Source of the DNA: Desulfobulbus propionicus
GTDB taxonomy: Bacteria > Desulfobacterota > Dissulfuribacteria > Dissulfuribacterales > DYLC01
Assembly: GCA_020722285.1 (NCBI GenBank)
Contig: DYLC01000003.1
Location: 1-39,930 of the forward strand
Direction: 5' to 3'
DNA: 39,930 nucleotides
Shown: positions 1-39,930 of the stretch, piece by piece
Layout: every line of letters starts with the position of its first letter
Position numbering within the stretch: the stretch's first letter is position 1
The notes under the pieces: model-generated
What the model was told of the DNA's origin: nothing
The model's database searches: none
What the model saw: only the letters and a program-made list of their open reading frames with translations
Program-made: the position numbers and the translations under genes

Positions 1-30
1 GCCCATTCTTAATGTTACGGAACGCTGTAT

Positions 31-50
31 GGGCACGTTGCAACGTGCCC
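31..50. repeat. 20-bp perfect palindrome upstream of hcp
   Basis: The sequence GGGCACGTTGCAACGTGCCC is a perfect 20-bp palindrome and is followed within ten bases by a run of nine T. It could act as a terminator for a gene to the left of the window, or be one unit of a dispersed REP-like palindrome. No second copy was seen in the window. Confidence 0.5.
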
Positions 51-70
51 CTACTCATTTTTTTTCTCTG

Positions 71-86
71 ATTGACTTACATCAAA
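71..86. promoter_or_regulatory. HcpR-like (CRP/FNR-fold) operator of hcp
   Basis: ATTGACttacATCAAA is a near-perfect inverted repeat with a 4-nt spacer. It differs at one base from the motif wTTGACnnnnGTCAAw that I recall for HcpR, the CRP/FNR-family regulator of hcp in Desulfovibrio-type bacteria; it also resembles a generic FNR box. It lies 62 nt before the hcp start codon, a suitable place for an activator. The -10 element downstream is weak and could not be fixed. The assignment rests on motif and position only. Confidence 0.55.
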
Positions 87-147
87 GAATTAGCGGTGCT
101 ATCCTGTTAAACATAAACCATAAAAAATGAAAAAGGAGAACTCAACC

Positions 148-1773
148 ATGTTTTGCTTCCAATGTGAACAGACAGCTAAAGGCAAGGGATGCTCTGTACT
201 CGGAGTATGTGGAAAAGATGCCAGAACAGCAGCATTACAGGATTTACTTATTTATGCAGTGAAAGGGCTTTCCTTTGTTGCAGTTGAGGGCAGAAAGGCG
301 GGGGTAGTTGACAGGGCAGTAAATGTCTTTACCTGTGAGGCGGTATTCTCAACCCTTACAAACGTAAACTTTGACCCGGAGCGTCTTGCCGGTCTTGTCA
401 AAAAATGTGTGGAGCTCAGAGACAGCCTCAAGGCCAAGGTGGAAAAGGCCGGTGGAAAGGTCAACTTCTGTGAAGGACCCGCCACATTCACGCCTGCTGC
501 CTCCATCGAGGACATGGTAAAGCAGGGCGAAGAACATGGTGTCATGTCCAACGAAACTGACCCTGACATCCGAAGCCTTCAGGAAACATTGGTATATGGA
601 CTCAAGGGCGTATGCGCTTATGCTGACCACGCCCAGATACTCGGACAGGAAGATGATAAGGTCTATGCCTTTGTGCACGAAGGGCTTGCAGCTACCTTGG
701 ACAAAGGACTGAAACTGGAAGACTGGGTAGGCCTGGTCTTGAAGTGCGGCGAGATCAACCTGCGCGCCATGGAGCTTCTGGATGCAGGCAACACTTCGAC
801 ATACGGCCATCCTGTTCCGACCACTGTGCCTCTCGGGCACAAGGCAGGCAAGGCCATACTCGTTTCAGGCCATGATCTGAAAGACCTGGAGGAAATCCTG
901 AAGCAGACAGAGGGTAAGGGCATTAATGTCTATACCCACGGTGAGATGCTGCCATGCCATGGCTATCCAACCCTCAAAAAATACCCGCACTTTTATGGAC
1001 ATTACGGTACTGCATGGCAGAATCAGCACAAGGAGTTTCCGGAATTTCCAGGCCCTATTGTGATGACCACAAACTGTATCCAGAAGCCTGCTGAAAGCTA
1101 CAAGGCCAGCATCTTTACAAGCGGCATAGTAGCATGGCCAGGGGTGACTCATATCAAAAATCGTGATTTCAGCCCGGTGATCAACAAGGCCCTGGAGATG
1201 ACAGGCTTTACATCTGATGAAGACAAGGGAAGCGTCATGGTGGGTTTTGCCAGAAACACTGTCATGTCAGTGGCTGACAAGGTCATCGAGGCCGTTAAAT
1301 CAGGGGCGATCAGGCACTTTTTCTTGGTGGCTGGCTGCGATGGCGCAAAACCAGGCCGTAATTACTATACAGAACTTGTGGAAAAGATCCCCAAGGATTG
1401 TGTGGTGTTGACGCTTGCCTGTGGAAAATTCCGCTTCTTTGACAAACAGCTTGGTGATATCGGCGGCATTCCAAGGCTTCTGGACATCGGCCAGTGCAAT
1501 GACGCCTACTCGGCCATACAGATTGCCGTCGCCCTTTCGAAGGCGTTCAATTGCAGCGTGAATGACCTGCCTCTTTCCTTGATCCTTTCCTGGTACGAAC
1601 AGAAGGCAGTGGCAATTCTTCTGACATTGTTTCACCTTGGCATCAAAAACATCAGGCTTGGCCCGAGTCTTCCGGCCTTCATCACCCCTAATGTTCTGGA
1701 TGTGCTGGTGAAAACCTACAACATCAAGCCCATTTCCACGCCGGACCAGGATTTGAAAGAAATTCTTGGATAA
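148..1773 (+). CDS. hcp: hydroxylamine reductase / hybrid cluster protein, class I
   Basis: Hybrid cluster (prismane) protein of 541 residues, a cytoplasmic iron-sulfur enzyme that reduces hydroxylamine and NO in vitro and is linked to nitrosative and oxidative stress defence. The N-terminal cysteines C3, C6, C15 and C21 are spaced CX2CX8CX5C, the class I pattern of strict anaerobes that binds a cubane cluster. Motifs expected around the hybrid cluster are present (THGEMLPCHGYP, NCIQKP, GCDGAKPGRNYYTE). The start at 148 is preferred over the in-frame ATG at 127 because AAGGAG at 133-138 sits 9 nt before it and homologs begin MFCFQCEQT. An HcpR-like operator lies upstream. A small zinc-ribbon gene follows 82 nt downstream. 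Confidence 0.96.
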   Translation: MFCFQCEQTAKGKGCSVLGVCGKDARTAALQDLLIYAVKGLSFVAVEGRKAGVVDRAVNVFTCEAVFSTLTNVNFDPERLAGLVKKCVELRDSLKAKVEKAGGKVNFCEGPATFTPAASIEDMVKQGEEHGVMSNETDPDIRSLQETLVYGLKGVCAYADHAQILGQEDDKVYAFVHEGLAATLDKGLKLEDWVGLVLKCGEINLRAMELLDAGNTSTYGHPVPTTVPLGHKAGKAILVSGHDLKDLEEILKQTEGKGINVYTHGEMLPCHGYPTLKKYPHFYGHYGTAWQNQHKEFPEFPGPIVMTTNCIQKPAESYKASIFTSGIVAWPGVTHIKNRDFSPVINKALEMTGFTSDEDKGSVMVGFARNTVMSVADKVIEAVKSGAIRHFFLVAGCDGAKPGRNYYTELVEKIPKDCVVLTLACGKFRFFDKQLGDIGGIPRLLDIGQCNDAYSAIQIAVALSKAFNCSVNDLPLSLILSWYEQKAVAILLTLFHLGIKNIRLGPSLPAFITPNVLDVLVKTYNIKPISTPDQDLKEILG

Positions 1774-1806
1774 ACAATCAGTTCTTTTTTTAAAAGGAGC
1801 ATGAGA

Positions 1807-1839
1807 GAAGCTGATTGAGAAAAACTCTCAATCAGCTTC
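1807..1839 (+). other. 14-bp perfect stem-loop between hcp and the zinc-ribbon gene
   Basis: GAAGCTGATTGAGA (1807-1820) pairs perfectly with TCTCAATCAGCTTC (1826-1839) across the 5-nt loop AAAAC. No T-run follows, so it is not a standard intrinsic terminator. It may be an mRNA stabilising or attenuating hairpin in an hcp transcript that continues into the next gene; TTGAAAAT follows directly. Confidence 0.5.
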
Positions 1840-1855
1840 CTTGAAAATAACTGCT

Positions 1856-2110
1856 ATGAAATGCCCTGGACAGGACACAAGATACTGGGATAAAGAGGCC
1901 ATTTACGACACAACATGCCCAAATTGCGGGGCTGAACTTGAATTTTTCAAGGATGATCCATTCAGACCGTGCAAACAATGCGGCCACAGGGTAAAAAATC
2001 CAAGGCTTGACTTTGGCTGCGCCCTGCATTGCCCTTATGCAAAAGAGTGTCTTGGCAGCCTTTCCGAAGAGGCGTGGGAAGAGATGAAAAACTTAAAAAG
2101 TAAGTCTTGA
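1856..2110 (+). CDS. small zinc-ribbon protein
   Basis: A protein of 84 residues rich in cysteine pairs: CPNCGAEL, CKQCGHRV, and a C-terminal FGCALHCPYAKECLG segment. The first two CxxC pairs form a classic zinc ribbon and the last group may hold a second metal or cluster. I do not recognise a named family with confidence. The start is uncertain: ATG 1856 is used, TTG 1841 is the alternative in the same frame, and neither has a clear ribosome binding site. It may be expressed with hcp through the stem-loop between them. A redox or metal-handling role next to hcp is an inference. An R2 repeat begins at its stop codon. Confidence 0.75.
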   Translation: MKCPGQDTRYWDKEAIYDTTCPNCGAELEFFKDDPFRPCKQCGHRVKNPRLDFGCALHCPYAKECLGSLSEEAWEEMKNLKSKS

Positions 2111-2192
2111 TGGCTAAGCAAAAATGCGTCAACTGCTGCGCTACGGTGCATTTTTCGTCTTTGCAGCGTACAGGAACTACGCCTCATTCCTC
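2108..2192 (+). repeat. R2 dispersed repeat, copy a
   Basis: Begins with the TGA stop of the zinc-ribbon gene and reads TGATGGCTAAGCAAAAA. It aligns with the reverse strand of the pyrB-pyrC spacer (34956 down to about 34860), sharing TGATG, GCAAAAA, CAACTGC and a block around GCGTACAGGAA followed by CCTCATTC. The right boundary near 2192 is approximate. It fills the space between two convergent genes. Confidence 0.55.
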
Positions 2193-2200
2193 TTTGAGCT

Positions 2201-4927
2201 TTAGGCAAGCTCATCAGCGATTACCCTTAACAACTTCTTTAACTCAATCGGTTTTGTGATGATTCTGTAACCTGTATCTTCGGCAAGTTGTACTCCTGAT
2301 CTGTCTTTTGAATAACCGCTGAGTAACACCACAGCCAGATCAGGTTTTAACTTCTTGAGCCTGTTGGCAAGCATAACGCCTGTGTCCCCTGTCATGATAA
2401 CATCGCTTAAAAGCAGTTTAATCTCTTCATTTGCCTGCTCAAACACCTTGATTGCAGCCTCTGCGCTCTTGGCAGTAAGGACGCGATAACCATTTTCTGA
2501 TAAGGTATCTTCAAGGATCTCAAGCAGTTCAGGATTGTCATCCACCACTAAAAGAGTCTCGTTTTTCCCATGCAGGCTTTGGTTATCTTCAAATTCTTGC
2601 CTGTACAGTTTGTTATCAGAAATCCTGCTCGTTTGCCGCGGCAGATATATTTCAAAGCTCGTGCCATATTCATCGCTTGTGACTTCAAGCCAGCCATCAT
2701 GGCGTTGCACTATTCCATAAACCACCGAGAGCCCAAGGCCAGTCCCCTTTCCAAGAGGCTTGGTGGTAAAAAAAGGATCAAATATCCTGCAAATCACATC
2801 CTGTGGTATTCCAGTCCCTGTGTCTGAAACAACTATCTTAACAAACTCACCTGGTCTTGCCTTTATGTTGCCAGCAACTTGTGCCTCGGATATTGTTACA
2901 TTGGAAGTGCAAAAGCTCAACTGTCCACCGTCAGGCATGGCGTCACGGGCATTAATAGCCAGATTCATGATTATCTGCTCAATACCTGTAGGATCAGCAT
3001 TGATATGCCACAGATCAGGGGCAAGGTTTGTCTGTATCTTGATGTCTGCCCCGAGTATGCGTGAAAACATCTTTAAAAGATTTTCAATGGTGTCATTGAC
3101 ATTCAGATCAATATAGGTTCCAGTCTCTTTTTTTGAAAAAATCAGCAGTTGCTTTACAAGAGAGGCCGCATGGGCTACAGCGCTTTCAAGTTTGTTCAAA
3201 TTTTTGGTAATATCGACGCCTTTGGCGAGTTTCATATTGCAGAGCTCAATATTGCCCTGAATGACCATCAGAATATTATTGAAATCATGGGCCACGCCGC
3301 CAGCAAGTGTGCCTATGGCCTGCATCTTCTGGGACTGAACAAGCTGCAAGTGAAGCCTTTCACGCTCCGCCTCTGCTGTGCGCTGCTCTGTAATATCCCT
3401 GAATATCCCGATGCTGCCGAAAAATGTATCATTCTGCATGAACCCGGTTACATTTCCCTCAAGCCAGACTGTCTCCATATTTTTTGTGACAAATCTTGTA
3501 GTAACAACGCCTGGATTTACGCCCGCGAGCAATTGCTTAAATAAAGGCATGCAGTGCCCCTTTTCTTCAGGATGCAACACATCCAGAAAGGTAAGCGATG
3601 CTGCTTCATCCAGAGAGTAACCCATCACAGAACACCACCGGTTGTTGACAAAGATAAAATGACCGCTTGCGTCCACGCTCTGGATTAGATCGTTTGCCTT
3701 GTCAAGCAATAACTTGTACTGAACATTTCGTTGCTGAAGCTGGACTTCAGCTTCTTTACGGCGTGCTACCTCAGCTTCAAGGCTGGAGTTGACTGTTGCA
3801 AGTTCAGCCGTCTGGTCTCTAATAACATCAGTTAAAGCCGCAGCAAGATATTTAATGGAATAGTATGTCATACACTCAACAATGATAAAGGCAAGACAGC
3901 CCAAGAGTATGGTTACAGCCAGGATGTCATGATAAGCGTCCATTCGGCCTGTAACATCCTGCTTCACTACAACGCTCCCCGACGTACTGTTTTCCTGCAA
4001 GGCTGACGCAATGCCACTAATCGGAAAAACAGAGAGGCTGTAATAAAAATTTCCCACTTTTTTGATTAGAGGCTGTGGGCTGGCAGCCCTGACAAAATCC
4101 TGCGAGATGACATCCCTCCAATTTTGTTCTGTAGAGCTCTCCACCACATACTCGCCTATAATTTCATTGTCATGCCTGGCTGTTACAGACTTGAATGCAA
4201 CCTCATCCAGCATCTGTCTTGAGAGCAACAAGGTAAGGTCAATGCCTGCTGTCTCCTTACAGGAGTTAAGGATGCTGTCTAACGGAACACCTATCTCAAC
4301 CGTGCCAGCCAGGATGGACTCCTCGTCATTCGGCACAACAAACACAGGCTGGACAGCCCTAAGACTACATGAAACCTTCCCACACTCAAATCCTGTGATT
4401 GCGCTGGCTGTCTCGTATGTCTTTTGAATGGTGTGTCTCTTAGTAAGGAGATCGCCATGTCTTTTGTCATGCATTCTCAAGAAAGAAACTATCTCATCAC
4501 CTCTTTTTTGATGAAACTGTAACTGATTAACCTTTATATCTTTCTGGATATTCTGCCAATATGAAAGCATATAGGCCATCAGCCTGCTCCTTAACACATC
4601 CAGCATTTCGTCTCTTTCCTGTCCTGACTTTTCGACCATTGTCTGAGTTGCAAGCCCAAGTATCTCCTTGACAGTATTGTCATTTGAAAGGGAAGAGGTG
4701 GTAAGCAGAAGAGCCTTTTCAGAGGATGCGACACTTGAAAGAAAGATCTGTCTGAACCGCATAGCGTCTTCAGCAAGGTCAGCCTCAATATTCGCCCTGA
4801 ATTTCTGATTAAAAAACAACAGCGCCCCCAAAAAAGCAACGGCAATAACCACAGAAACCGTCAGAAACAGCCTTTGGATGCCCTGTTGGCAAGACATTTT
4901 TATCAGGGATTTCAAATTATATTTCAC
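2201..4927 (-). CDS. hybrid sensor histidine kinase (dCache_3-like, PAS, HisKA, HATPase, REC)
   Basis: A membrane hybrid kinase of 908 residues. Transmembrane helices at about 19-39 and 335-357 enclose a periplasmic sensor domain whose LQFH...RHTIQKT...ITGFECG pattern resembles the double-Cache 3 family. A coiled coil (about 370-400) leads into a PAS domain (about 402-515), a dimerisation domain with phospho-accepting H547 in GGVAHDFNN, an ATPase domain (N659 in NLAINARDAMP, DTGTGIP at 702, GKGTGLGL at 726), and a C-terminal receiver with D842 and K892. The GTG start at 4927 overlaps the end of the upstream kinase by 11 nt, so the two are probably translated together. No output regulator with a DNA-binding domain lies next to it. 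The ligand is unknown. Confidence 0.93.
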   Translation of the reverse strand: MKYNLKSLIKMSCQQGIQRLFLTVSVVIAVAFLGALLFFNQKFRANIEADLAEDAMRFRQIFLSSVASSEKALLLTTSSLSNDNTVKEILGLATQTMVEKSGQERDEMLDVLRSRLMAYMLSYWQNIQKDIKVNQLQFHQKRGDEIVSFLRMHDKRHGDLLTKRHTIQKTYETASAITGFECGKVSCSLRAVQPVFVVPNDEESILAGTVEIGVPLDSILNSCKETAGIDLTLLLSRQMLDEVAFKSVTARHDNEIIGEYVVESSTEQNWRDVISQDFVRAASPQPLIKKVGNFYYSLSVFPISGIASALQENSTSGSVVVKQDVTGRMDAYHDILAVTILLGCLAFIIVECMTYYSIKYLAAALTDVIRDQTAELATVNSSLEAEVARRKEAEVQLQQRNVQYKLLLDKANDLIQSVDASGHFIFVNNRWCSVMGYSLDEAASLTFLDVLHPEEKGHCMPLFKQLLAGVNPGVVTTRFVTKNMETVWLEGNVTGFMQNDTFFGSIGIFRDITEQRTAEAERERLHLQLVQSQKMQAIGTLAGGVAHDFNNILMVIQGNIELCNMKLAKGVDITKNLNKLESAVAHAASLVKQLLIFSKKETGTYIDLNVNDTIENLLKMFSRILGADIKIQTNLAPDLWHINADPTGIEQIIMNLAINARDAMPDGGQLSFCTSNVTISEAQVAGNIKARPGEFVKIVVSDTGTGIPQDVICRIFDPFFTTKPLGKGTGLGLSVVYGIVQRHDGWLEVTSDEYGTSFEIYLPRQTSRISDNKLYRQEFEDNQSLHGKNETLLVVDDNPELLEILEDTLSENGYRVLTAKSAEAAIKVFEQANEEIKLLLSDVIMTGDTGVMLANRLKKLKPDLAVVLLSGYSKDRSGVQLAEDTGYRIITKPIELKKLLRVIADELA

Positions 4928-6809
4928 AGTATTTTTTTAATCCTTCTATTTGATGATCAGGTATGTTGAAAGAAAAAACAGTCCCACGACCGGGGGAAGA
5001 CTCCACCCATATCTGTCCTCCGTGTCTTTCAACTATCTTTTTGCAGATAGCAAGCCCGATGCCGGTGCCGGCATATTTTTCACGTCCATGCAGCCTCTGA
5101 AACACAACAAAAATGCGTTCAAAATACTTTGCTTCAATACCTATTCCATTATCACGTATAGAAAAAACCCATCCGAGCTGAGCATCTTTTCTGCATGAGA
5201 TATGTATTTCCGGTATGTTTTCTCCCCTGAACTTTATGGCGTTTCCGATTAAATTCTGAAAAAGCTGCCCAAGCTGGATATGATCCGCCATCAACACAGG
5301 CAATTCATCCCTTGTAATAACAGAGCTTGTCTCAGTTGTAATGGCCTTCAGATTGCTGAGCACTATATCAACCACAGCACCGCAGTCCACAGGATTTAAA
5401 GGCTTGGCCCTTGTTGTCACCCTGGAATACGCCAGAAGCGATTGAATCAGGTTGTGCATGCGCTGAGCTGCCTGCACAGAATATGTAATAAACTCATTGG
5501 CCTTGTGATCAAGCTGATCGCCGTAGCGTTTATCCAAGAGTCGAAGATAGCCAGCTATTGTGCGAAGAGGCTCCTGAAGGTCGTGAGAGACAACGTAAGC
5601 AAACTGCTCCAGCTCTTGATTGGATGAACTGAGGGCGCAGGCAGTCTTGCGCAGATCCTTCTCAGCAGCAGCCTTTGCCTTTTCGGTTTCAACATAGTGG
5701 ACAGAGATCTGATTCAGTTCGCCTGCCAGATGTTTTAGCTCGATTGGCCAGCTCCAGGTCAGATCAAACGGGATTTTGTCTGTCAGAAGCCTTGAAAAGG
5801 CAGATGTCAAGGTGTTCCTGATATTATCCGTATAAATAGCGATATATCTTGCAAACAAAGCAAGTGCAATCAGTATCACTAGTACAGAGATCAGGATTCT
5901 TATCCTAAATGTCGTCTGCCATTGTTCCATGCCAGCCTCATTCAGTTGATGACCTATGAAAAGGTTATGCTCAACAGGCACGTCTGACAGCAACATAAAC
6001 CATACCACGCGCCTTCCAGTCCTGTTATCCTTTAAAATAAGTGGAAGGCTGTCTGGAGCCATTTTTTTTAGCTCAGGGAAATCACTGAATAAATTATGTC
6101 CTGTTGCAGAATGCCCTGCGGCCATTCCATTTCTGAAGAGATAATGGCCATCTCCCCTGGCAAAGTAATTTTCAGAAAAGCTTGGAAGCAATTTTGTGAT
6201 CTCAACGACAATATAGAGATAGCCCTGTGGTATATCATCGGCGTCCTTGATTTCCCCTGAAAATGCAATAAATTCCTGTTCCGCCTTATTTATTGCATCA
6301 CTTCCAGTCTCATTAACATGTGGGGCAAGACAGGTGGTCACAGCATCACTGTGTTCCTTTAAATCGCTGCATACAATTACGGGGTAATCAGAAGATTCCA
6401 CGGCCGTCAGCATGGAATCAGCTCCAGTACGCTCAAAGTTTTGAACCACCCGGCCTTCCATATCAAGCACACTGATCCCCCTCACATCCTGATCATTGCC
6501 AAACACCTTGTTGATCATCGCCTGAAACTGTTCCTGCGCTGCATCCATAGACATATCAAACGGATGAAGATCAGGAGCGGAAAGCCTCACAGCACCATGA
6601 GTCATACATAAAATGCGTACAGTTTCCTTGCGTTTTTCGATCAGACGACGCAGTTCATCCGCAGTCTTTTCTATCTCGACTCTTACCTCAAGCTTGACAG
6701 ATTCCTCAAGCCTTTGCAACACATCCGGCAGGTTTATAGACATATTTGCCAGCAGAGGCATTACGCTGCAAAGAAAGCATATCAGGAAAACGAGGTTACG
6801 GAGGCGCAT
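4917..6809 (-). CDS. membrane sensor histidine kinase with periplasmic domain
   Basis: A histidine kinase of 630 residues. An N-terminal hydrophobic segment (about 5-22) and a second at about 303-327 flank a periplasmic sensor of some 280 residues in a Cache-like arrangement. A HAMP-like linker and coiled coil (about 330-400) precede the HisKA domain with H409 in VVSHDLQEP, the sequence type common in phytochrome-like kinases. The ATPase domain follows (N519 and N523, DNGIGIE at 553, GTGIGLA at 581). There is no receiver domain. It overlaps the hybrid kinase downstream by 11 nt. No ribosome binding site is visible before ATG 6809, because R1 copy A sits there and its own reading frame runs into this gene. 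Confidence 0.92.
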   Translation of the reverse strand: MRLRNLVFLICFLCSVMPLLANMSINLPDVLQRLEESVKLEVRVEIEKTADELRRLIEKRKETVRILCMTHGAVRLSAPDLHPFDMSMDAAQEQFQAMINKVFGNDQDVRGISVLDMEGRVVQNFERTGADSMLTAVESSDYPVIVCSDLKEHSDAVTTCLAPHVNETGSDAINKAEQEFIAFSGEIKDADDIPQGYLYIVVEITKLLPSFSENYFARGDGHYLFRNGMAAGHSATGHNLFSDFPELKKMAPDSLPLILKDNRTGRRVVWFMLLSDVPVEHNLFIGHQLNEAGMEQWQTTFRIRILISVLVILIALALFARYIAIYTDNIRNTLTSAFSRLLTDKIPFDLTWSWPIELKHLAGELNQISVHYVETEKAKAAAEKDLRKTACALSSSNQELEQFAYVVSHDLQEPLRTIAGYLRLLDKRYGDQLDHKANEFITYSVQAAQRMHNLIQSLLAYSRVTTRAKPLNPVDCGAVVDIVLSNLKAITTETSSVITRDELPVLMADHIQLGQLFQNLIGNAIKFRGENIPEIHISCRKDAQLGWVFSIRDNGIGIEAKYFERIFVVFQRLHGREKYAGTGIGLAICKKIVERHGGQIWVESSPGRGTVFSFNIPDHQIEGLKKYCEI

Positions 6810-6963
6810 GAATATAAAAAATGTTGGTAACTATCCAGCAGCACTCCATCTGCTGCGTCATCGGCCTGCTCATGTGCAGGTAGCACACTTCGCAGGCCTC
6901 TTCCTTGCATCTGGGGCACTGCTGAATAGTTACAGTACGGTGGTTTTCGTTTGTTTTCGGCAT
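6796..6963 (-). other. R1-encoded cysteine-rich mini-ORF (copy A), running into the kinase gene
   Basis: An ATG at 6963 inside the R1 arm opens a 55-codon frame that begins MPKTNENHRTVTIQQ, continues CPRCKEEACEVCYLH, and ends in TAA at 6796-6798, 14 nt inside the histidine kinase gene in another frame. The same frame is open in copies B (12178 to 12029, 49 codons), C (start lost) and E (from 39864, cut by the window end). No ribosome binding site is evident. It is listed because the frame recurs and because it could couple translation to the kinase. Expression is unproven, and it may be a chance frame in a repeat. Confidence 0.25.
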
Positions 6964-6979
6964 TAAGCTGGATAGTTAC
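6827..6979 (-). mobile_element. R1 element copy A, complete, IS66-type MITE
   Basis: A 153-bp element in minus orientation: 46-bp arm (6934-6979) followed by a 107-bp core (6827-6933). The outer ends are GTAACTATCCAG and its complement. The core ends are a near-perfect inverted repeat of about 21 bp, and nested inner repeats (GGCCTGC/GCAGGCC, TGTGC/GCACA) let the whole core fold into one hairpin. It is flanked by the perfect 8-bp direct repeat AAATGTTG at 6819-6826 and 6980-6987. The left repeat is 10 nt from the kinase start codon and the right one touches the pfk stop codon. GTAA ends plus 8-bp duplications match IS66-family elements; no transposase is encoded. Confidence 0.85.
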
Positions 6980-6987
6980 AAATGTTG

Positions 6988-8361
6988 TTACTTTTTCATC
7001 TGTCCCTGGCCTGTTGACTCAAGGACGCTCATCCAGAATCTGCCGTTGATATTGACCTGCTTCCGGCTCATTATGGCTGATTTTATAGGGATATTCACAT
7101 AGTGGTCATTCCACAGACTTACGAGCATTGCGGTTTTGCCTGCCATGGCTGCATGAACCGCATTCTGACCGAGATTGGCGCAGTAAAGTCTGTCCTCTGT
7201 GTTGGCCGGGACACTGCGTACGATGTAACTGGGGTCGATGTAACGGATAAAAATCTCCTGGGAAATGGATTTGAAGTGCTCTTTTATCTTCTCCCGCAAA
7301 AAGATCCCTATATCTCCAAGCTTGATATTGCCTGAAATATCCCTTTCCACCTTTTCGCCTGAGACATACTTCTGCCCGGCGCCCTCAGCTACCACAATCA
7401 CAGCATGTCCCCGAGCCTTCACCCTTGCCTCAAGCGCCTTCAAAAACCCCTTGTCTCCGTCAAGATCAAAATCACTTTCCGGTATCAGACAAAAATTGAC
7501 CTCTCGCAAGGCATGTGTCGCTGTTGCTGCGATAAAGCCTGAGTGCCTCCCCATAACCTTAACTATGCCGACGCAGTTGGGTGCGCCAACAGCCTCCACA
7601 TGGGCGCACCTGATGGACTCACAGGCCATATCCACTGCGGTGTCAAACCCGAAGGTGCGTGAAATAAGAAAGATATCATTGTCTATGGTCTTGGGAATCG
7701 CAATTACGCTCAACTTGAGGCCTCTTTTATCAATCTCCCTGCATATCTCCATAGTCGCCCTGAAGGTGCCATCGCCACCAATCATGAATAGTATATTTAC
7801 ATTGAGCCTGACGAGTGTATCCACAATCTCGTCAACAGGCTGATTCCCACGGGAAGACCCCAGAATTGTCCCCCCGTATTCATGGATATTGGCTACCTTC
7901 TGAGGGGATAATTCTACAACAGGCAACTTGTAGGATGGTATAAAACCACGAAGGCCATAACGAATGCCTATGATTGATGTGATGCCGTAGCCATAATGCA
8001 GTGTAAGCACAAGGGAACGGATTACATCATTAATTCCAGGACAAAGACCTCCGCAGGTTACAACAGCACATCGGGTCTTGGTAGGATCAAAATATATCCG
8101 GCTTCTCGGCCCGGCAAGCTCAAAGGACAATGGCAGCTTTCCGGAATCAAGCCCAGCCTTGATTGCATTAAAAGAAGAATGGGCAAGTATCCTGTCCGAG
8201 TCCGAGACAAAACATTTATATGGTTTTTCCAGTAGAGGAGAATCAATCCGCGGCGATCCAAGAGACTGAATCTCTGTACAGATGTCATCATCAGGACCAA
8301 GATCATCTATCATGTCCATAGTTGAACAGTTATCACCATGACGGCTATTATCGGAGATCAT
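6988..8361 (-). CDS. pfkA: 6-phosphofructokinase, long ATP-type (plant/trypanosome-like clade)
   Basis: Phosphorylates fructose 6-phosphate to the 1,6-bisphosphate in glycolysis. At 457 residues it is longer than the E. coli enzyme and resembles the long group III phosphofructokinases. CGGLCPGIND lies in the nucleotide-binding region, FMIGGDGTFRA carries the GGDG glycine usual for ATP use (GGDD in pyrophosphate enzymes), and IPKTIDND has the lysine otherwise typical of pyrophosphate-type and plant-type enzymes. Glycine plus lysine points to an atypical ATP enzyme, but the phosphoryl donor is not proven. The start is set at ATG 8361, with AAAGGTG about 8 nt upstream, instead of the in-frame TTG at 8391. 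R1 copy A is inserted directly after its stop, before two kinases on the same strand. Confidence 0.9.
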   Translation of the reverse strand: MISDNSRHGDNCSTMDMIDDLGPDDDICTEIQSLGSPRIDSPLLEKPYKCFVSDSDRILAHSSFNAIKAGLDSGKLPLSFELAGPRSRIYFDPTKTRCAVVTCGGLCPGINDVIRSLVLTLHYGYGITSIIGIRYGLRGFIPSYKLPVVELSPQKVANIHEYGGTILGSSRGNQPVDEIVDTLVRLNVNILFMIGGDGTFRATMEICREIDKRGLKLSVIAIPKTIDNDIFLISRTFGFDTAVDMACESIRCAHVEAVGAPNCVGIVKVMGRHSGFIAATATHALREVNFCLIPESDFDLDGDKGFLKALEARVKARGHAVIVVAEGAGQKYVSGEKVERDISGNIKLGDIGIFLREKIKEHFKSISQEIFIRYIDPSYIVRSVPANTEDRLYCANLGQNAVHAAMAGKTAMLVSLWNDHYVNIPIKSAIMSRKQVNINGRFWMSVLESTGQGQMKK

Positions 8362-8453
8362 TTGTTTGCACCTTTCTAATGGAAGTCCCAAAAAATGCCC
8401 TTTAGTTCAATGGCTGCGTTGTTTGTCGGCGAAAAATGCTCACACATAAAAAA

Positions 8454-8488
8454 GGGTGAAGTGTGAAGGGTGAAGGGTGAAGGGTGAT
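8454..8488. repeat. five tandem 7-bp units (GGGTGAA)
   Basis: Five adjacent heptamers: GGGTGAA, GTGTGAA, GGGTGAA, GGGTGAA, GGGTGAT. A short simple-sequence array of this kind can change length by slippage. It lies in the pfk-murI intergenic region, on the upstream side of both genes. Confidence 0.8.
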
Positions 8489-8546
8489 TGGAACATTCCT
8501 TTATTTTTCCCCCTTCGCACTGCACTTTTCACCACTTACTTTTTTG

Positions 8547-8592
8547 TGCCTTGCCCTTAAACGAAATTTCTATTTTTTTAGAACTTTCCCTA
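8547..8592 (-). repeat. R3 dispersed repeat, copy b (half-element)
   Basis: Its reverse complement begins TAGGGAAAGTTCTAAAAAAA and ends GGGCAAGGCA. It matches 13144-13190 over about 46 bp with few differences and one arm of the palindromic copy at 28132-28214. Only one arm is recognisable here. Confidence 0.6.
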
Positions 8593-8669
8593 ATTGATTA
8601 TTATGTTATATTTTTTCACAAGTAGCATGTCAACACATAAAACATGCTTGTGTCAACCTGTCAATTCTC

Positions 8670-8698
8670 TTGAAAAAAGTTTGAAGCTCTATTATACA
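8670..8698 (+). promoter_or_regulatory. probable murI promoter
   Basis: TTGAAA (8670-8675) and TATACA (8693-8698) are separated by 17 nt. Transcription would start about 60 nt before the murI start codon. The CCTGTTG/CAACAGG hairpin at 8719-8743 would then be in the 5' leader. Judged by eye only. Confidence 0.35.
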
Positions 8699-8762
8699 AG
8701 ATAAATTCTGATTGAAAACCTGTTGACTGTTTAAAACAACAGGAGCTTGGAGCATATTAACA

Positions 8763-9548
8763 ATGGTAATAGGTGTATTTGATTCAGGTGTTGGCGGGCT
8801 TACTGTAGTGAGAGAGCTTCTGCGGCACATGCCAGACCAGGCCATCATTTATCTCGGGGACACTGCAAGAACCCCGTATGGAACAAAAAGCAGTGAAACA
8901 ATCATAGACTACAGCATTGAGGACACAGGGTTTCTTGTCTCAAAAGGCGCTAACCTGATTGTCATTGCCTGCCACAGCGCATCAAGCGTGGCAACTAATG
9001 CGATAAGACAACATTTTTCACTTCCTGTTTTTGAGGTTGTAAGCCCTTCCATACAACAGGCAATTGCCCTGACAAAAAAGGGCAGGATAGGAATTATAGG
9101 AACAAGGGCTACTGTGGCAAGCGGAGTCTATGAAAAAACCATCCCGGAGCTGTCTCCTGAAATCAAGGTGTTTTCCCAGGCTTGCCCGCTTCTTGTGCCT
9201 CTTGTGGAAGAAGGTTGGATCAAACGCAGTGAAACAAGACGGATAGTCAAAAAATATCTCAGACCGTTACGGGAGAGGGAAATCGACACGTTGATCCTCG
9301 GATGCACCCACTACCCACTTTTGCGGCCTGTTATTCAGGAAAAGATCGGCAAGACTGTTCAGATTGTTGACCCAGCCCAGGAGGTCGCTCTGACTGTCAG
9401 GAAGTTTATCGAGCAAAAACAGGATAAGGCAGAAAAAGCATCAAACAATGCAAACCGCTTTTTCCTTACAGACCTCACACCGACAACAGCATCTGTGGTC
9501 AGGCAATTTCTCGGGGCAAAGATCCTGCTTGAAAAAATCGAATTATGA
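8763..9548 (+). CDS. murI: glutamate racemase
   Basis: Converts L- to D-glutamate for peptidoglycan; cytoplasmic, cofactor independent, 261 residues as usual. The N-terminus has the family motif GVFDSGVGGLTV with D7. The two catalytic cysteines are C70 in IACHSAS and C181 in LGCTHYP. The first motif normally reads ACNTAS, so H71 replaces the usual asparagine, a mild oddity. ATG 8763 has TTGGAG at 8747-8752 about 10 nt before it. The stop codon overlaps the kdsB stop region on the other strand (9543-9548), with no terminator between the two convergent genes. Confidence 0.95.
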   Translation: MVIGVFDSGVGGLTVVRELLRHMPDQAIIYLGDTARTPYGTKSSETIIDYSIEDTGFLVSKGANLIVIACHSASSVATNAIRQHFSLPVFEVVSPSIQQAIALTKKGRIGIIGTRATVASGVYEKTIPELSPEIKVFSQACPLLVPLVEEGWIKRSETRRIVKKYLRPLREREIDTLILGCTHYPLLRPVIQEKIGKTVQIVDPAQEVALTVRKFIEQKQDKAEKASNNANRFFLTDLTPTTASVVRQFLGAKILLEKIEL

Positions 9549-10313
9549 TGCTGATGCATTAGACGCCAACAGCCTCACATACTCAAGGTCTTCAGGCGTA
9601 TCCACCTCAACTGGAGCTGTCTCCACTACACAAACCCCGATTGACATACTGTTTTCAAGCGCCCTCAGTTGTTCAAGTTTCTCAAGCCCTTCGAGCAGAC
9701 CTGGAGGGCAGGCTACAAACTGACTCAATGTCCTCATCCTGTAGGCATAAAGCCCAATGTGTCGCAGATAGATATTGTCTGTTGCCTCGGCGACGGCATC
9801 AAGCCCATCCCTGACATACGGGATTGGTGAGCGCGAGAAATAAAGCGCCCTTCCATTCCTGTCCAGCACCACCTTGACTCTGTTGGGATTGCGGGCCTCT
9901 TCAATAGTCATGGGGCAGGCAGGTGTGGCAATCCCCAGCGCGTTGTCATTTTCAAGGAGTTCCAGCATTCTTTTTACCGGCGTAGGCTCCAAGAGAGGCT
10001 GGTCTCCTTGAATATTGATCACTATGGCATCATCTGAAAGCCCATAACCTCTCGCCACTTCAAATATCCTGTCAGTTCCTGACTGATGGGACCGGTTAGT
10101 CATGGATACCTTGCCACCATATTTTCCAACTGCGTCAGCAATCCTGTTATCATCTGTGGCCACGACAACCAGGTCAATACCTTCTATAGCCATAGCCCTG
10201 TTATAGACATGCATCACCATAGGCAAACCGCCAATATCTGCAAGAGGCTTTGCAGGAAGCCTTGAAGATGCATATCTTGCCGGGATTATGGCTACTTTTT
10301 GATACTGCTTCAT
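9543..10313 (-). CDS. kdsB: 3-deoxy-manno-octulosonate cytidylyltransferase (CMP-KDO synthetase)
   Basis: Activates KDO with CTP to CMP-KDO for lipopolysaccharide inner-core synthesis, which marks the host as Gram-negative with an outer membrane. The 256-residue protein starts MKQYQKVAIIPARYASSRLP; the PARYASSRLPAKPL segment is the nucleotide-binding signature, and INIQGDQPLL and FSRSPIPY follow. The start at 10313 is chosen over upstream in-frame ATGs because the family begins about ten residues before PARY and because the upstream gene stops at 10315, leaving a 1-nt gap typical of an operon. Its 3' end overlaps murI by 6 nt. Confidence 0.95.
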   Translation of the reverse strand: MKQYQKVAIIPARYASSRLPAKPLADIGGLPMVMHVYNRAMAIEGIDLVVVATDDNRIADAVGKYGGKVSMTNRSHQSGTDRIFEVARGYGLSDDAIVINIQGDQPLLEPTPVKRMLELLENDNALGIATPACPMTIEEARNPNRVKVVLDRNGRALYFSRSPIPYVRDGLDAVAEATDNIYLRHIGLYAYRMRTLSQFVACPPGLLEGLEKLEQLRALENSMSIGVCVVETAPVEVDTPEDLEYVRLLASNASAS

Positions 10314-10314
10314 T

Positions 10315-12009
10315 TCAGGAAAGCACCTTGCCAATCTCTTTAAGCGGTATAGCCACGATGTAGGTTTGACCATTGCCAGTGAAGAAGTTGCCATCCACCA
10401 CAACAGCATACAGTTCATCCTTATGCACAAAAACCGACTGTATCGGGCCTGTAAACTCCACGGGCAACTTCTGAAAAACCACCCTGCCGCCAGAAAAATA
10501 CAATATGCCTACAGTGCCCTTTTGAGGAGGTCCACCGATTATGTTCCACATGGTGGATTCATTGGCCACCAGGGCTGCCACTGTCCTGCCTCCTGTGTTG
10601 ATCAGGGCCGGCTGGCTCCATACTATCATGTTTCTCTGGGTAACAGCGCTTGAAGAACCCGGAGAATCATAATAAACTGCCTTGATAGAACCACCAAGGC
10701 TTTCGTTTGACGACCATATCTCGCCTTTTATATCAGAAACAACCAAATTCCTGCCTTCATTGTAAAACCCATAGATATCCTTGCCAGTCCCTTTTAAATC
10801 CCCGACCAGCGAACCATTGAGATTGAAAAGAGAAGGGGCAGTAAACTTGCCTGCTTTTTTCACCTCTTTTCCATTAAACTCAAATCTATAGATTGCAGCC
10901 CCCCAAAAACTGTCAGTGTCATAATTTTGTCCGAGAAGGGTCTCCTTATCCCCATCTGCATCCATGTCCATGAAGGACAGAAAATAATGAATATCCTTTT
11001 CAAGCGCGTCTATTGTCCCGTTTTGCGGATTATATTTTAAAAGTCTTGAAACAAATCCATCGGTCTTTGAAAAGATGTTCAAGGCAATAAGTCCATTTTG
11101 CCCTATGGAAATATTCATGACATCGCCAAAACCTGTGAAGCTGTATGTTGCGCGTTCTTTTTTACCTGCTTCCTGCACATAAACTGTATTTTTACTGAGA
11201 TATATAAAATAAAGCGCAGACGAGTCTCCCACTGGCACAATCTCCATGTGGTCGGTCAGGAAACCCAGTGAGCCAACATGACGCATGTTTTCAATGCTAA
11301 GTCTGCCGGTCCTGCTTGCAGCTACCCCTGGCACATACCCCTGCCTTGTTGGTTGCTGCTCTGTCTGCATTTTGTCAGGCGAAGGTTCTTTAGGCGCAAA
11401 TGACCCCAGAGTTTCACCTCCACTCCATACAGAGACAGCGCCTTCCCGCGCCACAAATACCACGGAATCCTTGGATTGACTCGCTATCTGAGCTGGTAAA
11501 GGCAATTCCTGGGCCTGCTGATACACCTGCCAGTTCATGTGATCAAGTCTGACCCTCAGCCACTCATAAAGCTCATAGCCCTGTCCTTTAACATCAATAA
11601 ACAAGGCAGGCGCCTCCTTAAATCTAACAGCCTCTAACCCTGTCATAAGACTACATTTACCCTGGATGCACTCATATGATATTTCAGTATAATCAGGCTC
11701 CACCTTAGTCGCCTTCGCCTTTGCCAGAACAGTCAATTCATCACCTATCACCTTGCCTTTCGCATCCTTTATGGCCTTGCCTTTTGCATAGACAGTAAAG
11801 AGATCGCCTTTTTTAATGCCTGCTGATGAACCCTTGTCCAGGAAAAAACGACTGTCCTGGCCTGACGCCAAGGTAGCTTTGACAGGAGATAGAAGACTTA
11901 AAAGCTCACTCCTGTAACCATCCACTGTCTCAGAAGAAACAGCAGACTGGACCATAAAAAGCAACATGACTACTGAAAAAACCAAGCTTCTTCTGAATAA
12001 AAAACACAT
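10315..12009 (-). CDS. exported protein, FlgT-like N-terminal domain plus beta-propeller-like region
   Basis: A protein of 564 residues with an N-terminal signal peptide (about 1-26, cleavage near AVSS-E). Residues about 45-110 contain DKGSSAGIKKGDLFTVY, a beta-barrel motif like the FlgT C-terminal domain found in many envelope proteins. From about 235 onward it shows repeated FG-GAP/WD-like blades (LSFMDMDADGDKETLLG, VGDLKGTGKDIYGF), suggesting a propeller. No catalytic motif is seen; the function is unknown, perhaps envelope assembly. AAGGAGGG lies about 10 nt before ATG 12009, and R1 copy B sits just upstream. kdsB follows after 1 nt, so the two are probably co-transcribed. Confidence 0.8.
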   Translation of the reverse strand: MCFLFRRSLVFSVVMLLFMVQSAVSSETVDGYRSELLSLLSPVKATLASGQDSRFFLDKGSSAGIKKGDLFTVYAKGKAIKDAKGKVIGDELTVLAKAKATKVEPDYTEISYECIQGKCSLMTGLEAVRFKEAPALFIDVKGQGYELYEWLRVRLDHMNWQVYQQAQELPLPAQIASQSKDSVVFVAREGAVSVWSGGETLGSFAPKEPSPDKMQTEQQPTRQGYVPGVAASRTGRLSIENMRHVGSLGFLTDHMEIVPVGDSSALYFIYLSKNTVYVQEAGKKERATYSFTGFGDVMNISIGQNGLIALNIFSKTDGFVSRLLKYNPQNGTIDALEKDIHYFLSFMDMDADGDKETLLGQNYDTDSFWGAAIYRFEFNGKEVKKAGKFTAPSLFNLNGSLVGDLKGTGKDIYGFYNEGRNLVVSDIKGEIWSSNESLGGSIKAVYYDSPGSSSAVTQRNMIVWSQPALINTGGRTVAALVANESTMWNIIGGPPQKGTVGILYFSGGRVVFQKLPVEFTGPIQSVFVHKDELYAVVVDGNFFTGNGQTYIVAIPLKEIGKVLS

Positions 12010-12041
12010 AGGCTTTATGCCCTCCTTGTCATAAAAAATTG

Positions 12042-12194
12042 GTAACTATCAAGCAGCGCCCTGTCTGCTGCATCATAGGTCTGCTCATGTGCAGGCAGCA
12101 CACTTCGCAGGCCTCTTCCTTGCATCCGGGGTACTGCTGAACAGTTACAGTACGGTGGTTTTCGTTCGTTTTCGGCATTATACTGAATAGTTAC
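12042..12194 (-). mobile_element. R1 element copy B, complete, IS66-type MITE
   Basis: A second complete 153-bp copy in the same orientation as copy A: core 12042-12148, arm 12149-12194. It is flanked by the perfect 8-bp direct repeat AAAAATTG at 12034-12041 and 12195-12202. It sits in the divergent spacer between the propeller-like gene and the gene at 12292. The arm contains TATAAT on the minus strand (12182-12177), which could serve as a -10 element toward the propeller-like gene, but no good -35 is present. Its mini-ORF spans 12178 to 12029. Confidence 0.85.
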
Positions 12195-12255
12195 AAAAAT
12201 TGTAATGGGCTTACACCAAAACCTTTTGTTTTTCAATAGCGCAGAGAAAAACCCG

Positions 12256-12283
12256 TTGACACCCACTTTACCTGGCGCTTAAT
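12256..12283 (+). promoter_or_regulatory. promoter giving a nearly leaderless transcript
   Basis: TTGACA (12256-12261), a 16-nt spacer and CTTAAT (12278-12283) form a plausible sigma-70 promoter. The start site would fall near 12290, two bases before ATG 12292. The gene has no visible Shine-Dalgarno sequence, which fits leaderless translation. Confidence 0.4.
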
Positions 12284-12291
12284 GTGCTGCC

Positions 12292-13146
12292 ATGCTATCT
12301 GAATTGCTGCAATATTTTACAGAACCATGTCCAGAACACATCAAAAAAATGGGATATTTGCATGAACTTATCTCCATCAGCCACAAGGCGAAACGGCTGG
12401 AAAGACACTGGAGGCCTCATCTAAACCGTACAAGGCAGGCTATTTTAAGGATTGCCAACAGCACGCCAAACAAGGATACAATCATAGTGTTTGGCTCCGG
12501 TGTGCTTCTGGATGCACCCATTGAGGAATTGAGTAACATGTTTAAGAAAGTGATTCTGCTGGACATTTATCACACCAGAGACACCCTTAAAAAACTTATT
12601 CAATACAAAAACGTAACAGTTCTGCCAAGAGATCTTTCAGGTATTGCAGAGGCTCTCTGGGAACAATATAAAGATGGGAAAAAACTTCGGTATCTTCCAG
12701 AGCCTCTTTCAACTTACAACTCCTTAACAAAAAATGTCTCTCTGGCAGTCTCATTGAATCTTCTAACACAACTGTCTTTTGTCCCGACAGTCTTCTTGAG
12801 CAGATTCAAAAAAATATCCATTACACAAGAGGCAATATCCTGCTGGAAAGAATCATTTTGCACGGCACACATCAAAGCACTCAATGGGCTTGACTGCCCC
12901 AAATGCATTGTCACAGACCATGAGTCACTATGCAAAGACTTTTCCGGCAGGATAATTGCCAGAAATTCAACTGTTTTTGAAGACGCAAACCACATTTCGG
13001 AATCGGCGGATATTTTTTTGCAATTAATGGAAAAAAACGGCTGGAGAAGGTTTGACTGCTGGCAATGGGATATCAATCCAGCAGGTGAAAAATCAAAAGA
13101 CATGGCGGAGCAATTAACTGTCAGCGCGTTTTATAAGTGTGGTTAG
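12292..13146 (+). CDS. conserved-looking protein of unknown function, Rossmann-like N-terminal half
   Basis: A soluble protein of 284 residues that I cannot place in a named family. A helical start (about 1-60) is followed by a strand-loop-helix resembling the first part of a class I methyltransferase or other Rossmann fold (TIIVFGSGVLLDAPIEEL near 64-81, then VILLDIYH near 87-94). No SAM-binding acidic signature is certain. The C-terminal half has scattered cysteines (CWKESFCTAH, LDCPKC) and ends ISESADIFLQLMEKNGWRRF...WQWDINPAGE. It is divergent from the propeller-kdsB operon across R1 copy B. The gene has no Shine-Dalgarno and a promoter placed right before the ATG. Confidence 0.75.
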   Translation: MLSELLQYFTEPCPEHIKKMGYLHELISISHKAKRLERHWRPHLNRTRQAILRIANSTPNKDTIIVFGSGVLLDAPIEELSNMFKKVILLDIYHTRDTLKKLIQYKNVTVLPRDLSGIAEALWEQYKDGKKLRYLPEPLSTYNSLTKNVSLAVSLNLLTQLSFVPTVFLSRFKKISITQEAISCWKESFCTAHIKALNGLDCPKCIVTDHESLCKDFSGRIIARNSTVFEDANHISESADIFLQLMEKNGWRRFDCWQWDINPAGEKSKDMAEQLTVSAFYKCG

Positions 13147-13190
13147 GGAGGTTTCCCAAAAAAATAGAAACTTTGTTCAAGGGCAAGGCA
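13144..13190 (+). repeat. R3 dispersed repeat, copy c (half-element)
   Basis: Begins TAGGGAGGTTTCCCAAAAAA at the stop codon of the gene at 12292 and ends GGGCAAGGCA. It is nearly the reverse complement of 8547-8592. It overlaps the last codon of the preceding gene by 3 nt. Confidence 0.6.
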
Positions 13191-13263
13191 TTTTGAGTTG
13201 AAAAGACCTTTGACTTCATTTTGATTGCACAGATTTTTTACGGTTAGATGTAACCTGTAAAAA

Positions 13264-13339
13264 TGGCGGTCCCAAGGGGACTCGAACCCCTGTTTTCGGC
13301 GTGAGAGGCCAACGTCCTAGGCCGCTAGACGATGGGACC
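13264..13339 (-). tRNA. tRNA-Glu (anticodon CUC)
   Basis: A complete 76-nt cloverleaf on the minus strand. The acceptor stem is GGTCCCA/TGGGACC with discriminator G and an encoded CCA. The anticodon loop CTCTCAC is closed by TTGGC/GCCGA, giving anticodon CTC for GAG. The T loop reads GTTCGAGTC. The D-arm and overall sequence match bacterial tRNA-Glu. Confidence 0.95.
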
Positions 13340-13340
13340 G

Positions 13341-13541
13341 CTGAAGTCCATCTTTATTAAAGGAAGAAGGTTACGATGTCAAGTGATTTGTTATAATAAG
13401 ATGTGCCGAAAAATAAAAAAAACATGTTCCGAAATTTTTGTCTCCATCTTTCTGAAACATAGCTCATAGTCTTCAGTCTTGCAATTGGCAAGCTTGGCAT
13501 GTAAACTCACCTCTCAATTTTCGTGGTTAGCATCAGCGAAG
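13341..13541. other. spacer between tRNA-Glu and glyQ
   Basis: About 200 bp with no gene. It contains the tRNA-Glu promoter at its left end and ends in a short R1-arm remnant. Nothing else was recognised. Confidence 0.5.
13354..13382 (-). promoter_or_regulatory. tRNA-Glu promoter
   Basis: On the minus strand TTGACA (13382-13377) is followed after 17 nt by TAATAA (13359-13354), which puts the transcription start about 8-10 nt before the mature tRNA 5' end at 13339. The -35 is consensus, the -10 weak. Confidence 0.45.
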
Positions 13542-13562
13542 GTAACTATTTAGTATAATGCC
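13542..13562 (+). repeat. R1 arm remnant upstream of glyQ
   Basis: GTAACTATTTAGTATAATGCC matches the first 21 bases of the R1 arm of copy E at all but two positions. The rest of the arm is absent. It contains a perfect TATAAT (13554-13559) about 50 nt before the glyQ start, so this relic may supply the -10 element; no matching -35 was found. Confidence 0.45.
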
Positions 13563-13608
13563 AATAGTGATCAGGCAACATGCTGATTTTTAGATAAGGA
13601 GAGATTTG

Positions 13609-14460
13609 ATGTTTTTTCAGGATATTATCGCTACCCTTAACAATTACTGGCAGGACAAGGGGTGCCTGCTGCTTCAACCCTATGACATTGAGGTCGGAGC
13701 AGGCACATTCCATCCGGCCACTTTTCTCAAGGCAATAGGCCCTCAGCCATGGCGCGTTGCTTATGTTCAACCTTCAAGACGTCCAACTGATGGTCGTTAT
13801 GGAGAAAATCCAAACAGACTTCAGCATTATTATCAGTATCAGGTAATCCTTAAACCAACGCCTGACAATGTGCAGGAACTCTACCTGAAAAGCCTTGAGG
13901 CCTTTGGATTAAACCTTACTGAGCACGATGTCCGTTTTGTTGAGGACGACTGGGAGTCTCCGACACTTGGAGCATGGGGGCTTGGCTGGGAGGTCTGGCT
14001 TGATGGAATGGAAGTTACCCAGTTTACATATTTTCAGCAGGTTGGCGGTGTGGATGTGGAGGCGGTTTGCGCTGAGATAACCTATGGCCTTGAGCGTATT
14101 GCCATGTATCTGCAGGGAATAGACAACATCTATGATCTCAAGTGGAATAAGGACACAACCTATGGCGAGGTGCATCACAGGGATGAGGTGGAGTTTTCCC
14201 GCTACAATTTTGAGCTCGCCAATGTGGAGACATTAAAGAAGCTGTTTGCGATCCATGAAGAAGAGGCGTTGGCTCTTCTGAAAAATGGCTCAATACTGCC
14301 TGGCTACGATCAGTGCCTTAAATGTTCACATTATTTCAATCTGCTTGATGCCAGAGGAGCAATTAGTGTGGCTGAAAGAACCGCCTATATTGCGAGGGTG
14401 AGAAAGATTGCAAGAGAGACGGCTGAGGCGTACCACAGAAGCATCACAGTAGCGCCTTGA
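13609..14460 (+). CDS. glyQ: glycyl-tRNA synthetase alpha subunit
   Basis: Catalytic alpha chain of the heterotetrameric bacterial glycyl-tRNA synthetase, 283 residues. It contains [52 protein letters not shown] and [15 protein letters not shown], all strongly conserved in GlyQ. ATG 13609 is chosen over the adjacent TTG because AAGGAG (13596-13601) is 7 nt before it. The beta subunit gene glyS, which usually follows directly, is absent: a strong terminator and R1 copy C come next. The beta chain must be encoded elsewhere. Confidence 0.97.
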
Positions 14461-14552
14461 TCTATTGGCGTTGTTGATGGATTGCCCCTGACTATTTTTG
14501 CGTATCCATCGCATATTACGACTTTTTACAAAAATATCCTGCTTGAGCAACA

Positions 14553-14587
14553 AAAAAAAGTTCTGTCTTTTGGACAGAACTTTTTTT
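14553..14587. terminator. strong intrinsic terminator, possibly bidirectional
   Basis: GTTCTGTC (14560-14567) pairs with GACAGAAC (14573-14580) around loop TTTTG, flanked by seven A on the left and seven T on the right. It ends the glyQ transcript and, read on the minus strand, could end the PxxKW transcript after it crosses R1 copy C. Confidence 0.85.
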
Positions 14588-14590
14588 AAT

Positions 14591-14712
14591 GAAAACCACC
14601 GTACTGTAACTATTCAGCAGTGCCCCAGATGCAAGGAAGAGGCCTGCGAAGTGTGCTGCCTGCACATAAGCAGGCCGATGACACAGCAGATGGGGCGCTG
14701 CTGGATAGTTAC
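14591..14712 (+). mobile_element. R1 element copy C, 5'-truncated
   Basis: Complete 107-bp core (14606-14712), but only the last 15 bp of the arm (14591-14605) remain. The missing 31 bp begin exactly where the terminator's T-run and AAT end. No flanking 8-bp duplication is present, as expected after truncation. The orientation is opposite to copies A and B. Confidence 0.8.
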
Positions 14713-14719
14713 ATGATTG

Positions 14720-14986
14720 TTAGCGTCCCTTTGCAGCTCTCTTCGCAGCCTTGAGAGGGTTGATCTTTTTGCCTGTCTCTTCTTTTGGCACTTCAAGCTT
14801 GGCATGTGTTGCAAAGTTGCAGAGACCTTTTTTCCATTTTGATGCAGGTGTAGGATAGACACTGCAAAAACGTTTGTCATTCTGAGTGATTATGCGCCCG
14901 CAGCCATCGCATTTTTCGACGATCTCAGAACATGCAATACCTTTGAAAAACATATCGCTATTTCCAGTCAAATTTGTTGACTCCAT
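14720..14986 (-). CDS. PxxKW family cysteine-rich protein
   Basis: A small soluble protein of 88 residues. Its signature PTPASKWKKGLCNFATH gives the family its name, and CDGCGRIITQ supplies a CxxC pair; C19, C41 and C56 are further cysteines. It ends in a basic tail (KAAKRAAKGR). The function is unknown; members are typical of sulfate-reducing and related Desulfobacterota. CAGGAG about 8 nt before ATG 14986 is a good ribosome binding site. The gene begins only 25 nt behind the 3' end of tRNA-Leu on the same strand, so it is probably transcribed from the tRNA promoter, with an RNase step separating the tRNA. Confidence 0.85.
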   Translation of the reverse strand: MESTNLTGNSDMFFKGIACSEIVEKCDGCGRIITQNDKRFCSVYPTPASKWKKGLCNFATHAKLEVPKEETGKKINPLKAAKRAAKGR

Positions 14987-15011
14987 GTGATGTCTCCTGA
15001 AAAATAAAAAA

Positions 15012-15098
15012 TGGTGCCGAAGAGGAGATTCGAACTCCTACAAGCTTGCGCTCGCTAGACCCTGAATCTAGTGCGTCTACCAATTCCGCCACTTCGGC
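15012..15098 (-). tRNA. tRNA-Leu (anticodon CAG)
   Basis: An 87-nt class II tRNA with the long variable arm of leucine tRNAs. The acceptor is GCCGAAG/CTTCGGC with encoded CCA. The anticodon stem CTAGA/TCTAG closes the loop TTCAGGG, giving CAG for CUG codons. The variable arm is GCGAGCGCAAGCTTGT-like and the T loop contains GTTCGAATC. Confidence 0.95.
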
Positions 15099-15112
15099 CA
15101 TGAAGAAGCGAT

Positions 15113-15141
15113 ATTTAACTTACTGCTCTTGCTATTGTCAA
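15113..15141 (-). promoter_or_regulatory. promoter of tRNA-Leu and the PxxKW gene
   Basis: On the minus strand TTGACA (15141-15136) and TTAAAT (15118-15113) are spaced by exactly 17 nt. The predicted start is about 8 nt before the tRNA 5' end at 15098. Confidence 0.6.
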
Positions 15142-15202
15142 GAGGTCATTGTAATCTTGCCCCAAAAAAAATGCAGGGCAATATTTAGGGAGACGATCTC
15201 TT

Positions 15203-16198
15203 TTGAAAATATACCGAAGTCTTGGCGAACTGCCAGGCACATTTATCAAACCCAGTCTGACCATTGGAAATTTTGACGGCATTCACAAGGGACATCAAGC
15301 GTTGTTTCAAAAGGTAGTTGAGTTGGCGGAATATGAGGCTGGAGAGGCTATTGCAGTTACATTTGAGCCTCATCCCCTTGCTGTGCTCAGGCCAGATAAC
15401 CCGCCAAAGAGAATATGCACCCTTGAACACAAGATCGAATTGATCGCCAGGGCGCATATTGACCACCTGATTGTCCTTCCATTCAATAAAGAGTTTGCCC
15501 AGACCACTGCCAACGATTTTGTCGTAAATATCCTTTGCAATGCCATCGGAATCAGGCATCTTGTAGTGGGCTATGACTATGCGTTTGGAAAGGGTAGGGG
15601 GGGGAACATCGAGTTCTTGAAAGAAATGGGAGACAGATTTGGTTTCAGCCTTCATGTCTGTAAAGCTGTTGTGGTCAACGGCATTATCTCAAGCAGCACC
15701 AGGATCAGAGAATTTGTTTCATCGGGCGACATGAGAACAGTTCAGATGCTGCTTGGCAGGTATTATCAGATACGAGGCATAGTGAGGGAAGGGAAACGCC
15801 TTGGAGGCCCGCTTGTTGGATTTCCAACAGCGAACCTTTTTCTGAAAAAGGATGAACTTAGTCCAAAAAACGGGGTTTATGTCGTGCAGGTTATCTATGC
15901 AAATAAATGTTATGGCGGTGTGATGAACATCGGGTATAACCCTACCTTTAACGAGACAGCCCTGAGTGTAGAGGTGCATATCTTTGATTTTGACAAGGAA
16001 ATTTATGGCCACCCTCTTAAAGTAAATCTTATTGAAAGACTCAGGGACGAGAGACGTTTTTCAGGGCCTGAAGAGCTTTCCCGACAGATAGCTAAAGATG
16101 CTGAAAAGGCCAGATTGATACTGGCAAGTGAACCGCACCTGAAAAGATCATGTTGCGAGGAATCAGAATTGGTCGAATGGGAGGAGGCTGTTGCCTGA
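15203..16198 (+). CDS. ribF: bifunctional riboflavin kinase / FAD synthetase
   Basis: Makes FMN and then FAD from riboflavin, 331 residues as usual. The N-terminal adenylyltransferase domain has SLTIGNFDGIHKGHQ (about 18-32) and GYDYAFGKGRGG (about 133-144). The C-terminal kinase domain has GKRLGGPLVGFPTANL (about 197-212) and GVMNIGYNPTF. The start is a TTG at 15203 with AGGGAG (15187-15192) 10 nt upstream; no ATG lies near it in the right frame. It is transcribed away from tRNA-Leu. A molybdopterin-enzyme remnant follows 6 nt after the stop. Confidence 0.96.
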   Translation: MKIYRSLGELPGTFIKPSLTIGNFDGIHKGHQALFQKVVELAEYEAGEAIAVTFEPHPLAVLRPDNPPKRICTLEHKIELIARAHIDHLIVLPFNKEFAQTTANDFVVNILCNAIGIRHLVVGYDYAFGKGRGGNIEFLKEMGDRFGFSLHVCKAVVVNGIISSSTRIREFVSSGDMRTVQMLLGRYYQIRGIVREGKRLGGPLVGFPTANLFLKKDELSPKNGVYVVQVIYANKCYGGVMNIGYNPTFNETALSVEVHIFDFDKEIYGHPLKVNLIERLRDERRFSGPEELSRQIAKDAEKARLILASEPHLKRSCCEESELVEWEEAVA

Positions 16199-16204
16199 AA
16201 CTGT

Positions 16205-16618
16205 TTGGATACAAGCCTTGTCAAGTACCCCGCTTCTTGTGGCCGATGCGATGGTCTGAAGGTCGTGCCACCGCTGTACCTGCCAGGCTACAGGCTGCTC
16301 ACTGTCTCACACCCGCTTTATATCAATTCACAGGTACATTCGGAAATGGCGCACAAGGATACCTTTCTCTATGTATCAAAAGAGGCGGCCGCAGCGGAAA
16401 ACCTCACGGATGGACAAATTGTTCGTGTCAAGAATCATCTGGGTTTTTTCGAGGCCCCCTGTCGCGTGACCCCAGCCCTGAAGGGACCGGTGGTCATGGC
16501 CTGCAAAAACCGGCCGATGCAACGGAACTGGCCTAATTATGTGGTGGAAAGCCGTGCCACCGATGCAGGAAGCGGTCTGGATTATTATGACACCTTTGTG
16601 AAATTGGAAAAGGTCTGA
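16205..16618 (+). pseudogene. C-terminal remnant of a molybdopterin oxidoreductase
   Basis: The translated 137 residues match the molydopterin-dinucleotide binding domain that ends large Mo/W oxidoreductases (formate dehydrogenase, thiosulfate or arsenate reductase type): YRLLTVSHPLYINSQ, ENLTDGQIVRVKNHLG, and NWPNYVVESRATDAGSGLDY near the end. Complete enzymes are 600-1000 residues, and the iron-sulfur and catalytic domains are missing. The frame opens with an unlikely TTG and no ribosome binding site, 6 nt after ribF. By eye it is more GC-rich than its neighbours, which suggests it arrived by transfer or recombination. The substrate of the lost enzyme cannot be told. Confidence 0.8.
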
Positions 16619-16634
16619 GACGTCAGGGGCTGTT

Positions 16635-18041
16635 CTATTCAACAGGCAGTTTTACAGTAGCTATTGTGCCTCTTGGTTTGTTTGCATGAAATTTAATGCT
16701 GCCTCCAAGCGCATCAACCAGACGCTTTACTATGGCAAGCCCAAGCCCTGTTCCTCTTGTTTTGGTCGTGATAAAAGGCTCATGTAGCTTTGACTGAATC
16801 TCTTCAGGAATGCCGCTACCATTATCTGTCACAATGATGAAGAGTGTTGCGTCCTGAAGCTCTATGCTGAGACAGACCTGCCCCTCCTCATTATTTCTGC
16901 CTTGTACTGATTGCATCTCGACTATCGCATCAAAGGCGTTTTGAATCAGATTGATGGCTATTTGAATCACCTTTTCAGCATCTATTGTAATTAAGCTGTC
17001 TGTGCATGATGATTTCAGTAAAATACCGTGGGGTGGGGTGCCAATACCCTTTGAAATAGTGGTAATAAGTCTGTTTAGGTCTGTTTCTCTGGGCATCAGC
17101 CTGTCAGGTCTTGCATAGGCGAGGAGGTCTGTTGTAAGCCGTTCCAGCCGTTCTGATTCTGTCACTATTATCTCAAGGTCTTCTGCAATTCCATGATTTT
17201 GTCCCTTTGTCTGAAGGTGGTATTGTGCAAATCCCTTGATGCTGCTCAGGGGATTTCTGATCTCATGGGCAAGAACGGCAGACATTTCTCCCAGCATGGC
17301 CATACGTTCCTGTTGCCGCAGTTTTTGTGCAAGATATTCATTCCTTCTGTAAAATACAAAGAAGGCCAGGACAAAACCCCACAGAATCGCCTGTGCTGTC
17401 ATGGTCATAACAATCTGAAATCTGGCTTTTCTGACAAGTTTTTCAGCATGGTATGTATGGACCGCCACCCTTAATACACCAAACATGTCCCTGTCTGCAC
17501 AGAAGTTGAATGGGATTGAAGCAGATGAGCTGTTTACATCCGGTGGACTGTCAAGACATTGCCCTGCCTTGATGTGAACTGGAAAGTCCACGAGAAAAAC
17601 ATTTTCGCCGGTCCCAAGATTGCTATTATACACAAGGTATCTGTTTTCACTGGCTATTTTTTGAATCAACTGGTCGGGCTGTTTACGGCCAACCAGAGAG
17701 GCGTTTGTGTGAAGAAGCACTGTGCTATCAGGGGCATACAATGTGAGAAATGCTATGTCACTGTTGTTGTGCGCCTGTACTATATCGTTAAACACACTCT
17801 GCTCAATGCCAACCTTTTCAATTGTGATGGCAAGGTTGATGGCGATATCAAGCACTCGATTTTCAAGCAGGTTTTTTGAACCTTCGATGGATATTTCATA
17901 GGTTTTAATGGCTGAGCTTGTAGTAACAATGGAAAAAAGCGCCAAGATTGATATCAGACATAAGCCATAGCCAAAGGCAATGGCTTTTTTCCTGTCTTCA
18001 GGTTTTTGCAGTATAGATAGAGGATTGTCTATGATGTGCAT
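16635..18041 (-). CDS. membrane sensor histidine kinase (NtrB/ZraS-like)
   Basis: A two-transmembrane sensor kinase of 468 residues. Helices at about 20-42 and 210-231 flank a periplasmic domain of some 165 residues. HisKA has H259 in VLAHEIRNPLSSIKGFAQ, the type that partners NtrC-family regulators, and the ATPase domain contains NLIQNAFDAI, DNGSGIPEE and TRGTGLGLAIVKRL. The start at 18041 (MHIIDNPLS) is preferred over 18179, because the longer form would run through the sfsA remnant on the other strand. No response regulator is adjacent; the sigma-54 regulator at 31924-33327 is a possible but unproven partner. Confidence 0.9.
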   Translation of the reverse strand: MHIIDNPLSILQKPEDRKKAIAFGYGLCLISILALFSIVTTSSAIKTYEISIEGSKNLLENRVLDIAINLAITIEKVGIEQSVFNDIVQAHNNSDIAFLTLYAPDSTVLLHTNASLVGRKQPDQLIQKIASENRYLVYNSNLGTGENVFLVDFPVHIKAGQCLDSPPDVNSSSASIPFNFCADRDMFGVLRVAVHTYHAEKLVRKARFQIVMTMTAQAILWGFVLAFFVFYRRNEYLAQKLRQQERMAMLGEMSAVLAHEIRNPLSSIKGFAQYHLQTKGQNHGIAEDLEIIVTESERLERLTTDLLAYARPDRLMPRETDLNRLITTISKGIGTPPHGILLKSSCTDSLITIDAEKVIQIAINLIQNAFDAIVEMQSVQGRNNEEGQVCLSIELQDATLFIIVTDNGSGIPEEIQSKLHEPFITTKTRGTGLGLAIVKRLVDALGGSIKFHANKPRGTIATVKLPVE

Positions 18042-18080
18042 GTATTTCAATAACTTGAAACTTCCAAAAGGTAAAGAGTA

Positions 18081-18251
18081 ATGATATTGCCTGATCTGCT
18101 TAAAGGCGCCCTTGTCAGGCGTTACAAACGTTTTTTTGCGGATGTCGTCCTTGAAACAGGACAGACTGTCACTGCTCACACCCCAAACACAGGGGCCATG
18201 TTGACCTGTTCTGAGCTTGTGAATTTAACCAGAAACACCCCTAAAAAATAA
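18081..18251 (+). pseudogene. sfsA: truncated sfsA (sugar fermentation stimulation protein A), N-terminal part
   Basis: An ATG-started frame of 56 codons encodes [20 protein letters not shown] and [12 protein letters not shown], the conserved N-terminal OB-fold part of SfsA (E. coli has LIQRYKRFLADV and HCPNTGAM). Intact SfsA is about 230 residues, so roughly three quarters is missing. The match ends near residue 50 in a degenerate NLTRNTPKK and TAA. AAAGGTAAAGAG precedes the ATG. It lies between a histidine kinase on the other strand and cobT. Confidence 0.8.
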
Positions 18252-18347
18252 ATCTTGCAAAGATGTTACTTCAGTTACTTGCCAAACTTTGTGGAAGAGT
18301 TTAGATATCAGCATACATTAAAATTTATTGAGAAAAGGTTTGAGTTA

Positions 18348-19406
18348 GTGGATAGTTTTGAGCTTATGCTGTCAAAAATAAAACCAGTCTCTCGTGTTGA
18401 GGAGGGGAGATTGCAGGCCCATCTGGATAACCTCACTAAGCCTGTTGGAAGTCTTGGACGGCTTGAAGAGTTGGCAAAAGATTATTGCCTGAAGTGTGGC
18501 GTGTCATATCCTCATATTCCTAAGAAGTGTGTTGTGGTGTTTGCAGCAGACCACGGTGTGACACAGGAAAATGTCAGCCTGTATCCAAAAGAGGTGACCT
18601 ATCAGATGGTCAGGAATTTCCTGAACGGAGGGGCTGGGATCAATGTCCTGGCGCGTCATGCCGGAGCAGACGTCAAGATAGTGGATATCGGTGTGGATCA
18701 TGTATTTGATAACGAAACTATCCAGGCCGGGCTGTATAATAAAAAAGTAATAATGGGCACCAAAAACATGGTCAATGGCCCTGCGATGACAAAGGATGAA
18801 GTTATCTCGGCTATAACGGCTGGCATTGAAATGGCGGGGGTGTGTGTTCAGGAGGGTTTTGGCCTGCTTGCCACAGGAGAGATGGGGATTGGCAATACTA
18901 CTGCTGCGAGCGCTGTCACTGCTGTTCTGTGCCATAAAACCCCGGAAGAGGTCACAGGAAGAGGCACAGGGATAAGTGAATCCGTCAGGATTAACAAGAT
19001 AAATATCATAGAAAAGTCGATCGCACTGAACAGGCCGGATCCATCTGACCCGATTGATGTGCTTGCCAAGGTGGGCGGGGCTGAAATCGCCGGTATCTGC
19101 GGTTTTATTCTTGGCGCTGCCTTGCACAAAGTACCTGTTATAACAGATGGTTTTATCTCTACTGCTGGCGCCCTTGCCGCCTGCCGGATTTCCATCCATG
19201 CAAAAGACTATATTTTTGCTTCGCATGTTTCTGTGGAAAAGGGGCATCGCATACAGCTTGAACAGATAGGGATAAAACCCCTTTTGGATATGGGGCTCAG
19301 GCTTGGGGAAGGGACAGGGGCAGCCCTTGCTATGACCCTTATTGATGCTGCAATCAAAATATTTACTGAGATGGCCACTTTTGAAAGCGCTGGTGTCTCG
19401 AACTGA
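18348..19406 (+). CDS. cobT: nicotinate-nucleotide--dimethylbenzimidazole phosphoribosyltransferase
   Basis: Transfers phosphoribose from nicotinate mononucleotide to the lower-ligand base for cobamide (vitamin B12) assembly. Family blocks include LDNLTKPVGSLGRLEEL, FAADHGVTQENVSLYP, GGAGINVLARHAGA, TGEMGIGNTTAASAV and the C-terminal GLRLGEGTGAALAM with the catalytic glutamate. The open frame extends to 18255, but the GTG at 18348 is preferred: AGAAAAGG (18331-18338) precedes it by 9 nt, and the resulting 352 residues match the usual length. ATG 18366 is the other candidate. No other cobamide gene is in the window. A receiver-domain remnant follows 8 nt downstream. Confidence 0.94.
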   Translation: MDSFELMLSKIKPVSRVEEGRLQAHLDNLTKPVGSLGRLEELAKDYCLKCGVSYPHIPKKCVVVFAADHGVTQENVSLYPKEVTYQMVRNFLNGGAGINVLARHAGADVKIVDIGVDHVFDNETIQAGLYNKKVIMGTKNMVNGPAMTKDEVISAITAGIEMAGVCVQEGFGLLATGEMGIGNTTAASAVTAVLCHKTPEEVTGRGTGISESVRINKINIIEKSIALNRPDPSDPIDVLAKVGGAEIAGICGFILGAALHKVPVITDGFISTAGALAACRISIHAKDYIFASHVSVEKGHRIQLEQIGIKPLLDMGLRLGEGTGAALAMTLIDAAIKIFTEMATFESAGVSN

Positions 19407-19414
19407 AAAAGTCC

Positions 19415-19615
19415 ATGCTCCAGCCTGTCAATAACTTTCAGTCAAAACCTTTGATACTCATAGCTGATGATGATCAGATGGGATTTGATGTAATTCTATT
19501 GTTAAAGGAAAACTTGAGCATAAATTGCATCCATGAAAATGTCGTTTCGATGGACGCTACACATTATGAAGATTTTCTTTTAGAGCGTAGAAAGTTAATG
19601 GCAAAAAAAAATTAA
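19415..19615 (+). pseudogene. response-regulator receiver remnant with internal deletion
   Basis: A frame of 66 codons begins with the receiver start KPLILIADDDQ (acidic pocket) and jumps straight to MGFDVILLLKEN, which normally follows the phospho-acceptor loop (...MDGFD-type). About 45 residues including the phosphorylated aspartate appear to be deleted, and the rest stops early. A phosphorylation role is therefore unlikely. It has no clear ribosome binding site. Confidence 0.5.
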
Positions 19616-19719
19616 AGACTATTATAACTCATTATGACAAAAAAGCCGACCCCCTAACAAAGAGAATTATACTTTTACCAATTTACAACCCACAAGAGTG
19701 CGTCAGCCGCCGAGGTCAC

Positions 19720-19746
19720 AAAAAAACCCGCTATTTACATAGCGGG
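19720..19746 (-). terminator. intrinsic terminator of the tetraheme cytochrome gene
   Basis: CCCGCTAT (19727-19734) pairs with ATAGCGGG (19739-19746) around a 4-nt loop. Read on the minus strand the hairpin is followed by seven T (19726-19720). It lies 31 nt after the cytochrome stop codon. Confidence 0.85.
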
Positions 19747-19776
19747 CTTCTGACTTGTAATACTCAAAGAGTCAGG

Positions 19777-20133
19777 TTACTTATGGCACTCAGCACACTT
19801 GGTTGGGCCAGCCTTCTTCTGTTCATGGCAACCTTTGCAGTTCTTGTGCATATTGTCAGCGGGCTTTCCAAGCTCATGACAGGTAGCACATTTCTCGATC
19901 TTCTGGCCAGCAACATAGGCTACCTGCTTGCCATCAGCACCCTTGCTGTGATGGCACTCTCCACATGTTGTCTTTCCCTGGTGAGCCTTGTGATTAAAGG
20001 CTACAGGGGCCTTTTTGCCGGCTGGTCCAGCAAGGCTGATGGTATCAGGACCTTCTGCTGACACGAGAGATGCAGCCCCAACAAGACCAAATGCACATGC
20101 AGCTACAAGAGAAACTTTAATTGACTTCTTCAT
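19777..20133 (-). CDS. periplasmic tetraheme cytochrome c (c3/c7 type)
   Basis: An exported cytochrome of 118 residues with signal peptide (about 1-26, VSA-E cleavage) and about 92 mature residues. Four CxxCH sites (C57-H61, C82-H86, C99-H103, C113-H117) bind four hemes. Exactly four further histidines (48, 51, 62, 96) are available as distal ligands, so all hemes can be bis-histidine, as in low-potential class III cytochromes. Classical c3 uses some CX4CH sites and Geobacter-type c7 has three hemes, so this compact all-CxxCH form is intermediate. ATG 20133 has GGGAGG about 8 nt before it. It is a single-gene unit with its own promoter and terminator. Probable role: periplasmic electron carrier. 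Confidence 0.92.
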   Translation of the reverse strand: MKKSIKVSLVAACAFGLVGAASLVSAEGPDTISLAGPAGKKAPVAFNHKAHQGKTTCGECHHSKGADGKQVAYVAGQKIEKCATCHELGKPADNMHKNCKGCHEQKKAGPTKCAECHK

Positions 20134-20174
20134 TGACAAACCTCCCTTTTACGGATTTTTTTAATGCACGTCTC

Positions 20175-20203
20175 TTTTTAATGAGACTTGTATTATTTGT
20201 CAA
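20175..20203 (-). promoter_or_regulatory. promoter of the tetraheme cytochrome gene
   Basis: On the minus strand TTGACA (20203-20198) and TAAAAA (20180-20175) are 17 nt apart, with the start predicted near 20168. An inverted repeat GTCTC/GAGAC (20170-20187) overlaps the -10 element and could be an operator or a leader hairpin. Confidence 0.5.
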
Positions 20204-20227
20204 CAAGTATTTGATGCGCAAATGAAG

Positions 20228-21091
20228 TTATTGTTTTACACGCAGACTCAAATCAATTGCCTTAGCAGAATGAGTAAGCGCACCTGAGGAGATAATGTCC
20301 ACCCCGCTAAGCGCAATTTCTCTGACGTTTGCCAGTGTCACACCTCCAGATGCCTCCAAAAGCACCTCCGGCCTTCTGGCTCTGGCAAACATCACTGCCT
20401 TTGAAAGCTCTGTGACATCCATATTATCAAGAAGAACAGCATCAGCCCCTTCATCCAGCGCCTCGCGAAGCTGTTCAAAATCAGACACCTCAATCTGTAT
20501 CTTCAGCGGATGAGGGGCTCTCAGTCTGGCATTTCTGATTGCCTCCCTCACAGAGCCACAAGAGGCTATGTGGTTATCCTTGATAAGGATACCGTCTGAA
20601 AGACCAAATCTGTGGTTAAAACCTCCACCTACCCTGACCGCATACTTTTCCAGATGCCGGAGCCCCGGAGTAGTCTTCCTTGTATCCACAATACGGCAGG
20701 AAATCCCTTTTATTTCATTTGCAAATCTGCGGGTAAGCGTTGCAACTGCGCTCATCCTCTGCATAAAATTCAAAGCCACTCGTTCAGCCTGGAGTATGGA
20801 TGTTAACATCCCCTCGATTTCCAGCACTTGTGCGCCTTTTGACACAAAACTGCCATCCGGAAAATGCACATAAAATGACAACCCTTGGTTCATCTGCCTG
20901 AATGCCTCCATAGCTATCTCCACACCACAGATGATGCAGTCCTCTTTAGCTACAATACAGGCAGAGCCTTTTTTTTCTGCAGGCACAGTCAAAAAGGTTG
21001 TAATATCTCCTCCACCCAGATCTTCCCTGAGGGCATTGATAACTGCTTCAAGGTAAAGCAATTTATGTGGATGTCCTGCATGAGAAAACAC
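20228..21091 (-). CDS. nadC: nicotinate-nucleotide pyrophosphorylase (quinolinate phosphoribosyltransferase)
   Basis: Converts quinolinate and PRPP to nicotinate mononucleotide in de novo NAD synthesis, 287 residues. Conserved blocks are EDLGGGDITT, ERVALNFMQRMSAVAT, RIVDTRKTTPGLRHLEKYAV, GGGFNHRFGLSDGILIKDNH and the C-terminal VDIISSGALTHS. The GTG start at 21091 is 3 nt after the valS stop, so it is translated as the last gene of the bd oxidase-thrC-valS-nadC run. nadA and nadB are not in the window. Its product nicotinate mononucleotide is also the co-substrate of CobT, encoded nearby. Confidence 0.96.
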   Translation of the reverse strand: MFSHAGHPHKLLYLEAVINALREDLGGGDITTFLTVPAEKKGSACIVAKEDCIICGVEIAMEAFRQMNQGLSFYVHFPDGSFVSKGAQVLEIEGMLTSILQAERVALNFMQRMSAVATLTRRFANEIKGISCRIVDTRKTTPGLRHLEKYAVRVGGGFNHRFGLSDGILIKDNHIASCGSVREAIRNARLRAPHPLKIQIEVSDFEQLREALDEGADAVLLDNMDVTELSKAVMFARARRPEVLLEASGGVTLANVREIALSGVDIISSGALTHSAKAIDLSLRVKQ

Positions 21092-21094
21092 CTC

Positions 21095-23752
21095 TTACCC
21101 CCCTACTTCTTGAAGGATGCGCATGCCTTCCTCTATGCGTTTAAGTCTCATCATCAGACCATCTGCCTTTTCCCGTTCCTTCTGAACCACTTCTTCCTTT
21201 GCCTTTTGAAGAAAACCGGGGTTGGCAAGCTTGGCATTCAGCTTTTCAAGCTCAGGGATCAATTTAGACTGCTCTTTTTTCAACTTTCCAAGCTCAGCCT
21301 CTACATTTATTATCCCTGCAAGCGGAACATGCACATCTATCTGATCCAGTACCACAGACATCACGCCAGAAGGTCGTTTGGCTGTGGCGTCAAGAAACTC
21401 CACTTGCTCTACCCTCGCAAGGTTTTGAAGGGCTTTCAGCTCATCCTCCACAATCCTGCGGGCAAATTCCGTATGAGCCACGACAATAATCTGTATGCCG
21501 ACAGCAGGATGCACATTCATCTCAGCCCTGATATTTCTGATGCCAGTGATGATCTCGATAAGAAGCCCTACAGATGTCTCTGCATCGTCATCCTGCCAGT
21601 CCTTGCAGGGCTTTGGATAGTCCTGCACACAGATAAAACCCTGTCTGCCAGGAAGATGATGCCACAACTCCTCTGTAACAAAAGGCATAAAGGGATGCAG
21701 AAGCCGTAAACTGTAATCCAGCACAAGAAGACTTACTGCCTGGGTCACAGTTTTTTCCGCAGAATCCTTGCTGTAAAAACCCTGTTTGGCAAACTCAAGA
21801 TACCAATCGCAGAACTCGCGCCAGAAAAACCCGTAAAGCTCACGGGCAGCCACGTCAAAATCAAACCTGTCCAAGGCAGATCGAATCTCTGAAACAGCCC
21901 TGTCAAGCCTTGCAAGTATCCACCTGTCTCGAAGGGTCAGACGACTGTAATCAATCTCTGGCGCAGCGCCATCAAGATTCATCAGAACAAGCCTTGAGGC
22001 ATTCCAGATCTTGTTCACGAAGTGCCTGTATCCATCAATCCTGTCCTCTGCAAGTTTTATATCTCTTCCATGGGCTGCAAGAGCTGCCAGGGTAAAACGC
22101 ACGGCATCAGTGCCATATTTTTCCATTACCACCAAGGGGTCAATAACATTTCCCTTGGACTTGCTCATTTTATGACCCTGGGCATCCCTTACAAGGGCAT
22201 GAAGATATACATACCTAAATGGCACATCCTTCATGAAGTGAATACCCATCATCATCATGCGCGCTACCCAGAAGAACAAAATATCAAAACTGGTGATCAG
22301 TACAGAGGTAGGATAAAAACGCTTCAGATCATCAGTCTGCTCCGGCCATCCAAGGGTTGAAAACGGCCAAAGCGCTGAACTGAACCATGTATCCAGCACG
22401 TCATGTTCCTGTTCGAGCCTGCTCCCTGCGCATTTACTGCAAACCTTTGGCTCTTCACGGGCAACCATCACCTCTCCACAATCAAGACAGTTCCATGCAG
22501 GAATTCTATGTCCCCACCATATCTGTCTGGAAATACACCAGTCCCGTATGTTGGTAAGCCACTCCTCATAGGTTCTGAACCAGGAATCAGGAAGAATATT
22601 AGTGCGTCCGTCCCTGACTGCCTCAAGGGCCTTTTTCGCCAGAGGGGCAGTGTGTACAAACCATTGTTTTGACACCCTTGGCTCAACAACTGTTCTGCAC
22701 CTGTAGCAACATCCCATTGCCAGACTGTGAGGGTCTTCCGCCTCAAGAAGACCAAGCGTCTGCAGGTCTTCAAGCACAGCCTTTCTCGCCTCATATCTGT
22801 CAAGCCCGGCATATTTGCCGCCATTTTCGTTTACCCTGGCATTAACATCAAAAATGTTGACAGATGCCAGATTATGACGTCTTGCAATCTCGAAGTCATT
22901 GAAATCATGGGCAGGAGTAACCTTTACAGCGCCAGTTCCAAACTCAACATCAACCGCATCATCCGCCACAACCGGTATCTCTCTGTTTACCAAAGGCAGA
23001 ATGAGATTTCTGCCAATCAGATGTCTGTAACGCTCGTCTGAAGGATTGACAGCAACACCAGTATCACCAAGCATGGTTTCTGGCCTGGTAGTTGCCACAA
23101 CCACATAAGAACTGTCTCCAGAAACAGGATACTTGATTCTCCAGATACTTCCAGTTACAGGCTCATGTTCCACCTCAATATCGGCAAGGGCTGTGTGGCA
23201 CCGCGGACACCAGTTGATGATATAGTCGCCCTTGTAAATAAGCCCTTCCTCATACAACCTGACAAAAACCTCTCTGACTGCCTTTGAAAGCCCTTCGTCC
23301 ATGGTGAAACGCTCGCGTGACCAGTCGCATGACGCCCCAAGCCTTTTAAGCTGATGAATTATCCTGCCGCCGGACTCCTTTTTCCACTGCCACACCCTTT
23401 CAATAAATGCATCCCGCCCAAGTGCATCCCGATGTGTGCCTTCGGCCTTTAACTGTCTTTCCACCACATTCTGGGTGGCAATGCCGGCATGGTCTGTACC
23501 AGGCATCCAGAGGGTATTGTAGCCATCCATTCTTTTGTATCTTACAAGCACATCCTGAAGCGTATTGTTCAGGGCATGGCCTATGTGCAAAACGCCTGTG
23601 ACATTAGGCGGTGGAATCACAACGGAAAAATCAGGGCTATTCTCTCTGTGGGTTGCCTTAAAAACCTCTGCATCAAGCCATGCCTTATACCAGCGAGTTT
23701 CCACATCCGAAAACTCATAGGCCTTGGCAATCTGACTGCCTGTCTCATTCAT
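21095..23752 (-). CDS. valS: valyl-tRNA synthetase
   Basis: Charges tRNA-Val, 885 residues, full length for the bacterial enzyme. The HIGH motif is at 56-59 (PPPNVTGVLHIGHALN) and KMSKSKGNV marks the second signature loop in the C-terminal half of the catalytic core. The editing domain (about 190-330), the anticodon-binding region and the C-terminal coiled-coil arm (from about 810, LGKLKKEQSKLIPELEKL) are all present. The ATG overlaps the thrC stop in the arrangement ATGA, indicating translational coupling. Confidence 0.98.
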   Translation of the reverse strand: MNETGSQIAKAYEFSDVETRWYKAWLDAEVFKATHRENSPDFSVVIPPPNVTGVLHIGHALNNTLQDVLVRYKRMDGYNTLWMPGTDHAGIATQNVVERQLKAEGTHRDALGRDAFIERVWQWKKESGGRIIHQLKRLGASCDWSRERFTMDEGLSKAVREVFVRLYEEGLIYKGDYIINWCPRCHTALADIEVEHEPVTGSIWRIKYPVSGDSSYVVVATTRPETMLGDTGVAVNPSDERYRHLIGRNLILPLVNREIPVVADDAVDVEFGTGAVKVTPAHDFNDFEIARRHNLASVNIFDVNARVNENGGKYAGLDRYEARKAVLEDLQTLGLLEAEDPHSLAMGCCYRCRTVVEPRVSKQWFVHTAPLAKKALEAVRDGRTNILPDSWFRTYEEWLTNIRDWCISRQIWWGHRIPAWNCLDCGEVMVAREEPKVCSKCAGSRLEQEHDVLDTWFSSALWPFSTLGWPEQTDDLKRFYPTSVLITSFDILFFWVARMMMMGIHFMKDVPFRYVYLHALVRDAQGHKMSKSKGNVIDPLVVMEKYGTDAVRFTLAALAAHGRDIKLAEDRIDGYRHFVNKIWNASRLVLMNLDGAAPEIDYSRLTLRDRWILARLDRAVSEIRSALDRFDFDVAARELYGFFWREFCDWYLEFAKQGFYSKDSAEKTVTQAVSLLVLDYSLRLLHPFMPFVTEELWHHLPGRQGFICVQDYPKPCKDWQDDDAETSVGLLIEIITGIRNIRAEMNVHPAVGIQIIVVAHTEFARRIVEDELKALQNLARVEQVEFLDATAKRPSGVMSVVLDQIDVHVPLAGIINVEAELGKLKKEQSKLIPELEKLNAKLANPGFLQKAKEEVVQKEREKADGLMMRLKRIEEGMRILQEVGG

Positions 23753-25164
23753 GCAATACTCCTTTCACCTTTCCCTATTTCCCTGGAGACGATCAACTTT
23801 ATTTCATTCACATCTGCCTGGCTTACAACCAGCTTCTGCGGCATCCCTTCAAGCTTTTTGATACTCACTGGAACAGGAGGCAAAGCGCTGATAGCATCCT
23901 GAACAGTCTCAGGGAACTTGGCAGGATGGGCAGTTGCAAGACATATGATCTCACCCCCCGTCAACCTTTCATAAAGCTTTTGTGCGGCGGCAAATCCTAC
24001 AGCAGTATGCGGATCCAGCAAATAACCATATTTTATATATGTGCTTTTAATTGTTTCAGAGGTAAGCCCCCTGTCCACGGAAACAGATTCAAACTCCTCC
24101 CGCGTCTTTCTGAGTTGCTCAGGAGTCACCTCAATATCAACCCCTCTATCAAATGCCTCCATTTTTTCCCTGACCTTCTGGCTGTCCTTATCAAAAAGAT
24201 AATAGAGATATCTCTCGAAATTGCTCGCTACCTGAATATCCATTGATGGGCTTGTCGTGGACTTTACTGACCTGCTCCTGACATATCGGCCTTCCTGTAT
24301 AAAACGTGTCAGAATATCGTTTTCATTGGTTGCAAGAACCAGCCTGCCAATACGGCTGCCTATCATGTTACGGGCTATAAAACCTGCAAAAATATCACCG
24401 AAGTTACCTGTTGGCACGGAAAAATACACTTTTTCTGTATGATCCATCAACTTCAAAAATGCATATACATAATAAACCACCTGCGCCAGCACACGAGCCC
24501 AGTTGATGGAATTTACGGCTGCAAGGTTATGACTTTTTCTGAACTCAAGATCATTGAAGATCGTCTTTACAATAGCCTGACAATCATCAAATGTGCCCTC
24601 AACAGCTATGTTAACCACATTCTCATCTGTAACTGTTGTCATTTGCAGTTCTTGCACATGACTCACCCGTTTGTGAGGATGCAGGATAAAAATCGAGATA
24701 TTCGGTCTGCCCCTGACACCATGAATAGCAGCGCTTCCAGTATCTCCGGACGTAGCGCCGATGATCTTAATACGCTCCCCTCTTTCCTTCAAAATATATG
24801 CAAAAAAATTACCCAGAAGCTGAAGTGCAATGTCTTTGAATGCAAGAGTAGGCCCATGAAACAGCTCAAGCACCCACATATCTCCTACCCTCACAAGTGG
24901 TGTTATGTCCGGATGAGTGAAGCGGCTGTAAGCATCATCAATCATAACCTTGAGTTCCTGGCGGGAAATGTCATCTATAAAAAGAGACATGACTTCAAGG
25001 GCAACTTGCTGATAAGTCATTTTTTTCCAGCCAAGCAAAGTGTCTTCAGAAAGACTGGGGATACTCTCAGACACCAGAAGGCCGCCATCTGTGGCAAGCC
25101 CCATCAAAACTGCTTCCTTAAACGATATGGGAGAAATACCTCCCCTTGTGCTTATGTATTGCAT
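23749..25164 (-). CDS. thrC: threonine synthase
   Basis: PLP enzyme converting O-phosphohomoserine to threonine, 471 residues, the longer type found in proteobacteria and yeast. The N-terminal YISTRGG is family-typical, K110 in GPTLAFKDIALQ binds PLP, and GATSGDTGSAAIHG and VPTGNFGDIFAG bind phosphate. The ATG lies 1 nt after the bd-type subunit stop, and the stop overlaps the valS start. It draws on the same aspartate-semialdehyde family as the DUF39 homocysteine protein at 30054-31253. Confidence 0.97.
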   Translation of the reverse strand: MQYISTRGGISPISFKEAVLMGLATDGGLLVSESIPSLSEDTLLGWKKMTYQQVALEVMSLFIDDISRQELKVMIDDAYSRFTHPDITPLVRVGDMWVLELFHGPTLAFKDIALQLLGNFFAYILKERGERIKIIGATSGDTGSAAIHGVRGRPNISIFILHPHKRVSHVQELQMTTVTDENVVNIAVEGTFDDCQAIVKTIFNDLEFRKSHNLAAVNSINWARVLAQVVYYVYAFLKLMDHTEKVYFSVPTGNFGDIFAGFIARNMIGSRIGRLVLATNENDILTRFIQEGRYVRSRSVKSTTSPSMDIQVASNFERYLYYLFDKDSQKVREKMEAFDRGVDIEVTPEQLRKTREEFESVSVDRGLTSETIKSTYIKYGYLLDPHTAVGFAAAQKLYERLTGGEIICLATAHPAKFPETVQDAISALPPVPVSIKKLEGMPQKLVVSQADVNEIKLIVSREIGKGERSIA

Positions 25165-25165
25165 A

Positions 25166-26374
25166 CTAAAACAATGTCCCGTTTTTAAGTGATATTATGA
25201 TTCCAAGCCCTGCCACAAGTACAAACCAGAGGACAGGAAGCGCCGCAGCAAGACGCCCTAAGCCATGAGGATGATTTTTGTCAGAACCGTTTCGCGCAAG
25301 ATTCACAGCAACCAAAACCGGATAGGCCATAACAACAAGCCCTCCTATAAATGTCCCGAAGAAAAGAACAGCGCTGCCCCAATCAACGGCAAGCTTATAG
25401 TCAAAAATACTGTAACCAACCTTTGCAACATAGACCATTCTTAATGCTTCACGTGCATAAGACATCAAAAATACCGTAACCAAGACGCCAATGGCACATT
25501 TTATGGCATTTTCTGATGGATCCTTCTGGCTTGTCATCAAAAGTCCCAAAAGACCAAGCCCTGCGCCTGCCCCAAGCAACAGAAATGGATTGGACAAAAA
25601 GAATAAGTCATGAGGCAATGTTAAAAGCCACCAGAAACCGACCACCACCTGAGCAACAGTGAAATAAAGGGCAAGTTTTGCCCCCAGTTCACCCACAAAT
25701 CTGAGATACGAAGGCTGGTAATCCTTTCTTTCCTTAAAAAACCAGGCATACAGCATAAGATAGACACCTGTCACAGCAAAAGAAGGGACAATAAAATGCA
25801 GTAACCTGGCAGGTTCAATGAGATACAGCCCTTTGCCATGAGTAATGACTGAATCGCCAGCTACAATCCAATCCTTCCATTTTTGCGGATAAAGCTGCTC
25901 CACAGACAGGCCATGAATGATGAAGGCCGAAACCAGAAGTCCAGCCAGAGAAAGCGCTGCCCAGACTGGATTTGAGCCCTTCTCCTTGTCCTTTTTAAGG
26001 TAAAAAATATAGGCGCATGTAAATGCCACGGCAATAGCCAGCAAAAAACCAAGCGCCCAATAGGCTGACATGGTATTGGCAGTGTACCAGAATGGATCAT
26101 AAATCACCTGAACAAAGAGAAGCGGGGCAACCCCAAGCACCATTGCCACAGATACGCCAACAGTATTTGAACGGGCCAGCGCAGCGCTCAACCTCAAAGA
26201 CTCCGCAGTTCCCTTAAGCCTCATCCAGAGAGCCAAGAAGGACCCACCAACAACGATGTTAACCACAAGGATATGAAGACAAAAGGTCAACACCATTAAC
26301 ACCTGAAAAACAATGGGATAAAAAGGCACACCTGCAGGGTCCCGCATCATGCTGAGATATTGACTAAGTTCCAT
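25166..26374 (-). CDS. cytochrome bd-superfamily oxidase, second CydA-like subunit
   Basis: An integral membrane protein of 402 residues with about nine to ten helices. It is the partner of the heme c-containing subunit upstream (14 nt gap). It looks like a CydA paralog, not a CydB: H34 in FCLHILVVNIVVGG corresponds to the N-terminal heme histidine, and H193 in ARLLHFIVPSFAVTGVYLM corresponds to the region holding the heme b558 histidine of E. coli CydA. A classical quinol-binding Q-loop is not apparent. A complex of two CydA-like chains recalls archaeal CydAA' and the non-quinol families of the superfamily. The alignment was made by eye. Conventional annotation might call it cydB. Confidence 0.75.
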   Translation of the reverse strand: MELSQYLSMMRDPAGVPFYPIVFQVLMVLTFCLHILVVNIVVGGSFLALWMRLKGTAESLRLSAALARSNTVGVSVAMVLGVAPLLFVQVIYDPFWYTANTMSAYWALGFLLAIAVAFTCAYIFYLKKDKEKGSNPVWAALSLAGLLVSAFIIHGLSVEQLYPQKWKDWIVAGDSVITHGKGLYLIEPARLLHFIVPSFAVTGVYLMLYAWFFKERKDYQPSYLRFVGELGAKLALYFTVAQVVVGFWWLLTLPHDLFFLSNPFLLLGAGAGLGLLGLLMTSQKDPSENAIKCAIGVLVTVFLMSYAREALRMVYVAKVGYSIFDYKLAVDWGSAVLFFGTFIGGLVVMAYPVLVAVNLARNGSDKNHPHGLGRLAAALPVLWFVLVAGLGIIISLKNGTLF

Positions 26375-26388
26375 TTAGCACCTCCTCG

Positions 26389-27711
26389 CTACTTGCAAAT
26401 TGAAGCAAGCCAGGCCGCGGCTGCCTGCTTGTCATCGTCTGTGCCTGCAAATGGTGGCATATAGGCATAGCCTTCAAGCGCATCCAGAAACACTGCAATA
26501 TCTTCCTCTGCTGTCATGCCAATTCGATCCAAAAACACAGGCAAAGAACGAAGCCTTGCATTTTTCTCAAAGGAATGACAATTGCCACACTGATGCAGGG
26601 CTATCATCCTGCCTGCTGCCAGCCTGCCTGCATCTGAAGATTTTTTTGCCTCATCCGGCAAAAAATACAGACTTGAGAGAAATCCGTTTTCTTTCATTGA
26701 AGCCAGCTCCGCCTTTATCCCCTTACCAGGAACATCAGAGGCGACAATCTGGTTTCCATACATATATCCATTTATTATATAGGGCCTCCTGACTCCCTCC
26801 CTGAACCCTTCTGTTGCAAAAATACCTGCAAAAAGCACTGCTATCATCAAAATGCCGCTGTATGTGCCAGGCACCTTTGGAACGCTGATGCCAAGCAGAA
26901 AATACAGAAAAACTGCCCCAAAACCACCGGCAGCCACATACAACAGATGTTTCAAGTAAGGAAGTCCAGCGCCTAAACCAAGGTCTTTTGCAGCTTGAGG
27001 CATCTTTACCACAAACCATACAGACATCAGAACAGTAAGCAACGTCCCTATAGCGCCCCACACAGAGGCAAGCCTGACTATGGCCTCGCGAGTCTCCGGT
27101 TTTTCCAGCCTGCCGGCAGCGATTATTGCATACATACCTGCAATCCCGCACATCAGAGCCGTGCGTAAAAAAAGCTGAGGCCAGTATGTATCATTAAAAA
27201 AACCGTCAAAAAAGCCGCCTGTCACAAGCCACTTGCCACCTGAAAGCATGAACGCCAGGATACCGGTGATAATAATCATACTTATCCATGCCGCCCATGC
27301 ATATATCCAGCCTATGCGCAAATGCGCTTTAACATCAATTTTTCCAAGCGTATAATAGTAGACATAAATCGCCACTATTTCGATGACAAAAAAGACCCAC
27401 TCAGTGGCCCAGCCCCAGACATAATTATGTATGAGGGAAGAAAGAGAACGGGGGCTTGCAATGGTAGCGGAAAACCATATTCCAACCCCGGTAATTGAGC
27501 CATAAACAAAGCAGAAAATCAGGATAAGCAGTGTATATTTTCGGATAAACTCCAGAAAATCAGGACGATTTTCCTTCAACGCCTTTTGCTCAATGAATAC
27601 ATTGAACCAGAATGCCCCTGTGGCAAGATGGCTTGGCAAAATGTGAAAACTTGCAATCAGCGCGATAAAAAGGGCTGAAGTAAACCCTGGCACTTCCCAA
27701 AAAGGATACAT
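26389..27711 (-). CDS. cytochrome bd-superfamily oxidase, subunit I with C-terminal heme c domain
   Basis: A membrane oxidase subunit of 440 residues related to CydA. H23 in [13 protein letters not shown] aligns with the E. coli CydA H19 ligand, and [10 protein letters not shown] and [11 protein letters not shown] (E104, E111) match conserved core helices. After the last helix (about 283-300) a soluble domain of about 140 residues carries CGNCH (375-379) and M418 in YMPPFAG, the ligands of a Met/His cytochrome c. The positions of E. coli H186 and M393 seem to be R183 and a non-Met residue, and there is no Q-loop, so a c-type cytochrome or other donor is more likely than quinol. GGGAGG precedes ATG 27711. 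It heads the run oxidase-thrC-valS-nadC. Confidence 0.82.
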
Positions 27712-27790
27712 AATGCTTCCTCCCTTTAAATTAAATTAAAAGCAACAAAAAAATCCCATAAATATCTTACAACCCAAAAATCCAAAGACG

Positions 27791-27982
27791 TCAAGGCAGC
27801 GGCTCCAGGATAATCTTTCTGGCTATCATGTCTATTTTAATAATCCTGGCTGAAAGCCTCTTATGCTCACCAAAAAATCCTTTGACTGACACCCCGTTGT
27901 CATCTGGCTCCACAGAAATCACATCCTTGAGGATTTCAACCTCATCACTGCCGCTCTTTATCACCACACTGGTTTGACACAT
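27791..27982 (-). CDS. cooT: CooT-like nickel-binding protein
   Basis: A 63-residue protein with the CooT pattern: start MCQTSVVIKSG, DVISVEPDDNGVSVKGFFGE in the middle, and a final IDMIARKIILEPLP. In Rhodospirillum rubrum CooT is a nickel-binding dimer tied to carbon monoxide dehydrogenase maturation, with Cys2 as a ligand; Cys2 is present here. No CO dehydrogenase gene lies in the window, so the client enzyme is unknown. GAGGAGGT is an ideal ribosome binding site directly before ATG 27982. It is 79 nt upstream of the oxidase genes on the same strand. Confidence 0.8.
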   Translation of the reverse strand: MCQTSVVIKSGSDEVEILKDVISVEPDDNGVSVKGFFGEHKRLSARIIKIDMIARKIILEPLP

Positions 27983-28131
27983 ACCACCTCCTCAGTCAGC
28001 TTTAATCTTCATTTTTTCTCTTTACTATCATAACATTTTTTTATAGACTGAAACAATATAAAACATGCCTCTGAATAATTCCCGGTTTACGATGATTGCT
28101 GGGAATGTTGAAGGCTCATTATATAATATAA

Positions 28132-28214
28132 AGGGTGGTTCCAAAAATTGTTCTTTTGCCCAAGAGCTGCGTTTTGCCCTTGAACAAAATTTATATTTTT
28201 TGGCGCCACCCTAA
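28132..28214. repeat. R3 dispersed repeat, copy a, complete palindromic form
   Basis: An 83-bp inverted repeat: the outer arms AGGGTGGttCCAAAAA and TTTTTGGcgCCACCCT pair, as do inner TTGTTC and GAACAA. The right arm on the minus strand matches copies b and c (GTTCAAGGGCAA and the A-run). It resembles a MITE, but no target duplication could be identified. It forms part of the leader region of the HAD-like gene at 28242. Confidence 0.65.
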
Positions 28215-28241
28215 AATCATACTGTTTGTAGGAGAGATGAT

Positions 28242-28733
28242 ATGCCAAGATTCATAGAGGTTGACCTGCCTTGCGGAAAATTTTACAACATTACAACCCT
28301 GATACTTGACCTCAATGGCACACTTACAGTGGATGGAAAATGGTCAGAGGGGGTAGAGCAAAGGCTTTTGGAGTTGACAGAGATACTCGACATACACATC
28401 CTGAGCGCAGATACTAATCAGACAATGGACACACTACTTGCGCCTTTCAGGGGCAACAAAGGCATTACAATAAAACATCTCGAATCAGGCAAAGGCGACA
28501 TACAAAAACTCACCTATTTGAACAAACTCGGGTGTGAGAATACAGCTGCAATAGGAAATGGCTGTAATGATGCATTCATGCTTAAGGATGCTGCTATCGG
28601 CATATGTATTGTTGGAAAGGAAGGGGCATCAACAAAGACTCTGCTCGCAAGCGATGTAGTATTTCATAACGTGTGCGATGCGCTTGACATCTTCCTGAAA
28701 CCAAACCGCATGATTGCAACCTTGAGAAAATAA
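28242..28733 (+). CDS. HAD-superfamily protein, soluble P-type ATPase-like
   Basis: A small cytoplasmic protein of 163 residues with a compact HAD fold. The nucleophile motif reads LILDLNGTLT (D23), HILSADTN carries the second motif, and AAIGNGCNDAFMLKDAAIGI gives the metal-binding third and fourth motifs, like the phosphorylation domain of P-type ATPases. The second aspartate of the usual DxD is replaced by N25, so phosphatase activity may be weak or altered. No cap or membrane domain is present. A good ribosome binding site (AGGAGAG) precedes the ATG. The substrate is unknown. Confidence 0.82.
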   Translation: MPRFIEVDLPCGKFYNITTLILDLNGTLTVDGKWSEGVEQRLLELTEILDIHILSADTNQTMDTLLAPFRGNKGITIKHLESGKGDIQKLTYLNKLGCENTAAIGNGCNDAFMLKDAAIGICIVGKEGASTKTLLASDVVFHNVCDALDIFLKPNRMIATLRK

Positions 28734-28749
28734 CCTGAAAGCAGCTTTA

Positions 28750-29256
28750 TTAACTGCCAAGATGTTTCTGAACAATATGCTCAAGTTCGTCAGGTTCAAC
28801 CATCCCCATAATCTTTGATACAATCTTCCTGTCTTTTCCAATCACAAATGTCACAGGAAGACCGTAAACATCTCCATAATCTCTGATTACCTTTGAGGTC
28901 GCAAGCAACACAGGAAAATTGATATTCATTCTTTTTATAAAGGATGGCAGCACCTCATTCCAGTTAGAATCAGCAGAAATCGCAAGCACCTGAAGCCCCT
29001 TGTCGCCATATTTTTGCTGTAACTTCACAAAATCAGGTATCTCCGCCCTGCATGGAGGGCAATAAGTGGCAAAAAAATTCAAAACAATCATCTTTCCTTT
29101 AAAATCTGACAACGAATAGGTTTTCTGAGTGACATCCAGCAAGGTGAATTCTGGTGCGACAGTCAGGTCAGCGCTGCTTGTGCAGGCATTGATTGAAAAA
29201 AATATACACCAGCAAAACAAAATAGAACTCAAAAACTTCACAGCATTTTTTTTCAT
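28750..29256 (-). CDS. TlpA/ResA-like thiol-disulfide oxidoreductase, probable lipoprotein
   Basis: A thioredoxin-fold protein of 168 residues directed outward. A hydrophobic N-terminus ends in SINAC, a plausible lipobox with lipidated C25. The active site C66-P-P-C69 lies in FFATYCPPCRAEIP, after DFKGKMIVLNF, and the cis-proline segment is GLPVTFVIGKDRKI. Such proteins reduce apocytochrome c cysteines or act in periplasmic redox control. No cytochrome maturation gene is adjacent. It is convergent with the HAD-like gene, with 16 nt between stops. Confidence 0.9.
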   Translation of the reverse strand: MKKNAVKFLSSILFCWCIFFSINACTSSADLTVAPEFTLLDVTQKTYSLSDFKGKMIVLNFFATYCPPCRAEIPDFVKLQQKYGDKGLQVLAISADSNWNEVLPSFIKRMNINFPVLLATSKVIRDYGDVYGLPVTFVIGKDRKIVSKIMGMVEPDELEHIVQKHLGS

Positions 29257-29290
29257 AAACGTTAACCTTTATCTCTCATTAAATTAATCT

Positions 29291-29311
29291 GTAGGGAGGT
29301 TACCCAGAAAT
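29291..29311 (+). repeat. possible R3 repeat fragment
   Basis: TAGGGAGGTTACCCAGAAAT resembles the R3 start TAGGGAGGTTTCCCAAAAAA with a few mismatches. It lies in the short space between two co-directional genes. Confidence 0.3.
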
Positions 29312-29317
29312 GTAACA

Positions 29318-30037
29318 TCAACCCTCAAACTGCTCCAGTTTTCTAATTAAGACCACAAGAGCTTCTGCTTCTTTTTGCAATATCTGGTTGCCTTTCTCAA
29401 TACTTGCCTTTTCAGGGTCTCCCCAGACGCCGCCTGGCCAATAGCGCAGTTTGTTCCGGGTCAGAATATGTTTTGGAAAAGAAGGAAACTCCTTTACGCC
29501 GCCTTTTCTAACAAAATCAGGACGTAAATACAACATAAGCGAGGTCTCGACCTCTCCGGCATGGGAATCCCCATCAGTTTCAACAAGACCATCGGCAATC
29601 TTCGCCACCAGATCCAACACAGTCAGCACAGCGATTTTTACATCAGAGAAGCGTTGCAGCAGCTCCTCTCCTGCATCAGCTACAAAAGCCATGTGCGTAC
29701 CTCCAGCATGGCCTGAAATCAATACAAAATTTCTAAACCCCTGTGAGTAAGCAGCGACCACAATGTCAATTACCAGCGCCCTTAACGTGCTGCCTTTTAT
29801 GCCAAGAGTACCGGCATGCTGACTGGTGCTTCTGCATAGCCCGTACCACACAGGTGGTGCGACAAAAACAGGATAAAGCCTGCTGGCAAGCATTGCAAGC
29901 TCATATACATGGATCGTGTCGGTCCCAATGGGCAGATGTGTGCCATGCTCTTCAACTGAGCCAAAAGGAAGTATCAATGTCCTGCTTTTGTCAAGACAAT
30001 CAGTAAATGACGAAATATTCAGATTTTCTATAATCAT
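29318..30037 (-). CDS. creatininase family protein
   Basis: A probable metal-dependent amidohydrolase of 239 residues with the creatininase fold. LILPFGSVEEHGTHLPIGTD carries the metal-binding glutamate, histidine and aspartate, and LISGHAGGTH replaces the more common GHGGN. Members cleave creatinine, formamides or peptides such as mycofactocin precursors; the substrate here cannot be told. ATG 30037 is used, two codons inside the longest frame. It is 16 nt after the DUF39 gene on the same strand, so co-expression is likely. Confidence 0.85.
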   Translation of the reverse strand: MIIENLNISSFTDCLDKSRTLILPFGSVEEHGTHLPIGTDTIHVYELAMLASRLYPVFVAPPVWYGLCRSTSQHAGTLGIKGSTLRALVIDIVVAAYSQGFRNFVLISGHAGGTHMAFVADAGEELLQRFSDVKIAVLTVLDLVAKIADGLVETDGDSHAGEVETSLMLYLRPDFVRKGGVKEFPSFPKHILTRNKLRYWPGGVWGDPEKASIEKGNQILQKEAEALVVLIRKLEQFEG

Positions 30038-30053
30038 GACCAATGGCTATAAA

Positions 30054-31253
30054 TCAACGGGTTCTGTAAACACCTTCAGCATCTGCGCCTGGCAAAAGTT
30101 CCTGCGGCTCTCCAAGCAAAAATTGACCGTTACTTATTTTTTCCTTTAAAATTTGCGATATCTCCCTTGCCCGAGGCAGGCTTGAAACAGGGGCTGTCGG
30201 CACATCCTTGCCATCCACTTTTATCATGCCATTTTTTAGCTGACTATAGGTGACCTCAGCCAGAACATCTGCCTTCCCTGCTGGATAATCTATGCCATAA
30301 TCCAGAACAGGCAGTGTAATATCAGAGTCTGAAACCCCGGTATAAAAGGCAATCTCTTCATTCAGAACAGGGATAGGTATGCCAATACCTACTGCCAGAG
30401 AACAGCCATAACCCAGAATGCTGACCCCTACAAGCCACCTGGAAGACATCTGTTTCATATCCCCCATTACCATCAGAGAACCAGCAGGACGCCTTGGAAG
30501 CCCGCGGGCGTTTCTTTCGTCAAGACGCGGGTTGTGCTGGGTCCCCTCTGAAATCACATAACCTGTTCCACCGCCCAGAAAAATCCTTGTTCCAACTCCG
30601 ATTGTTCTATAATAGGGGTCATTAAACAAGGGGCTTAGCTGGCCTGATGTGGCATAATTGGCATTTCCAAGATTTGGCTTGATAGCTCCCATGTAGGTAT
30701 AAACCATTTTCTTTGCCCTGCTTACTGCACAACTGTAGTTCTGATATGCATTTCGTGGGTTAACGAGCTTGGCAAAAGGCAGATCAGCAAGTTTTACCTT
30801 TTTCTCATGATTCTGATTCGGATAGCAATGAGTGCCATAGGCCTCTGCCCTGAGACTTACCGGCTTTCCGGCTACAAGTTCCTGTATCACATGGCCGCCA
30901 CCATACAGAAACTCTCCTGGATAAACCTTGTTAAGCGGATCATCCTCTTTAGGTTCAGTAGCGCCAAGGTATAAATCCACTGCAGCAAGCCCTGCATGAG
31001 CAGGGACATCATTCAGCCAGACCTTTGATGCCCTGATAGGTGGGGTGCTATGACCGAAATTAATCAAAACACCTGAGGAACACATGGGAGAAAACGTACC
31101 AGTGGTTACGACATCCACCTCCCTTGCTGCCTCGACCTCACCTTTTTTCCCAACTATCTCTGTCATTTCGTCGGCGGTCACGACAACCGCCTTGCCTGCC
31201 TTGATCTTTCTGTTTATCTCTTCAAATGTCTTTTCAACCTTAAAATTTGCCAT
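30054..31253 (-). CDS. DUF39 / homocysteine biosynthesis protein
   Basis: A protein of 399 residues of the family shown in Methanosarcina to be needed for homocysteine formation from aspartate semialdehyde with sulfide. The typical N-terminal helix (FEEINRKIKAGKAVVVTADE) is followed by conserved cysteine segments: C58 in SPMCSSGVLINFGHS, C143 in YGTHCYPN and C175 in NYSCAVS. GGGTGYVISEGTQHNP and GYGCSLAVGIGIPIP follow. In archaea such proteins may carry a C-terminal CBS pair; here the CBS domains are in the separate gene 5 nt upstream. An associated NIL-ferredoxin partner is not in the window. Assignment to the family is firm, the reaction inferred from it. Confidence 0.88.
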   Translation of the reverse strand: MANFKVEKTFEEINRKIKAGKAVVVTADEMTEIVGKKGEVEAAREVDVVTTGTFSPMCSSGVLINFGHSTPPIRASKVWLNDVPAHAGLAAVDLYLGATEPKEDDPLNKVYPGEFLYGGGHVIQELVAGKPVSLRAEAYGTHCYPNQNHEKKVKLADLPFAKLVNPRNAYQNYSCAVSRAKKMVYTYMGAIKPNLGNANYATSGQLSPLFNDPYYRTIGVGTRIFLGGGTGYVISEGTQHNPRLDERNARGLPRRPAGSLMVMGDMKQMSSRWLVGVSILGYGCSLAVGIGIPIPVLNEEIAFYTGVSDSDITLPVLDYGIDYPAGKADVLAEVTYSQLKNGMIKVDGKDVPTAPVSSLPRAREISQILKEKISNGQFLLGEPQELLPGADAEGVYRTR

Positions 31254-31258
31254 ATTAC

Positions 31259-31861
31259 CTACTCTAAAACAGAAATTACCTTAAAATTTGACAGCTCCAG
31301 CCTCTCAATAAGAGGCCCTAATTCCATCCTTTCAAGCCTTACAGAGTGTACCTTACGACGGGATGGCTCCGCATCCATGAGCACACTTATAATTTTTCCC
31401 CCGCATTCCCGGATAATCTTCAAGGCATCTTCAATAGAATACTGCCTGTCTGTTACTATGATGTCTATCCTGGCATAATCCTCAAGCATACCCATAAATT
31501 CTATAAAGGCTGCAACTATGTCTGACGCTGTAAGAATGCCGACAAGCTGCCTTTTCTCCATCACAGGCAACCCGCCGATCTTGTAATTATAAATCAGCCT
31601 CGCTGCTGCATCTAATGTGGAATTAGAGACAATAGTAATCGGATTCAAAATCATTACATCAGAGGCTTTGATGCCATTCGGACAAGGCTGAACCAGATAT
31701 TGTCTGAGGTTTGATTCAGTGATAAATCCAAGCATTTCCCCTTCCCTGACAACTGGTATATGCCTGATCGACTTCTGGTGCATAAGACTTACAACATCCA
31801 TCAGACTTGCATCAGGAGAAATAACCACCGGATTCTTAGTCATCCAATTTTTTACCTTCAT
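31259..31861 (-). CDS. CBS-domain pair with C-terminal ACT-like domain
   Basis: A soluble regulatory-type protein of 200 residues. Two CBS motifs (about 1-60 with MTKNPVVISPDASLMDVVSLM, and about 65-125 with PITIVSNSTLDAAARLIYNY) form an adenine-nucleotide binding module. The last 70 residues (RIDIIVTDRQYSIEDALKII onward) look like an ACT domain, often an amino-acid sensor. It ends 5 nt before the DUF39 gene, so it probably senses energy state or an amino acid for homocysteine synthesis. It begins 62 nt after the sigma-54 regulator gene. Confidence 0.83.
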   Translation of the reverse strand: MKVKNWMTKNPVVISPDASLMDVVSLMHQKSIRHIPVVREGEMLGFITESNLRQYLVQPCPNGIKASDVMILNPITIVSNSTLDAAARLIYNYKIGGLPVMEKRQLVGILTASDIVAAFIEFMGMLEDYARIDIIVTDRQYSIEDALKIIRECGGKIISVLMDAEPSRRKVHSVRLERMELGPLIERLELSNFKVISVLE

Positions 31862-31923
31862 AATCTCACCCTAAAATCACACATCGAAAAACAAACTGAA
31901 TACAGCAAGAGTAATCTATAAAT

Positions 31924-33327
31924 CTAAAGGCCATATTTCGCAAGCCGATATCTGAACGACCGGAAATTGAGCTTCAGCAGTTTTGCCGCCTCTGTCTTGG
32001 AATTATTTGCCATATCAAGGGCTTGTATAATAAACTTTTTTTCTATATTCTCAAGATATCCTTCAAGATCAAACCCGTCAGGAGTAATCTCAGGGATGGC
32101 GGTTAAATCTTTTGACTCCCCCTGTTTATGGCGGGACAGCACAAGACTATCAGGCAAAATCAGATTGGAACTTGCAAGAGTGACGCTTCTCTCTATTATA
32201 TTTTCAAGCTCTCTGACATTTCCTGGAAAAATATAGTTCATCAATGCATCCATTGCATAACTTGAGATTCCTGCCACATCTTTTCCCGTAGTTGAGGAAT
32301 ACTTGTCAAGAAAATATTTTACAAGGATCGGGATATCTTCCCTGCGCTCTCTAAGCGGAGGTACATGAATATTGATAACATTTATCCTGTAATAAAGATC
32401 CTCCCTGAAACGACCGGACATGACCTCATTTTCAAGATTTCTGTTGGTTGCAGCCACAATCCTGACATCTACCCGAATTTCTTTTGTTGACCCAAGAGGC
32501 AAAAAACTCTTTTGCTGCACAACCCTCAAAAGTTTTGCCTGAAGAGGCATAGGCAGCTCTCCAACTTCATCCAGAAAAAGCGTGCCTTTGTCTGCCTGAA
32601 GAAACAGGCCTGGTTTATCCCTGTCAGCGCCTGTAAATGCCCCTTTGCAAAAGCCAAAGAGTTCGCTTTCAAGCAGATTTTCCGGAATTCCGCCACAATT
32701 GACCACGACAAAAGGATTTTGCTTACGGACACCAAGGTTGTGGATGGCACAGGCTACAAGTTCTTTTCCTGTGCCACTTTCACCAGTAATCAAAACGCTT
32801 GACGGGCTATTGGCAACCCTTGGAATGAGCTGAAATATCTTGAGCATTGCAGGGCTGTTGGCAATCATGCGATCAAGCCGATGCATCTGGTCCTTAGCTC
32901 TGGACACCTTTTTTGATAACCCTGAATCATTATCCGATGTGACATCTATACCGGACAATGCATTGGCAATGGTGGCCCTAAGCTCATCTATATTAAAAGG
33001 CTTTGTGACATAGTCCCATGCTCCTTCTTTCATGGCAGTCACAGCAGTATCAAGGGAGCCGAAGGCTGTTATGAGAATAACTGGCAGGGCAGGGTGTGTC
33101 TGTTTGAGATGATGCAGAAAAGATACGCCATCCATGCCAGGCATACGAATATCAGAAAGCACCAGGGAAACCTGGGCTGAACTCATAAGCTCAAGAGCGT
33201 CCCTGGCGTTTTTGGCGACAGAGACCTGATAACCCTCTTTTTTAAAAAGTATCTCCAGAAACTCCCTGAGGCTTTGGTCGTCGTCCACAATCAAAATATG
33301 CTGATTGGATTTTCTGAGGTCCGTCAC
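31924..33327 (-). CDS. sigma-54-dependent response regulator (NtrC family)
   Basis: A transcription activator of 467 residues. The receiver domain (about 8-125) has acidic residues D15-D17, phospho-acceptor D59 and K109. The AAA+ domain has Walker A GESGTGKE (182-189), the sigma-54 contact loop GAFTGA (229-234) and Walker B LFLDEV (250-255). A Fis-type helix-turn-helix ends the protein (NNSKTEAAKLLKLNFRSFRY). No kinase gene is adjacent. It probably shares a transcript with the CBS-ACT, DUF39 and creatininase genes downstream. No sigma-54 promoter was recognised nearby. Confidence 0.95.
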   Translation of the reverse strand: MTDLRKSNQHILIVDDDQSLREFLEILFKKEGYQVSVAKNARDALELMSSAQVSLVLSDIRMPGMDGVSFLHHLKQTHPALPVILITAFGSLDTAVTAMKEGAWDYVTKPFNIDELRATIANALSGIDVTSDNDSGLSKKVSRAKDQMHRLDRMIANSPAMLKIFQLIPRVANSPSSVLITGESGTGKELVACAIHNLGVRKQNPFVVVNCGGIPENLLESELFGFCKGAFTGADRDKPGLFLQADKGTLFLDEVGELPMPLQAKLLRVVQQKSFLPLGSTKEIRVDVRIVAATNRNLENEVMSGRFREDLYYRINVINIHVPPLRERREDIPILVKYFLDKYSSTTGKDVAGISSYAMDALMNYIFPGNVRELENIIERSVTLASSNLILPDSLVLSRHKQGESKDLTAIPEITPDGFDLEGYLENIEKKFIIQALDMANNSKTEAAKLLKLNFRSFRYRLAKYGL

Positions 33328-33435
33328 AATTTTTACTCACTCCTTCGCTGATAGCTGCATTATGCACAGTGTTATATGAAACCTCCCATAGATTCACACT
33401 GCCTTAGTTAGTTACAGCAACTGTTTACCTCTTCT

Positions 33436-34722
33436 TCACCCCGATTTTTTGTGCGTAAAACAGCCTTTTTTAATAGTCATGACAGCCCTGCCCTTCAATT
33501 TCTGACCAAGCCAGGGTGAATTATAGCTTTTGGAAAAAAGATCCCCTTTTTTAAACGTAAAAGTCACATTGGGATCAATGATGCAAAGGTCGGCAGGCAT
33601 ACCTTTTTTCAACATCCCCCCGCCAATTCCAAGTATATGCGATGGATTGTAACTCATTTTGAAGGCAAGCTCCAAAGGTGTCAGATAACCCTGCCTGACG
33701 AGTTCAATGGATAGAGGAAGAGCTGTCTCAAGGCCGATAATACCGTTTGCAGCAGCCTCAAATTCCTTTTCTTTTTCAAGCACAGAGTGTGGGGCATGGT
33801 CAGTGGCTATTGCGTCAAGCGTGCCATCCTTCAACCCTTCTATTATGGCAATACGGTCTTCTTCTGTGCGAAGCGGGGGATTCATCTTGGCAAATGTATT
33901 GTAGCCTGTGACTGCCTCTTCAGTAAGGGTGAAATAGTGTGGAGCAGTCTCGGCCGTCACATGCACTCCTCGCCTTTTAGCTAAGCGTATGATCTCCACT
34001 GCGCCTTTTGTACTCACATGGGCTATGTGCAGCCTTGCACCTGTCAGTTCAGCAAGGCATGTGTCACGAAAAACTGCTATATCCTCACATGCATTTGGAA
34101 TACCCTTAAGACCAAGAAGGGTTGACACAACCCCCTCGTTCATAGAACCAGTTGCCAGGGATGGCTCCTCTGCATGGGTGATGATTAGCGCATTAAAACT
34201 ACTGGCATATTCAAGGGCGTGGCGCATGACACTGGCATCTGCCACAGGTACGCCATCATCAGAAAAAGCTACTGCCCCGACGGCAAGCAACTCTCCAAAC
34301 TCTGTCAACTCTCTGCCCTTCTGGCCTTTTGTAATTGCTGCGACAGGATACACGCGGGCATAGCCAGCCTCAGTGGCCTTTGAGATAATAAAATTTGTGA
34401 CCGCTGCATTGTCATTGCAAGGGTTGGTATTGGGCATGCAGGCAATGGAGGTAAAACCGCCTGCTGCAGCCGCCCTCGTTCCTGTCTCAATGGTTTCCTT
34501 GTATTCCTGACCAGGCTCCCTGAGATGAACATGCATGTCCACAAGCCCAGGCATAATCCAGCAGCCTTGCAGGTCATGCACCTCAACGCCTGAAACATCA
34601 GGATGTCCCTCCTGACTCGTTCCAACAAGGGCTATATTCATATCTTCAACAAGCAGCCAGCCCTCAATATCAGTCTTATTGCCCGGATCAAGAAGCCTTG
34701 CATTTTTCAATAAAAATCTCAT
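33436..34722 (-). CDS. pyrC: dihydroorotase
   Basis: Closes carbamoyl-aspartate to dihydroorotate in pyrimidine synthesis; 428 residues, the class I type typically paired with pyrB. The zinc site begins with H64 and H66 in VDMHVHLREPG; later residues include the histidine in THAEEPS, HIAHVSTKGA, and D in AIATDHAPHS. A full-length amidohydrolase. In many bacteria pyrC follows pyrB with overlap; here 231 bp containing R1 and R2 pieces separate them. The ribosome binding site is weak (GGTGA before ATG 34722). Confidence 0.97.
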   Translation of the reverse strand: MRFLLKNARLLDPGNKTDIEGWLLVEDMNIALVGTSQEGHPDVSGVEVHDLQGCWIMPGLVDMHVHLREPGQEYKETIETGTRAAAAGGFTSIACMPNTNPCNDNAAVTNFIISKATEAGYARVYPVAAITKGQKGRELTEFGELLAVGAVAFSDDGVPVADASVMRHALEYASSFNALIITHAEEPSLATGSMNEGVVSTLLGLKGIPNACEDIAVFRDTCLAELTGARLHIAHVSTKGAVEIIRLAKRRGVHVTAETAPHYFTLTEEAVTGYNTFAKMNPPLRTEEDRIAIIEGLKDGTLDAIATDHAPHSVLEKEKEFEAAANGIIGLETALPLSIELVRQGYLTPLELAFKMSYNPSHILGIGGGMLKKGMPADLCIIDPNVTFTFKKGDLFSKSYNSPWLGQKLKGRAVMTIKKGCFTHKKSG

Positions 34723-34754
34723 GTTAATTCACCATATTCCCACTTGCTAATCCT

Positions 34755-34802
34755 ACAGTACAGTGGTTTTCGTTCGTTTTTGGCATTAGACTGGATAGTT
34801 AC
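34755..34802 (-). mobile_element. R1 element copy D, arm only
   Basis: Only the 46-bp arm plus two or three bases survive (minus orientation), starting GTAACTATCCAGTCTAATGC at 34802. The 107-bp core is lost; the break is at TCC/TAC near 34754. It lies in the spacer between pyrB and pyrC. Confidence 0.75.
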
Positions 34803-34815
34803 AAAGGTATAATAC

Positions 34816-34956
34816 GCGATGGCTAAGTAAAAAGCTCCAGATGCAAGGCGCGCAAATCCTGATGAATGAGGCATACTTCCTGTACGCCTCAAATACAAAG
34901 GATACAGCGCAAGATAGCAGTAGCTGGGCAGTTGGCGACTTTTTGCGACATCATCA
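34816..34956 (-). repeat. R2 dispersed repeat, copy b, at the pyrB stop codon
   Basis: On the minus strand it begins with the pyrB stop, TGATGATGTCGCAAAAAGTC, and ends near CTTTTTACTTAGCCATC. The two ends are imperfect inverted repeats (GATGATGTCGCAAAAAG and GATGGCTAAGTAAAAAG). It aligns with copy a at 2108-2192, which also starts at a gene's TGA. Together with R1 copy D it fills the pyrB-pyrC gap. Confidence 0.6.
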
Positions 34957-35892
34957 AGCCTGACTTTCACTTCCAGCAAGCAGCAGTGACAAGACCGCCA
35001 TGCGCACAGCAACACCATTAGTAACCTGCTCTAAAACAACTGACTGTTCACTGTCAGCAGTTTCAGGTGACATTTCAACACCTCTGTTTATAGGCCCCGG
35101 ATGCATAATCAGAGCACTTTTTTTTGCATAGGCCATCACGTTGGATGTTATTCCAAAAAATCTGGCATATTCCCGTTCAGATGAAATCAGCGCCTTTTCC
35201 TGCCGTTCTTTCTGTATGCGAAGAGACATGATTACATCAGCGCCTTCCACTGCATCCTCAAGGCTTTTTGAAACAGTAACCCCCAGTACCTCAGGCTTGG
35301 GAGGCATCAGCGAAACAGGGCCGCAGACAGATACATCAGCCCCCATCATTGAAAACAACCGTGCGCCTGAGTGTGCAACCCTGCTATGGAGGATATCCCC
35401 TACAATGGCAATTTTCAGCCCATTCAGCCTGCCGAAGTGTTCCCTTATTGTAAAAGCATCCAGAAGCGCCTGGGTCGGATGTTCATTAATACCATCGCCA
35501 GCATTTATGATGCTGCACTCCACATGCTTTGCCAAAAGCCACGGCACGCCAGAGGAACTATGACGGATCACAACAGCAGACGGCCTCATTGCCTCAATAT
35601 TTTTCACAGTGTCAATAATCGTCTCACCCTTTAAAACACTACTCGTAGATGCAGACACCGAAACTGTGTCAGCGCTCAGACGCTTTGCAGCCAGCTCAAA
35701 AGAAAGTTTTGTCCTTGTGCTTGGCTCAAAAAAAAGATTTACTATAGTGCAACCGCGAAGCGTGGGCACCTTCTTGATAGGTCTGGATAGGATCTCTTTA
35801 AAGGATTCTGCTGTATCCAAAATATGGGTTATTTCATCAGCTAAAAGGTGCTGGATGCCCAGAAGATGTTTGTGTCGGATATTGCTTGTCAT
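34954..35892 (-). CDS. pyrB: aspartate carbamoyltransferase catalytic subunit
   Basis: Joins carbamoyl phosphate and aspartate, the first committed pyrimidine step; 312 residues. Carbamoyl phosphate binding STRTKLSFE is at 58-66 and HPTQALLD near 138-145; the aspartate loop region is SLRIQKERQE. The C-terminus ends AGSESQA at a TGA that is also the first triplet of repeat R2b, so insertion may have redefined the end of the protein slightly. No pyrI gene is present, consistent with the class B/C enzymes. A terminator hairpin of the por operon lies 28 nt upstream. Confidence 0.97.
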   Translation of the reverse strand: MTSNIRHKHLLGIQHLLADEITHILDTAESFKEILSRPIKKVPTLRGCTIVNLFFEPSTRTKLSFELAAKRLSADTVSVSASTSSVLKGETIIDTVKNIEAMRPSAVVIRHSSSGVPWLLAKHVECSIINAGDGINEHPTQALLDAFTIREHFGRLNGLKIAIVGDILHSRVAHSGARLFSMMGADVSVCGPVSLMPPKPEVLGVTVSKSLEDAVEGADVIMSLRIQKERQEKALISSEREYARFFGITSNVMAYAKKSALIMHPGPINRGVEMSPETADSEQSVVLEQVTNGVAVRMAVLSLLLAGSESQA

Positions 35893-35919
35893 AAATTTTA
35901 CAACGTCTTTATCAACCCA

Positions 35920-35953
35920 AAAAAAAGCCTCCTTGTTTCAGGAGGCTTTTTTT
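35920..35953. terminator. intrinsic terminator between porB and pyrB
   Basis: AAAAAAAGCCTCCT (35920-35933) pairs with AGGAGGCTTTTTTT (35940-35953), a 14-bp stem with a 6-nt loop. Read on the minus strand it ends the por transcript, 64 nt after the porB stop, and precedes pyrB by 27 nt. It could also act as a leader attenuator for pyrB. Confidence 0.85.
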
Positions 35954-36017
35954 AGTTTAAAAAAATAAAAAAGTCTTTTTTGTCAGATTCTGTTTGAATC
36001 TTTCAATCATCACTTAG

Positions 36018-36956
36018 TTAGTCCATCTCAGACAACTTGACAATGCGATCATACTCCTCATCAACACGCTTCTGGATATAGGCTAATTGCTCTTCCTTAA
36101 GGTGTTTGAAACGACGCTGGGTTTTTAAATAATCTGTAACAGGCTTTGGCTTGTTGATCTTGCGGCTAAGGATGTACTTGCCTTCAATAACTTCATAAAG
36201 AGGCACCACCCTTGTCTCCACCACAAGCCTTGCAATCTCAATAGACTTCTCACCAGGGCTTCCCCAGCCTGTAGGACATGGAGAATAGATGTGGACATAG
36301 GCAGGACCTTTTACAAGGGCAGCCTTTTTGACCTTGTTCATAAGATCAACATAATAGGCAGGAGAAGCTGTGGCGACATAAGGAATGCCGTGAGCAGCCA
36401 TGATAGCAGGAACATTCTTTTTCCAGGTTACCTGGCCGAAACTCTCCTTGCCTGGAGGAGTTGTAGTGGTCATTGCGCCGTAAGGCGTACATCCTGACCT
36501 CTGCACACCGGTGTTCATATACGCCTCATTGTCAAGGCAGATATAAACCATATCATGGCCTCTTTCAAAAGCGCCTGATATCCACTGAATGCCGATATCA
36601 CCTGTTGCGCCATCGCCTCCTACTGCTACAATATCTATATGCTTTTTGGGTATTTTACCCTTTCTGGCCAACACCTTTCTGGCAGCCTCGATACCTGATG
36701 CGACAGTCGCGGCATTTTCAAAAGCAACGTGCAACCAAGGCACTGTCCACGCTGTCTGTGGAAATGGTGATGTTACAATCTCCATACAGCCTGTGGCGTT
36801 GGCTACTATGATATCCTTGCCAAGGGCCTTCATTGCCATGCGAAGGGCAAGCATCTCTCCACACCCCTGACAGGCCCTGTGACCTGGGGCAACTATCTCA
36901 TCTTTTGGCAAGGTTTTTGCTGAAAAACCTTTAAATTTTTCGAATTCTGGTATCAT
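36018..36956 (-). CDS. porB: pyruvate:ferredoxin oxidoreductase, beta subunit
   Basis: TPP-binding subunit of the four-subunit enzyme that interconverts pyruvate and acetyl-CoA plus CO2 with ferredoxin; 312 residues. The N-terminal [11 protein letters not shown] supplies cluster cysteines and NATGCMEIV follows. The TPP/Mg segment is [19 protein letters not shown] with [26 protein letters not shown] is typical of PorB. Its ATG overlaps the porA stop (ATGA). Last gene of porGDAB, followed by a terminator. Confidence 0.95.
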
Positions 36957-38137
36957 TTCTCGCGCACTCCTATGACTTCATAGAGATCTGTCGGCCTTTT
37001 CTTGGCGTACAGGTTGGCTTTATCAACTATTTCCCTGAAGGTATCCACAGTCACATCTCTTCCACCAAGGCCAGCCACAAAACCAAATATCTTTGGCGCT
37101 CTCCCCGGCATCTTGTAAAGAATGGATCTAAGCTCAGCGCTAACAGGACCGCAACTCGCACCGGTTGATATTGTTCTGTCAATCACAGCCAGTGTTTTGA
37201 CTGTCTTTCCGATGGCCTTCCTAAACTCAGGCCCAGGGAAAGGCCTCCAAAGCCTGATGCGGAGCAGCCCAACCTTCTGCCCTTCATCCCTCATGGCGTC
37301 TATGGCTGTCATGGCTGTCTCTGAGATACTGCCCATTGTCACAAGCACGGTCTCCGCATCATCCATCCTGTATGTCTCGATTGGATTATACTGACGGCCA
37401 AATTTGCCGGCAAACTCCTTCCAACCCTGAATGATCACCTTTTTTGATGCCCTGAGAGCCATCTCGTGCGCAACCTTTGCCTCAGTATAAACTTCTGGTA
37501 TGCCAACAGGGCCCATGGTGACAGGCTTTTTAGGATCCAGCTTTACATGTGGCTTGAAAGAAGGGATATAGGCATCCACATCCTCCTGATCTGGCAGGAT
37601 AATCGGCTCAATAACATGGCTTAATGTAAAACCGTCTATATTAACAATAAAAGGCAGGGAGACCTTTGGATCTTCAGCGACTCGGTAGGCATGAAGAAGC
37701 AGGTCCACCGCCTCCTGGCCATTCTCCGCAAAGGTCTGTATCCAGCCGATATCGCGCTGAACCATGATATCATTATGATCATTCCAGATGCTGATCGGGG
37801 CTGCAAGCGCCCTGTTAGCCACAACCATCACCACAGGCAGCCTCATAGGTCCAGGATGATATAAAATCTCACTCATCAGAGAAAGACCCTGTGAACTTGA
37901 AGATGTAAACGTCCTTGCCCCTGCCGCAGATGCGCCTAAACAACAGCTCATAGCTGCGTGCTCTGACTCCACGGGCACATACTCTGCATCCAACTCACCA
38001 TTTGCAACGACATCAGAAAGATGCTCTACGATGTGAGTCTGAGGGGTGATCGGGTAGGCTGATATAACCTCAGCCCTTGCAAGTTTCACAGCATCAGCTA
38101 CTGCTATTGAAACCTCTACTCCAACGCGTTTAGACAT
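36953..38137 (-). CDS. porA: pyruvate:ferredoxin oxidoreductase, alpha subunit
   Basis: Substrate-side subunit of 394 residues. The start region [25 protein letters not shown] is the PorA signature; [20 protein letters not shown] and [18 protein letters not shown] follow, and [18 protein letters not shown] is characteristic of pyruvate-type enzymes. Related 2-ketoisovalerate and 2-oxoglutarate enzymes share the fold, but the overall pattern favours pyruvate. GAGGAGG precedes the ATG, 2 nt after the porD stop. Confidence 0.94.
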
Positions 38138-38139
38138 TG

Positions 38140-38433
38140 TTACACCTCCTCCTCAACCATTTGGATAGCGCCTTTGGGACACTCATTGGCGCAAATCCCG
38201 CAGCCCTTGCAGTACTCCATGTTCGCCTCGTAATAACCTTCTTTTGTCTGGCTATAAGCCATATCAGGGCAGAAAATCCAACACATTCCACACTTTATAC
38301 ATTTTTCCTTGTCAAGAACAGGACGCTGGGAACGCCAGTCTCCTGTCCTGAACTTAGCGCTACTACCAGGCTCTGTAATATGACAGCCGAATGGTAGCGT
38401 CTTCCAGCCAATAATGGCGTCAGATGTTGCCAT
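38140..38433 (-). CDS. porD: pyruvate:ferredoxin oxidoreductase, delta subunit (2[4Fe-4S] ferredoxin)
   Basis: A 97-residue electron-transfer subunit. Two cluster motifs are complete: CIKCGMCWIFCPD and CKGCGICANECP. The N-terminal half (WKTLPFGCHITEPGSS) is the usual PorD extension. AAAGGAG precedes the ATG. It lies between porG and porA, the common order. Confidence 0.95.
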   Translation of the reverse strand: MATSDAIIGWKTLPFGCHITEPGSSAKFRTGDWRSQRPVLDKEKCIKCGMCWIFCPDMAYSQTKEGYYEANMEYCKGCGICANECPKGAIQMVEEEV

Positions 38434-38461
38434 ATTTTGCTCCTTTAATGAACTCTTTGAT

Positions 38462-39010
38462 TTAATTGTAAATTACCGTTTCTTCCATTGCCCTGCGAAA
38501 CGCAGCCTTGTTCTTCTCAGACAACTTGCCAAATCTTCTGTCAAGGGCTGCTGACAATGCATCCACGCCGATAATGCCGGTAGCCTTCAAAAGCGCTCCA
38601 AGCATGGTGGTATTCGTTATCGGAAGGCCAAGCACTTCTTTGGCAATCTTGGTTGCGTCCACAAGGGCAACCTTGCCATTCAACCCAAAACGCTTACGCA
38701 CCTCGTCAATAGAAAAGGCTGTGTTCAGCACCACTATCCCATCTTCTTTCATACCCTGCGAAACTTTCACAAGCCCTGGCAGAGAAGGATCAAGAACAAC
38801 AACGATATCAGGCGCATAAACCTTCTCCCTTGTTCTGATCTGCGCGTCGCTTACCCTGATGAATGCTGCTACAGGCGCTCCACGTCTTTCAGGCCCAAAA
38901 CTTGGAAATGCCTGAGCAAACTTTCCTTCTTCAATAGCTGCGCTTGCCACCAGCTCCGAAGAAGTTACAGCGCCCTGGCCACCGCGACCATGTAGTCGTA
39001 CTTCTTTCAT
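38462..39010 (-). CDS. porG: pyruvate:ferredoxin oxidoreductase, gamma subunit
   Basis: A 182-residue subunit with the N-terminal VRLHGRGGQGAVTSSELVA signature and FPSFGPERRGAPVAAF. Start at 39010 (MKEVRLHG), because TAGGAGAG lies about 8 nt before it and family members start there; the open frame reaches 39031. First gene of the porGDAB operon. Confidence 0.94.
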   Translation of the reverse strand: MKEVRLHGRGGQGAVTSSELVASAAIEEGKFAQAFPSFGPERRGAPVAAFIRVSDAQIRTREKVYAPDIVVVLDPSLPGLVKVSQGMKEDGIVVLNTAFSIDEVRKRFGLNGKVALVDATKIAKEVLGLPITNTTMLGALLKATGIIGVDALSAALDRRFGKLSEKNKAAFRRAMEETVIYN

Positions 39011-39070
39011 ACAAAGCTCTCCTAATTTCAATTTATAGACTGTTTTTTTGACCTAAAACAACATATTTTC

Positions 39071-39094
39071 AAAAAACACATGTTGTGTAACATG
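39071..39094 (-). terminator. probable intrinsic terminator after the gene at 39143
   Basis: CATGTT (39079-39084) pairs with AACATG (39089-39094) around a 4-nt loop; on the minus strand six T follow after two bases (39076-39071). The stem is short. It would separate the 39143-39724 gene from porGDAB. Confidence 0.5.
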
Positions 39095-39142
39095 CCTTTT
39101 TCAGCTTTGCAAGCATCAAACTGTTTTTTTATGCGGCAAGCC

Positions 39143-39724
39143 TTAAAGGCATTTAAGTTGTTCTTTAGCCTGGTCAAGCTGAGTGCGAAAATGTGTGTCT
39201 ATTTCAGACGCTATCTTTGTCCACTCATTTTGAAACTCCGGCAGCATCTCTACATCCAGATTTGCCGCCATCCCCATGCCGTACTGCTTTGCCACTGCCT
39301 GCTGCATGCCCGATAGTTTGGCTTGAAACTGCGCTTTAACCTGCTGAAGATACTGGCTTTTAGTATTTTCATAAGACTTCAGATGTTCCCTGATATAGTC
39401 CAAAAGCCCTTTGGCAGGGCTTCCTTTTAACTGAAATACCCCGTGCATGGCCCTGTCAATGGCATCCCACTGCATCTTGTCCCTTGGAAGTGTCAGGTTT
39501 CTCGTGAGTACCTCCATCGCTCCCTCTATTACAACCTGGAGCGTTTGAGGGGAAAACCCCTTGAAGGCATCTGCAAGGCTTGTTTCCTTATTGCCAAGAT
39601 AAGATGCGGCGATGCGCCTGCCTATATCCAGATTCTTTTCTCTTTCCACCTCCGTCTTGTCAATCGAACCAAGACGGCTCGCCTTTTCAAGGGCTATCTC
39701 CAGAGAACTTTTTATTTCCGCCAT
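39143..39724 (-). CDS. soluble helical protein of unknown function (possibly DUF6657)
   Basis: A 193-residue, mostly helical, charged protein with no signal peptide, no cysteine motif and no recognised catalytic residue. It starts MAEIKSSLEIALEKASRLGS, includes ASYLGNKETSLADAFKGF, and ends in a long helix (HFRTQLDQAKEQLKCL). The start resembles proteins annotated as DUF6657, recalled with moderate certainty. ATG 39724 is chosen over the open frame to 39799 because AAAGGAG lies about 10 nt before it. It precedes porGDAB but has its own apparent terminator. An R3-like hairpin lies in its leader. Confidence 0.75.
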   Translation of the reverse strand: MAEIKSSLEIALEKASRLGSIDKTEVEREKNLDIGRRIAASYLGNKETSLADAFKGFSPQTLQVVIEGAMEVLTRNLTLPRDKMQWDAIDRAMHGVFQLKGSPAKGLLDYIREHLKSYENTKSQYLQQVKAQFQAKLSGMQQAVAKQYGMGMAANLDVEMLPEFQNEWTKIASEIDTHFRTQLDQAKEQLKCL

Positions 39725-39746
39725 AAATACTGCTCCTTTATTTTTG

Positions 39747-39789
39747 AAAGGAAGGTTCCAAAAACTGCTGTTTTTTAGAATCTCCCTAA
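39747..39789. repeat. R3-like inverted repeat, copy d, compact
   Basis: GGAAGGTTCCAAAAAC and GTTTTTTAGAATCTCCCTAA form an imperfect inverted repeat of about 42 bp, equal to the two outer ends of R3 with the interior missing. It lies 23 nt upstream of the start at 39724. Confidence 0.4.
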
Positions 39790-39847
39790 TATTTATCACA
39801 AAAACAACAGGCTGTGACTATGAAAGTTCCAGAAATTAAAAATCTTG

Positions 39848-39930
39848 GTAACTATCCAGTATAATGCCTAAAACAAACGAAAACCACCGTACTGTAACTA
39901 TTCAGCAGCGCCCCAGATGCAAGGAAGAGG
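39848..39930 (+). mobile_element. R1 element copy E, cut by the window end
   Basis: Complete 46-bp arm (39848-39893) and the first 37 bp of the core, continuing beyond the window. The 8 bp before it are AAATCTTG, of the same AAA..TTG form as the target duplications of copies A and B. The arm contains TATAAT and the ATG of the R1 mini-ORF (39864). Confidence 0.8.

What the first reader, a model, noticed from the sequence alone, without database searches (positions are those of the whole stretch)
25166..27711. bd-superfamily oxidase built from two CydA-like subunits with a fused heme c
Subunit I keeps the N-terminal heme histidine (H23) but appears to lack the E. coli b558 ligands and the Q-loop, and adds a Met/His cytochrome c domain (CGNCH, M418). 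Subunit II resembles CydA too, with H34 and H193 in CydA-like contexts. This suggests a non-quinol bd-type enzyme fed by a c-type cytochrome, possibly the tetraheme cytochrome at 19777, in an otherwise anaerobic gene set.
Basis: partly seen in the sequence, partly recalled or inferred. Interest (0 to 1): 0.58.

Follow-up and report, generated by a model that had tools for sequence, protein, structure and literature searches.

The report
Cytochrome-c-fed bd-type oxygen reductase pair
Two neighbouring genes encode an unusual relative of the bacterial oxygen-consuming enzyme cytochrome bd that probably takes its electrons from small cytochrome c proteins instead of membrane quinols; in anaerobes it probably serves to remove oxygen, and no enzyme of this kind appears to have been purified yet.

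Summary
Subunit I (26389-27711, -) is a CydA relative that keeps the oxygen-site residues of E. coli CydA (H19, E99, E107, E445, R448 = H23, E104, E111, E305, R308). It lacks the b558 ligands and the Q-loop, and carries a C-terminal cytochrome c domain (CGNCH, M418). Subunit II (25166-26374, -) is also a CydA paralog, not CydB: H34 and H193 align exactly with H19 and H186. The two genes are co-inherited across several phyla and form separate, well-supported clades apart from CydA.

New here:
- H193 is conserved together with M304, and both are lost together in Thermus and Methylosinus, suggesting a His/Met haem b in subunit II.
- The last helix of subunit II is a separate ~35-aa, CydX-like gene in at least 11 relatives.
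- Several relatives sit inside oxygen-defence islands; seven lie near Rieske/cytochrome b genes.

The host also has canonical cydAB and no detected haem-copper oxidase. The class itself is already described: cytochrome-c-using bd families OR-C/OR-N (Murali 2021). I file it as a probable OR-C-like member with new anatomical detail. The link to the tetraheme cytochrome at 19777 is not supported. Activity and donor are inferred.

The parts
26389..27711 (-). Subunit I: CydA-like oxygen-site subunit with C-terminal haem c domain (440 aa)
   Evidence: Pfam PF01654 and PF13442; profile match to CydA, E 1.3e-10; AlphaFold pLDDT 90.7, nearest solved folds CydA
27643..27645 (-). H23 of subunit I, equivalent of E. 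coli CydA H19 (haem ligand)
   Evidence: Aligned; invariant in 107 of 107 relatives
26797..26799 (-). E305 of subunit I, equivalent of E. coli CydA E445 (haem ligand)
   Evidence: Aligned; invariant in 107 of 107 relatives
26389..26634 (-). Haem c domain of subunit I (about residue 360 to the end), CGNCH at 375-379 and M418
   Evidence: PF13442; c6/bc1-type cytochrome c matches of the profile; CxxCH invariant
25166..26374 (-). Subunit II: CydA paralog (402 aa), not CydB
   Evidence: Profile match to CydA with H34=H19 and H193=H186, to subunit I E 4.6e-8; CydA folds; separate clade, SH-aLRT 99
25796..25798 (-). H193 of subunit II, equivalent of E. coli CydA H186; proposed axial ligand of a haem b
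   Evidence: Aligned; conserved and lost together with M304
25463..25465 (-). M304 of subunit II; proposed second axial ligand of the haem b
   Evidence: Conserved and lost together with H193; geometry not measured
25169..25282 (-). C-terminal helix of subunit II, a separate small single-helix gene in other genomes
   Evidence: Separate ORF of about 34-40 aa with own start in at least 11 relatives

Best explanation
The pair encodes a membrane cytochrome c:O2 oxidoreductase of the cytochrome bd superfamily (OR-C-like). Periplasmic cytochrome c gives electrons to the fused haem c of subunit I. They pass, directly or through a His/Met haem b in subunit II (H193/M304), to a two-haem oxygen site in subunit I (H23, E104, E111, E305, R308), which reduces O2 to water. 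Upstream, menaquinol probably reduces the cytochrome c through a Rieske/cytochrome b complex. In this anaerobe the main role is probably oxygen defence. Shown here: homology, residue conservation, pairing, neighbourhoods. Inferred: cofactors, donor, electron path, activity, role.
For: Oxygen-site residues of CydA invariant in subunit I while the b558 ligands and Q-loop are gone; haem c domain in 67 of 71 relatives by Pfam and CxxCH in all 107; subunit II is a CydA paralog; the two genes are co-inherited; oxygen-defence genes within 6 kb in eight relatives from three lineages, against one Fur hit in 400 kb of control DNA; Rieske and cytochrome b genes near the pair in seven relatives, with homologues in this genome.
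Against: No activity, cofactor or donor has been measured. Most relatives show no oxygen-defence neighbours. The window's own neighbours (CooT-like gene, thrC) say nothing about oxygen. The host also has canonical cydAB, so the pair is not its only candidate oxidase.
Confidence: 0.72

Rival explanations
1. It is still a quinol oxidase: quinol binds at a new site, for example near the haem b of subunit II, and the haem c is a side branch or relay.
For: H193 of subunit II sits where CydA holds b558, the haem that takes electrons from quinol. All characterised bd enzymes are quinol oxidases (PMC8509429).
Against: No Q-loop in subunit I, and only a 10-19 residue TM6-TM7 loop in subunit II. Thermus and Methylosinus members lack H193 and M304 but keep the haem c and the oxygen site.
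Confidence: 0.13
2. It is a bd-derived enzyme with another main reaction, such as NO or peroxide reduction, or a redox relay, not an O2 reductase.
For: Rrf2-family regulators lie near the pair in six loci (Pfam check of one), and that regulator family includes NO and iron-sulfur sensors (own knowledge). An extra invariant-like histidine, H28, is absent from CydA.
Against: All known oxygen-site residues are kept, and the richest neighbourhoods are O2 and peroxide defence, including a flavodiiron protein.
Confidence: 0.12
3. The tetraheme cytochrome c3-like protein at 19777-20139 is the dedicated donor, encoded in the same transcription unit.
For: Same strand, downstream, with thrC, a valyl-tRNA-synthetase-like gene and nadC closely spaced between.
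Against: No relative examined keeps it near the pair. The genome has several c3-like genes and two small monoheme-like c proteins elsewhere.
Confidence: 0.07

Closest known systems
OR-C family of cytochrome bd oxygen reductases (Murali, Gennis and Hemp 2021; known here only through papers citing it: PMC8509429, PMC10839748, PMC13189123)
   Same: bd-superfamily oxygen site; no quinol site; thought to use cytochrome c
   Different: I could not read the founding paper or run its profiles, so I cannot say whether the H193/M304 pair, the separate small helix or the oxygen-defence islands were described there
OR-N CydAA' of Nitrospira and Nitrospinota (PMC10839748, PMC12342949)
   Same: Two CydA paralogs proposed to form one enzyme; putative cytochrome c donor
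   Different: Found in aerobic nitrifiers as the main terminal oxidase; here mostly in anaerobes, with haem c fused to subunit I. Position relative to OR-N was not tested
Archaeal CydAA' (Caldivirga; own knowledge of Murali 2021)
   Same: Two CydA paralogs instead of CydA plus CydB
   Different: That enzyme oxidises quinol; this pair lacks the Q-loop and has a haem c
Canonical cytochrome bd, CydAB
   Same: Oxygen-site residues H19, E99, E107, E445, R448 and the fold
   Different: No CydB, no H186/M393 in subunit I, no Q-loop, one helix fewer in subunit I, haem c added
Deltaproteobacterial CydA-multihaem cytochrome c chimaeras without CydB (PMC5322542, 2015)
   Same: CydA fused to c-type haem, no CydB; set aside there as not proper bd oxidases
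   Different: The window protein has a single haem c. Long subunit I proteins with reversed gene order form a related group here (L198-L212)
CydX/CydS/CydH small subunits of bd oxidases
   Same: Single-helix protein of about 35 aa encoded with the oxidase
   Different: Fused to subunit II in the window; sequence homology not tested

Membership tests
Cytochrome bd superfamily | CydA-type haem ligands and oxygen-site residues (H19, E99, E107, E445, R448) | tested here: met
   H23, E305, R308 aligned by profile; E104 and E111 by motif; conserved in 107 relatives, E111 is D in Thermus only
Cytochrome bd superfamily | CydA-like membrane fold | tested here: met
   Best solved-structure matches of both subunits are CydA chains
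Canonical quinol-oxidising CydAB (qOR) | Q-loop / quinol site between TM6 and TM7 | tested here: not met
   Loop of 13-16 residues in all aligned relatives
Canonical quinol-oxidising CydAB (qOR) | b558 ligands H186 and M393 in subunit I | tested here: not met
   No His or Met at those positions in the profile alignment
Canonical quinol-oxidising CydAB (qOR) | Partner subunit is CydB | tested here: not met
   No PF02322 hit in 67 members; CydA matches better than CydB in profile and fold
OR-C (Murali 2021) | Oxygen site present, quinol site absent, cytochrome c features present | tested here: met
OR-C (Murali 2021) | Match to the published OR-C profile and position inside the OR-C clade | not testable with these tools
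   Profiles and reference tree not held; founding paper not held
OR-C (Murali 2021) | Cytochrome c as actual electron donor | not testable with these tools
   Needs the purified enzyme
OR-N CydAA' | Position inside the OR-N1/OR-N2 clades | not tested
   No labelled OR-N sequences were in the collections used
CydX/CydS-type small subunits | Small single-helix protein of about 35 aa encoded with the oxidase | tested here: met
   Separate in at least 11 relatives; fused to subunit II in the window
CydX/CydS-type small subunits | Sequence homology to CydX, CydS or CydH | not tested
   Likeness in size and position only

The most novel reading that the evidence does not exclude
A three-part, cytochrome-c-fed bd oxygen reductase built from two CydA paralogs and a fused or separate small helix. 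The paralogs split the work: subunit I holds the haem c and the two-haem oxygen site, subunit II holds a His/Met haem b (H193/M304). Used by anaerobes for oxygen defence, it would be the first bd enzyme shown not to use quinol.
Probability: 0.45. Interest if true: 0.65.

Novelty: new member of a known kind. Interest (0 to 1): 0.45.

Why it matters
As of 2021 all biochemically characterised bd oxidases were quinol oxidases, with a call to find one using another donor (PMC8509429). This pair points to concrete, widespread, often thermophilic candidates, including the cultured Thermosulfurimonas dismutans and Thermus thermophilus plasmids, and gives residue-level predictions that one purification could test. 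The relatives found on plasmids are annotated only as cytochromes or hypothetical proteins, and subunit II of the window matches no curated family, so the enzyme is probably overlooked in surveys of oxygen use by anaerobes.

Tried and rejected
Subunit II as CydB: rejected. E309 of subunit II as an E445-type haem ligand: rejected, because the position varies freely (E, D, Y, H, Q, R and others). Tetraheme c3 at 19777 as a conserved partner: rejected for lack of linkage. Bin contamination as the source of the pair: unlikely, because the order CooT - pair - thrC is shared with G007 of the same order and 25 of 46 genomes of the order have a match, nearly all of them the pair itself. Single-sequence searches of solved structures gave nothing useful, nor did the subunit II profile. 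Loop charge mildly favours N-outside for both subunits, but the conserved R304/R308 of subunit I blur it. The founding paper (Murali 2021) is not held. A search of Elusimicrobia-related genomes found only the one already known.

Full report
WHAT IS THERE. Two genes lie on the minus strand, 14 bp apart: subunit I (26389-27711, 440 aa) and subunit II (25166-26374, 402 aa). A CooT-like gene (27791-27982) precedes them and threonine synthase (23749-25164) follows. The host genome (1.69 Mb in 100 contigs, 90% complete, 0.08% contamination) has one copy of subunit I. On another contig it has canonical cydA and cydB. No haem-copper oxidase was detected.

SUBUNIT I. Pfam places residues 16-229 in Cyt_bd_oxida_I (E 6.5e-7, above cut-off) and 364-435 in a cytochrome c family just below cut-off; 70 and 67 of 71 relatives hit these two families. 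A profile of 71 relatives aligns with a CydA profile anchored on E. coli over the whole core: probability 96.9%, E 1.3e-10. H23 lands on H19, E305 on E445 and R308 on R448. E104 and E111 match E99 and E107 by motif, with a spacing of 7 instead of 8. At H186 and M393 there is no His or Met. The TM6-TM7 loop has 13-16 residues in every aligned relative, so the quinol loop is absent. In 107 relatives below 90% identity, H23, E104, R183, E301, R304, E305, R308, P310 and CxxCH are invariant; E111 is D only in Thermus, and M418 is missing only from two truncated ends. H28, five residues after the haem ligand, is conserved in 105 of 107 and has no counterpart in CydA; I have no explanation for it. 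AlphaFold (pLDDT 90.7) gives eight long helices, one fewer than CydA (nine; own knowledge), which would place the haem c domain outside. The nearest solved structures are CydA chains.

SUBUNIT II. It has no Pfam, NCBIfam or PDB sequence match. Its profile matches CydA (probability 88%, E 3.1e-6) with H34 on H19 and H193 on H186 exactly, and it matches subunit I (E 4.6e-8). The match to CydB is weaker (probability 40%) and aligns no ligands; CydA against CydB, as a control, gives 0.2%. None of 67 members hits the CydB family. Its best solved folds are CydA chains, for example TM-score 0.62 to 9r2g_A and 5doq_A against 0.54 to the CydB chain 5doq_B. In a tree of 73 sequences, subunit I, subunit II and CydA each form one group with SH-aLRT 99. 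CydB was left out of that tree because it cannot be aligned reliably.

PAIRING. In nearly all loci whose contig reaches far enough, a subunit II relative lies next to subunit I. Tree distances of the two correlate at r 0.95 over all and 0.82 within the close group (highest of 500 shuffles over all: 0.24). The subunit I profile matches 25 of 46 genomes of the order (nearly all are the pair, a few are weak CydA hits), and the subunit II profile matches 56 of 297 of the phylum. Close relatives come from Thermodesulfobacteriota, Nitrospirae and Elusimicrobia, distant ones from Holophagaceae, Methylomirabilis and Verrucomicrobia, and from Thermus, Methylosinus and Agrobacterium plasmids. On those plasmids subunit I is annotated 'cytochrome c' or 'c-type cytochrome', and subunit II 'hypothetical protein' or 'cytochrome C'.

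TWO NEW ANATOMICAL POINTS. (a) H193 and M304 of subunit II are both present in all non-redundant relatives except Thermus (A, V) and Methylosinus (F, L), which lose both while keeping H34, R308, E309 and R312. Joint loss is what a His/Met ligand pair would give. It may be one event or two (the branching is unresolved), and geometry was not measured, so this is an inference. (b) The last helix of subunit II (about 365-402) is a separate ORF of about 34-40 aa in at least 11 relatives, often with a Shine-Dalgarno-like AGGAG before its start. It resembles CydX/CydS small subunits in size and position; homology to them was not tested.

FUNCTIONAL CONTEXT. Genes for a Fur/PerR-like regulator, rubrerythrin, desulfoferrodoxin, ferritin, peroxiredoxin and flavodiiron protein (Pfam-checked in L072; rubrerythrin and flavodiiron also in L075) lie, in varying number, within 6 kb of the pair in L005, L045, L048, L052, L055, L056, L072 and L075; L025 has a peroxiredoxin alone. 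Twenty control stretches of 20 kb gave one Fur hit. L045-L072 are one related group, so I count three lineages. This clustering points to oxygen defence. Seven loci of one family have Rieske and cytochrome b genes about 4.4 kb away, and the window's genome has homologues of both. Small c-type proteins occur at G000:C92. A chain menaquinol -> Rieske/cytochrome b -> cytochrome c -> this enzyme is therefore possible, but not shown.

MECHANISM. Best reading (72%): cytochrome c reduces the fused haem c; electrons go, directly or via the subunit II haem b, to the two-haem site in subunit I, where O2 is reduced to water. Members lacking H193/M304 keep everything else, which suggests that the haem b is not strictly needed. 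Whether haem d or haem b fills the oxygen site cannot be told from sequence.

KNOWN OR NEW. Murali et al. 2021 divided the superfamily into qOR, OR-C and OR-N; only qOR keeps a quinol site, and the others are thought to use cytochrome c or another donor (as reported in PMC8509429, PMC10839748, PMC13189123). OR-N pairs of two CydA paralogs are proposed in Nitrospira and Nitrospinota. CydA-cytochrome c chimaeras without CydB were noted and set aside in 2015 (PMC5322542). The window pair fits this known kind, probably OR-C; formal placement could not be run. What I did not find in the papers I could read is the H193/M304 pair, the detachable small helix and the oxygen-defence islands; the founding paper may contain some of it.

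The donor suggestion is unsupported, and the kind is already described.

NOTE ON SUBMISSION.

Noticed in passing
window 27791-27982 (-): A CooT-family gene (PF10133, CO dehydrogenase accessory, 63 aa) lies directly upstream of the pair; the order CooT - pair - thrC recurs in L155 of the same order. Why is unknown.
   Followed up: partly
window 27643-27645 and residue H28 nearby (27628-27630), subunit I: H28, five residues after the haem ligand H23, is conserved in 105 of 107 relatives but absent from CydA; unexplained.
   Followed up: no
L198-L212 and L226-L234: A related group has the gene order subunit II then subunit I, often with subunit I in very long reading frames (up to about 880 aa).
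   Followed up: partly
L157:5247-6812 and L213, L235: Another group has subunit II fused to a C-terminal region with two CxxCH motifs, and lies next to further c-type cytochromes.
   Followed up: partly
L216:3320-4307 and L217:3207-4230 (offsets on the reverse strand): Short CydA-like proteins that lack the H19-type histidine but keep the positions aligned with H193 and M304; could be a further bd-related family.
   Followed up: no
G000:C98 (L271:2-4649): The host genome appears to carry a periplasmic nitrate reductase-like cluster (molybdopterin oxidoreductase, ferredoxin-type proteins, multihaem c), judged by sequence reading only.
   Followed up: no
window 127-1773 (+): Hybrid cluster (prismane) protein, PF03063 E 1.5e-177; with the pyruvate-synthase-like genes at 36018-38137 it fits an anaerobic gene set.
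   Followed up: partly
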